Assembly (NCBI GenBank): GCA_025890175.1
Contig: JANPYM010000006.1
Span: forward strand, 1 to 64,000
Length of the DNA stretch: 64,000 bases
Reading direction: 5' to 3'
From: Ciborinia camelliae
Lineage: Eukaryota; Ascomycota; Leotiomycetes; Helotiales; Sclerotiniaceae
The position numbers and the translations under genes are program-made. This document shows, piece after piece, positions 1 to 64,000 of this stretch (within the stretch, counting starts at the first letter, position 1; the number at the start of each line of letters is the position of its first letter). The notes beneath the pieces are model-generated. The model was not told the origin of the DNA and did no database searches. It was given only the letters and a program-made list of their open reading frames with translations.

Positions 1-412
1 TGCATTTTCTATCCTAACATAAACAATAAATTCCAATAAATAAAATTTTTCAAATAAAATGTTTTAAAAAAAAAGATTTTATTATAAATTTAAAAACAAT
101 AAAAACAAAAAAAATATTTAAATATAAAATTTAGATTTAAAATTAATATATTAATAATTGTTAGTATTTGATAATAATTAATAACAAATTTTTAATATAA
201 TATTTAATTTTTAAATTATTTAATATATATAAAAATAGGTTTTTATAATTAAATAAAAAAAGTTTCGAAAATATATAAAATCTTATATTAAACAAAACAT
301 TATTATTTAAATAATAATTAATGATATATTATTAATTATTTAAAAAAATAATAAGAATTTTATTTAAAAAATAATAAAAAGTTTTGGGGCTAATATTAAT
401 CTAATTGATTTC
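1..412. repeat. AT-rich RIP-type fragment at window edge
   Basis: This stretch is almost entirely A and T, with no coding frame, and resembles the interior of the large AT block further on. A 22-base near-direct repeat (tgcattttctatc-c/t-taacat) lies at its left edge (position 1) and again just after it (413-434). That would fit a flanking duplication or the ends of an inserted element, but the element is cut by the window edge. I infer a RIP-mutated transposon remnant and cannot name a family. Confidence 0.5.
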
Positions 413-448
413 TTGCATTTTCTATCTTAACATTGGCCTATAGTAACT

Positions 449-510
449 TTTTTTGCGGGCCAATGCCCTTCTGTAAAAAAGGACCAATAGGGGCATTGGC
501 CCGCGAAAAA
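449..510. repeat. Inverted repeat, 20-bp arms
   Basis: The arms at 449-468 and 491-510 are complementary over 20 bases with one mismatch. The core is GCGGGCCAATGCCC against GGGCATTGGCCCGC, with a 22-base spacer. It is GC-rich in AT-rich surroundings and stands next to the 541-602 repeat. It could be a palindromic end of a transposon or an RNA hairpin; the sequence does not decide between them. Confidence 0.7.
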
Positions 511-540
511 GTTTATGGAATAATAGTTAGGGCTATAGCT

Positions 541-602
541 AATAATAAAGATCAAGTCTATGGCAAGGGCTATTATTGGTCGGCCCGAGCGGCCGTACTT
601 AA
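541..602 (+). repeat. Copy 1 of a hairpin-ended repeat (second copy at 21683-21748)
   Basis: This segment shares about 60 bp with 21683-21748, including the exact tail GGTCGGCCCGAGCGGCCG followed by TACTTAA, after which the two loci diverge. The tail contains a short GC stem (CGGCC/GGCCG) a few bases before the point of divergence. This copy has lost part of the long upstream stem that is perfect in copy 2. It may be the 3' end of a mobile element. Confidence 0.65.
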
Positions 603-2008
603 AGCAGTAGTTAGGATCGCTATTTCAAAAATCACGTGAATCGATTGCGGGAACATCAAGGGTATTTTTGAATTTTCCGATTATTCCCCCAGAAAATCCT
701 TGTGTTTTACGAAAGAGGGATGTTGATTGAAGATCTAAACTATAACTGCTTATAAGCCAGAGTAAGTGGAGGGGATTAGTCAGCAGGATTAGGTTCATAA
801 GCTCAAGTAGTATAGGCACTATCGCCCTTAGGGGTATGGTGCATGGTTCAGTGGTAGAGCTCTCCATTTTAATTTCAACCTATTTTCTGCCAGGTTCTGA
901 GCTAATACTACCTAATGCCAATATGACTTGATAAATCACCCCTGTTACTATCATTGGCATTGTAGAGGAAGGAACTACCTAGTGAGATATTACATAATCA
1001 GGTCTGGACGGAGATAGTATAAAACCTTTATCTAGCTAGGTAGTTAAACAATGAGATCATCCCTTTCCCACTTTATACAAAACTCCAGACATAGTCAGTA
1101 TAAAACTATACTGTCTGTAATGATTATTTAAGTGATTATTAAGTGACGCACGGATGACAACGACTGTAATGGCATTCTTATTACACTTATTAATGACTAT
1201 AAAATACTAAAGATGTATTCTAAATCCCATAGAGAGGAAGCAATGGGTTATAATAGCATTATATTCAATTGACTAAAGACTATATATATATTTGCAAACC
1301 TCTTGCCTTTATATTCTGTTCCCCCATGCTCGATACAGCATAGTCAGCCAGGTGACACCCAATGATGTGACTAGGAACCGTGTGACCTTATTCCTTATCA
1401 ATATCTTGGAGATTCCATTCTATATGCCCTAGATGATGTGCCTGACAGTGTTGAAGGAAACAGTTATTAAGATGAGAACATTAGATCGATTATTTAAGTT
1501 TAGATATATATATAAAAGAAAAGCTGAGTTTAGAAATAACAATTTAATGCATTTGAATATTATAACTAATATAGTAGAAGTAGATTGAACTTTAATATAA
1601 AAACCAAGCAATTCAATTCAATTTAATTTAATTTTAGTTAACGAAGTTTCTGTTTATATTAAACTTTAATGCAAATGAAAAATTTAACAAATTCAATTTC
1701 GGTTAATCAAGTTTTTATTCAACTTGAAACAAGTAAACAGAATAGATAACCTTAATAATAAGTAATAAGTATAGAAAGTAAGTTACTTCAGGTTACTTAT
1801 CCTAGTATCTACTATATTAGGAGTCAGGAGTCAGAAGTGAGGACAGCTGGTATATAAGGATAGACATCGCCCATATTGACGAGATGAACATTTACATCAA
1901 GTTAGTTACAGCTATCTAAGATTACCTACAGTCATTACTTTATTTAAACCATTCATCAATCATCCATCAATCGCCAACCATCAACCACACTCCTTTTAAG
2001 TCGTCAAA
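603..2008. other. No convincing gene
   Basis: The region is moderately AT-rich with short spurious frames only. A tRNA-like A-box sequence occurs near 845 but no cloverleaf forms. The last 150 bases before 2009 (CATCA-rich, pyrimidine-rich) look like promoter and 5' leader of the secreted-protein gene that follows. Confidence 0.6.
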
Positions 2009-2446
2009 ATGGTCAAACTCTCCTCCATTTTTTTCTTTCTCATCGCCACCGCTGTCAGTGTGGAAGCTTGCAAGTATTGCCAGTGCCTATTTCCAAATGG
2101 TGACCACTGTTGTCTAGCCAAGGTAAATAATTCTTCCGTCCTATCTTAAATAAATAATGCCTGTTATACTTGTCATACTTGTCAATGTGTCCACGACTCA
2201 TGCATGACTCATGGCTGTCAAGGCTTTTACAGTAATCAAGTTTTAAGGCAGAACTAATTTGATTTCATTTTATAGGACACTCGGGTCAATGACCAAGATT
2301 GTACAGCTGTTTGCGGAAAAGCCCGTCGTAAGGATAACGATTGGACTTTGATCGATGGAGTTAGGATAGAGGGTACGGATTGTAGATCCAGTCACTACAA
2401 GTGTGCTTCTTATTTCGAACAAAAGAGGCGTGCCAGGTGTGTCTAG
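2009..2446 (+). CDS. Small secreted cysteine-rich protein (SSP-1), 94 aa, two exons
   Basis: Exons are 2009-2122 and 2276-2446; the intron runs from GTAAAT to TATAG. The product is 94 aa. Residues 1-20 form a hydrophobic signal peptide ending near VEA, followed by ten cysteines at 21, 24, 26, 34, 35, 47, 51, 74, 81 and 93. The start is the first ATG after a CATCA-rich leader, and the signal peptide fixes it. A clear paralog lies at 24253-24630 on the minus strand with the same intron position and cysteine spacing. It is presumably secreted to the apoplast or medium. Size, ten cysteines and a position beside RIP-mutated repeats are typical of effector or antimicrobial candidates, but I recognise no named family, so function is unassigned. 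Confidence 0.85.
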
Positions 2447-3480
2447 GAGGTACTTGCCCTCAATGGTTGCATGAATTGTGTAATCCCGATAGGGCTATGT
2501 GATGGGCGTTTATTTCTATTTTTTGGGGTTAGGGGCCGATAGAATTCTCATTGTCATTACTACCACTCCGTATTCCGCGTGCTATACTTTGTTTGATTAA
2601 TGTTTCCAATTTTAAGGTCCAAAAGGTTAAGATAAAGTGGTAGGTACTAAGTTGATATCCCATCTTGAGAAATAATCTTGTCTTGGGATTAACCTAAGTA
2701 AGACCGACCCGGAAGGTAATTTACTTGTTCTACGAATTCTGGATTATAAACATCATGCTCATCAAATTTATGTTCGTAAATTATACATGTTCATTGACTG
2801 GTTCGCCGAGTTCTCAGGGCACAATAGGTATCAAACTTGTTTAAGGCTCATCAGAGCATATCTCATCCAATTTTGCGAGAGTGATGGTGGGATCAACTCT
2901 ATCAGAGATATCATATCGTAGGATGCTAGTTCTTCCATCGGGTGTGGTTTTAAAAGCCTTAAATCCTCCGCGACAAGTGTACGGATCCAGTAAATCTGAT
3001 CGGCCGACGCCCTACCGTCGTCTGCATTGGCGTGTAAAATTACCTGGTATCTTTGGCCTTCACGAAATGTGTTAGTCTATACTGCATAATATCTAAATAT
3101 TAAGAAGGTTTACCTATTCCGATAAATACAGCAGTTGTGTTTTATGGTTTTATGGGAAGAAAGTCTGCACCGTTGACTGCCAATTTGTGGTTGTTCACCT
3201 CAAAAATGTAGGTATTATCAACTAAAATGGTTATTCAAGTTAGTCTCTCGGTTTATTTTTGTTGTCCATTGGGAGTAACAACCAGGAGGTATCTTTTGTC
3301 CTGGAAATATATAATAGTTAGAAAAGAGTGAAATAACCCTTTCTGGAGCTAGGAATGGCTAACCTGCTTGAAAGTTCGTGTATAAATTGAGTGCTTGTTA
3401 ATGCAATTGTTATTCTTCTCTTGATCCGTGCAGTTATAAGTTACTATTGCAAGTCAGTTGTGATCCTTCCTCACTCAATT
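2447..3480. other. Downstream of SSP-1, no supported gene
   Basis: The sequence has ordinary base composition but only short frames without family resemblance. A 64-codon frame at 2881-3075 has no recognisable features. I see no RNA gene here. Confidence 0.55.
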
Positions 3481-3492
3481 TACGTACCAATG

Positions 3493-4062
3493 TCATTGAT
3501 CGATCAAAGACTTGTCATCAGTGAAGGTCCCTAGCCATTCACCAAGCTCTTTGTAAAAAGCAGTCAAAGCTCTACGATGATTCCAATCACTCATCAACAT
3601 TGAATCAATGGCTTCGCAATACCAGGCTGAAGAACCATAAATAGCCGTACCACTAGCACTTCTCAGTACACCCGTTAAGGGCACCCATTTCATAGTCTGT
3701 AGAAATATTATAATCTTTTCCGCCAGGACCACGAAGCCAACATCCACGATTTCCGAATGTTGGGCATGACATTCAATCATTGATGCCTGGATCCTCGCAT
3801 TGGCACGAGGGCTTTTGAGGTCCATTTGGAGGTTTAAAGACTGAAGTACCTTTATGATTTGATTCTACAAGTGATAGTGGCTGCTGCGAGGAGGTATCAT
3901 TGTCCCATGGCGTGAAGGTTATAAACACCATGACACGAGTCACGGTATTTCAACCATAATGAAAGAATTGCAGTCTAACGCTGGATTTTCAAAAACCTCT
4001 TGAATATCGATGAGCCAGATTGTGCGAGGAAAGGTTAATCCTGTATGTATGATAAAACTTGA
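3493..4062 (-). pseudogene. Unidentified gene fragment
   Basis: On the minus strand a coherent frame runs through 3493-3825 (110 codons from an internal Met) and stays open a little upstream, to a possible acceptor (TTGTAG) near 3865. Further upstream, around 3950-4062, a second frame reads like coding sequence (core LTFPRTIWLIDIQEVFENPA) and ends at a TGA. The two could be exons of one gene, but no clean splice pair links them. I do not recognise a family. Adjacent repeats and the broken structure suggest a decayed gene, although a real multi-exon hypothetical gene is possible. Confidence 0.4.
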
Positions 4063-4296
4063 TTCCTATAAAGCTACGAAGAGGTTTATCCTCATATAGA
4101 AGTACTATTAATCAAATTAGAATCCAATCATAACATTATTTCAGAATTTCTACGCCAGAGACTATATCAGAAATTTCCGCCTCACATACGCAGCCTTCAC
4201 GTGCGATTCATCTAAGATAATTGGAAATCTATTTGACGGTCGCACAGTAATTCGTGGCAACCGCGGCCTAACTACATTGAAACGTGGAGACATTAA

Positions 4297-4740
4297 CTAA
4301 CACTATCACAAAAGAAGAAGAAAGTCATCCATGGCCAATATATATTGCCGAGAAACGAGCATTCTCCTAACCATTTATTGAAGAATGCATACAGTACTTG
4401 CAGTGTTTTATACAACAACAATAAATATCCACCTACGGCACAATATTCTCACCTCCCACCAAATCAGGATAAATCCGATAGCATTCCTGAGATCACTAAA
4501 TGGATTGATTAGGAGCTTCGTCAAAATCCAGATGTTCAACAGATATGTGATTGGTATCTTTTCCACGAACCTAATTTTGTTGCTGGTGGCGAGTATGCAA
4601 CTGAGCATGTTTTTGAGGAGCACATAATTGCTTCCTTTCTGAAACGGATACAAAAGTCATTTGGATTATGTGAGAGCAAATTGCGCAAATTTGAACAGCG
4701 TTTTCAATCTTATAAGCAAGACAGAAAATTTTCCTTTTAG
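4297..4740 (+). pseudogene. Frame with one in-frame TAG, unidentified
   Basis: One frame stays open for about 147 codons apart from a single TAG at 4510-4512 (reading WID-stop-ELRQNPDVQQ), and ends in TAG at 4738-4740. The translation has a normal amino-acid mix, with an acidic/aromatic centre (WYLFHEPNFVAGGEYATEHV) and a basic C terminus. CAG to TAG is the expected product of C-to-T mutation, so a RIP or deamination nonsense change is a plausible cause. No start codon is evident and no family is recognised. Confidence 0.4.
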
Positions 4741-4917
4741 AAATCAAAAGCCAGTTGCTGCCATGGCGCTTGATTTTTTGGATAATATCAGAAGGAATGA
4801 GTTCTTTATTTCAAGAGCTGAGGTCAACCTACCTATTCCTTGTATGAACTTTTAAAGAGTTTTTTGTTTGTGCTTTTCTCTTATCGCGTCTAGCTGGGGC
4901 TGTAGGTAACCCGGCGT

Positions 4918-5172
4918 TGTAGGGGAGGAGGTAGGAGAGGAGGTAGGAGAGGAAGTAGGAGAGGAAGTAGGAGAGGAAGTAGGAGAGGAAGTAGGAGAGG
5001 AAGTAGGAGAGGAAGTAGGAGAGGAAGTAGGAGAGGAAGTAGGAGAGGAAGTAGGAGAGGAAGTAGGAGAGGAAGTAGGAGAGGAAGTAGGAGAGGAAGT
5101 AGGAGAGGAAGTAGGAGAGGAAGTAGGAGAGGAAGTAGGAGAGGAAGTAGGAGAGGAAGTAGGAGAGGAGTA
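4918..5172. repeat. 12-bp minisatellite (AGGAGAGGAAGT)n
   Basis: About 21 tandem copies of a purine-only 12-mer; the first copies carry GAGGAGGT variants. The complementary strand reads as an endless Leu-Leu-Pro-Leu frame, which is a by-product of the repeat and not a gene. Confidence 0.95.
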
Positions 5173-5540
5173 AGAAGAGAGTAGAAGAGAAAATGATCGT
5201 TTTTGTTTTTGATCATTATAAAACTGTTATATAGTGTCGAGGATGAGCATTTTTGCTAGAATTAATGTAATTTTTAATTCCTTCTTATTAAAAAACGTTT
5301 ATCCCACAACCAATACTTTTGTATAAAAGTAGTCCTGAAACGGAAGAGGAGAGAGGGGAGTGGAACGGAATAAACTTTTTCTTTTCAAAGAAATACTTGT
5401 TATTGAAAGAAATATTAAAGATTTAGTTCAAAGATTAAAGTCAGTGAGGTGGTATTATTCAGAATATGAAAGTCAAAACATTTAAAACTTTATCCTTTTA
5501 ATTCAATAACAACTGCAAATCCACTATTTCCATATTAAAA

Positions 5541-6523
5541 ATGTCTTATTCAATATCATCTTCTTATAGTGAAACTGACAAGAATCAATATCAACAGAAA
5601 TCAAGTAAGATATCAGGATCTAGCAAGATATCGGACACAAGCAGAATATCAGACAAAGCTAAGAAATGATGAGGATGAGGAATTGCGCCTACGTAGGGAG
5701 AACAAGAGAAGAAAGAAAGAAAGGGGAGAAAAGGGAGAGAAAGATAAAAAAAAGTTGAGAAAATATATTCAACAATCAAATTTACCATATATACAACAAC
5801 TTCAAAACCTACTTTATGAATTTCTGAAGATATATCCACTGGCATTTTTTATCATTATTATTGTATTCATATTTATTTTCATATTTATTTTCTTGGGATT
5901 GATTTTTATTATAATAAATAGTAAAAAAATGAAGCAGAATACAACGAAGGAGCAGCAGCAACAGCAACAATAACAGAGTACGATTACGAAATAGGAGCAA
6001 CAGCAAAATGTTCCGCCACCACCACCAATACCAGTAACCTTGAGGGGAATCTCTTCAAAGTCCTCCCAAAGGCAATGATTAAGGAATTCGGCGATCATAA
6101 AGCCAACTTCCGTTCAGGCATCAATCTTCTCGCTGCGATGGAGAGTTCATACCTCCCGATCCACAATATATCATTCATTTCACCTATACTAGATTTTGGA
6201 AAGCTTCGAATTTTGCATTCTTTACCACCACAAATCAATTATTGAAACAAGAAGCTGAATTACTACTTCAACGATCGAGTCAGCTTATCGATGATTGGTA
6301 TACTCTACCTTTCAAAAATAATACATCGGCACGGTGTTTTTTCCCGGCTATTCCGATTTTCCCCAAGAAAAACTTGATCAAGTGGGAGTGGGAGAAGGGA
6401 GATGAGGACCCCGAAGTCAAGGCTTTAGCGGCTTGGGTGGAGGATATGAAGGAGTGGTGTGGAAAGCGTAATGAGACTGCTTCCAGAATGAGAGAGAGAC
6501 TCGAAGAATGGGATACTGATTGA
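5541..6523 (+). pseudogene. Frameshifted hypothetical gene with lysine/glutamate-rich N-terminal half
   Basis: An ATG at 5541 opens a serine-rich N terminus (MSYSISSSYSETDKNQ) that hits TGA at 5667. One base later the frame continues as an acidic/basic stretch (DEDEELRLRRENKRRKK) and a hydrophobic, TM-like run of F/I near residue 100. A second frame covers about 5940-6150 (LFKVLPKAMIKEF). A third, from about 6140 to 6523, begins EFIPPDPQYIIHFTYTRFW and ends in a charged helical C terminus at TGA. The pieces join logically only with frame changes and no good splice sites, so I read one decayed gene. The family is unknown. Confidence 0.4.
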
Positions 6524-7053
6524 AGGGGAAACTACTTATATTGTAAATGAACCAACCTATGGATCATGTCAGTGTTTAGCAGGAAGATATATAGGTGTGC
6601 AAAGCAAAGGATATTCAATTATAAATACGATGAGATTTGAAATTAAACCGTGAAATATATTAGTAATTGTTGGAATCACTCCGGGTTGTAACGTACGCGT
6701 GGTAATAGTAATCAATAAGTGTAGGATCTGAGTTGAACTTATTATTATTGATGATGTGAGGTTGTAGACCTGGAGATCTATATAAGCAGAACCACCCGGT
6801 CACATGCTAGTATATGCCGCAACAGTAATTAGAGTGGGCGATACCCATAGAGCCTGAAACAAATATATTAAGCTTGAGATCTAGTGACGTAACTTTCTAC
6901 TTATATATATAGCTACATTCCTTTTATAGTTTTTGAGACTATCAAGTTCGATTCAACACGCTAGTACAATTCTCGATTGATAATTAGAAACTATATACTA
7001 GGTTTATAACCACTGCTATAGAAGAGGCCAACCATTCATTATATTTGCGAACC
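6524..7053. other. Left flank of the 16.9-kb insertion
   Basis: No coding frame is supported. The interval 6667-6960 starts TTGTTGGAATCAC and ends GATTCAACAC, faintly like the termini of the GTGTTGGAAT MITEs at 24006 and 25466, but without a matching target duplication. Confidence 0.4.
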
Positions 7054-7061
7054 TTTACTTC
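7054..7061. repeat. Target-site duplication TTTACTTC (left copy)
   Basis: This 8-bp word directly abuts the left terminal repeat at 7062 and is repeated exactly at 23920-23927, directly after the right terminal repeat. Confidence 0.8.
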
Positions 7062-8047
7062 TAGACTACGTATAAAATACTCGCCCTATACAGGTACCCG
7101 CGAATTATTTGCCCCATAGGTTACCCACGAAACCTTCTACCTGCCCCGTAAGGCTTTATTGGAATTTCAAAATTATTTATTTTATATAGATTCTTTACAA
7201 ATAATTTGTAAATAATTTATTACTTTATAAATAAATAAATTATTTATATATTTATAAATTATTTATAAATAATTTATTTATTTATATTTTATAGATTATT
7301 TACAAATAATTTATAAATAATCTATTACTTTACAGATAAATAAATTATTTGCAAATTATTTATAAATAATCCGATTTGTATAAATTTTATAAATATATTT
7401 TTAGGGATTAAATAGGTTTTATAAATTTTAGATTTCAAATTTCAAATTAATATAAAAATTAATATAAAAATAAATATAATTATTTAATAAATTATTTATT
7501 TCTTTAATTATTTTATTAATTATTTTTAATCCTTTAAAATTTTGATTATTTAATTTTTTATATATTATTTTAATTTTAATTAATTTGTTATTAAATTTGA
7601 GATTCAATAAATAATTAATATTTTTTTTTTATAAAATTTAATAAAAGTTTTTGTAATAAATAATAAATCTAATATTTATAATATAATATTTAATAAATTA
7701 AATAAAATATTTATATATATTTTAAAATTATTATAATATAATAATATAAATAATAATAAATTTTAATGATAATTGTTTAATGAAAAAAAATATGAAGGGA
7801 AATAAAATCGATAATATTTTCGAATATTGCGTTTTTTGTTTGATTAAATTTTTTTAAGGATTACTAATAAATTAAACTTTATATTCGAAATATATTGAAA
7901 ATCCAAAAATTGTTTCAAAATTAGTTTTCGATTTTTTTATTTTGTTTTAATTTTTTTATTAATAAACTTATTTATTATAAATATATTAATAAGTTTTTTA
8001 TTAATAAAATCTTTTTTTATTAATTTTATATTTCAAATTATATAAAA

Positions 8048-8160
8048 ACGAGCTTTGCCTCCGGCCCCTCGATGCCGGAAAAAGGATTCGCCTCGCTACG
8101 CTCGTCGAATCATTTTTCAGGGCACCTTAGGACCTACAGCGCAGCTCGTCTGCCGGAGGC
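8048..8160. repeat. GC-rich island with interlocked inverted repeats
   Basis: In otherwise nearly pure AT sequence, this GC-rich segment holds perfect arms GCCTCCGGC (8057-8065) with GCCGGAGGC (8152-8160), ACGAGCT (8048-8054) with AGCTCGT (8143-8149), and GATTCG (8085-8090) with CGAATC (8106-8111). The first two pairings cross each other. No gene is visible. Confidence 0.7.
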
Positions 8161-8220
8161 TATCAGATACCTAATCTGGTAATATTGAAGCTATTCGCGA
8201 AATTCGCTTTTTTTTTGAAA

Positions 8221-8326
8221 TAAAATAATTAATAAAATAATTAATAAAATAATTAATAAAATAATTAATAAAATAATTAATAAAATAATTAATAAAATAA
8301 TTAATAAAATAATTAATAAAATAATT
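8221..8326. repeat. 12-bp tandem repeat (TAAAATAATTAA)n
   Basis: About nine uninterrupted copies of a 12-mer inside the AT block. Frames across it are meaningless. Confidence 0.9.
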
Positions 8327-8518
8327 ATTAATAATAAATTTCTTTATAATTATAAAAATAATAAGAAATAATTAACTATTCTAAAAATATAATTTAATTT
8401 TTAATTTTATTATATTTAGAATATTAATTGTTTTAATTTCTATTTATAATTGGATTAATTATTAATTATTATTTTTAAAGTTTATATAATTTATCTATTG
8501 CTTTTTATTTTTTTTAAT

Positions 8519-8778
8519 TTCTTTTTCTTTTTCTTTTTCTTTTTCTTTTTCTTTTTCTTTTTCTTTTTCTTTTTCTTTTTCTTTTTCTTTTTCTTTTTCT
8601 TTTTCTTTTTCTTTTTCTTTTTCTTTTTCTTTTTCTTTTTCTTTTTCTTTTTCTTTTTCTTTTTCTTTTTCTTTTTCTTTTTCTTTTTCTTTTTCTTTTT
8701 TCTTTTTTCTTTTTTCTTTTTCTTTTTTCTTTTTCTTTTTTTTTTTTTTTTTTTTTTTTTTTCTTTTTTTTTCTTTTT
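8519..8778. repeat. Hexanucleotide array (TTTTTC)n with poly-T
   Basis: About 30 copies of TTTTTC run to about 8700, then TTTTTTC variants and a poly-T run. The long Phe or Lys/Glu/Arg frames on the two strands come from the array and are not genes. Confidence 0.95.
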
Positions 8779-8939
8779 TTAATCTTTTCATTATTAATTA
8801 TTATTTCCAAATTTTATATAAATAATATTCTTTTATATTTTTAATTTTTATTTTTAATTTTTTACTTTTTTTATATTTCATTTTTAATTTTTAATTTTTT
8901 ACTTTTTTATTTTTTACTTTTTTACTTTTTTAATATTTC

Positions 8940-9075
8940 ATTTTTTATTTTTTTTATTCTTTTTTTTATTCTTTTTATTCTTTTTTTTTATTCTTTTTTT
9001 TATTCTTTTTTTTTATTCTTTTTTTTTATTCTTTTTTTTATTCTTTTTTTTTATTCTTTTTTTTATTCTTCTTTT
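8940..9075. repeat. Imperfect T-rich repeat (TTTTTTTATTC)n
   Basis: Irregular tandem copies of a T-rich word ending in ATTC, probably slippage-derived. No gene. Confidence 0.8.
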
Positions 9076-9377
9076 TATTTTTTTATTTAATTTTTTATTT
9101 ACTTTTGAATTACTTTTTAATTTTTTTAAATTCTTTTAAATTTCTTTTTATATTTTTCTTTAATCTTTTTATTTATTATTTAGAAAAATTATATAATTTA
9201 TATTTTGTTTTGAATTTTCTTTTATATCTTTTTTTATATTTTTCATTCTTTTAATCTTTTATAAAAGATTTTATTTATTTTTCTTTTAATTCCTTTTAAT
9301 TATTTATTAATATTTTCAAATTTTATACATTTATATTGATATTTAATTTTCTTTCTTTTTAACTTTTTTATCAATTG

Positions 9378-9812
9378 ATTTATTTTATTTATTTTATGTA
9401 TTTTATTTATTTTATTTATTTTATTTATTTTATGTATTTTATTTATTTTATTTATTTTATTTATTTTATTTATTTTATTTATTTTATTTATTTTATTTAT
9501 TTTATTTATTTTATTTATTTTATTTATTTTATTTATTTTATTTATTTTATTTATTTTATTTATTTTATTTATTTTATTTATTTTATTTATTTTATTTATT
9601 TTATTTATTTTATTTATTTTATTTATTTTATTTATTTTATTTATTTTATTTATTTTATTTATTTTATTTATTTTATTTATTTTATTTATTTTATTTATTT
9701 TATTTATTTTATTTATTTTATTTATTTTATTTATTTTATTTATTTTATTTATTTTATTTATTTTATTTATTTTATTTATTTTATTTATTTTATTTATTTT
9801 ATTTATTTTATA
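9378..9812. repeat. 9-bp tandem array (TTTATTTTA)n, about 48 copies
   Basis: A 9-base unit repeats for about 435 bp; a few early copies carry TATG for TATT. The unit length is a multiple of three, so one frame stays open as Phe-Ile-Tyr repeats; I regard that frame as an artefact. Confidence 0.95.
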
Positions 9813-9823
9813 CGATTTTATAT

Positions 9824-9889
9824 GTTCGTAGGGTTCGTAGGTTCGTAGGTTCGTAGGTTCGTAGGTTCGTAGGTTTATAGATTTATAGG
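9824..9889. repeat. Octamer array (GTTCGTAG)n
   Basis: Six to eight copies of GTTCGTAG follow the 9-mer array. The last copies read GTTTATAG and ATTTATAG, a gradient consistent with C-to-T and G-to-A changes. Confidence 0.85.
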
Positions 9890-10397
9890 TTTCAGCTAAT
9901 CAGCATCGTGTTTAACTTTTTCAAAGTACTTCTCAATTGTAACTTTAATTCTTTATATCATCAAAATATTTTCACAATTATTTTCATTTAAAATAATTTT
10001 TACAATATATAGTAAAATATAAATATTTATATTATATTCATTTTGTATATTGATTATTGTTGTATTTTTAATTAAATATATAATACCTATCTCTTAATTA
10101 ATTATATAATTAATTATATAATTTATTTATTTAATTAAATATATTAATTAATTAATTAAAAAATTAATAAATTATATATTTATTTAATTATACAGGGTAT
10201 AATTAAATGTACGGTACGGTAGTACGAACTACGCGAACATGTGCCTAGTACGATCATTCGAATCGTACAGGGTTCTTTCAGAATTCGAAACGCCGCATTA
10301 AGAAAGGTTGATTCTTTGTTCGATTTTGCATTGAAAAAAGCAATATAGTGGGGCATTTCATTTTCGATACTATGATTTTCAATCAATATAATCAATA

Positions 10398-13288
10398 GAG
10401 GGATTTAGCAAAATTTCCACACTAGCTAACTCTAGCGCTATACGCTAATTTAATGCAGCCCCACACAATAAACTACTATTAATTTAGTATGGTACAATAC
10501 TGATTAATATTTCAACTTATTATCAAAATTTGTATTCAACAAATACTATATTTTTAATTAATATTTAAAATGGTAGATTTTAAGGATATACTTTTTTTAA
10601 CAATCGTATATACTATTACTGTAGTTATCAATAATTTTAATTATAAATATTAACAATATTTCTTTTATTAATATTAATATAATACTCTTAATTTAAAATT
10701 AATACTATTAAAAAATACTTTTAAACTTTTTTAATTTTAAATATCAAAATTATTATAATTAATATTTTTACTTCAACTTTATTTTATTATTTATAAAGAA
10801 AAAATTATTATTAATCCTATTATTGCTTTTGTAATAATATACATACAATTATATTATTTAATTCGATTAATTATTTTTATAAATATATTTAAAAAAAGTT
10901 CTAATTAGCTTTTTATAATATTTAATAATATTTATATATATATTATTATATATTTTAAAAAGATATTACAATAACATTTTCAATTTTGAGATTATTAATA
11001 TTTATAAAAATTTGTTATTAATATAAAATCTATTATTTTTAAAATAGATTATATATATGGTTTTATAGATAATATATTTAAAAAGATTTGTTGTCTAGGG
11101 GGGAAATATTATAATTAAAAAGCTATATACTTTGGATATAAATATATATATAAGTTAATATAATAAATAATAATTATTTTTAATTTTTTAATTTTTTTAT
11201 TATTAAAGCCTTTTTTTGATTTAATGAATAATTGATTGATATAACAAAAAAATAAAATTAAATAAAATATTTGTAGTATTATATTTGAAAAAAATTTATT
11301 ATATATATATAAAAATCCTATATATAATAATATATACAGAATATTATATTTATTTAAAAGAAATAAAAAAGAGGGGGGGTGGTATAGTATTTTAAATTAA
11401 AAAAAGCAATTTAATATATATTTTGTTTTTGTACATATTATTATAAAACAATATTTTAGAAGAATCGAATTATTATAAAAGTTTATTATTTTTTCAAAGA
11501 GTTTAAGGATAGGGAGCTAACCTATAAATATATATTATATAGTAGTAATTTTATTAATTAATTATTAAATATGCTTAAAATATAAAGATAAAAATATAAA
11601 TCGATTTAGAATTAAATTTTTTATAATAAAAAAATATTTAGATATTAATATTATATTAAATAAATAAAGAATTATAATATAAATTTATTTAATATTATTA
11701 AGAAAATCTACTATTTGTTTTATTATTTTAAATTTAAATATATTTAAATCGTTTTTTTTTATTATTTTATTTTTAATTTTATTAATTTAAAGTTTAAATT
11801 TAATTTTTAAATCTTTTAATTTATTATTCAATTGTTTAAATAATATTGTTCCTATATATTCCCTTTTTCTTTTTTTTTTTAAACCCTATTTTTCTATTAT
11901 TATATCAATAATTTTTTAAAATAATTTTGTATTTTCGATCTATAAATTGAATCTCTTTTTGTAAATAAAAATAATTATATTAAAAGGATTTTTATCGAAA
12001 TCCTATACAATTTTATTATTTATAAAAAAATCCTTCTTTTTTTTATTTATTAAAACCTTTTTTCGATTTATAATAATATATACATTTCGTTTTTATTATT
12101 TAATATCCTTAATCTTTTTCTTTTTTTTTTTAATAATATATTTATATACATTTATTTTATCTTTATAATATTTTATTATAAAAATCTATTTATTAAAAAC
12201 AATATTAAAAAAACTATTAAATCGAATTTTATCTAAATTATATTTTATTAATATTTTTTTACATACCACTATTTATAAATCTACAACTTTAATTTAATTC
12301 CTTTATATTTATATCCTAATATCTTTATTATAAAATTTATTAATTTAATTAAAAAATGCAATTTTTATTTTTAATTTTTATATATTTTTAAATTAAATTA
12401 TTATATATATATAATTCGTTTTGTATATATTATTCTAATAATTTTTGTATTAAAAAAGTGTAAAGATATTATTGGGTTCTAAAATATAAATAAATTCGAA
12501 AAAGGGGGTAGATTTAAAAAAAAAAAAAAATTCGATAAAAAAGGTAAATTTAATAAAAAGGATAAATTCGATAAAAAGAATAAAAGTAAAGAGGATAAAA
12601 TTGATAGAGAGAATAGGATTGATATAGAGGGTAGGATTGATATAAAGAATAGAATCAATAGAGGAAATAAATTTGAATTCGATTAAGACTTATAAAAAAG
12701 CTTTAAAATAATTTACAAAATTTATAGATTATAATATATCTTGAATAAAGGGTAATTAAATTAAATCGAAAATAAATAATATAAATAATTATTTAATTGA
12801 TAATAATATTATTAATAATACTTGTATATATTTTAATATTTGTTTTTTATTAAATAATTTTAAAGGAACAAGTATATTAAATCAAATAAAATTTATATTT
12901 TTAAAATAAAAAAATATTGTACTTTAATTTGATATATTTTTTATTAAATTAATAATAATAATAATTATATAATTACAAAATAAAAAATATGTTTTTAAAA
13001 AAAATTAAAATTATAAATTTTGTTAATATTAATAAAATTAAAATTATTTTTAATTTAATTATATATTATATTAAATTAAAAAATAATAATTTAAAAAACT
13101 TAAAAAATATTTTTAACAATTTATTAATTTCATTTCTTATATCCACTTTATAGCAATTTTAGTAATTATAAAGGGTTTAATCCCTTTTTTAAAGTTCGAT
13201 ATTTATTTTGCTATATTAGACAAATTATCTACTATATTAGATATAGTTAGCAATAGATAGTAACGTAAGAAATTTTGCTAAAGACCTC
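10398..13288. mobile_element. 2.9-kb TIR element flanked by TA, Tc1/mariner-like
   Basis: The left end is GAGGGATTTAGCAAAATTTC (10398-10417) and the right end its inverted match with two differences (13269-13288). Each is bordered by TA (10396-10397 and 13289-13290), as in Tc1/mariner elements. Weaker similarity continues inward through CTA-rich sequence on both sides. The interior is heavily AT-mutated. A lysine/aspartate-rich frame (about 12526-12684) and a possible protease-like frame further on are readable but not diagnostic. No transposase was recognised, so the superfamily is inferred only from the ends. Confidence 0.5.
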
Positions 13289-16261
13289 TAATAGAATCAA
13301 AATACTATTTTACTGTATATATATATAATATAATACGCTTATCTCTTATTTAATTAATTAATCGTGATCTAGAACCTAGCCTACGTTCCCTGCGCCACGC
13401 ATATACCCCTGCATATGCGTAGCATGTGACCTGTACGACTTGCAACTTGCAACAATTATAAATATTTGTATTGATTGAAAAGGTTTTTTTCAATTAATGT
13501 TCCCGCACTAACCATCCGTACTTTTTGAACGCCCAATCAGAATCACGAATTCCAATTTAATTCGATCTTTTAAAATATATATGTTAGAGATAATATTATA
13601 AACGAAATATTTTTATTAAAATTAAAAACTTTTTTGATAAAGTTTTTATTAAAATAATTATATTCTTTATTTGATTAATAATATTAATATAAAACTAAAA
13701 ATATAAAATAATATTTATAAAATAATTACATTAATTTTATTTATTTAAATCCAAATTAAACTTATTTATTTCGAAATTATTAATTATATAACAATTATAG
13801 AATTTTATTTTATAATAATATCTTAAATTAATTACAAAGATTTCTTTTTAATCTTAATAATCTAAAAAAAATTAAATTTAATATAATATAACGAATTAAA
13901 TTTATATTAATTTTAATTATACCATATTATATTTATATTATTAATTAATATAAAAATTATATACATACCTTTATTAAAATATATTAAATATCTTTTTTAA
14001 TATTTTTATTTAAAATTTGTTTGTTTTATTAATCCTTTTAATTTCTTTAAAGCTTATTTTTAATAGGGTTAATATAAATAATAATAAAAAGTTTTTTCAA
14101 AATTAATTAAATAAAATAAATAAAGTAAATAAAGTAAAATATTTATATAATTCTTTAATTAAAAAATAATTAAATGAATTCAGATTTTTAAAATTATTTA
14201 TTAATCTAAATAATCAATATTTATATTTTTTAATATTATAATCCTTAAAATATTAATTAACAAAATCTAATAATTATATTTAATCCAAATTATTATCTTT
14301 ATATTTATTATTAATTATAATATATAAATTATATTATATTATTTATTTATTAATAATAAAAAATTAATATAAAAAAATAATATTATAATATTATTTAAAA
14401 ATTGAAAATTAATATAAAGATTAATATAAATTTCAAAAAATAAATTTATTTATTTTTTTAATCTCTAACATATATATTTTAAAACACTAAATTAATTAAG
14501 CGACAGCTAGGAATGCATAAAGCTAATTGGGCTAAAAAAATACAGATAATCTATACAAAAACATAGAAAAAAAAGTTAAGCAATTTGAAATATTAAGTAA
14601 CACAATGAATTTTAAACGATATATAAAATAATATTAAAAAGATATAAAAGAATTTATCAATTGAAAATTTTTTAATTATATATTTTTCGTTTTTTGGAAA
14701 TTTATAATTATAAAAAATTATATTGTTAAAATATATTTGAAAATATCTCAAATATTTTTGCTAAATTATATAATATAAAATTGATTCTAATTGGCTTTGA
14801 AATATAAATAACTTTAGATTATAATTTCAAAAATATTGTTTCAATATATTTTTGTATATTAATACTAATAATAAATATAAATAAAAAAAATGTAAATTTA
14901 ATATTTGTTTTATATATTTTTTATTTTTATATATTTTTTATATATTTTAATAAAATTTCTATAAACTTTAATTACGTTTTTGAATTTATTATATATATTT
15001 TATAATTATAAATATTAATATTATAAATTTAAATATACGAAATAATGTTAGATTTAATGATTTGATTGATAAGTATTTTTTAATTCGATATTAAATATAT
15101 AAAATATTTTATAATTATATTTTATTTCAAAAAACTTTAAAAAATAACGAAATAAAGCAATTAAAAATTTATCAAAAATACAAAAATAGATTAGTATTAT
15201 TACAAAATAATCAACAATTAAAAAAACTAAATTCTAAATCTAAAACATTGTAATTATTATTATTATTATAATCTTTATTATTACAATCTTTGTTATTGCA
15301 TTTATTATCTTTGCTATTTTCTTTTTCATTTATAACTTTAGTTTTATTTTTTTATGGAATTGCTTTTTTTATAAAATAATAACGCGAAAATTTATTGGTT
15401 AATATTAATATATTAATAATTGTAACAAAAACTTATAAAAAAGATTATCGATTATAAAAAATATATATTTGAAAAATATTATTTATATAAATAAATATTT
15501 ATAATATAAATCTTTTTTTTATAGATTTATTTGGGTTTATAAATAAGTTTTGCAAATAATATAATGCTTTATATTTCAAATCAAAAATTATAAAAACAAA
15601 AATTAGATTAATTATCCGATTTATTTATAATATTAAATATTGTATTAATAAAAATATTGATTTTATATTTTCAAAAATGTTTGATTTGATAATAAAATTA
15701 TAGATAATCCAAAATCCATAAAGCGAAGAGTTTAAAAAGAATATCAAAAAATATAATAATATATTTGTTTTTATATTATTTAAATATAATAAAAATCAAA
15801 AACTAAATTATATTAATAATAATTAATTCATTTTTATTATATATAATTATTATTATTATTATTAAGATTTTTTTACTAAACTTTTTAATAAAAAATCTAT
15901 TTTTAATTAATTATTCCTTTATAATTTTATATATACAATTAATATTTAAATAAATATAATAATATATATTAATTTTAATTATATTATTATAATATAAATT
16001 AATATATTAATTTGTAATTCCAATTTATATATTGTATTATATAAATATATAAAAAAAATGATAACATAATAATATTAATTAAATAACAAAAAATTTAGAA
16101 TAATTCTTAATTTCAAATTACAATTAATTATTAAAAAATAAAATGAAAAATATTAAAAAAAATATAATTTATTTATAATATTGAAAATTGTTTTTATTAT
16201 TTCTAATAAAAAAAATAATAGAAAATTAAAAAGCTTTTAAAATATTGTTTTTGATATTTAT
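13289..16261. other. AT-rich interior, probably including the Helitron 5' part
   Basis: A short, less AT-biased stretch at 13365-13560 includes an ACGCATA/TATGCGT hairpin. The rest is nearly pure AT. By comparison with usual Helitron protein length, the N-terminal few hundred codons of the gene at 16262 should lie here, but I could not follow the frame with confidence. Confidence 0.45.
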
Positions 16262-19200
16262 TAATATAATAAAAAAAAAAAAAAAATTCTTTTTAATTAT
16301 TTATATATTATATATATATTATATTTATTATATATCCTTTTTTATTATATTATTTTATTTCTAATAAATAAATTAGATTAAAATTTTAATTTAAAATTAA
16401 ATTTTATTAATAATTTAAATCGAATTCGAATTAATATAATTTAATAATAATAATATTATTAGATAATCTTTATTTGTTATAATATAATAATTAATAATAA
16501 TCGAATTATAATTATTAATATTAAACTTTTCAATTTTTTTTTTTATATAAATTTTTTATTTTAATAATTTTTAATAGATTTTTATATTTTTATTAAAAAA
16601 TTTCGGTTAATATATATTAAAAATAATCAAAATAAATTAAGATTTAATATTTATTATAACTTAGTGAATACTTTTAAAATTAAAAATACAAATATTAATA
16701 TTTTTGAAAAGTAAATTATATTATCTTTTTTTTATTTTAAAAATAAATAATTTATATAACAAATTTATTAAAATATTATAATAATAATACGGAAGATTGA
16801 TAAATCTTTATTTTTTATTATATTTATATATAATATTAATTAATCCAAAATTCAAGATTAATTATTATTTAAATAAATTGTTATAAATTAATTTAATATT
16901 ATAATACAAATATTTTAATAAAAAATTAAAACTATAATCAAAAATATTAAAAATCCAAATAATTTTTTTAATAAATATATTAATTATATTATAATTATTG
17001 AATATTAAAAACAAAGCTTTTTATATATATATTTATTTTTTAATATATAATAATATAAATATTTATATAATAAACCAAAATTAATAAATAAAATGATTTT
17101 AATTAAATTTTCATTCCTAAAATTGGATTTTATTAGTAAATTAATCGAATTAATCAAAAAGTATATAATTTATAATTTTTATAAATATTATAATCTAATA
17201 ATAATATATATATTTAATAAAGATAATATTATAATATTTATATATTTAAAAAAGTTTTTTAAATTTTTTTAAAAAAATATTTTTATATTAAATAATAATA
17301 ATATATATCTATAATATTATTATTAAATTAAATTATTATAAAAAATCAGAAAATTATAAATATATATTAATAAAAAAATAAAATTGAATAATAATTGAAT
17401 AATATTATATAATTTATATTTTTTTATAAAATATAAAGTTTATATTAATATTAAAATATATATTATAATTTTGATTATTAAATATATTTATAAATATATT
17501 TTTAAAAATATAAATAAAGTTATCTTGAATATTAATGATTTATTAGTAAATAATAAAATTTATTAATATATTTTTAATTAATATATTAATATTATTAAAA
17601 TATATTAATAATTAATAAAATATAATATATATTAATATTATTTTTTTGTAATTAGATTAATAATTTATAAAAAAAAATAATAAATAATTTATTTCGAGGA
17701 TTTAATTGTTAATAAGTTGATTATAAAAATAAAGATTAATTATATTATATTATTAGGATGATTTTGATATAATAAAGATAATTTATATTATAAAAAAAAA
17801 ATATATATAATTGATAGTATAGAAAAAAAAATATAAATTAATTTTTTTGATATTTTATATCTAGATTTTCCTAAATTTGTTATTTGGAATGTTTTTAATA
17901 AAATTTAGAAATTAAAAAAAATAAAAAAAAATATTTTATTAGTCGATTAATTATTAAAAGCGATTGATTGTATATATTATATAAATATATTTTTTAATAA
18001 AAAATATTATTTTCAATATTTTTTTATTATATTATTTAAAGTTATATATTACAAAAACTTGTATATATATAATAATATTAAGTATTTTATATTTCGAAAA
18101 AATTATATTATATATAATATTATAAATAACAATTAAAAATAAATAAATGTTTTTAATAAAATAAAAAACTTTTAATTGATAAATCAATTAAAAAAAATAT
18201 TTATTTTAGTTTTTAAAAACAAACTTATTTTGGATTTATTAAATATTTGGATTAAATTTAAAACAGATTTTGTTGATTCAAATTTAACTCAAGATATAAT
18301 TAAATAAAAAGTATAATTTCTATTAAATTTAATAAATTTTATAGAAAATTATATTTTATATTTAATACAAATAAATTTAACAAAAAACAATTTAATTATA
18401 ATTTTGAAAAATAATAATCTTTTAGTATTTTAATATAATTAGGGCAATTATATAGAAAATAATAATATATATATATTTAAAAAAGAATTTCAAAAATTTA
18501 ATATTTTCTTTTTAATATTAAATATAAATCAATATTAAATATATAATATAATTATTAATATTATTAAAAAAAATCTTATTATAATATATTTTTATTTTTA
18601 AGGATTAGGGGGGTATAACAAAATCTATCTATATATTATAATATATTATTATTATTATAATAAAAATATATTAGTTTTTTATATTATTTTTATAAAAATC
18701 ATGATTCTTTTATTATTTGGAAATAATATTTCTTATTTATATTTTGAAATTTTTATTAATCTTTTATCGAATTTGATTAATAATATTAAAAAACAAAATA
18801 TTATAATACAAATATTATTAAAATATTTATTAATTATTTGAAATAAAATTGTAATATAATATAAAGAATGTTTTGAATTAATATATAAATTATTTTGCAA
18901 TTTTGTTGATTTTTTATAATAAAATTTTAATATATTTTTAATAAATGAAAAACCGATTATTTTTAATAGGGATTTTGTTTAAACTTTATTTATTATTTTC
19001 AAAAAATTTAAGTATAATATTATTAATATATTTATTTAAAGTAATTAAATATAATCTTTATTTTGAAAAATTAATTTGTATATAAATATAAAAATAGATA
19101 ATATAAATTAAGATAAATGAATAAATAAAATTGTTTAATTCAAAAATTGGATATTAAAATTAATATATAATAATAATAATATTGATTATTGTTATTTTCC

Positions 19201-19933
19201 AGATTTTATTTAGAAATTATGTATTATTGATATTTTTATTAACAAAATTTTTTTTAAAAATGTATTTATTGTAAGTTTGTATAAATATAATAATTTTTTT
19301 TATAAAAATCAATATATTATTACAATCAAAAATATTATAATTGCTAAAATCAACAAATTGATTATCAATTAATTATTAAAGGAATGCAAAATTTTATTAT
19401 TATATAATATTTAAAAAAATAAAAAAAAAATTAATAAAAAAAATAAATAATAATAATTTATAAAGAATTTACAAATTATAAATTTATCTAAACTTTTATT
19501 TGTAATATTAAAAGTTAAAATAAATATATTTATAATATATTTACGAAATATTTAGTTAAAGATAAGGTTATGCAATAATTTTAAAATAATAATAACAAAT
19601 ATCAAAATATATATTTTGAAAATTATATTATTAAAAAACGATTTTTATAATATTATAAAATATATTTTATATATAAATCTGCAAAATTAAATTAAAGAAT
19701 TGCTATTTATATTTAATCATAAATAATTTTTATTGAAATTATATTTTATAATAATTATAAATAAATTTTAAAATTAAAGATTTAAATATATTGATATAGA
19801 TTTGAAAAGTTTATATTTTAATTATAATCAATTTTATATTGTAATAATATAAAATAAAGATTTATAATATCTTTATATATTATTATTTTTAAATAATAAA
19901 AGAAAATTAGATAAAACAAATAATATTATATAA
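16262..19933 (+). pseudogene. RIP-mutated Helitron Rep-helicase (RepHel) gene
   Basis: One frame (codon starts at 16262+3n) can be followed for about 1,220 codons without a detected indel but with dozens of stops. In order: a PLHYVLLFP-like stretch (about 16322); YYAYRL-like then LFQQFLID (16556-16579, both Gln codons now TAA); an FITFTCNPNW-like segment (16814-16843); the Rep HUH region at 16997-17041, where IEYQK survives with Gln as TAA and the HxH reads Tyr-x-Tyr (17024-17032, CAY to TAY). Then NPYLLLKYNxHINVE-like (17402) and YKYIYKGHDR-like segments. The Pif1-type helicase follows: Walker A as GLGGYNKI (18602-18625), IIWDE as II-stop-NK (18833-18847), GGDFRQTLP as NRDFV-stop-TL (18965-18988), and a C-terminal INKSQGQSF-like motif (19757). 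The probable end is TAA at 19931. A Helitron rolling-circle transposase, now dead. Confidence 0.8.
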
Positions 19934-21682
19934 TTGAAGATATTAAAAAATATTAATAATTAATAATATATTTAAAAAAATCTTTCAAAAAAGCTTTTTA
20001 ATATATATCATATTTCTTTTTTATATTTCCAAATTGAATTATTTGCTTATACAATTAACTGTTAAAAAATTTTTATATAATTTAAAGAAAAAAAGCAATT
20101 GTAATTCAAATAACAAATATATAACCTACTTTTTATCTTTTTTTTTTTTTTTTCTTTCTTTTCAATTTTCATTTGTTTTTCAATTTATTTCAATTATATT
20201 TTATAATATTATTATTATTAAAACTTTATTTTATTTTAAAATAACAAATTAATATATATATACTTAAAGTTTTTCTTTTACTTTTATCGAATATATTCAA
20301 TAAAAATTTATTATTGCCTTTTTTGTTCCTATCATTAATATTAATACTAATACTAATATTAATACTAATACTAATACTAATATTAATATTAATATTAATA
20401 CTATTATCGCTTTTGCTTTTGCTTTTATTCTTATTATTCTATATTTATTAACCTTACTAACAAAAAAAATAATATTATCAATCTTATTATTGATAATAAT
20501 AATAATAATAATAATTCTAATACACCTATTAAAATTCAATCTTTTTCGATTTTATAAAACCATATTATTCTCAATATCCTACAAAAAAATATTAGATTTT
20601 TTGTATTTACCTAAAAGAAAAATATATTAAATAAATTTATAATTAATTAAATATTATTTTCCAATTAATAATTTATAATATATTAAAATTTGACAAAAGT
20701 TTTGTATTACTAAATATTAAAACAATCTTAAATCGCCCTTAACTCTTTTTCGATAAAATCAACTTATATTATAGTTTTTCAAAAACAATTATTAAAATTT
20801 AAAATTTTTTTCCAAAATAATCTTTGAATTAAAAATATAAATAATATTGTTATAAAATATATTCAGTTAAAAAAATTTACAATATATATTTACAAATATA
20901 TTCGAATTTATTATACAAATCAAAATTGTTTCAATTATTTATTTTTATTTTATATTTCCAATAAAATATAAGAATTATAATATAGATATATTACGAATAA
21001 AGCAAATTTGCAAATTGGATATATTATATTAATCCAAAAACATTTTAAAAGTTTTTTTTTTATAATTATTTAATATATATAATATATAAAACAAAAAATG
21101 AAAAAGTTTATATAAACGAAATAATTTAAAATAAATTATTATTAAATATTAATATTAACAATAATGATTTGTATAATTATTTAATAATATATATAATTAT
21201 TAAATGTAATTAATATATATTACTCGAATAACAAAATAAAATATAATAAAATATTTAATACCCCAAATAATATATAATCCAAAATATAATGTCTTTGATA
21301 ATATAATATTTTATATAAAATAGAATAATATATAAACATTTAATATAATATTTTTGGTAATATATAATTTAGGATATAATACTATTAATAATATAACATT
21401 TTATAGAAAACAAAATAATATTTAAATAATTTTATATATCTAATAATATTACAATATAATAATATTTTATAAATAATAAAATAGTATTGCTATATAATTG
21501 CAAACTATTATTATCATTATTATTGCTATATAATTACAAATTATATAACAAAAATACTAAATTAATTAAATGATAATTGAAAATGTATAAAATTGATTAT
21601 ATATATTATTAATTGTTTAAATTTATAAAACTTTACAAGCTATGCAATACAAACGATAAAGAAAATTATGAAAAACCGTAAT
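19934..21682. other. AT-rich sequence downstream of RepHel
   Basis: No gene is supported. A microsatellite-like ATTAATACTAAT tract lies at 20334-20402 and a CTTTTG repeat at 20408-20430. Irregular repeats with AATATAATATTTTATA cores occur at 21290-21480. Confidence 0.6.
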
Positions 21683-21748
21683 CAATAATAATAGCCAAGT
21701 CTATGACGAAGGCTATTATTATTGGTCGGCCCGAGCGGCCGTACTTAA
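21683..21748 (+). repeat. Copy 2 of the hairpin-ended repeat; possible Helitron 3' end
   Basis: A perfect 14-bp inverted repeat (CAATAATAATAGCC, 21683-21696, against 21711-21724; 14-base loop) is followed by a CGGCC/GGCCG stem and TACTTAA, after which similarity to the 541-602 copy stops. Helitrons end in a short hairpin close to the 3' terminus, and this lies 1.8 kb downstream of the helicase end. The canonical CTRR terminus is not present, so the assignment is tentative. Confidence 0.45.
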
Positions 21749-22680
21749 GCTCGTTAATATATAATTCAAAAAAACAAAATATTTTATATCTTACAAATTC
21801 AATATATTATACTTAGTTTAAAATCTTTTTATTATTAATTATTATATTATTTATTATATATAAAATTTAATATATTATTATTTTTATAAAAAATTCAATA
21901 TTTTATATTTAATTTATTATAAAATAGTTTATATTTATTTTAATATTATAATTTATAAATAACAATTTTTATTTATCTTTATTATTTTTAATTAAAATAA
22001 TTTTCTTTTTATTTTTTTTATTTTTTTATTTTTGTTTTTATTTTTGAAAAACTTTATTTCTTTTTTTTATAATTTTTATAATTAAAATTATTATTGTTAA
22101 ATTAAATATATTAACCATTATTTTTTTTATATTCTAATTTTTGCTTTATAATTAATATATAAATATTTTTTATTTTTTTATATTACAAATTAAAATGAAT
22201 TAATATAAAATTAAATGTATTTATATATATTATTTATAAATAATTTTATTTTTAATTTATTTTTTAATTTTTATTTATTTATTTACATTTATTAAAATTT
22301 ATTTTTTAGATTTATAAATTTTATTTAATTAATATATAATTACATTTTAATTATTGATCTTAGTTTTTTCGATTTGAATTTCGAATATATTCTGATTATT
22401 TAAGCGATTTCGAGTTTTTATAATATAAATATTATTTAATAATTTAAATAATGCTTTATATTTTAATAATATAATTAATATAAAGATTAATATAAATTAT
22501 TAAAATTATTTATTATATAAAAATAAATTAAAGTTTATAAAAAATAAAGAATTTATATATCAGAATTTGCTTAATTTTTAAAATAAAAATTAATTTATAT
22601 ATTAATATTGCTTTTTTCGTTTTTAAATTAATTTTTTTTTCTTTTTTTTTTTCTTTTTTTTTTTTTTTTTNNNNNNNNNN

Positions 22681-22722
<42 letters not shown>

Positions 22723-23072
22723 TATTATTCAACTCCATTTTTCAATATTAAACCTAATAATAATAAATTATCTATATTATATTTCGATATTTAAATAAAT
22801 GCTAATATATTTTAATAAATAAAATATCCTTTAACCTATAAAAAGATTCTTTTCATATAATTATAAATAATACAATTAATACAGTTTATAATTGTATAAG
22901 TCAAAAATAATTAATTATATAAAAAATAAAAAAAAAATAAAAAGTAATCAAAATTAAAAAAAAATGTGAAAATAAAAACCAAGTAATAAATTCTTTATTT
23001 TATTAATAATTGTCGAATCACCTCGGTGGTATCAAAATATATATAGTAGAAAATAGTATATTATAAAAGCAT
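21749..23072. other. AT-rich sequence with an assembly gap
   Basis: Ten N's at 22671-22680 sit inside a poly-T run of uncertain length. No gene or structured repeat is visible otherwise. Confidence 0.8.
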
Positions 23073-23176
23073 GCAGATCGATCGTAGATCGATCTGCGAG
23101 CTTATATGCCCGCGGGGTGCGGGCATATCGGCCGCACGCGGCCGCACGCTCCGGTGAATCTGCCCTGCAGATTCAC
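23073..23176. repeat. GC-rich island of three perfect hairpins
   Basis: Three consecutive perfect stems occur: 23073-23083/23087-23097 (11 bp, loop GTA), 23104-23113/23119-23128 (10 bp, loop GGGGT) and 23154-23163/23167-23176 (10 bp, loop CCT). A direct repeat of CGGCCGCACG (23129-23138, 23139-23148) lies between the second and third. The surroundings are over 85% A+T by eye. Confidence 0.85.
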
Positions 23177-23566
23177 TGGTATCGCAACAATAATTAATAA
23201 AATTTTTGATATATCAAAATTAATTATTATATTTTATGAAATTCGTTATTATTAATAATTATTTAATTTTTTTATATCAAAATTATTTTTTAATTATTTA
23301 ATTAAAAAGATTATAATAAATATTATATCGGATTTTTGTATTCAACATTTAATATTAAATATTTTGCAAAGAATAATTAAAATTATTTTAATAATTAAAT
23401 TTTTATATTAATTTTTATATTAATTATTAAAAATAATAAATTTATATATTATTTATATAAAACAAATAACAATTTAATAAAAAAATTATATAAATATATA
23501 TTAAATTATTTATATACAAAAGATAAAAAATATATTATAATTAAATATATTAATTTTAAATTTTTA

Positions 23567-23630
23567 ATATAAATAATTTTTAATATAAATAATTTTTAAT
23601 ATAAATAATTTTTAATATAAATAATTTTAA
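23567..23630. repeat. 16-bp tandem repeat (TTTTTAATATAAATAA)n
   Basis: Four near-perfect copies close to the right end of the 16.9-kb element. No coding content. Confidence 0.8.
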
Positions 23631-23919
23631 ATTATAAATTATATAAATATAAATTATTTATTTATTATTATTTTTTTATACAAAATAAATTATTTATAAA
23701 TAATTTATAAATAATCCGCAAATATACAAATAATCTATAAATATATAAATAATTTATTTATTTATAGATAAATAAATTATTTACAAATTATTTGCAAATA
23801 ATTTGTATAGGGTACAAAATATTCATTAGGATTTAGTATTATTTGTTTTGTATATAGATTATTTGTAAATAATCCATCAGCTTTAATATCCGCCCCGCGG
23901 GGCCCTGTTGCGCAGTCTA

Positions 23920-23927
23920 TTTACTTC
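23920..23927. repeat. Target-site duplication TTTACTTC (right copy)
   Basis: Identical to 7054-7061 and directly adjacent to the right terminal repeat ending at 23919. Confidence 0.8.
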
Positions 23928-24005
23928 ATTAAAAATCCTATCTCAAGTAGAATATAACCTTTGTATTGAATAATTCTTGCAACTCTACAAAGCATGAAAG
24001 ACTTA

Positions 24006-24169
24006 GTGTTGGATAAATCACGTGCCTACCGCATGCAGCGCACGCAGCGGCACCCCCGCGCTAGCGGGCTTATATAGTTGATCTGTAGCATAGTTTTTTA
24101 GAGCTTCGAGCCAAATACACTGCATACTATAGTACATTTGTTCTCCATCGCCCATGGTGATTCCAACAC
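24006..24169 (-). mobile_element. 164-bp MITE, GTGTTGGAAT ends, TTA duplication
   Basis: The ends are GTGTTGGAT and ATTCCAACAC, flanked on both sides by TTA. The interior includes a CCCGC-GCTA-GCGGG hairpin and matches the reverse complement of the MITE at 25466 along most of its length (shared blocks such as ACTATAGTATG and TATGCTACAGAT). TIR plus 3-bp TNA duplication is the PIF/Harbinger pattern; the superfamily is inferred. It lies immediately 3' of the SSP-2 gene. Confidence 0.65.
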
Positions 24170-24252
24170 TTAGATTCATTTTCCTCCTCCTTCAACATCA
24201 CTCTATGAACACTTTACACGATTTGCCTGCTCCCTTTTTCTCCAACCTGAAT

Positions 24253-24630
24253 CTATGATGCACACTTTGCACGATGCTTTTGTTGGAAAACAGTAGCACA
24301 CTTGTATGTTCCTAATGAATCACAAGCAGCACCGCCTTCGTTGGCTTTGACATGTATTGGATCCCATAATGTATAATCAAAACGTTCGGCCTTTGAGCAA
24401 ACGGTTGCACAATCTTGGTTTTTGACTCGAGTATCCTATAAAGTGAAATGAGATTAGCCTTGTTTTATTTTAATAATTGTTTATTTGATATTTTCAGCTA
24501 AAAGAGTAGAGTTGTTTACCTTGGCCAAACAACAATGAGAACCATCTGTAAATAGACATTGACAATATTTGCAAGCTTCAATGTTGACAATTCCAATAAT
24601 TAAAAATGAAGCGAGAGTAAAAAGTTTCAT
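24253..24630 (-). CDS. Small secreted cysteine-rich protein (SSP-2), 97 aa, two exons
   Basis: Exons are complement(24520-24630) and complement(24253-24435), with a GTAAAC donor and TATAG acceptor. Residues 1-19 are a hydrophobic signal peptide ending in IEA. Ten cysteines at 20, 23, 25, 33, 34, 46, 50, 75, 83 and 95 align one for one with SSP-1 (2009-2446). Shared blocks are EACKYCQCLF, HCCLAKDTRV and a YKCA motif near the C terminus. Intron position and phase are identical, so the two are true paralogs in opposite orientation on either side of the 16.9-kb block. The coding sequence shows no RIP damage. The start directly follows a region of tandem repeats. It is probably a secreted effector-like or antimicrobial protein; function unknown. 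Confidence 0.85.
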
Positions 24631-24639
24631 TTTGAAGAT

Positions 24640-24852
24640 TAACGATTAACGATTAACGATTGGAAAAGGGTGGAAAGGGGTGGAAAGGGGTGGAAAGGGG
24701 TGGAAAGGGGTGGAAAGGGGTGGAAAGGGGTGGAAAGGGGTGGAAAAGGGTGGAAAGGGGTGGAAAGGGTGGAAAAGGGTGGAAAAGGGTGGAAAAGTGA
24801 GGAAGTGAGGAAGTGAGGAAGTGAGAAAGTGAGGAAGTGAGGAAGTAAGAAA
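24640..24852. repeat. Tandem repeats just upstream of SSP-2
   Basis: Three copies of GATTAAC-type words are followed by about 12 copies of GGAAAGGGGT and then seven copies of an 8-mer GTGAGGAA. The arrays begin only about 10-20 bp upstream of the SSP-2 ATG, so they occupy its leader or promoter. Confidence 0.9.
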
Positions 24853-25199
24853 GGATACAAGTAAGAATATAAGAAAGTGAAATAAAAATATTATTTTTGA
24901 TATAAATCATAATTACTTTGATTAAAGATTTCTTATTTGCTTAATTGTAATTTATTTAGACTTTTCTATTAGTATTAGATCTAATATCATTATATAAATT
25001 CTAAAATAATTATACTAAATATATAAACTATACGAATCTTTAAAAGCTTAAATTAAACCTTTTCGAAAAGTTAGAGATTAGAAAAGCTTAGGGTATGGCA
25101 TTTGTATATCACAATTTTTTTTTTATTAATACGAAAGTATATTTTAAAGATTTAATCTTAATAGATAAGAATAAGAATCTAAGATAGTATTATATCTAG
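24853..25199. other. AT-rich spacer
   Basis: No gene or clear repeat is seen. Confidence 0.6.
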
Positions 25200-25304
25200 G
25201 GCTGTTACGATGCTAACGCATCGAGAGTGAAATATTATGTATTGCTTAAAGAGCCTCATTTCTATAAAGGGCTGCGCCCTTTATATGCCTGAGGCAGTAC
25301 AGCC
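25200..25304. repeat. Nested multi-branch inverted-repeat structure
   Basis: The outer stem is GGCTGT (25200-25205) with ACAGCC (25299-25304). It encloses one hairpin CGATGC-TAAC-GCATCG (25208-25223) and a second arm GCCTCA (25253-25258)/TGAGGC (25290-25295). The second arm itself encloses a perfect 10-bp hairpin TATAAAGGGC-TGC-GCCCTTTATA (25263-25285). All pairings are mutually compatible, giving a cruciform or structured-RNA shape. I do not recognise an RNA family. Confidence 0.75.
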
Positions 25305-25465
25305 ATACGGTCTAACGAGGAGAGATGGCTGATATCCAGTAGATCTCAGACGGTTCGTACGGTATAATTCATATGATTTATATTCCGACAATATTGAATA
25401 ATTTTGAAAGTTTCAATATATTATAAGTTTTAATTTATAGAATAAATTGATTATAAAGTAGATGA

Positions 25466-25644
25466 GTGTTGGAATTACTATAGGTGGTAAAGACGGATAT
25501 ACTATAGTATGTAGTGTATTCGACTCAATTTCTAAAAATATATGCTACAGATTGATTCTATATAAGCCCACTAGCGCATGCTAGCGCCGTGCAGCCAGGC
25601 GCCGTACAGCATTGGCGCGCCGTAGTTATATGATTATTCAACAG
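25466..25644 (+). mobile_element. 179-bp MITE, second copy, TGA duplication
   Basis: The left end is GTGTTGGAAT, the right end ATTCAACAG, and TGA lies directly outside both ends (25463-25465, 25645-25647). The body is homologous to the MITE at 24006-24169 in inverted orientation, with a more diverged GC-rich right half (CTAGC-GCAT-GCTAG hairpin, GGCGCC words). Confidence 0.6.
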
Positions 25645-26194
25645 TGAGTTTTGACGTGAAACAGGGGTTTGGCTCAAACTTATCATCTGGTACTATAGTA
25701 TTATATACCTTATAGATAAGTAGCGTAGCTCTTAGAAAAACAATACCACAGCTTTTATAACCTATAAATTTCATTGCCCCTCAATTATTAACAAGTTAAT
25801 TATTCTAAACCTTCAAAATTGAAGAATGCTCAAGTCCAAAAAGAAATCGTAATCTTATAATTATTATTTGAATTTATTAAATACTTTCTTCACGGCTAGT
25901 AAGTACTGAGTGATATCTACTGGATATAATACAACCTCGAATGCGTACCAAGCTCTGAAATTGTTCAAGTTCTATATCCAAAACAATGTCTCGATACATT
26001 ATGAATTCGTATAGATTCACTTATACATGTATTATTCAAAAAACAATACATGAATAACACTATATTGAGATGTATAAATAAAATACTCGATATCTACGAT
26101 GTCAATATTTCATCAAACCATAAAAGAACACACAACATACAACTGAACAAAGAACATCATCAACTGAACCAACAACACATAATAGATTAACAAA

Positions 26195-26410
26195 ATGCCT
26201 ATCTTCTACCAGCACCAAATTCATCCACTAGGATATGCTTGTCCGACCTGTAAGTATCGGAAGGTAAAGTGTTGTGCGTGTGGAAGTATCGGTTACCAAA
26301 CCATTGATGGTGGGTGTAACAGATGTGTAATTTATTTAACCGGCCCTACGTGGGATGGAAATGAGGATGTCACATGGATTGAACTTGAGGAGTGCCCCCA
26401 CTGTCGCTAG
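26195..26410 (+). CDS. Small CxxC-rich protein, 71 aa
   Basis: The ATG follows an A/C-rich leader typical of fungal 5' UTRs (AACAACACATAATAG). The protein has nine cysteines at 16, 19, 26, 27, 29, 41, 44, 67 and 70, forming CxxC knuckles at 16/19, 41/44 and 67/70 plus CC-x-C. This is the pattern of a zinc-binding ribbon or DnaJ-type cysteine-rich fold. No signal peptide is present, so an intracellular protein is likely. The TAG stop overlaps a GTAAGT that could be a splice donor (possible acceptor at 26447), but that intron would be only 38 bp, so I keep the unspliced form. The family is not identified. Confidence 0.55.
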   Translation: MPIFYQHQIHPLGYACPTCKYRKVKCCACGSIGYQTIDGGCNRCVIYLTGPTWDGNEDVTWIELEECPHCR

Positions 26411-26481
26411 TAAGTATGATTGAAATCCTTTAGTCAACTGACTACAGTAAAAGAGGGAGCCAAAAAAAACAAAAACAATGT

Positions 26482-26545
26482 TGTTATAAAATAGTTCTAC
26501 ATTACACTAGCTTCGATTCCATAGAACTTAGCTCGATACAATTAT
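26482..26545 (+). repeat. Dispersed short repeat, copy A (diverged)
   Basis: It shares TATAAAATAGTTCTACA, ACACTAG and CTCGATACAA with copies at 30921-30976 and 43853-43905, with an insertion in the middle. Confidence 0.6.
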
Positions 26546-26599
26546 ACAATAAGTTCAATAAACAAAAAAAGCTAAAAAAAAAAGAATTTCTTTGTTTTG

Positions 26600-27341
26600 T
26601 ATCTCTTTATCTCAAATGACAAAGGCTTTTCAATTTTTTATCTAGTAGGCTAGATATTTCTTTTAATAATAACTCATTATATATAAAAAAACACTCCAAT
26701 TTTTCAATAAAACATATAACCAATTGATTTCTCTTAATGTCCCGTAATAATGAATTCTTGCTTGGACCCGCGCACTATTCGAGCCTTCACTGTTAAGGAA
26801 CCTCGCTACCCCCATTTTGTCATAAGTTTGAATCATAAACATTGTATCCCAAGACTTCGAATCTGATCTTGATCTGAAAGCCAAAACTTAGAGATTGAAA
26901 AATGTTACGAGGTAATCTAAAGCCCCTGATAGAGAAACCAGACTATTTGGTTTTATGAATACTTTCGAATATTTAGGAATCTCATAGAGAGTACCAAGAG
27001 GCATTGTTATCATCTCACATTTTCTGTTATGCCCCATCCGAGCCACAACCCACACAAACTACGCTCCGAAGATTGTCAAAGAGACTCTCTCTACTGATCC
27101 AGGTAACTCGAAGTCTGGGAAAGTAAAAGGGTACTTCCTTAAACCTGATCTCTCACAGTTTACAAATTTCAAGGCCTCAGTTGTCCAAGTCCCATAATGT
27201 AAAATATAAAACCTTCGCTATCAACTTTTAGTAGTATACTCTTCCAGATGTCATGAAGTTTGATTTTACTTGACGGTGATTGAATACAAGACAATCAAGA
27301 CAATCATAATTTTCATTGTACCTTTTGTAAAAATAAATTGC
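26600..27341 (-). pseudogene. Unidentified coding remnants
   Basis: On the minus strand 26663-26884 reads as 73 codons with plausible composition, but it has no recognisable domain and its C-terminal end looks non-coding. Nothing supports a full gene. It may belong with the fragment at 27950-28105. Confidence 0.25.
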
Positions 27342-27349
27342 ATTGTACA
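27342..27349. repeat. Target-site duplication ATTGTACA (left)
   Basis: Exact 8-bp match to 27741-27748 on the other side of the 391-bp element. Confidence 0.85.
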
Positions 27350-27740
27350 TAGACTGCGCAACGGGGCCCCGCAGGGCGGGTACAAATAATTTGCAAATAA
27401 TTTGTACGGGATGGGTTAATAGGTTATTTACAAAATTGTGAATTTTTTGTAGATTTTTAATAAATTTTTGATAGATTTTGTAAATGTCATTTATTTTTTG
27501 AAACTATTTATAATTTTTATATTAATTTTTATATTAATTTAATATATTTATATTATTTATAATTTTTATATTAATTTTTATATTATATTTATAAATATTT
27601 ATGAAACCTACGGGTAGATAGGTTATTTGCAAATAATTTGCAAATAACCTGTACGGGGCGGGTAGAAGGTCTTGTGGGTAACCCGCGGGGCAAATAACCC
27701 GCGGGTACCCGTACGGGGCGGGTATTTTTTGCGCAGTCTA
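27350..27740 (+). mobile_element. 391-bp MITE with 12-bp perfect TIRs (hAT-like)
   Basis: The terminal inverted repeats are TAGACTGCGCAA (27350-27361) and its perfect complement (27729-27740), flanked by the 8-bp duplication ATTGTACA. The element has GC-rich subterminal blocks (GGGCGGGTAC, CCCGCGGGTACC) and an AT-rich centre with TTATTTGCAAATAA palindromes. It carries no coding capacity. The ends define the family that also borders the 7062-23919 block. An 8-bp duplication points to the hAT superfamily. Confidence 0.85.
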
Positions 27741-27949
27741 ATTGTACAAATGCAGAAACTACTAAAACCGATGAATAAACCTCGCAAACTTGAAATTGAT
27801 GCTTATCATTAAAAGAAGTAAACCTTCCTATGTATTCATACTCCAGCCAACTTGGATTGACCTAACAAATTGGCACTTAAAAGGAACTGGTTTGAGTGGA
27901 AGTTGATGAAGAATTCCGCCGGATTAAGCCACACTACGATACTTGAAGT

Positions 27950-28105
27950 TCATGGCAGTATCTTAGTAATCCTTACCATCACATTGATACCAGTTGTAAA
28001 ATGACCTGTTAAATATCCAACACTCATGCGATGACAATCATTCTCATCTGAATTTAGTAAAGCGAAACGAGGAGGACCAGATGCCCAACAATCGGCTTCG
28101 ATCAT
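27950..28105 (-). pseudogene. 51-codon coding fragment
   Basis: The frame opens MIEADCWASGPPRFALLNSD and closes at TGA. Composition is protein-like, but no neighbouring exon can be joined. It is probably an exon remnant of a decayed gene next to the 391-bp MITE. Confidence 0.3.
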
Positions 28106-28341
28106 AAAAATATAAGTAGCAAGCTATCTAGTCGCTTACTGATAAAGCTACACCTTCATCATACCAAGTTTCGATGGGCAAACAACCCGAATGCTACTGG
28201 TATGCTCAGGTAAAAGTTGGCCTATTCAAGCACGGTATCGTTATTTGCAAGCACGGTGATATGTCAAATCTTATGGAGAAGTAGAAACATTCATATTGAT
28301 TCAGGTCGATTGTCAAGCTGCTACTGCCTTAATCATCTCGA

Positions 28342-29021
28342 CTAAGGGCTATATTCTTGTGTATGGTGGAAGGGAGCAGAAATGTCCAAGTTGGTTGAAT
28401 GCAAATAGATGTCGGAAGCCAATAACAAAACTATTGCTTTGCACTCCTTGGTGATTGTACCCCTTAACATCCTTTTCCCCAAACTCTCGAGATATCTATC
28501 GTCTTCCATCTGACTTTTCTTGAAGCCCGCCATTCCATTCCGATATATGCGGAGACCTTGACATACGGTACTTATGATTCCCATCATTTGACCCTATTAA
28601 CAATTCGCAAGCTACACCTCTCACTTGTCACATCCACATCCATTGATTTCTTCTTTAAAGTTCTTTTTCTTAACCTGATATCATCTCCTAAATTATCCAT
28701 ACTGGCAGTGGAAGCATTGTTCCGCCCCAGAGAATTCCTCCTCGAAATCAATATGTCATTCATGCCTTTGCCACCTATTTCCCAATCCGTCCGCTTCCTA
28801 CCTAGAAGACAGAGACATCTTGCGTTTGCACATGGAACTTCCAGTGAGGCTCGCGCATCTTGTCTGAATTGACAATTATTGGCTTCTTTTTCTCCGACAT
28901 CTTGGGTTTGCTGGTGTGAGAATAGTTTATATTTTTTGATTAGCTCAGGACAGATAGTTATATGAGTGGTAATACATGAGCAGTGACTATATCTCTGTAT
29001 TGTGATGAGACACATGTTCAA
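28342..29021 (-). pseudogene. Two overlapping frames, unidentified decayed gene
   Basis: Minus-strand frames of 145 codons (28584-29021) and 81 codons (28342-28587) overlap slightly in different registers. A third frame inside starts MSEKKKPIIVNSDKM and stops after 32 codons. The segments look coding-like, but no splice sites join them. I recognise no family. Confidence 0.3.
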
Positions 29022-29569
29022 ATGTTATTGTGTAGACTACTTTGTATGTAGTGGTGGGTTGGTAAAGTTGATGGGCTCAAAAAGAAAGTCTTGTTGCGGG
29101 GATTATAAAGCAGACATGGTACGGTGTTAGGGACCAATACGATAGGTGCGACTAGATATTACATATAGCCCCAGAGTCGTACACTTAATAAATCAACTCT
29201 TCCACACCTAAAGTGGTACAGCTGATCTGACGAAGAAAACTTGTGACGCATCTTAACTTATTTCCCAAATGAGTGAATCATAAGGGCAATCTTTGAGAGT
29301 TGAGATGATTGTACTTTTCCCTCTGTAAAGTGAGGGGCTTGGCATCAAGACAAAGTGAATACAAAGTGACACGGAAAAGAACGGAAAAGAACAACTGTTG
29401 GAATTCACGCTAAAAATGGCTACAAGTGAAAATACAAAGTAACGCGGAAAGGAACTAATGTCGAAATCCACACTTGGAAACAATTATCTACAAGTGAATC
29501 ACAGATTCAACATCCAACAAGACACAATCATAATCATTCCATTGCCCCTAACAACTAAATCGGCTCACC
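29022..29569. other. No supported gene
   Basis: Unique sequence with a near-duplicated phrase (AATACAAAGTGACACGGAAAAG, then AATACAAAGTAACGCGGAAAGG) at about 29355 and 29430. Confidence 0.5.
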
Positions 29570-30150
29570 CTAATATCGTTCGTGGGCAAGCTTACCCAGC
29601 AAAAATAGTCTGCAGAAAAAGGCTTTGTACATCCAGTATTTCAATTCATCGATCACCCATCCTAATGTAGCGCCAACTCCAGCGAAGAGATGTCGAGGTG
29701 GATTCTTCCAAAGGCTTTTCCCCACAACACTCTTGGTATATTCTTCCACTGGCATGCCTCCGATTTTGACCCTGGACTCGTTGATATCGGATTCGATTAA
29801 CTTGTATGGAGAACCTATCAAAGAACAAGTTAATATGATATATAAGAAAGGTTCAAAGATAGTCATTGACAAATCCTAGTAATATTTCCATCTGATATCT
29901 CAATCGACATAGCCATGCCAACTGTACCTGGGGCCACATTGAAAATAAGAATCCCAAAAGTTTGTGGTTTGAGCTGCAAGGTCGATATATGCGAGTGCAA
30001 TTCGGCTATCGAGGCATTGTAGAGAGAGATCGGGTTGGGATTGGCATGTACCCCTCCGTACTGCTCGAAAATGCGATCCGACTTTCAGGCACCAGCTTTC
30101 ACTGACAGCGGAAAGAAGATTCTAGTGATCTCAACTATCCAAAGTATATC
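29570..30150 (-). pseudogene. Short-chain dehydrogenase/reductase remnant
   Basis: On the minus strand pieces of a classical SDR are readable in order. A FFPLSVKAGA-like helix lies near 30105. A segment SLYNASIAELHSHISTLQLK (about 30000) corresponds to the usual YxASKxAL helix, with the catalytic Lys position altered to Ile. IFNVAPGTVGMAM corresponds to the VxPGxV loop. A C-terminal tail (29570-29872) with GGMPVEEYTKSVVGKSLWK is typical of the fungal AYR1-like group. The pieces occupy different frames and include stops; the N-terminal Rossmann GxxxGxG is not found. Nonfunctional. Confidence 0.55.
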
Positions 30151-31119
30151 TGTGCCGAGAACCTTTAGAGCCAATTCATAGTCGCGTTGTATGGCGAGAG
30201 AGAAATATTAGTCGTACTCCGGTATTCTGGTAGAGGATATCGAGAATCCTTCAAGTGACAGCAGATGGTATTCTTTCGTACGCTGGTTGAATTGAGGGGG
30301 GTGATGGCGAAATGGTGAAGTAAAAGGCAGAATCTTATCTCAAGGTATAAATGTGAGGGTTGATTTCGATAGTCTGGTCTGATGAGAGGACGACATTCCT
30401 GTCATAGATTGAAGTATATGTTGTGTTCCGTGATGGAGACGGATCCCATACTACCTTGAGCCGTGGAGAGTCATTAATAAAGGCCAGCAGGGGATTGTTA
30501 ATCAATATAGCAATGAACCAAGTGAGGTCAGTAGATTGGTAACTTGTACTCAATATTAATGAAGATGAAGATGAAGATGAAAGCATCAGATCAGTTAGGT
30601 TTCTATCTGTACCTACTGTGTGGTACCTTCTAAAATAATTTAGCGATTAGATTTAAGGTTACTCCGTACTGTAAGGTTAATCAGTAAAGGGGCGTGCGCA
30701 GGCTGAACAAGGCTTAACATAAGGTACCCACCACAAATTAATTCATCTATCAGCAGCAATAATATGTATGTATCTTCATGACTACTAGTGTACAGCCAAC
30801 TGTTCGCTCAACTCATAATAAATATAAATCCTATATATTATTTCGAATCAAACTCATCAAAGTTGAATGAACTGAAAGCTTCCATTCATAAAAAAGTTCC
30901 ATTCATAAAAAAGGACTATAAAATCTTTTGTTATTGTTGTGTATCGAGCTAGTGTATGTAGAACTATTTTATATCAACAAAATCAAAAGGATATCTCTCT
31001 GATTAGTTCATTTTAATTCATTGATATCACCATGATCTCAATACTTTAGTACCCCTAAACCCTCGGAGGCGGGTTCCGAGTCCAGACGACGAAACCAAGA
31101 AGCGAAAGGGTAACCAATA
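30151..31119. other. Spacer with dispersed repeat copy B
   Basis: No gene is supported. The reverse-oriented copy of the dispersed repeat (TGTGTATCGAGCTAGTGTATG then TAGAACTATTTTATATCA, broken here for length) lies at 30921-30976. A GATGAA triplet run is at 30559-30582. Confidence 0.6.
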
Positions 31120-34100
31120 TTAACTTTTGTTCTCTCCCTCTCTCTCTCCCTCCAAGTCACTACCACTGGCAAAAAGTTCCCAAACACTCTTTGGAGCCTC
31201 GTACTCACTCTCCGCACATACACCAACATAATCCATATCCAAACCAAAAGCCCTAGGACCACCCATTCTCAAGCCCTCCTCCGATGTCCAAACCTCGGGT
31301 GCTTTTAAAGCGATAACACTAACCCTGAGTCCATATTTATAATCTGATATACCAAGTGGTGCGCCATTGGCAATATCTAGGAAGACGATTAAATCCGGAC
31401 AAACTGCCAAGACAATATCGACTTCCCCTGGTTTCTTCAGAACGGCACATAAGTTTTCGTTCTCGAATTCGACATATAGTGATGATGTAGGTTCAGTAGT
31501 GGTTGATGTAGGTCCAATAATATGATCCAACAAGACGCTGCCTCTTGTGAAACCTTCGGCTACCTTTCTCGTAACACTCACAACTTTACCAGTGAAGAGT
31601 AATGTTCCGTTTTGTGATTGAATGAGAGCGTTAACTGGATTCGCCTTTTTGGAACGAGCGATTGCAATTGACCGACCAATTTGCCATGCCCATGAATAAC
31701 TATTAGATGGAAGTGTTCTTGCTTCTTTGCCATTTATTGGATTGACAACCATTCCGGACAAGGAACCTTGTTTGGTGCATGCGTCGCGCATAAGAAGTTC
31801 TGCTTCCTCGTGGTCATTTGAGGTTACGAATACTTCGGTACCTCCGCATCCATTTGCAACAGCTGCCGGAGTAACAGAAACACCATTCAAACATCTTACA
31901 GTCTGCCATACCATAGGATATGCTCGTGCCACACAATCACTATCGAGAGTAGGTTTTCCAAATCGATGGGCAGCGAGAAGGGCTTCGAATGAATTCATAC
32001 CACCAATCTCGTTTGGTATTGTTGCGTCAAATGATGAATGACCAGTGGTTGACATGAGAGCTTTTATTGTATCGGTGATTCTGAAAATAGTAGTTAATAT
32101 GTGAAGAGAAATGGGAGACCATTGAACCATGAGAGAGAACATACTCATTGAGACCGGGTATACGTTCCAGATAAACAGTTGGTGAGCCCTACAATAATTA
32201 GTAACCTCACCAGATGATTTTCATTTAAACGTACCATGAATCCTGCCGACATAATCAACGCATCATCAGGAATAGTGTCTTGTCTCCTAATCCTCAATCC
32301 CTCACCATTCTCTAGCGCAATCAAACAAGCAATATAACTCGGATATGGTTCACCGCAACTTCCCACTGCTAATATTCCTGTGCCATCCACAAGAAATTTC
32401 AGATCAATATCTGAAAGATGCCAAATATCACCCTCGATCCGTGGACGATAAGATTCAACATCAATATGTTCAAGAACGTCATAAGTTGAGGCTTTTGCAT
32501 CAACAGGACTATCTAAGCCACTTGCACTATATCCCGAATCTGGTCTTCTGGGTTTGACGGTCGATATCGATATTTTAAAAGTATTCAAGTCCCGAACCTT
32601 TTCCCCAGTATTTAATAAATCGCCAACGACTCGAACGACCAATTGTGTGGATCCATTCGTAACATAACTAATAGGTAATGTATCGACTTCAACAACTTCG
32701 ATAGTTTTTTCGTCACCACCTGCAGCAACACATCTTTGGATTGCGAGTAATTTTGCCTCTTCAATCTCCTCCTCTATGGTTTTTTCCCCGGGGGTCACGA
32801 CGGTATCAACATGCCCACTGATCTTTCCAATCTAGAGATTTGTGTTAGTACCATGAATAGAGCATGTGGGAGGAATTTAACTTACGGCGGCTCCAACTGC
32901 ATTTGCAACTTCTAAATACTTTGGTCTGATCACCTCTCCTACTCCGGCAATATCCTTTCCTACTATAATACTACCTCCACCTACAAGGATGACTCTAACA
33001 TATCCTTGTTTAGTTTTAACTTGATCAATCGCATCTTCCAAAGCTCGTTGGATTTCCGAATGTCCACCAGCTCTAAGTTCATCGGAGATAATTTCAGTCC
33101 TTTCATTTGACAAAACAAGATCGGTAGCCTAGATATATAAGTCTTATTCTCAGATCTCATAAAAGAAAAGTTCATACCGTCAAGATTTGTCCACCAAATG
33201 CAATACTCTGCTTTTCTAGTCTGGGCCCCACAGAATCTGGTCCAACCGTCGTTTTCCCCGATTTTGTGGTACGTATTAGTGATCCACCGCCCAATGCAAT
33301 GCTGTGAACATCAGGAATTGTGAAATTAGTCCGAACACCTGCAATTTTGACAAAGGCAGCGGATTGTCTGGGATAGCCAGATTTGAGAAGAGCACAAATA
33401 TCAGTGGTAGTACTAAAATTTGTTAGCGAAATCTCGGTGAAACCTAAGATGAATACTTCTTACCCTCCAACGTCCACTACTAAAACTTCACTATCACCCT
33501 CAAGGTCCATAAACCCATTCTTAGCAAGAAGTGCAGCACCCCTTGCACTATTAGTTGGACCGGAAGAAAAGCATCGGACTGGATGCTCCGCAGCCATCGA
33601 TGCTTTACTTAAAGTTCCATCATTTAATGTAATATAAAGGCTTGCATTCCCAAGGTCATGCACCGCGTGTGTGAATCCGGCAATAACATGACGAGCAAAT
33701 CTTCTCAAACTTGCATTCAGAATGCTAGCATTTTCGCGCTCAAGAAATCCTATTCGTCCAATGGTATGTGAACATGAAATATCATATTCTGGTCCTAATT
33801 CTTCGGAAAGGACTTTTCGGGCGAATTCTTCTTGAGCTGGATTGGATGGAGAGTATATACCAATAACTACAACACTTGATACTGATTTGGATCTGATAAT
33901 TGAAGCTTGTTCTCGAAGTTGTTCAATATTTACCTCTGATATCGGAGTACCGTCGACTTGAGCTAATTAGTACCTTTGTGTGTGATTTTTAAGGGTCTCC
34001 AAAACGTACCTTGAAGACCACCGTCAACATAACCACAGTGCCCTTCCATTAATCTCCTTAAAGTATTAGGGAAGCCAACTAATAACTTTAGTATTCGGAA

Positions 34101-34726
34101 AATTGACAATTAATAATAATTGGCCGGTAACTTACCAAATGGTGGTGAGCCCCTCGAGTATGGACCACATAATCGAATGACAGCTACCTTGTCTAATTTG
34201 GTGGCATTTTGTTCCAGGACAGCATTCACAAATTGCTGTGGTGAAATCAAATCAGATATGAACGATCAATCATAGACTCGAAATGATAAGAAAAGATCTG
34301 CAGACACCGAAAGATAACCAAATATCTATACCCCCAAAAAGTACCAACTTGATAGTTTTCACTGACAATGTATCCGATATGATAGTAGAAGAAATCCATG
34401 GTTCTCAATTCGATATCCGAGGAAAGGATTGATCAAGAAAAATCAACTTACTGTCGTCCCAATCTTAATGAAATCTATGCTATCTTTGGAGATTTGAGCA
34501 CTTTTTATCACAGCAGCAATTGCTTGTTCAACACCATCTTGGATATCTGGTGTGGTTGGTGTTTTATGCCATGCCAAAACATTTTCATTTTGTAAAATTA
34601 CTGCATCCTAAAATTATTCATCATATCAGTAAATGATGATGGGAAAGATTGAATTATATCACCACCTACTGTATTTGTTCCCCCAACATCAATTCCGATC
34701 ACACATGAAGATATCCTGCAAGGCAT
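31120..34726 (-). CDS. Hydantoinase/oxoprolinase-DUF917 family protein, 986 aa, ten exons
   Basis: My model: complement of 34670-34726, 34452-34607, 34136-34235, 34010-34078, 33464-33962, 33178-33412, 32886-33128, 32235-32831, 32145-32188 and 31120-32080, all GT-AG, summing to 987 codons in frame. The N terminus has the ASKHA-type phosphate loop VIGIDVGGTNT and IGTTQFVNAV, followed by a Hydantoinase A core with SSGPTNSARGAALLAK and VVDVGGTTTD. The C-terminal part is a DUF917 domain (GGTEVF, NPINGKEA, GAPLGISDYKYG, RVSVIALKAPEVW). The family hydrolyses or activates cyclic imides or hydantoin-like compounds in an ATP-dependent way; the substrate here is unknown. Length fits fungal homologs. The intron at 34236-34451 is unusually long for this gene. 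Confidence 0.85.
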
Positions 34727-36627
34727 CCTGCCAGATAATTTTGGATGCTAAATGACTATAATATCGATGTTGATACTGAATAGAATATCACTAGTTTCAT
34801 ATAAAGGATATTGCCAGAAATAAAAGTAAATGTAAGGAGGGTATATAGGATGGGATGGGATGTATATTATTTTCGAGAAGAAGAAGAAGAAGAAGAGGAA
34901 GAGGAAGAAAAGGATGATATAATCTTCATATACCAGTAAACATAAACATACATGATCGAAGATTGAAGGTTTATTATATCAATCATTGGCGTACATAATA
35001 GTATCTTCTCCTCGCCTACAAGTGTAAGGATATCCTTTTTGGTAATATACCGTAGTGTTGGCGTAAGGTGAGCGAGCAATACACCTAATAAGGAGTGGGA
35101 ACCTTAAAATGACATACAGTAAGTAGGTACGTACCAGCACCGGTAAACTTATAGGGCTATCCGATGGCTTGCAAACAAAATCCGGGTTAGGTAGGTAGGT
35201 AGGTAGTTTTGGTAAATATATAATATGGGTGATATGGGAAGATATGGGTAAAATGCGTGATATGAGTGTGAGTGATATGGGAAAGTACTTATTAGAGTCT
35301 TAAAGGTATGTACTCTGTGCTCTGTGCGATGTATGTAGGTATATAGATAATGGCATGTATCATACACCGAAATTTTATCTTTCCGGTCTGAATAAAAATG
35401 ATATGACAAGAGTAGTACTGGGTAGGTAGGTAGGTAGTAGAGTGGGTGGTACAGCAAGCAAAGTAAAATACGGTAAATGAATAGAGTGGACGTCAAGAAA
35501 GAAAGGGTCTTGACTCTTGACTCTTGACTCTTTTGGTAGGATGGGCAGTACTAGTAGATTCTACTAGATATTAACGAATTGGAGGTTCTAAAAGGTTATG
35601 TAGTGGATAAATAAGTGGCATAATTGAGGGGCCTATGGTAGAAAAGATTTAATGAAACTCTTAGTCATGTTTGAAGAGAAATCAAAAATAGACGAGCATA
35701 AATGACTCGAAATGATCCTACCTACCTACCTACCCTACCTACCTAGCTACCTAGGGTCGCTACCGGTATCTAGGTAGGTACTCACTCAATGTTTTTAACA
35801 ACAGTAGTACCTACCTATGGAGTAGTTCCTGTCCAGGTTGTACTACTACTAACCTGACTGCTGGTCCTCGCTGGTCCTCACTCGCTCTTGCAGTCAGAAA
35901 GTAATTAAAAGTATAACTAATATACTCCGAGCCTCCGAGCCCCGAATATCCGACAGATTAAAATAAAGATGCCAAGTATTTCCCCTCGTCCGGAGTTTAC
36001 CATCTTGCGGTATGTGCTACACTGGCAATAAGCACAGAATACGTAGGTAATTACTACTTTTACATACTTATTACCTACCTCCCCTACCTACCTTACCTTG
36101 TAGGTAAATATCTTAATGGGTCAACGGCGACTCAACGGGAACTGTTCTTCACCTTACCCCCTAAAAGCTGTTCTTAGTGGAAATAATGTTTTTATTTACA
36201 AAGTACAGTAGACCTGAGCTTCCTTCCATTTCCCTTCAGGTTACTTCCTTACTTTTCTCTCTTTTTCTCCCAATCGAAGATACTTGAACTGGTCAAGATT
36301 CCAACAGTTACAATCAAAATTGTCGATAGTCCTCCTAATTGATCAGATGGGTTACATTGTGTATTTACCCCTACATAGATCATTCTAAGGACCAAACAGC
36401 TTGCATACCGTTCCCAGGGGATACTTCCATCGCCAGTAGAGCTCAATTTAGCCAATAGAATACCCCATACAGGCCTGTCGAAGTATCAACCAACAATCTG
36501 AGTTCCTTTTCCGGCTTCTACCAAGGTTTGATACTTAAATCTACCTCAGGCTTCTACCCCCATTCTTCCTCTTCTATCCACATCTCTTTAGCTTCATTTT
36601 ATAATTAGCCTTATCCATCTTCTCATC
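34727..36627. promoter_or_regulatory. 1.9-kb divergent intergenic region
   Basis: It separates the starts of the hydantoinase gene (-) and the Atg22-like gene (+) and must hold both promoters. It contains a GAAGAA microsatellite (34876-34912) and several TAGGTAGG/CCTACCTA runs (35188-35203, 35420-35437, 35719-35752). A minus-strand frame at 35149-35496 is tyrosine/leucine-rich and looks non-coding. Confidence 0.6.
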
Positions 36628-38498
36628 ATGGCGAGTGTGGAGCATGAGACCGTTGATAAGTTACCTTTTACTGCTGTGGGTGCTCCAGATCCTTATCAAA
36701 GAGCCGAAGATGGAACAATTGGGAATGGAACGATTGGAAGTGGAACAATTGGAACTGGAACCATCGGAACTGCATCCTCACATCATGGACATCAACAAGA
36801 TAAGGGACCACCTGCCACAAGGAAAGAAATTTGGTCATACTACGCATACTATGCTGGAAACAATGGAATCGGATCTTTTCAATAGTAAGTTCCTTACTGC
36901 CACTGCACTATGTTTTTTGCATAAAAATTACCTTAACGTACATTCTTTTACTGACTGAATTCCCTTCTCAGCTCAAGTCTTCTCTTTCAAAACTTGATAT
37001 ATCAAGCCGGCTTTAATCCAAATATTCTGCCATTGGGTAGCGCACCTTGCAGTGATGATAATCCTTGTCATGTCTTTTGGAATGGGAAATCAAAAGAATA
37101 TACATCAGTGGTGTTGATAGGCACAGGATTGACCTTCGTTTCACAAGCCATACTCTTCCTTTCGATAGGAAGTTTGGCAGATTTTGGAAACTGGAACCCT
37201 TGGGTTGTTAGAATGTTCTCCCTTATTACATTCGGTTTAGAGTTTGGATTCTTAGGAGTAAAATATGCATACCAATGGAGAATCGCTATGGCTCTTTATA
37301 TTCTTAGTAGTAAGTTTTCAATTTTGCCCTAGGAGTCTAAAGTATCTAACCTATCTCAGGTGTCACTTGGTGGGCTTCATACGTTTTTTTCAATGCGATA
37401 TTTCCCAAACTTGCTCACGATCTCCCCGAAATCCATAAAGCGAGAGAAGATTATGCGCAAGGCACATTGACAGAGGAAGAATACGAATACAAGTGCTCAA
37501 TTGCAAGGTCAAAGGTTATGAATATTAGTTATGGGTGGAATAATGTTGGATTCACAGTTTGTGGAGCTCTATCATTAGCTGCCCTAGCCGGAATTGGTGC
37601 AGATGACTCTACACAGAAGAACAATTGGGGATATTCTGTCTCGGTTGCTGTCACCACTGGATGGTGGGTTATTCTTGCTATTCCATGGTTTATCTGGGAA
37701 AAGAAACGACCTGGACCACCTTTACCCAAAGGAGACAATTACCTTTCCTTTGGCTTCAAGCAAACCTACTTCGCCGGAAAGCAAGTATGGAAGTTGAGAC
37801 AAACTTTCTTCTATCTGATTGCATTTTTCCTATTGGCAGATGGAGTCGCTACATTACTCACACTTGTCTCAATTGCACAAACACAAGTTGTAGAGTTCTC
37901 TGCCATCGAAAATACCTATCTCATCATGGTCCAAGGTGGTTCAACTACAATGGGAGTCTTCGGTGCTTATTATCTTCAAGAAAAGTTCAAGTTCCGTACC
38001 AAATCGATGCTCCAATTTTGTAATTGTGGTTGCGTGCTCATTGCTCTTTGGGGAATGGTAGGTATCTGGTCCACCAAATTTGGATTTCACAATGAATGGG
38101 AGTTCTGGCTCTTCCAAGCACAATATGGAATTACCCTAGGTGCTCAATTTCCATACGGACAAGCATTTATGGCAGAGTTGGTACCCAAAGGAAGAGAATA
38201 TTTATTCTTTAGTCTTTTGGGTATTGTATCAAAAGGGTCAGCATGGATTGGACCCATTGTCTCCAGTGCTATCGTTGATCATAATGGAAATCAATGGGCA
38301 GCTTTTCCTTTTGTGGCAGCTTTGATATTTGTCCCTACAGTTGCAATCTTTTGGATTAGTGAGTCGAAAAGTAGAGTTGAGTGTGCGGAATATTTGGAAA
38401 GAGAAAAGACGGATTTACAAAAGGTTAGGGATAATGAATCGTATAGAGGTAGACCTGGTTCTATGGAGAATAATAGGTTGGTCAAGAAGAGTACATAG
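36628..38498 (+). CDS. Atg22-like major facilitator, 577 aa, three exons
   Basis: Exons are 36628-36884, 36972-37309 and 37360-38498 (578 codons including stop). The N-terminal 60 residues are hydrophilic with a GTIGxGTIG repeat, then TRKEIWSYYAYYAGNNGIGSF begins the transporter core. About twelve hydrophobic segments follow; a cytoplasmic stretch LPKLAHDLPEIHKAREDY lies after the fourth. Family features of Atg22-like proteins (PF11700) are the WSYYxYxxxNNGIG opening and the GxTLGAQFPYGQAFMAELVPKGRE region. In yeast Atg22 exports amino acids from the vacuole during autophagy. Many filamentous fungi have several paralogs of unknown substrate and this could be one of those. The tail is charged, ending VKKST. 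Confidence 0.85.
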
Positions 38499-39726
38499 TA
38501 GGACTTCCAGGGCGAAGTTAGTTATGATAATAATTTCTATTGTTAATGAATGAATTTTTTACCTACTGCTGATGTATATATATACCCACCTAGGTACTTG
38601 ACCTTTACAGCTTTAAAGATATGATATTTAGATACCATTTTTCATTCATACATAATCACTGATCGTTACCTGTGATGACGACCATATATGCATACATACA
38701 GACTGGGTACTAGGTTTTAAATCCAATCCATGCCTTATCCATCAATCCATCGGATTCACAGATCTTCTATGGATTTCCTTCCAGATCTTCCGCGGACCTC
38801 CTTTCTACCTTCCGGTCTTTACGATTATTCAAGATTGAATTTTTTTCCAGCAGCAATGCCACCCCCGCATCAATTTGAAATATTGAAGGCTTGACCAATA
38901 ATAATATATATAACGGATGTATAATGGAGTAATTCGTTCGAGGCTTAGAGATTGAAAGTATAAATATTGGAGAATTAGAAATCAAGTTGAAACTTGAACC
39001 CACTTGGATGATTATCAAAGCAAAAGACCATCCGCGGTACAGAGTACTGAGTACGAAGAACTCAAGATGATGATTTGACTTTTTAGTTTTGATACCTATA
39101 TAAATGGTAAAAAAGATGAGAGGGGGAGAGAGTGAAACGTTAAGAGCCATGAAATGACCTTGATATATACAAAATATAAAGTGATTCATGTAAATTATTA
39201 TAATATCAAATAATATATCTCTTTTTCGTCTTTTCATTCAAAGTAGATGAATAAATATATTATTTTACTCCTTTTTTCCTGGATCCTTTTCAGCTCACAC
39301 TCTCAATATATCCGTAACCGGTAAATATCTAATTGATCTCCTTCGGGACCGCGCTCACCCAATCAAAAATCTTGTAAAAGCTTCAAAAGTGGCACTGTCT
39401 TACATATCCTTATTCTATTCTTCTTAAAGTAAAGCTTATAGCGTAAGCGCCAGGTTACTCGCTCATGCTCGCTCGTACCTACTCGGTCCTACCTACTACC
39501 TACTCTCTCGTGGTTGATTGATCGACAAGCAAAATAGCAAGAGCAAGATCAACCTCGAGAAAGTGGACTCGTTTTTTGCCTTTCCAACTACATTGAACCG
39601 TCAACCAACGTCGCCGCAACTTGAAACCAACAATCTCAACCACAACCTCATACACACGATAATTACCCCTTCATTGATATGTACAAAGGGAAAACAAAAT
39701 TGAATGCCTCCGATACCAACGTAAAT
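38499..39726. other. Intergenic, promoter of the Zn2Cys6 gene
   Basis: No supported gene. A short out-of-frame ATG (39704, six codons) precedes the start at 39727 and could act as an upstream ORF. A minus-strand frame at 38767-39237 has no coding signature. Confidence 0.5.
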
Positions 39727-41574
39727 ATGGCTCCGGGAATGGGGATTAAAGCCCCTGTACCTCGAACAAGAACAGGTCCGTTCACGTTCCTTCAAGTCAA
39801 TCATGAATGCTCAATCATCAATCGTTCATCTCGACATATAACACATGACATGATATGATATCATTATTATCCCTTTTCTCGACTATCAATTCTGACATTC
39901 TGATATTCTGACACATCAAAGGTTGTTTAACATGTCGAGCACGGAAAGTTAAATGCGATGAAGGGAAACCAGATTGTGGTCGATGTATTCGACTTCAACG
40001 AGATTGTAAATGGAGTACTCCTCCAGCTCACATGCTCGCAACTACATCTCATGGTCATGGACTTTCCAGTACTAGTTCACTACCTACCACTCAACAACTT
40101 GCCCTTGGAAAAACACGGATCCCAAAAGACTCCTTCGTCATTGAATTTCCTAATATTGATAAGACTACCATGCCATATATTCATCATTTCGTGGGGTTTT
40201 GTACAAGGTTCTTGGCTTATGCGAATGATGATGAAGGTAATCCTTTCAAAGAAGAATTAGTACCATTTGTCACGACTAGTCCGGCATTATTACATAGTAT
40301 TATTGCAGTGGCGGCGGGACATATGAGTAGAACTGATAAACAGCATGAGGTTAAGGCCACAAAACATTATTCCATGGCTTTGAGGGAGCTTAATGCTGCA
40401 TTATGTGATTCTTCAGTTGCAAAGCAAAATTCTACATTGGGAGCTTGTCTTTTACTATGTGTTTATGAGGTAAAACTCATTTCAATATTCTTACACGATG
40501 GGTTACCCGGCTTACAAATGACAGATATCACATTCAGATAGAGGTTTATGGATAGAGCACCTTAAGGGTGCGAGAGATCTTATCTTATATCGAGGTGGTC
40601 CTAGAACCTCGGATTTTCTCACAAGATTTTTTGCACTTCTTGATGTTTCCGGATCTCTATGGGCAGGACAAGGTCCTTTATTGCCAGGAAATTATTGGCT
40701 CGAAGATGCTCCAACACAATCTACAAGTCCAAAGCTAATTGGCGATTCCTCCACGTCAACAGAACCAGCTTTAAATTGGCCATATTATGACCCTGGTGGT
40801 GTTATGACAGGGGAATTTCACATGTTCATGGTATTCATGGCCAAGTTATCTCGTCTATCCAGTCGTTCTTTGACACAAACTTCCGCTGAAGAACAAATCA
40901 TCATTAAACAAGAAGCCATCGGAATCAAAGAAGAAGTTCAAGTCTGGTGGCAAAATTGTCCTTCTATACTCCGGGATCTTTCAAATGATTGGCGACGACA
41001 ACCTCGCGAAGTTAAACTTACAGTCGCGGAAACTCTCGAAGCGGAAGCTTTCTCCAGTACCAAAGCTTGCATGTACGGTTGCATTCTCTTCATTCATCAT
41101 ATTATTAATCCAGTAGGAGAACAACCACAATCTCCAGAGGTTACAGAGGCAATCAAACAGGTCCTAGATATTGCTTCTGAGACACCGGAAGGATATGGAT
41201 TAGAGATGGGTTTATATTATGGATTATTTGCAGCGGGAGCAAATATCTTTAATGATTGGGGAGTAGAAGACCTTGTGAGGAAGAAGTTGAAGGCGGATAC
41301 TAGGATTGCTCTTTATGTGAGTTTTCCTGGGTAGAGGGGGGGAAGATGGAGCGTAGGGGGAGTTTTTTGAAATGATGCTAATAGAGATATAGCATGCTGA
41401 TCGAGCTTTGGAATTACTGGAAATACTTTGGAGAAGGCAACATCAATATGAACGAAAATTTGATTGGAGAGAAGTTCAACAACAAATGGGCATTCACATG
41501 TAAGTCTTGATATCTGACAGCTAATTTTACTTTTGAAGTTTTATTAACAATATTTCAGATTTATTCTTGCTTGA
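39727..41574 (+). CDS. Zn2Cys6 transcription factor with Fungal_trans_2-like domain, 503 aa
   Basis: Exons are 39727-39775, 39922-40469, 40525-41316, 41393-41499 and 41559-41574 (504 codons in frame). After a short basic leader (APVPRTRTG) comes the binuclear zinc cluster CLTCRARKVKC then DEGKPDCGRC, residues about 18-43, with all six cysteines present. A linker and then a helical regulatory region follow (PYIHHFVGFCTRFLAYAND; GLWIEHLKGARDLILYRGG), as in the Fungal_trans_2 group. The third exon must begin at 40525 (IHSxDRGLWI-type junction), since the next AG gives a stop. The short terminal exon encodes only FILA. It acts in the nucleus; the target pathway is not evident, although the EasG-like reductase 450 bp downstream is a candidate. 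Confidence 0.8.
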
Positions 41575-42020
41575 AGGGGCTTTTTTTTCTGAGGGATATA
41601 AAAATTTGATGACATTAACGACATTAACGATATCAACATTAAACATTATTAAACAAAAAGTTTATTCGAAATCAGCTCCAAAATGGCCAGAATTGCGGCA
41701 GGACCGGAGTTCGCCACCAAACGGATGGGTAAAGTGGTCCGGTTTCCTGCGGGTCTGCGGCAAAAGAGACTAAAGTCATGAACATGCATTGGTGTGACGA
41801 TCACGCATATACGCAGGAACTTTACTGGGATTAAAATATGTTAGTGATCTGATCTTTCTCAAATGAATCCTTTTGATAGGTTTCATTTTCGGTCCAACTC
41901 CACCTCGAAAATTAGTCAAGGATATAAAATTCTAAATGTACGAATTCGCATTCGGATTCAAAGCTTTCAACCAACCATTGCAAAGACATAGACGAATCCC
42001 ATAATCGCACATTTGGAGAA
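41575..42020. other. Spacer between regulator and reductase
   Basis: No gene. It holds a short ACGACATTA/ACGATATCA repeated tract (41613-41640) and a GC-richer stretch at 41680-41765. Presumably terminator of the first gene and promoter of the second. Confidence 0.5.
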
Positions 42021-43136
42021 ATGGACAAAAGTCAAAACAAGGGAACCGAGTTTCGGATCAAGAACGAGAATATGGACAAGCCTACTATCTTACTTCTTGG
42101 CGGCACCGGAAAAGTCGCCCGACGAATCACTCCTCTCCTCTCTATCAATGGATATCACGTTATTTTAGCATCCCGTTCTGGATCATCTCCTGCATCACTA
42201 CCAAATACCAAAGGGGTAAAATTTGATTGGTTGGATTTGAATACCTATGACAATCCCTTCATCCCAACTAGCGAGAATGTCGAGACGAAGAGAAATTCAA
42301 TCGATGCAGTTTTTATGATCGCTCCTCCGGTTCTTGATTCGTTTCCACTAGCCAAAAGGTTTATTGATGGAATGATTGAGAGGGGAGTAAAAAGAATTGT
42401 ATTTCTGAGTGGGAGTATTCAACATTGCGGGGACGGACCAATTTTATCTAAAATATCGGACTATATAAAGGGAAAGGGGAGGAAATCCGAAAGGGGTGAG
42501 GAGTCAAATGATTCTGATTCTGATTCCAAAACTGTGGAATGGACGATATTAAGACCCAGTTGGTTTATGGAGAATTTTTCCGAAATGCACCACGTATACA
42601 CGATTCGAGATGAAAATCGAATTGTTTCGGCAACAGGTAGAGGGAAAATACCTTTTGTGAGTGTAGAGGATATTGCAGTTGTGGCTTATAAAGCTCTTAT
42701 TGGTTGGAGACATGATGATTTTAGAAGAGGGTTAGGGGAGAGAGAATTATCTTTAAGGGGGAGTCAGTTGTGGTCTTATGATGAAGTCGCAAGACTCTTG
42801 ACGAAGAGATTGGGAAGAGAAATTAAGCATGTGAATATGGAGGAGAGGGAGGTTGTAAAGGGGATGGTGGAGGGAGGCGTGGAGGAAGAGTTGGCTATTG
42901 TTTTGGTGGAACTTGATTGTGCGGTTGAGAGGGGTGAGGAGGCTCTGTTGGGTGGGGATTTGGAATGGGTTATTGGGGGAAGGAGAGGGGGTTTGCTGAT
43001 TATGTTGAAGAGTGTGTGGGGAGAGGGGTATGGAGTATTAAATAATAGGGAGAGGGAAGGTGGTTGGAGAGTGGAGGTGGTTGAATCCTGGACGTTGGGT
43101 TTGGATTGTCAGTGTCATTTCCTGATTGAAGGTTGA
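42021..43136 (+). CDS. NmrA/EasG-like NAD(P)-binding oxidoreductase, 371 aa as read; C terminus frameshifted
   Basis: Single exon. The Rossmann nucleotide-binding motif LLLGGTGKVARRI lies at about residues 23-36, after an N-terminal tail that may be cut by a second Met at 18. Further family marks are AVFMIAPP, RIVFLSGS, TILRPSWFMENF and a YDEVARLL helix, as in atypical SDRs of the NmrA/ergot EasG/FgaFS group. The frame as read continues to 43136 with an unlikely tail. Shifting by one base at the G5 run 42987-42991 gives GFADYVEECVGRGVWSIK and a stop at 43043-43045, the usual end for this family. So either a base is missing in the assembly or the allele carries a frameshift. The substrate is unknown. 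Confidence 0.8.
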   Translation: MDKSQNKGTEFRIKNENMDKPTILLLGGTGKVARRITPLLSINGYHVILASRSGSSPASLPNTKGVKFDWLDLNTYDNPFIPTSENVETKRNSIDAVFMIAPPVLDSFPLAKRFIDGMIERGVKRIVFLSGSIQHCGDGPILSKISDYIKGKGRKSERGEESNDSDSDSKTVEWTILRPSWFMENFSEMHHVYTIRDENRIVSATGRGKIPFVSVEDIAVVAYKALIGWRHDDFRRGLGERELSLRGSQLWSYDEVARLLTKRLGREIKHVNMEEREVVKGMVEGGVEEELAIVLVELDCAVERGEEALLGGDLEWVIGGRRGGLLIMLKSVWGEGYGVLNNREREGGWRVEVVESWTLGLDCQCHFLIEG

Positions 43137-46100
43137 GGGAAAAATGAAAAGGAAGTCTGAATATTCAACGATTATGATTATGATTATATTCATCACCACA
43201 GGACCAGATTCCGATCTTATCTTGACTCATGACCTGTGTGTATATATACTTATGACTGACTATATTTAATCTTGAAGTTGTTGAATATCATACATGCAAT
43301 ATAATATGACGAGATTAAATGAAGTTAGGTAGGCAAGGTAAGAACCTAATTCCACTCCGACTCGAATATGAAGAACCCTTGTCCTTCCTTCCCCGATCAA
43401 ATAATTGAATTTCACTTGCCTGCCTATTTGCTTTTGTAGGTTTTTGAATTCTTGATTAATCTTAAGGGGTAGATGGTAGATGGTAGATGGTAGATGGTAG
43501 ATGGTACATGATTGTTTGGTTGCTTGCCTCAGTTCCTGTGTTGGGTACTTGAATACTTCGGTATTCGTTATAATGAGGATGTTAGGACTCGGAGGAGAAA
43601 TTTGAAAAGTTATGGAGTAGAGTTAGGTAGCATAGGTGGGAGAATTGATATGGTTGGTTGCTTGATTGCCTCAGTGCCTGTGTTGAGTATTTGGTATTTG
43701 TTAAGAAAGTACGGACGGAGTAAATGTATTATAGTATTGTATTGTAAGGTAGGAGGAGAGAACTTGAAAGTTTTGGATAGGAGAGTAGGACGGAGTGGAG
43801 CGGAATAGGGTGAGAGGATAGGGTGGGATAACTGGTTGCTTGCTTAGATTTTCTTGATATAAAATAGTTCTACATACACTAGCTCGATACACAATAATAA
43901 TAACTACAAAAGATTTTCATGTATATCTTGAGAGTATGTATAGAAAATTAGGAAGGGAAGGGGGGAGATGGGGATGGAGTCAAAGAGAAGAAGAGAAAGC
44001 ACTGTCAGATAATGTTTAAAAGTCTAGGCTAGGGGGCATACAGTAGTCTTTATATGTATAAATGAGGAGAGATGTTTTCATATTCAACACATGGGGATGG
44101 GGCGAGATGGAGATAGGAATGAAAATAGAGAATGGAAACAAAGATGAAGAAAAGTAAAAAGTGAATTAAAAATATGCTCTTTCCAGAACATTACAATACC
44201 TACCTATGTACATAGGCCAAGCAAACCATGAAAAAAATATATATATCTCGATTAAAAAAGGGGGTGGGGAGAGGGCTATTTTACACTTGATTTGTATTTA
44301 GTAGAGATTTATTTTGGTATGAATATCCTCATTTTTCATCTCATCACTATCAAATATTCGATATAAACAAATAAATAAATAAATGCACGGTCGCAACTTT
44401 CCCTCCGCCATCATGCCCCTCAACAGATATTGACTCACAGATGAGATAATCTGATGGATGAGATGAGATTATGACTCTTTTGTTTTTGTTTTTACTTATT
44501 TTAATCCTTTTATTCCTTTCTTCTCTTTTGTACCAACATCATTGATGGCGATGAATATTTATCGTTGAAGTCAACATTCAATTCATTCATTCGCCGCCAT
44601 ATCATCTAATGAATGCATTGGGTCCAAGTGGACAAAACCATGTCTCTGGAATAGTTACCAGATAATGAGTTGGAACTTGAAAGTCTATGCCGAAGATCAG
44701 AAAAGTATCAAGTCCTGCAAGCACATTATAACATCATTCAGCATCACTTTATATCATTTCTCCAATCACATATGAATGATATGAGAGTGATGTCAATTGA
44801 GCATGGAGATTCGACATCAATGATTCATTTCAAGTTCCAACCACTCAACTCTCTATCAAATATTTCAGATGAGATGAGATGAGATGAGATAAGAAGTCCA
44901 CTTGTACCTCCAACGGAGGAGTTACCTGATCAATCCAAACAATATACTACAGTACATACCCTCGTGGGTATATGTATGTATTACATTCCTTCACATGCAA
45001 GTCAGAAGTTAAACCCCAGAGATGCATCCATCACGGACATGGTAGGGGTATGATTACTAGGTGCTTTTGAATGGGAATCATTTGATTGATTGAATACAAT
45101 ACATAATTCGATCAATCTTTACGCCACTTTGATATATTGCCTTGTCAGCTTCAAGTTCAGAAAATAAGCGCCGGATAACAATAACCTGTTACCTGCTGTC
45201 TAGCTAGAGAAAAATAAGTAGAAACAAGCACATAAGGCTTTTCAGCCTTCAGCCTTCACCGAGTTGGCGTGGAATTTCAAATTGATGATGATCTCGGTGA
45301 AAGATATCTTGTGTCATATCGTATCGTATCATACCCACCACATCTTTTCTCTTGGCAATTCAGTGTAACATCGTGCTGTATGGCATTCCAACTTCCAAGA
45401 TTCTCAAGGAAAACCTTCGAAAGCTTCGCCTCGGTCTTGCATATTTGTACTGCCAGTGTGCCTCCTTGAGGAACTTGGGTGGACATGATTGTTCTTGAAT
45501 CTAGAATCTTGATAAGTTGATACGAATGTATGTATTATGAAGGGATTAGATGAATGAAGTTGGAACTTGGATGAGATTTATGGGGTTGACCGTTGATCTC
45601 TATCTTTGCTCCACACATTTCTTATCAATATCAATGACCTAAACTCACCCCTTCATCTCACCATATCATGCATATTGCATTTCATCTCATCTCATCTCAT
45701 CTCATGTTCGGAAAAATGGTAAATTCACTTCACTGCATACCTAGGTAATGAACCTTTCTAGAGTACAATTGAATTATTGCATTGCATCTCGTACCTGCGT
45801 TTTGTACCTGGTATGTAAGTATTTATATATCTATTATTAGATACTAGGTACGGACGTCGGACTCCGGAGTAGATACATGTTGTGTACAATAGATATTCAA
45901 AATTCAAAATAATACAATAATAATATAACAATATCTCCCCAGTATTTCATTATGCGTACTCCACATCTCATTTCCTTATCATAACCTACAAAAAGAGGCG
46001 AGAATTGCCCAGGTGTACTCCCATCTCGGTCCAAGATACCCCATCTGATATCAACCTTTCTAAACGCCTTGAACGCCATAAATTATAAATTATTTTTATA

Positions 46101-47624
46101 ATTTTTTCATCCACTAATAGATCACGCCATTCACTTCTTGCCTAGCTATCCCCGACCAACTTGGAAAATAAAAAGAAAGATACCTTGAGCCTTGTTCCCG
46201 AGTGGCCGAGCCGTTATTATTGTTATAATCAAAAACTATTTAACAAGTTGATATATATTAAGAGAAAAGAGCTAATTGTAATGATGGAAAACATGGGAAT
46301 AATCCATATGGCATAAGCTTACTCTCCAATCTCTACTACTCTCTACTGTATCTAATATTGCCAAGTACATTCAGTAAGACAATCTAATTCTTTTTTGGCA
46401 GGTCGAAACCATGCTGGAACTGGAAAAACCTAGGATAGATTGTTCCTGTTCCAGTTGAGTGGTATGTATTACTATTATGGAGGAATAATGAGCCGAATTC
46501 ACCATGTTGCTGATTCCCAAGTTCACTAATAACCTTATGATAAATAGCTTTTGTTCACCTCTTACAATCTCTTAATCTCACTTGTTCTGCTGCTCTCGAC
46601 TCTCGAGAACTGTATTTCTTATCGGAATGAGTGCTTGGCGATATTCTTAAACACTTGGCAATAAACATTACCTTCCTATTGTGGAGTGAAAAGGAGATGA
46701 TTATTTGTTGGTGGTGAATTATCTTGACAAATGGGAATGCTTTGGTTTTAATGAATTTTGATAGAGGTGAAAAGAGCATGGTTGAACTTGAAGGGTGGAT
46801 TTTCTGCACAAGGCGATTATTTTTGATATTATTTTGGGGATATGATTGTATGTATTTGTCTGATGGGCCGATGATTGATAAAATGGAGGTGGAGTAAGTG
46901 GAAGGTTTCGCAATTGTCTTTGATATGCTTGTGGATGCTAAAAGCTAAGATAGTGCTAGACCACTGGCTTGATTCTTGACTGTCTCTACCCGTACATGCA
47001 CGACAGTTCTCCATATAGTGTTATCGGGTGAATAGAGAATTATCCTTACACAATACTACACAAGTGTACTACCAATTGACCATCCCTTGACTATATTTTG
47101 CCACATACCATGAGGGGAGCCTTGTCCATTCAGAATCTGGGGTCCAACTTTACATCTTCTAGAAAGATTTGATACGTGCTATGATTTGTTCCGTGCGTTG
47201 GATTTCACTTAATTACCTTCCTATTTAGGCGATCTCCGCGATGGGTGGTGTCATGGATTAGCATTTCAACAGGTTCATACTACACAATCTATGCTGTGTC
47301 GAGAGCTCGTACCAGCTGATAACGGTGTTAATTGGTATGGCTTTCCCGTACGTTAGGATGGGATATGCCCCCATGCTAGTTAGGTCTGCACGCGAGCAGC
47401 ATGCGAGATTCTCCGAATGTGTTGGGTGCTAGTTAGGGTATTGAATGGGATGTGGGTGAATTTAGGTGGCTGTAGCTTGGTTAAACTTGATATGCTTGTT
47501 ATTCAATGGATACAGCAGCGCGGTATATTTATTCTCGTGTTTCCCCTCCTCGGGGATCTGTTCTTTAGTCGCACTTCTAGGACCACTCTCTTTTACCTGT
47601 TGTGATCAGATCAACTTTGCAATC
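43137..47624. other. 4.5-kb gene-poor spacer
   Basis: No protein gene is convincing. Visible content: GATGGTA repeats (43470-43506); dispersed repeat copy C (43853-43905, TATAAAATAGTTCTACAT then ACACTAGCTCGATACACAA); AAATAAATAAAT (44368-44382); GATGAGATGAG runs (44868-44890) and ATCTCATCTC runs (45683-45704). A C-rich/T-rich leader upstream of 47625 is probably the PTR2 promoter and 5' UTR. Long non-coding transcripts cannot be excluded. Confidence 0.5.
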
Positions 47625-49777
47625 ATGGGTATGTACCTTTATCATTACTTTTACCTTATCCACCTCATACTTCATGATATTCTTTACTAATTACTGATAT
47701 TTATCAATAGTTGCCCAAGAGAACATCACAGCCGATATCCAAGGTGCCATTGGCAGTGAAGCCGTTCTGGCTATGGACCAAAAAGGAGCCCTTGTTCACA
47801 CAATCTCTCGAGAGCCCCATGCTACCGTCGGGATCGAGCCTGAAGCCGCATTAGTTCGTGCTGAAGGTCATGGACATGAGCACATCGATCCAGAATTAAT
47901 TCCTACCGAGGAAGAGAAGCGAACTCTCCGAAAAGTAGCTGGAAAACTTCCAACTATCACATATCTAATTTGTGCTGTTGAGTTTGCTGAGCGAGCTTCA
48001 TACTAGTATGTTTTACCCCTCAATCTCTAATGACGTCGTCTTTTGAAATTATAATCATTGGATAAATTTTGCTAACACATAATTTAATTCTAGTGGTTGT
48101 AATGGTCTCTTCGGTAACTACGTCAACAGACCTCTTCCCGTTGGTGGAAACGGTTATGGCGCACCAGCACGTGGAACTCAACAAACTGCCGGAGCTTTAG
48201 GTCTCGGCACCGTCAAATCAACAGCTACATCCCAATCATTCTCTATGCTTGCATATTCGCTTCCATTGTTCTTCGGATGGCTCGCAGATACCAAAACTGG
48301 TAGATTCAAGATTATTTGCTGGGGTGTGGCAGTATGTGGTGTTGCACATGTTCTCATGTGTGCAAGTGGTGCTCCTAATCTTTTGGCAAATGGAACTGCT
48401 AAAATTCCTTTCTTTTTGAGTGTTTATACGTTGTCTATTGGTGCTGGTAAGTTCTCTATCATTTCATGATTCTAATGAAAATATATTAATATCCTGACAG
48501 CTATGTTCAAACCTAATATTGCACCAACACTTCTCGATCAAATGCCAAGCGCAGTTCCCATCAAGAAGACTCTCCCATCCGGTGAAGTGGTCATTATTGA
48601 TCCTGAATCTACTACCGAACGTGTTATGCTTTGGTTTTACCTTCTCATCAACATTGGTGGATTCATGGGTGTTCCAACTGCCTATACAGAGAAATACGTA
48701 GGCTGGTGGTTATCCTTCCTCCTCCCACTTCTCCTCTATGTTCCCCTTCCTTTACTTCTCTGGTACATGCGCAAACGTCTCATTCTTTACCCACCAGGAG
48801 GATCTGATCTTGGAAACGTTTGTCGCGTCGTCGGTATTTGCTTGAAGAGAGGAGGTATAAAAAGTATCTTCACTCGCAAGGGAGGATTCTTCGAACCGGC
48901 CAAACCATCCAACATCGCTAAATCTGGCCATATCATTCATGTCCCATGGAATGATGGGTTTGTGGATGACGTAAAGCGTACTTTCGAAGCTGCCGGAATC
49001 TTCTGTTTCTTCCCTATTCAAAACATTAACGATAACGGTCTTGGTGGATCTGCTAGTGCCCTCTCAACTATGCTGACCACAAGTGGTGCCCCCAACGATG
49101 TTATGAACAACTTCAACTCTCTCTCCATTATCGTCATGGCTCCAATTCTCAACTATGGTCTCTACCCCTTGTTGAGAAAGCGCAATATTCATTATGGTCC
49201 AATTGCTAGAATGACCACTGGATTCTTCCTCTCCACTCTCGGTGGTGCCGGCTATACAATTCTCAACTACTATGCCTATAAAGAGGGACCTTGTGGAAAG
49301 TATGGATCTTCTGCAACTTGCGTTGATGCCGATGGTGTTTCTCTCGTCTCCAACATCTCCATTTGGTATATGGCTCTCCCGTACGCCATTGGAGGTATTT
49401 CCGAACTCTTCGTCAATGTCCCCGCGTACGCTATTGCCTACTCCAGAGCCCCCGCGAACATGAGAGGTCTCGTATCTGCACTTAACTTGTTCACTTCAGC
49501 TGTTGCATACGCCCTTGGTCTTGCTTGTGCTGGTGTTATCAAGGATCCATACCTTACTTGGGATTTCGGTGGCCCAACCATCATTGGTCTCGTTATGATG
49601 ATTGCTTTCTATTGGATCTACAAGGATATCGATGAGGAAGAATATAGACTCAGTCAGAATGATGCACAAATGCATGTTGCGGATCAACCAATTCATGAAA
49701 GTTCGAGCGAGAAGAACTCTCCACCTTATTATGAAGGTGAGAAGGGGGCTCTTAGGGATGAGAAGAGTGAGCTTTAG
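47625..49777 (+). CDS. PTR2: PTR2-type proton-coupled oligopeptide transporter, 642 aa, four exons
   Basis: Exons are 47625-47628, 47711-48005, 48094-48446 and 48501-49777 (643 codons including stop). The first coding exon supplies only ATG and one base; the joined start reads MVAQENITADIQG. A hydrophilic N-terminal 75 residues precede the PTR2 signature FAERASYYGCNGLFGNYV. The second signature, FYLLINIGGF, is in exon 4. Around twelve membrane segments follow, including PIFxxGLYPLLRK-like and ALPYAIGGISELFVNVPAYAIAY. The C-terminal tail is acidic (PYYEGEKGALRDEKSEL). It imports di- and tripeptides at the plasma membrane. The gene symbol is by family; which paralog it is cannot be told. Confidence 0.9.
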
Positions 49778-50705
49778 AGAAGAGAATCGAAAATTTTATA
49801 GTCGATGGGGGGAATAAAGGGGTTCGGGGATTTTAAGGGTTTGGGAGGTCTGATGAATTTCTATGATACCGTATGATAGTATGCTTCTTTGGCTAGGGGT
49901 AATGAGCTCAGATACGCTAGATGCTGGCGAGCTATCGCTGTAGTTAATTGCCTTTTTAATGACATTCTTTTATTTAATCATTTACCTGTTTACTCTGGAT
50001 GTGATACTTGACTTTGATATGTTTTGTTCACTTCATTCACTTCATGTCTGGCAATAAATATGCAGTTCCGAGTTAGTCCCCCTTCATTGAGTGTCAATGC
50101 AACTCCATCTTGGGACTAAGGTGCATGATATAATGATTGATTGCATTAATAATGCGCGATGGCTTTCGAATTGAAAGTCTCGTATCCAAAACGAGCTGAA
50201 GCCTGCCTGAATGGCATTTACAAATCTTCAATACCTACAACTCTCTCAACATACCTAGGTAACATCAACAAAAAGCAAATATAAATCTATGACCGAGTAG
50301 AACTCTAAGACATGGCGTTACATCTTTCTTCTCTCTGCACAATAACCAACCACCCGCAGAAGAGGAAGAAGAAGAAGAAAACAATAGAATGTCGCATCTG
50401 CCTACCTATCCCCTCCATACGTTCCGGCTTCCAGAAAATCGAGATGATTCTCAAAAAAGCCTCATTCCAGCTTTCAATTGTAATATAATGTATATTAAAT
50501 GAAGCCACCCGCACCCCCTCGTGATATGGAAGGGGGGGATAAAAGTACAATAAATAATCTCTTCAAGTTCTCAATCTCACTCTCTAATTATTTTCCCCAT
50601 TTCAAGTTACTTTAACAACCCCATCATCATCATCATCAAATATCGAAACCACATTCTTACCCCTCAACAGCCGCAGGTCAATCATCCTCATAACCAATCT
50701 TCATC
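49778..50705. other. Intergenic region
   Basis: No gene seen. An AGAAGAAGAAG run lies at 50361-50382 and a CATCATCATCATCA run at 50622-50638 just upstream of the next start. Confidence 0.5.
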
Positions 50706-52589
50706 ATGGATTCCTCCCCCGAGCCATCCGATACAGATATGTCTGATGCCACAACACCTTCGAACTTTATTCGCAAGCCCTCAAATCGACGATGCATGCC
50801 CAAGGGTGCCAAATCACTGACCAGTATGTGCAATCGAGCGCGTATAAACCATCTAAAAGAAGTCATACCAAGTTCGAATTATTGTTGCGGAGGAAGTATA
50901 CCTATACGCATGATGAAGACCTCCGAGTCGAGATATTCAGGAGTGACGATTCGATATGACGACTCTATGGATTCGGGATTAAGTCATAAAGTACTTCTTC
51001 CGAGTCCCATGTCCAAACCGATGGTGAAGATAGGGGACAATGTAGAGTTTAGTAGTCAAGGAATCGAAGATCTTGCACAAGCAAGTCGACCTTCCGGAAC
51101 TCTACTCCCTTCCCGCTTTAGCACTGATTTTGATCCTGCATCACATGGGATTTTGGATGCGATTGGCAATATCCTCCTACCCGATTATGGGAAGAAATTG
51201 GAAGAAAAGAAATGGGAATATTATGGGGTGAGAGCCGAGTTGTGTGGATTAAATGTAGGTCTTACCACCTATTTCTATCATTTTTGTCATGCTTTCTCCG
51301 ATTTTCTCACGATTCTGAGGATTTTTGGGTTTACGAAAGAAACTGATTTGAAGGGAAAAGATATATTCTAAATCTTCTGGGAAAGGTAAAGGGAAGGAAG
51401 CTATGGGTGAACCATATACAACGAAGAATCAGTTTGGAATTTTGGTTGTATGTTTACCAAATCCGTTTCAAGGTTTGACTTCCCCGGGTTTTCATCTCAT
51501 TCCTCAGTTCCATTTATTTTAATCTACTACCATAGCAAGTTTAGGTCCTACAACCATGTTTGGGTACTTTCTACTTACACATCAATATAGGAGGTGAACT
51601 TTTGGTTTCTCAACAATATCACACCAGTACATTTGACTGGTCAACCAACAACATCCAATCACCATCACCATCCATAGAATGGACAGCATTCTACCAAACC
51701 TGTACGCATACATACCTCCCCATCAAATCCGGAAACTGCATAACCTTATCCTACAATCTGCTCTTGTCCAAGAAACCCAGCATATACAGTCCTACAATAT
51801 CATCTTCTCATTTCCCCCTGTTTGAAGGCATACGCGAGATGTTAAATACCGGAGCATTCATGCCGGAAGGTGGACTTATGGGGTATTATTGTACGCACAA
51901 TTATGAGCATACAACGAGTGGGCGAGGGGGAATTGAAGCAAATGTGGAGGAAGTAATGCCATACGCCTTGAAAGGTGTAGATGCCATGATATTCCAGACC
52001 TTTAGTGGGTTGGGTATGATGGCTACGGTGAGGCCTGTGATTGAGAATGATCTGTGGAGTAGATGGGCCGAAGTACGAATGGGGGGTTATGATGAAGATA
52101 CATACGAACTCTATGAAGATGATAAAGAATGGTGCTCTACAATCCAGAACCGAACAAGGGTAGGAAAGAAATTTTGGGGATTAGCTTTTTGTGGTGATGA
52201 TGGACCAACATCATATCAAGATCCAAGCATGGTAAGCAGAATATCTTATTGTTCTATAGAGTTTGCTCATTATAACACCGGCCCAAACACCAATAATCCT
52301 AACAAAACAAGAAGAAAAACTAACAAGAGAAACACCTATCCAGTTCATCAATTCCAAATGGCCCTACGACCCATTCAAAGACATAAACTGGCTGAACAAA
52401 CCTAATTTTGACAATTGGCGACGATGCCTTGTGCATACCAAGCTCAATGAATCTGACTTCTATGAGCACTACTCGCACGCAGCGATTCTAATTGATATTC
52501 CTCCACGAAATGAACGCCGGGTCGAGATTCCAGAGAATGGATATTCTATTGATCCTAGTAAATATCAACGAAAAGAAGAAGAAAAATAA
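50706..52589 (+). pseudogene. Fungal 2OG-Fe(II) oxygenase-like gene, probably inactive
   Basis: The N-terminal exon (50706 to about 51254) reads like the fungal prolyl-4-hydroxylase-like family: NYCCGGSIPI, FSTDFDPASHGILDAIGNILLP and VRAELCGLNV. The middle has NQFGILVVCLPNPFQG joined by an intron (51473-51590) to GELLVSQQYHTSTFDW. Then WTAFYQTCTHTYLPIKSGNC ITLSYNL. The last segment (about 52260-52589) has YSHAAILIDIPP. The expected HxDTP iron-binding segment between LNV and NQFG is absent in all three frames. The 2OG-binding Arg of GHRVTLTYNL is Cys here. A stop at 51370 lies in the first frame, and the last join would need a 28-bp intron. I take it as a decaying gene or pseudoenzyme. Confidence 0.6.
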
Positions 52590-53119
52590 CAGAAGCAGAT
52601 TGAATCTCTCATCTGTAGCTACGTGGAACAAGCATCTAGACAGGATAAGGCAGCCAAATATTTCTCCAAGAGACCGGAGAAGAAGTTACACCTTGGTTGG
52701 TGGGATCTCTATCCCAAATAAGAGATTCGAAGAATGTATTCATAACTGTCTCTTGGAAGTTTGTTGTGTTGGATGATAATAATTTGAAAGAGAAGTCTGG
52801 GGAGGTATTAGGCAGGGCTAAGAGCGCATTGGAGTTTTGATGATGAGAATAAGGTGGGAGAAACTAAAGGATCACCCTTGGTGGAGGGACAATAAAAAGA
52901 AGATTGTGTTGTTTGATTTGGTATTGGGCAATGAAAAAATGCATCTGGAATTTGTTGTTGAAGATTCGAATATAGGATAGAATTATAAGAGAATCTAGAT
53001 AAAGTTCCTCATAAAGAACCATAGCAAGATTCGAAGATTTGTATTATATTCCCAATTTATACTCCGACGCCTAGGCAATGCTGCGCTTCCCAAAACTCCA
53101 TCCCAAATTACCCCTTTGA
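52590..53119. other. Convergent 3' region
   Basis: Lies between the ends of the 2OG-like gene (+) and AP-2 mu (-). No gene; probably both 3' UTRs. Confidence 0.55.
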
Positions 53120-54545
53120 TTAAAACCTAAATATTGTCAGCGAAATCTCTGAATACCATTAGAATTCGAACTTACCGTATCTCATAAGACCCTGCTCTTG
53201 TCATATATCTCACCCATTTTACACTCGAGTAATTATTCTTCTCAAAAACCTTCAAATATCTAACCAACAGTCCTGAACTTGTAAACATCAACAAGCTAAA
53301 GTTCAAACTCAACGGTGGTCTTGACCATGCCTTTTGGTTCGTCATGCTTGTCAATGTAGCTTCCGCGCTCAACACGAATTCATTCTGTCCAGTAAATCTT
53401 GGTATCTTCCAAATAATAACATTCTCCTCCGGTACATATTTTGCCTTTCCTTGCGTACATCGATCGCTGATTCGGGCAGTATTTAAAGGTGTAGGTATCT
53501 TAACAACGACATTAGTAGCGAATAGTTTGCTACCATAGTTGGCTCGTATCGCAATACTGTATTCGACTTTCGTTTTACCAACTTCGTTCACGATCGCATG
53601 AATTTTGAATGGCAGATTGACATTCTCGGTGGCTCGGTATCGCATAAGTTCGAATTCTCCATCGGGAGGAATGAATGAAATGATTCTGTCGGTATCGAAT
53701 TTCCCTAACTTGACACATTGGTGAAATTGACAATCCTCCAATGTAACACTGCCAGCTGCTGCTTTGGTGGCCTTGGTACCCATACGATTTCCAGATGGTA
53801 AGGATGAAAGACTGTCTCCATCCAATAATAATCGGTCGTTGAGTCCAAACTTGCATTCTGGTGTACCGGAAAGATATGCTCTCATGACGATTTGACCATT
53901 AACATCGGCTCTCAAAACTGTTCCCGTAGCAGACATCAAAAGATTAACATCTTCAATGACATCCACAAATGCCTCATTCTTCCTATATTTGACATCGGCT
54001 TTCCTCCATGATAAGGCTCCAGTTGCTTGCATTGTAATCTTCGCCGAGTCTTCCATGGTTCGTTCCGACTTGACACCTTCCGTTGTGATGTACATCTTAA
54101 GAGTATCCGTCTCCGTATTCTGGGGGTATCCAAAATCCAAGATTTCTATGTCGCAGACTCATTAGCTCATATCACAAGTATTACCTGCGATTTGCGCATT
54201 TCACTCACCATCCAAGAGTTCATATACCAGGACGAAATTATTCTTAACCGCCTCTTCATCAAATTTCCCAAAGTAACCCTTTCCCAGCGCAATCAATCTG
54301 TATAAGAATTCGAAGACCAGAGCAGCATTGGCGTTACTCTTTGTAATCGCAACCAAGTATATATTCTCATGTTTGACATGACTGAAGGTAGTGCTTCCTA
54401 AAGTTAGGATTGGTGATCGAACTTGAGCATTGGAGATGACTTGAATTCGAAAGACATCTGCGAGTCGTGGGCGACAATCATTTCGAAATGCGCGAAAGAT
54501 TAAATTCTCTCCCTTTTGATTGAAGATCAATATGCCGGACAGCAT
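53120..54545 (-). CDS. AP-2 clathrin adaptor complex subunit mu, 437 aa
   Basis: Exons are complement(54209-54545), complement(53176-54145) and a seven-base last exon complement(53120-53126), giving 438 codons in frame. The N-terminal longin-like sigma/mu fold begins MLSGILIFNQKGENLIFRAF. ETDTLKMYITTEGVKSE marks the linker typical of mu2. The C-terminal mu homology domain carries WRKADVKYRKNEAFVDVIED, GTPECKFGLND and the ending SYEIRF. Mu2 binds YxxPhi cargo signals and PIP2 at the plasma membrane in endocytosis. Length is normal. The last exon encodes only the end of Arg, Phe and the stop. Confidence 0.92.
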
Positions 54546-55276
54546 TTTGATTATAGGGGAGATTTTGGTGGTTGGAAAGTCGAGGATAAGGTGTGTGGGG
54601 GGAGACCAAGAGCTTTGGATAGGTAAGGTAGGTACTAGGTAATGTACCTACCTAGGTAGGTATGTACTGTTACATAAGCTCTCAGGGCCTGATGGATAAG
54701 GCATCAACGTGTGTAGGTATGTCCGAGTCCAGGGGCCTTAACCCCGTGCACTTGCAATCCATCCATCTTTCCTACCCCGGAGTACACATAGGTAGAGTAT
54801 CGGTGAGACCAATATACCTCAAATCCCCACAATGAGAATGTTATGTCCATACTTATGTACTCCGGAGTCCGCACTCTATGCAGGTAACTTACCTGGTATG
54901 TAGGTACCTACCTCCCTACTGGACCTACTAGGTATTTACCGAACATTCTCCTTTGATAATCTTCAGGGGGTTCATAAAAGCTCCATCTCTTCCACCAAGG
55001 CCAGGTCAGAAGTGAATGCGCTGTAGGTTAAATACCTAGTAGGAAACGTCAATCATCTTCTTATATGATCTTGTGAGATATTAAATATGCCCTCCCCCTC
55101 TACTAAATCATACACAGGAACTTGGCATCAATTATCTCTTCATCAGAAGTCTATAAAAGTCTATACTGGACATATGGGTAATTGCTAGCTGTACATGAAT
55201 GAGGTATTGTCGAAGAAAACCATAAAAACCAAATGCACATCATCATCGCCCCATTATCTATTCACAAACAATCTCT
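54546..55276. promoter_or_regulatory. Promoter of the AP-2 mu gene / 3' region of LSC1
   Basis: Two minus-strand genes are separated by 731 bp. Repeated GGTAGGTA/TACCTACC words occur at 54624-54662 and 54896-54934. No coding frame. Confidence 0.5.
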
Positions 55277-56609
<1,333 letters not shown>

Positions 56610-56970
56610 CTTGTCTGGGGACAATTGATGTCAGATAGGAAAGAGAGGAATGGGATTGAAGTTTATCTTGTTTATTAAAGTATTTCCTCTTCTTACAAGC
56701 TTCTAACTTCTTCATTACGGACGGAATCGCTTGCAAGGCTCTCCGACTTTGGCCGGGGTTTAGTTCTTCCGGTAGTGATTGTCTTGGAATTTTATTTCGC
56801 ACAAGAACATCAATTTTGATACCCCGCGATATCCTTTGAACCATCACTCAAGACAACCTCACCAATTTTTACCACGACAAAGATTCAAATTTCGAGATTT
56901 TCAAGGTCGCGCAAAGTCAGAAGAGACAGTCTCCTCGAATTCATCCAAGTGAACGATCAAGAACTTCAAA
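56610..56970. promoter_or_regulatory. Divergent promoter LSC1/ELP3
   Basis: 361 bp between two start codons on opposite strands. TTTGGCCGGGG and AAAGTCAGAAGAG words are visible but no recognised operator. The short distance implies shared or overlapping promoters. Confidence 0.6.
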
Positions 56971-58764
56971 ATGGCCACCGCCATCGATACCATGACGTTG
57001 TCGGATAGGCAAAGGAAGCCAAAAGATGCGAATTTACCACCAGAGAATGAAAGATACTTGAGAGCATGTTCAGATATTGCTAGCGCTTTGGTTCAAGATC
57101 ATGAATCTCAACAGGATCCAAATGCGCCGAGGAAGGATATCAATTTGAATAGTTTACGGGCCAAAATGTCCAAACGTCATAGGCTTAGCAATATTCCACC
57201 ATTGACTGCTATCATTGCCGCCATTCCTGAACATTACAAGAAATATATCCTCCCAAAATTGATCGCAAAACCCATTAGTGTGTATTCCCTCACTCATCAA
57301 CATCTGCGAGACTAATAATATTTAGGAAGTGCTTCCGGTATTGCTGTTGTTGCTGTTATGTGTAAACCACATCGATGTCCTCATATCGCCTACACCGGAA
57401 ACATTTGCGTTTATTGCCCTGGTGGACCTGATTCCGATTTCGAATATTCTACACAATCATATACTGGTTACGAACCTACTTCGATGAGAGCTATTCGGGC
57501 ACGATACGATCCATTCGAACAAGCTAGAGGAAGAGTAGATCAAATCAAGTCTTTGGGTCACAGTGTCGATAAAGTCGAATACATTATTATGGGTGGTACT
57601 TTTATGTCACTATCTGAAAGTTACAGAGATGGATTTATTTCTCAATTACACAATGCGCTCAGTGGATATCAAGGAACCAATGTTGATGAAGCAGTTCAAG
57701 CCGGAGAGATGAGCAACATCAAATGTGTCGGTATCACAATTGAAACTCGACCAGATTATTGTCTACAACCACATTTATCTGCCATGTTGAGATATGGATG
57801 TACCCGTTTGGAAATTGGTGTACAATCTCTATATGAGGATGTCGCTCGGGATACCAACAGAGGTCATACTGTTGCTTCAGTCGCAGAAACATTCTGCTTA
57901 GCAAAGGATGCTGGTTTCAAAGTTGTTAGCCATATGATGCCAGATTTACCAAATGTTGGAATGGAGAGAGATTTGGATCAATTCAGAGAATATTTCGAAA
58001 ACCCCGATTTCAGAACCGATGGCCTCAAAATTTATCCAACACTCGTCATTCGTGGAACTGGTTTATATGAACTTTGGAGGACGGGAAGATACAAGAACTA
58101 CACTCCAAATGCTCTGATCGATATAGTTGCTCGAATCCTCGCTCTCGTACCACCTTGGACTCGTATTTATCGTGTTCAAAGAGATATTCCAATGCCTTTG
58201 GTTACATCTGGTGTTGAGAATGGAAATCTTCGAGAGCTTGCATTGAGCAGAATGAAGGACTTTGGTACCACCTGTCGTGATGTTCGAACTCGCGAAGTTG
58301 GTATCAATGAAGTTAAGAATAAGATCCGTCCTTCTCAAGTTGAGCTTGTACGAAGAGATTACACAGCAAATAAGGGATGGGAGACATTTTTAGCATATGA
58401 AGATCCAAAGCAAGATATTCTCATTGGATTACTTCGCTTGAGAAAGTGTTCTTCAACACATACCTTCAGACCTGAACTTATTGGACAACCTACAAGTATA
58501 ATTCGTGAACTTCACGTTTATGGTTCAGCTGTACCAGTTCATGCTCGTGATCCAAGAAAGTTTCAACATCAAGGTTATGGTACATTACTCATGGAAGAAG
58601 CTGAAAGAATTGCCCGAAATGAGCATGGAAGTACAAAGATAAGTGTCATCAGTGGTGTTGGTACTAGAGATTATTATCGAAGATTAGGCTATTGGCTTGA
58701 TGGTCCTTATATGAGCAAGATGCTACCACCAAAGGATGATGAGGATAGCGATGATGATTTTTGA
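56971..58764 (+). CDS. ELP3: Elongator complex catalytic subunit Elp3, 581 aa, two exons
   Basis: Exons are 56971-57277 and 57326-58764 (582 codons). The junction is fixed by the conserved reading [21 protein letters not shown]. The N-terminal half is a radical-SAM domain with the cluster motif [17 protein letters not shown] (three Cys) and [19 protein letters not shown] and TIETRPDYC. The C-terminal half is a GNAT acetyltransferase fold ([37 protein letters not shown] with the acetyl-CoA loop Q/RxxGx[14 protein letters not shown]). It ends in an acidic tail DDEDSDDDF. The enzyme starts the cm5U34 modification of wobble uridine in tRNA. The gene is intact. Confidence 0.96.
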
Positions 58765-60415
58765 TTTTGAAGCATCCGAAATCCTTTAGTTTGATTACCG
58801 CGCTCGATTGTTGCGCTCGACTATGAAAACTATCATCACAATGCTTACCCGGCAATGCAATCATCGTCATCTCTACCACGATCATGGCGCGGTAATCTTA
58901 CAGAAGTCTCATGTACTAAGAATTTGGGCATGGCTTAGATCTGAGACTTTGACCCTTATCAAGATCTTTTGTATCAGTTATCAGGTCAAAGACCTCATTT
59001 GATGGAAATTCAAGTCCAGAGTTTCTCCCAGTCATAATATCGCCAGAAATAGCAGTTGATTGCCTGGATCGTAAGCCCAACACTCCTATGTCTTGGCAGG
59101 TGACCATCGTCACTAAAGGATACTCTCCTCGCGTCTTGAATTTGTGGAGTGTTTCATTACCCACCGCTTCTCTAGCACCAAGTACAGAACGTGCCGATTC
59201 CAGCGATCGTCCAAGTGCAGATGGTCCACTCCGTCTAGCACTCACTGGTAACAAGCCTTCCTGGAGAGAAGCAGCCAAGACAGTAGATGATGGTTCGTCA
59301 GACTCTACTCTTTCTCGTCATACCCATGACCCGTGGAGTCACCTTGACAGCAATTTGTTGATAGTATTCTCTCATACCTTACCATTGTCGAATGTTCAAC
59401 TCTACACTCTCCATATCATAATGAATCATTTCACGGTGTGTTTTCGATGCCTGGTCCGGTTGCCGTCATATCACTCAGGAATGTCGGAGCTTGCGGTACA
59501 GAGGACAGATGGGTCATGATTTCATATACCAAACTAGGTCTAGATATCATACTTCATAGTCTAATTAATCAACTTTGCATTTAATACTTTGTTTCTATAT
59601 TTTTGGTTCAGATGTGGCATATGTAAATTAAACCAGAGTACCTCGTGGTATAAAATAACAGAAAAAAATTCATAATGTACAAACCAGACTATTTATCGAC
59701 CACTTTGCACATTGATGTCGGGCAATATAATCTTTCTCATCTTCTCTGCGATTCTGATGTTATTTATTTTAGAATTGATATACAAAATCAGGAAGTTACT
59801 TTGACTGCATTGCATGATGGATGATGGATAACCTGTACAGTACAGTATCTGCAATAAGCACTTAGAAAATTGAACACGCGTAGGGAACGAAATTCGTCAT
59901 TGTCATTATGATTCGCCGGCGCTTACAGCCGCGCAAAGATTCTATTTAAAGGTTCATCCTGTGGTCTTATGCGCCTCTCACTCATCATTCGATTTGTAAT
60001 GTACATGATTCGTCTAAAATCACAAAACTTTGACTTTTACGTTACAATAGCGTTCTCATTCTCACTCACTCTTTGAAGAGAAAAATGCCATTTTTAGGTC
60101 ATTCATCACATCATTACTGCGACCTAACAGAAAATATATTTTGTAAGCTTGGTTGTCCGAGTCTGAGTATTCACCTAATCACCCCAGCAAAACTTAAAAT
60201 AACTACCATATCAGTCATTGGATATGATTCACAGGCGCTTACAGGCGCTTGCAATCATGAAAAAGCTATATAGTTCAAGGTTTTGCGGGTCTATGTATCT
60301 CCAGTCTTGTGCATTTTTTCTCTAAGAAACAAAACCGACTTTTACAAAACCGACTTTCCGTTTGTCTAACTCTCTCACTCAAACTCCTGTTTTCTATCCA
60401 TTACCTTCATTCATA
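58765..60415. other. Intergenic; no convincing gene
   Basis: Frames of 143 codons (+, 59088-59519) and 120 codons (-, 58916-59278) overlap on opposite strands; neither has a recognisable domain. Near 59925-60310 two passages resemble each other (ATTCGCCGGCGCTTACAG against TGATTCACAGGCGCTTACAG; CAAAACTTTGACTTTTACG against AAAACCGACTTTTACAA), perhaps a small local duplication in the promoter of the next gene. Confidence 0.45.
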
Positions 60416-61531
60416 ATGTATAGCTCAAACCTTCTCATCGCGATCTCATCGCTTTCAACCCTCATCGCTGCAGCGCCTTTCTCAGTCGACAATTCCTTCC
60501 TCAATGCTGTAACAGCAACCGATACAAGTCCATTGCTGGCAATCCAAACCCAAGCCCATGGCTCCCTTTCCAATATCCCTCCCCCGCCCGCACTGGCTGG
60601 AGGAAATGATAGTCTCACCAATTTCAAGTTTGTTGCCTTCAACGAAATCATGGAAGTTGCATTCTTCGAAGAACTCGTCTACAATATCACTACCAATGTC
60701 ACGGGATACACATTCACAAATCAAACTGAAACTAATAATGTGCTTATAAACTTGAATGCTATCGTCGCACAAGAAAAGTTGCATGCATTAAATGCCGAGA
60801 AAGCCATCGTTCGATTTACCAATGATACGAAAGCCATCATTCAGCCCTGTCAATACAACTTCCCAGTCAATACTTTCAACGAAGCTATCGCTATAGCATC
60901 TCTTTTCACAGATGTAACCATGGGTACATTGGGCGATATCCAAACAGTTTTCGGAACAAATGGCGATTCCGCATTCATCCGCGGTGTCGCAGCAGCACTT
61001 GGACAAGAAGGTGAACAAAATGGATTTTTCCGCCAAATTCTCAATAAAATCCCATCAGCCCTTCCTTTCTTGACACCTAGTACAAGAGATTTCGCATTCA
61101 GTGCTGTAATGCAAAACTTTGTTGTTCCAGGAAGTTGTCCAAATAATGACAGTATCCCTCTCAAGACCTTCCAAAAGCTCACTGCCATACAACCGGATAA
61201 TATCAACGCCAACTCCACCATCAAATTCACATTCCAGCTTAATGGATCTCAAAGCTATAACACCACCTGGGGAGAGAAGTGTAAAAATCTTTCCCTTGTG
61301 TATATCAATCAGCTAAATAAACCTGTGGTTCAACCATTCGATACCATCAGTTTACAAGATGGAGTGACGGTGGCTATTACTGCCAAGTTTCCATTTGATG
61401 CGGGTGCTAAGAATGGTGCTCCGGGTAATGGGTTGACTTTGGCGGCTTTGGCTGTTGGGAAGGACTTTGCAGATGTTGTGGATGTTTCTAATAAAACAGT
61501 TTTTGGACCGGCGCCGATTGAGGTTAATTGA
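60416..61531 (+). CDS. Secreted ferritin-like protein of the LsdA/Rds1 type, 371 aa
   Basis: The ATG at 60416 is chosen because it begins a signal peptide (MYSSNLLIAISSLSTLIAAAP). A ferritin-2-like helical domain follows: NFKFVAFNEIMEVAFFEELV, LNAIVAQEKLHALNAEKAIV and FIRGVAAALGQEGEQNGFFR. Glu and His occur at the places where the diiron ferritin fold has ligands. Then comes a conserved Cys-containing PGSCPNN region, and about seven N-glycosylation sequons are visible. Homologs are the late sexual development protein LsdA of Aspergillus and stress-induced Rds1 of fission yeast; biochemical function is not established. Single exon. Confidence 0.8.
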   Translation: MYSSNLLIAISSLSTLIAAAPFSVDNSFLNAVTATDTSPLLAIQTQAHGSLSNIPPPPALAGGNDSLTNFKFVAFNEIMEVAFFEELVYNITTNVTGYTFTNQTETNNVLINLNAIVAQEKLHALNAEKAIVRFTNDTKAIIQPCQYNFPVNTFNEAIAIASLFTDVTMGTLGDIQTVFGTNGDSAFIRGVAAALGQEGEQNGFFRQILNKIPSALPFLTPSTRDFAFSAVMQNFVVPGSCPNNDSIPLKTFQKLTAIQPDNINANSTIKFTFQLNGSQSYNTTWGEKCKNLSLVYINQLNKPVVQPFDTISLQDGVTVAITAKFPFDAGAKNGAPGNGLTLAALAVGKDFADVVDVSNKTVFGPAPIEVN

Positions 61532-62915
61532 TTGGATTTGGATGGGGATGCGGATGCGGATGCGGATATGGATATGGATGGAAGTATTGGAGAGGGCTGC
61601 ATATCATAGGGTGGTGTCTTTCTTTTCGGTTTATCTGGGCTTGGGTTTTATGGGGTGAAGCATATTATTAGGTGGTGTTTGGTTTCATGGGATGGTGCAT
61701 TTCACTGGGTGGTATTCGATTTTATGGGGTGATGCATTTTTACAGGGCGGTGTTTGGTTTCTTTTCTCGCTGCTCCTTTCTCTCAGGATTTTCTCATCAT
61801 GGGAGATCCGGTCATTCTTTTCATTATGACTTTGACTTTGAGTCAGAGTCTGAACGCATGCATGGCTTTTAACATTCACAGCTTCAACATGAAGATACTC
61901 ATTTTAGAATTTAGATTAGATGGGTAGAGTTCATTCATTCTTAAATTCTAATTCTCTTCTGTCTCTATCCTACAGAGGCTCCGGTCTTATTCTTCGTGTG
62001 ATAATGTATGAAATGAAATGAATGTAACCAAATACGTATTGTCTATGAGTAAGACTTAAAACTTACTTACTTCGCGGCTTTACATCTCCAGACCCCAGGT
62101 GTTTGACGAACCTCATACCTTCTCCCAGTCCTTTGGATATATGTTTATATTTAGAAAGAACTACTACTCAATTCATTCAGAAGAGATAAGACGATACGAG
62201 GCGAGATGATATGATAGATATACATACAAAGCAATCTACCTACCTACTTACCTAATCTAATCTAATAACCATATACCGTATTTAATCAAGACCTTATTGA
62301 GATACCTCACGCTATCATATAATCCCGGAGTGTCTGTCTCCCCGGACAGACCAAGTGAAGCCTTACTCCTCCACAAAGATATAGGTCGCCATGTTATATT
62401 TCATTCTAACCCTAGCTAGATATACATACCTTACTCTCACTCCACAATCCTAGAGCCAAGCCAAGAAAGACCTCAAAGGAAATATTTCGACACCTAGGTA
62501 GATACGAAAAAGGTTGTGAGTGCTCATCTCATCTCATTCTTGTAAGTTGTCACTTACAGTTTTAAAAATGGCAAATTTGGATTTGGATTCGGATTCGGGT
62601 TTGGATGATGTCTGGCTGGTATGCATGCATGCATGCATAACTTGAATGAATGAATGTCTTCTTTCACTTCACTCGATTTCAATACTAATATTCATAGGCA
62701 CTCGATAATAAAAACATAATAAAGGAAATAATAAACTCTAGAATCTAGAATTTGTAATGGTTATCGATATCGATATCGATATTGATATATCATATATGGA
62801 AATACTAATTACCTTCAAGTGATGAGTGATGAGTGATGAGAGGTTACAGCTCCGGGTATCTGTCACAGAACTTCTGGATTTCTTGAGGATTAAACGGTAA
62901 GGATTCACACCTCTC
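61532..62915. other. 3' region with imperfect internal repeats
   Basis: Imperfect GGATGCGGAT/GGATATGGAT repeats lie at 61537-61580. From 61610 to 61760 a TTTATGGGGTG-type phrase recurs about four times. Other content: a GCATGCATGCATGCAT run (62621-62637) and an ATCGATATCGATATCGAT run (62763-62784). No gene. Confidence 0.55.
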
Positions 62916-63008
62916 TTAACACACTAATGCCAACGAGAGAGATGGCCGGGGATGGATGGATGAATCAAGTGCATACAGTAGACACCCTCCTCGCTTATGC
63001 TTACTTGA

Positions 63009-63142
63009 CTCCATACCATACCATACCATACCATACCATACCATACCATACCATACCATACCATACCATACCATACCATACCATACCATACCATACCATA
63101 CCATACCATACCATACCATACCATACCATACCATACCATACC
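63009..63142. repeat. Pentanucleotide microsatellite (CCATA)n
   Basis: About 27 perfect copies. Tyr-His-Thr-Ile-Pro and Trp-Tyr-Gly-Met-Val frames on the two strands are artefacts of the repeat. Confidence 0.97.
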
Positions 63143-63369
63143 ACAATACCATATCACCCCTCCCTCCCTCCTCATTCCCTCCTTCCTCCTCCCCCCCTAA
63201 GAAAAAACAATATCAAAAGATAAAACCCAACCCAACCCAACCCAACTCTTCAAACTCAAACAATCGAAACAAACGCCCTCCCGGCAAATCAAAAATCCCA
63301 ATAAAAACAAAACAGCATCCCAATCCCATCCCATCCCACCCCATCCCAAAACAAGAAAATCATGCTTAA

Positions 63370-63430
63370 CCGATTCACGTGACCCAGCCAGCGGTCAAAA
63401 ATACATCCTCACGTGAGCGTCCCGTCACGT
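63370..63430. promoter_or_regulatory. Paired CACGTG E-boxes
   Basis: Perfect CACGTGA motifs begin at 63376 and 63410, 34 bp apart, followed by GTCACGT at 63424. This is the core bound by bHLH factors such as Cbf1 or SREBP types in fungi. The 600 bp around it are C-rich and pyrimidine-rich, like a promoter for a gene lying beyond the window. No gene start is seen. Confidence 0.4.
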
Positions 63431-64000
63431 TATAACTTCCCAAGTTCGAGGTCGCTTCCCAACAACCTTAGACCAACCAGCTAGCCTCACCCTTATCGAT
63501 AGATAACCCAACCTTACCTTACCTTGCACCGACCCCCCTCAACCCTCAACCCCCAACCCCCAACCCCGAAACACCAAGGTGAAAAAATTTTCTCCCGAGA
63601 TTCTCCGAGAGGGAGAGTATAGTAAACAAACCATTATGTACTGTAAACAAGTTACAGTTACAGTACAGTAAAAATAAATGCAATAAATGCAATGATAAAT
63701 GTTGCTGGCGCTCCAACCTAAATTATCCAACTCCCCAGCCGCGGCCCCAGATGGTGAGAAGCCGATCCAGTGAGTCCCTGCTTTTAGCAAAATTCTGATT
63801 TCTTTTGGATTTTGGAGTTGGGGTCTCACGATAGGAATAAGGTAGGTAGGTAGGTATACGATTCATCCATTGATAAAGTATAGTTTACAGGAACCAGGGA
63901 GCCTTTTGTTTTTCTTTGAGAGAGAGAGAGAGAGAGGAGGGAAGGGAGGCAGGCAATTCATCATCTGTCTTTTGTATGTTCGTCTAATCTAGAAATTCTA
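63431..64000. other. Window end, no gene recognised
   Basis: Contains a CCCCCAACCC-type C-rich tract (63540-63566), GGTAGGTAGGTAGGTA (63841-63856) and a GA microsatellite (63918-63936). A minus-strand frame at 63539-63829 has no coding signature. Confidence 0.5.

Follow-up and report, generated by a model that had tools for sequence, protein, structure and literature searches.

RIP-affected regions described in Monilinia are rich in TEs (Mariner, hAT and Gypsy), measure 14–103 kb and have a GC content of 17.1% (M. fructicola) or 18.8% (M. laxa) (PMC8959702). A+T-rich blocks of RIPed TEs are known from Leptosphaeria maculans (PMC4352252), and the large Starship giant transposons occur in the Pezizomycotina (PMC12289983).

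We analysed a 16.9-kb block in a window of 64,000 nucleotides, the whole stretch of DNA studied, from Ciborinia camelliae (contig JANPYM010000006.1, positions 1 to 64,000). Like Monilinia, its host belongs to the Sclerotiniaceae, and the TE-rich RIP-affected regions of that genus appear comparable with the block, whereas the GC content of the block is lower (12% overall) and its outer boundaries go back to a single split MITE. It shares with the L. maculans blocks, so far as these are described, an A+T-rich make-up of RIPed repeat copies. The likeness to Starships lies in large size and occurrence in Pezizomycotina, but nothing observed in the block points to a cargo-gene unit. The block very probably represents a MITE of ~0.5 kb cut in two by nested TE insertions, with RIP-like mutation following. 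On this reading, the extent of an A+T-rich block can be fixed by a single short element.

Outer boundaries and the MITE family

The features that define the limits of the block, together with an intact relative nearby, are as follows.

7054–7061, no strand: left 8-bp target duplication TTTACTTC (exact sequence)
7062–7073: left terminus TAGACTACGTAT (exact sequence)
7062–7494, + strand: left MITE arm, secure up to 7258 and probable as far as about 7494
22671–22680, no strand: assembly gap of 10 N in a T run (sequence)
23528–23919, + strand: right MITE arm, secure from 23697
23908–23919: right terminus TTGCGCAGTCTA (exact sequence)
23920–23927, no strand: right 8-bp target duplication TTTACTTC (exact sequence)
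27342–27748, − strand: intact 391-bp member of the MITE family to which the block arms belong, including its duplication ATTGTACA (TIR search)

The TIRs and the perfect 8-bp duplication that the sequence-only reading had noticed around the block were confirmed. The exact sequence of 7062–23919 starts with TAGACTACGTAT, ends with TTGCGCAGTCTA and is flanked on both sides by a perfect copy of TTTACTTC. With summed TIR mismatches of up to 4 and duplication mismatches of up to 1, the window contains only two TIR pairs, those of the block and of the MITE at 27350–27740. Both also satisfy stricter limits (3 and 0 mismatches, respectively), at which no pair arose by chance in 60 first-order Markov shuffles, each 48 kb long and built from the window minus the block. 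The match of the block ends to both ends of this MITE, which had also been claimed, was upheld: the left end of the block corresponds to the right end of the MITE and vice versa; the block is therefore inverted relative to that MITE, and both of its ends are properly oriented. The arrangement as a whole is real but ordinary for genomes of this kind. The left duplication–TIR junction occurs once in the genome, and an empty outer site of the block was not found within its own genome. The length of the block is approximate, because the 10-N gap falls in a T run. The right flank terminates in a short dispersed repeat.

The homology extends far past the TIRs. On a MITE profile of 516 positions built from 16 copies, the left arm at 7062–7258 corresponds to positions 1–190 (nhmmer E 3.2e-42) and the right arm at 23697–23919 to positions 287–516 (E 1e-46), the two being complementary and non-overlapping. 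A 105-bp tandem repeat lies inside the left arm at 7173–7367. When the top three matches per member were considered, the left match ended at 7489–7497 in 9 of 24 members; the best right match started at 23504–23639 in 13 of the 24. When the two arms were aligned to single members of at least 380 bp, several members gave overlaps of ~18–194 bp and others gave none, which we read as over-extension through A+T-rich repetitive sequence. These alignments do not fix a single breakpoint within the MITE.

The intact MITE at 27350–27740 ends in perfect 12-bp TIRs and is flanked by an 8-bp duplication of its own; set against the family majority, its first 85 bp are free of C>T/G>A changes. This copy has at least 116 matches in the genome, the family being dispersed. 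Copies with both termini number 33, and the 32 besides the block span 159–1411 bp; the 8-bp duplication is exact in 23, has one mismatch in 6 and is neither in 4. One short copy (L029), with no duplication and a right TIR whose two mismatches are over the limit, stands outside the 33. Interrupted copies besides the block were found twice among the 32 and once outside the count: L039 has a ~0.9-kb inverted-repeat insert at TA, L047 contains two solo LTRs with duplications and one more interruption, and L037 is split at model position 42, its right end not being found. Seven lone MITE ends homologous to the family had no partner in the stretches of up to 10 kb that were covered, which leaves room for another long copy. 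Two single ends (L040 and L041) show no profile match beside the TIR and are probably due to chance. A literature search found no paper plainly on this MITE family, which is not proof of its being unpublished.

MITEs with 8-bp target duplications are usually filed under hAT, a superfamily with the five-base TIR consensus YARNG and clade target preferences nTnnnnAn or nnnTAnnn. The present family resembles hAT-type MITEs in its 12-bp TIRs, 8-bp duplications (23/33 exact), dispersal and length range, but its TIR starts with TAGAC and departs from the consensus at the fifth base, C. Among the 23 exact duplications, counted without being brought to a common orientation, position 4 is A in 14 and position 5 is T in 13, and neither clade preference is followed. 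The search with the hAT transposase profiles PF05699 and PF14372 gave 0 matches here and equally 0 in 14 control genomes. The hAT label of the sequence-only reading thus agrees with the duplication length and disagrees with the TIR consensus and target preference; membership of the superfamily is not established.

Elements inside the block

Between the arms lie the following features.

8049–9891, + strand: dispersed repeat A, many copies elsewhere, edges in L055–L057
10053–10057, no strand: left-hand 5-bp duplication (ATTAT) of solo LTR B
10058–10396, + strand: left portion of solo LTR B (TGTTG...), sharing ~98% identity with L049 and L050
10397–13289, + strand: element C, 2893 bp, inserted in LTR B, exact empty site in L050
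13293–13454, + strand: solo LTR B, right part (...GCAACA) (sequence)
13455–13459, no strand: right-hand 5-bp duplication (ATTAT) of solo LTR B
13557–14495, no strand: foldback D, GTTAGAGAT..ATCTCTAAC inverted repeats, status uncertain
14843–21760, no strand: dispersed ~7-kb repeat E, GC 0.10, ends approximate
23011–23189 (23006–23194 with duplications), + strand: solo LTR F, 179 bp, TGTCG..GCAACA

LTR B, LTR F and element C each have their own target duplications, and for just two of them, LTR B and element C, uninterrupted (empty or spanning) sites were found elsewhere; the nesting order is thus partly legible. Element C, with the TIR AGAGG..TTTAGCAAAATTTC, is bordered by the 3-bp duplication AAT (10394–10396 and 13290–13292) and has copies in C8, C5 and C25, and the same LTR occurs without it in L049 and L050. 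When the flanks of LTR B are joined, their junction is spanned by matches (71–76%) at C6:1049363, C21:235227, C3:2231422 and C21:445982. LTR F has ATAAT on either side; its description as a 700-bp repeat was rejected, the alignment consisting of the 179-bp LTR followed by weak A+T-rich similarity.

Repeat A opens with G+C-rich sequence at 8049, contains long arrays of TTTTTC and TTTTATTTA and ends in a TTCGTAGG tail; two of its other copies (L056 and L057) share further sequence past the TTCGTAGG array. Copies of repeat E lie at C1:3550719-3557838, C6:1018269-1024747 and C21:236804-241393; the matches of three copies begin at 14843, and C1:5067127 and C1:5123875 are among those beginning further left. 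An LTR or TIR structure for E was discarded, since the end-to-end comparison gave weak matches of 65–83%, resembling the A+T background. Foldback D has a 67-nt inverted repeat, 76% complementary. A Helitron, which the sequence-only reading listed among the inner insertions and which would be marked by a 5′ TC, a 3′ CTRR with a hairpin, an A|T target and Rep/helicase, is here a putative label. About 3.7 kb of the block (7495–8048, 9892–10052, 13460–14842, 21761–23005 and 23195–23527) is without an element of known ends.

Origin of the paired ends

According to the reading that we favour, a non-autonomous MITE of ~0.5 kb would have inserted at this locus, producing the 8-bp duplication, and other TEs would later have inserted into the MITE and into each other: the dispersed repeats A and E, an LTR retrotransposon whose recombination left solo LTR B, the 2.9-kb inverted-repeat element C within that LTR, and a second solo LTR, F. 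The MITE halves would in this way have been driven 16.9 kb apart. A RIP-like C→T process on repeated DNA would have struck the arms of the MITE, element C and, probably, the majority of the long inner repeats, bringing them to 6–13% GC, while the short solo LTRs and the flanks would have remained normal. The first insertion to hit the MITE, the order of the A+T-rich pieces and the cause of the low GC of repeat E are parts of this scheme that we infer. Points that count against the scheme are the arm overlaps with several single members, the ~3.7 kb free of elements with known ends, the joint occurrence of A and E at another locus, the failure to find an empty outer site, the lone MITE ends, the RIP indices of the block and the mixed differences of E. 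With the arms complementary and the inner duplications present, the suggestion of the sequence-only reading that a small element was split by serial insertions and then mutated proves largely right.

The same reading had offered, as the other choice, a giant element with hAT-like ends, in which MITE-type ends would move jointly with ~16 kb of cargo. It would agree with the perfect outer duplication and the proper orientation of the ends, and terminal homology alone does not distinguish it from a split MITE, yet it appears highly improbable: the arms sum to one MITE, duplications of their own flank three of the inner pieces, empty or spanning sites exist for LTR B and element C, and none of the remaining 32 paired copies exceeds 1411 bp. 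Repeats A and E also occur together at C2:2264500-2273400, in the same order and orientation and 2.2 kb apart, as might be expected of a single cargo; A and E therefore need not be independent arrivals. This locus was nevertheless rejected as a copy of the whole block, since the 8.9 kb examined contained no MITE arm and the 2.2 kb between A and E matched nothing in the block at E 1e-40. No second whole copy joining the same ends to comparable cargo, as mobilisation to several sites would give, was present among the matches listed. The pairing of the ends by two independent MITE insertions, or by ectopic recombination between two copies, has still less to recommend it and borders on the negligible; the dispersal of the family would make exchange possible, but the outer 8-bp repeats are identical, the left junction occurs once in the genome and the arms do not duplicate one part of the MITE in the profile search. 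Matching TIRs and a perfect duplication 17 kb apart should thus not be taken as proof of a giant mobile element.

Base composition and mutation

The block has a GC content of 0.12 versus 0.36 and 0.40 in its flanks, and of about 10% or less across several kb. The idea that the A+T-rich isochore starts and stops at transposon termini does not hold: its edge is set inward, the leftmost 100 bp and the rightmost 50 bp of the block having a GC of 0.40–0.56.

In the MITE arms 51 of 56 changes are C>T/G>A, and four end comparisons with two copies of element C gave 145 transitions and 1 transversion. The differences of repeat E from a copy are mixed (112 transitions, 86 transversions), and the solo LTRs are nearly unchanged, B being ~98% identical to two other LTRs and F matching at 177/179 and 175/179 positions. 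The C>T/G>A signature of RIP is thus present in the arms and element C and absent from E and the near-identical LTRs. As judged from these alignments, mutation in the MITE arms and element C is RIP-like, and the mutator would presumably be premeiotic RIP, a process tied to RID/DIM-2 and the sexual cycle. That the block was mutated as one unit, as the sequence-only reading had it, is inexact because element C, inside the nearly unchanged LTR B, is heavily mutated; the heavy change of the arms and element C agrees with it and the nearly intact LTRs B and F do not.

RIP is expected to prefer CpA. When 11 heavily and 8 lightly mutated MITE copies, chosen by their C>T counts, were compared, with 6 intermediate copies and those shorter than 380 bp left out, C>T was found at 43/153 CpA, 160/548 CpC, 128/428 CpG and 19/110 CpT sites; CpA, CpC and CpG were mutated about equally, and the preference for CpA was not seen. 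One C>T comparison of MITE copies was confined to those of 420 bp or more. In this respect the present copies differ from what RIP would lead one to expect of blocks like those of L. maculans. If even mutation of CpA, CpC and CpG extends genome-wide, it could help to explain the GC values near 10% in this fungus.

It is rather unlikely that the A+T richness is mostly inherited repeat composition and not local mutation, an explanation that concerns mutation only and is compatible with nested insertions. Even nearly identical copies are rich in A+T in the MITE cores and in part of LTR B, the differences between E and its copy are not chiefly transitions and the RIP indices of the block are not RIP-like; element C and the MITE arms, however, differ from their relatives almost solely by changes of C>T/G>A type.

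It is also conceivable, though less likely than not, that the MITE seeded the formation of an A+T-rich island where the DNA bears genes. Retrotransposons that target A+T-rich sequence would have preferred the core of the MITE, itself A+T-rich, each insertion would widen the target for the next, and C>T mutation without a CpA preference would take much of the island to ~10% GC; the MITE ends would then mark its starting point.

For the whole block the product index is 0.97 and the substrate index 1.15, both failing the RIP thresholds cited in PMC8959702 (product > 1.1, substrate < 0.75). If the even pattern holds, it would be relevant to RIP-detection software using CpA/TpA indices, by which this block falls outside the thresholds.

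Termini of the block and the arms of a MITE

The A+T-rich block at 7062–23919 is very probably a split MITE that holds a nested cluster of insertions and has largely undergone RIP-like mutation, and as a finding it is ordinary in kind. Its two termini and the flanking 8-bp duplication (7054–7061 and 23920–23927) had been placed exactly by the sequence-only reading, whose observation proved accurate and well read. Termini of the same kind bound the 391-bp MITE at 27350–27740, which carries its own duplication, ATTGTACA. A search of the window for TIR pairs returned nothing within its limits besides these two elements, and 60 shuffled 48-kb sequences gave no TIR pair under stricter limits. The left duplication and TIR of the block occur together a single time in the 46.2-Mb genome. 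The view that the A+T-rich zone is bounded by transposon termini is nearly right and needs only a small correction, since the core begins about 100 bp inward of the left end and ceases about 50 bp inward of the right. Immediately outside the right end, at 24007–24077, lies a short G+C-rich dispersed repeat with 34 other genome matches among those listed.

A profile built from 16 MITE copies of 440–600 bp matched the left arm at 7062–7258 (model positions 1–190, E = 3.2e-42) and the right arm at 23697–23919 (model positions 287–516, E = 1e-46), on a common strand and without overlap. Pairwise matches, whose alignment is unreliable in the A+T-rich core, suggest a left arm that reaches about 7494 and a right arm that begins near 23528; the left and right matches of single members overlap by about 18–194 bp in several members and not at all in others. 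Added together, the two arms amount to a single normal-sized MITE. Homology of the termini is by itself also compatible with a large element, and therefore the inner parts of the block are decisive.

Probable insertions inside the block

Elements identified in the block interior
8049–9891: repeat A, dispersed, many copies elsewhere in the genome
10058–13454: solo LTR B, TGTTG...GCAACA, ATTAT flanking each side
within LTR B: inverted-repeat element C, 2893 bp, AAT flanking each side
14843 to about 21760: repeat E, dispersed, many copies elsewhere in the genome
near the right arm: solo LTR F, 179 bp, ATAAT flanking each side, identity to two other copies 177/179 and 175/179

These elements account for the block interior except about 3.7 kb. 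Both parts of LTR B are about 98% identical to LTRs on contigs C23 and C5. When its flanks are joined, they align without a break to four other genome places, at 71–76% and along most of the query, and we take these as empty sites. For element C the exact empty site is the LTR on C5 (L050), and the copies of the element found on C8 and on C5 sit in different flanking sequence, with 3-bp duplications of their own, ATT and AAT. Matching 5-bp duplications with at most one G or C flank all seven solo LTR copies checked; an eighth LTR, that of L050, is without one, but it seems to belong to a full element as its 3' LTR, a position in which a duplication would not be expected.

Long tandem arrays of TTTTTC and TTTTATTTA lie at 8490–9811, within repeat A. 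G+C-rich palindromic islands persist in sequence of about 10% GC at 21684–21760, conserved in a copy of repeat E on contig C1 (L058), and at 23065–23190, part of LTR F.

The MITE family and the size of the element

The family TIR has 57 perfect copies in the genome and 181 with at most one mismatch, against 62 for a reversed control. The census of 40 fetched regions plus the window, in which worn copies are under-represented as the regions were picked around perfect TIRs, yielded 33 copies with both termini, and their 8-bp duplication is exact in 23, has one mismatch in six and is neither in four. L029, a short copy without a duplication that the limits used had overlooked, stands outside the 33. 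The 32 paired copies other than the block measure 159 to 1411 bp; the copy L012 is 1174 bp long. Inward of the TIR the two ends can be distinguished, and they sufficed to orient each of the 31 copies examined. The 8-bp duplication fits the hAT superfamily, but the TIR does not conform to the hAT consensus. The transposase profiles PF05699 and PF14372 matched nothing in this genome, and nothing in 14 control genomes either.

The sequence-only reading had allowed either a giant element with hAT-like ends or a small element split by serial insertions. Smaller interruptions of the second kind occur in the family: one copy (L039, 8203–9119) holds a nested inverted-repeat insert of about 0.9 kb at TA, another (L047, 8218–8656) holds two solo LTRs, one of F type, with 5-bp duplications ATAAT and GTATA, together with one more interruption. 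L037 is split at model position 42, and its right end was not found, which places it outside the 33. The block looks like the extreme member of this series. It may not be the sole long copy, because seven unpaired ends that are homologous to the family (L030, L031, L033, L034, L035, L037 and L042) had no partner in the stretch fetched. Repeats A and E are also adjacent at C2:2264500–2273400 (L064), in the block's order and orientation and 2.2 kb apart (A start 1971, A tail 4803, E start 7050 at the block's E edge, 14843). They may thus not be fully independent arrivals, which counts marginally against a nest of insertions. This locus is ruled out as a second copy of the block, since at E 1e-40 nothing between A and E there matched the block, and a MITE profile search of the 8.9 kb found no arm.

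Pattern of mutation and the host family

C>T/G>A changes make up 51 of the 56 differences between the block arms and the family majority, and element C differs from two copies, compared at both ends, by 145 transitions and one transversion. For repeat E the RIP reading is weak, because its differences from a copy at one end are mixed (112 transitions, 86 transversions). LTRs B and F are nearly unaltered, though element C within LTR B is heavily altered. RIP has a length threshold on repeats, and escape of short repeats likely explains the unaltered LTRs; alternatively, element C could conceivably have been mutated already when it transposed into LTR B. At 10058–13454 an almost unmutated solo LTR shell, about 98% identical to its relatives, surrounds a heavily mutated 2.9-kb filling that was necessarily inserted later.

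RIP usually prefers CpA, but the MITE copies here differ. With eight lightly mutated copies as the reference, 11 heavily mutated ones had lost 43/153 CpA, 160/548 CpC, 128/428 CpG and 19/110 CpT; C or G positions showed 20 further changes of other kinds. Counted against the majority consensus of 24 copies, the value was 0.17–0.18 in each of the four contexts. Element C copies, when compared, gave 49/116, 27/61, 15/36 and 54/180 for CpA, CpC, CpG and CpT. In the block arms (7062–7179 and 23850–23919) and 10 other heavily mutated copies C>T/G>A strikes CpA, CpC and CpG almost evenly, with a lower rate at CpT, and this evenness may help account for a GC content near 10%. The RIP indices of the block (product 0.97, substrate 1.15) both fail the thresholds quoted in PMC8959702. 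The paper describes in Monilinia double changes at CpG and CpC in addition to the classical CpA type, and therefore a wider context is already known in this fungal family.

Sclerotiniaceae is very likely the host family because of the identities of one protein, encoded at 60413–61531, which are 80% to Sclerotinia borealis, 79% to S. sclerotiorum, 77% to Botryotinia globosa and 69–73% to three Monilinia species.
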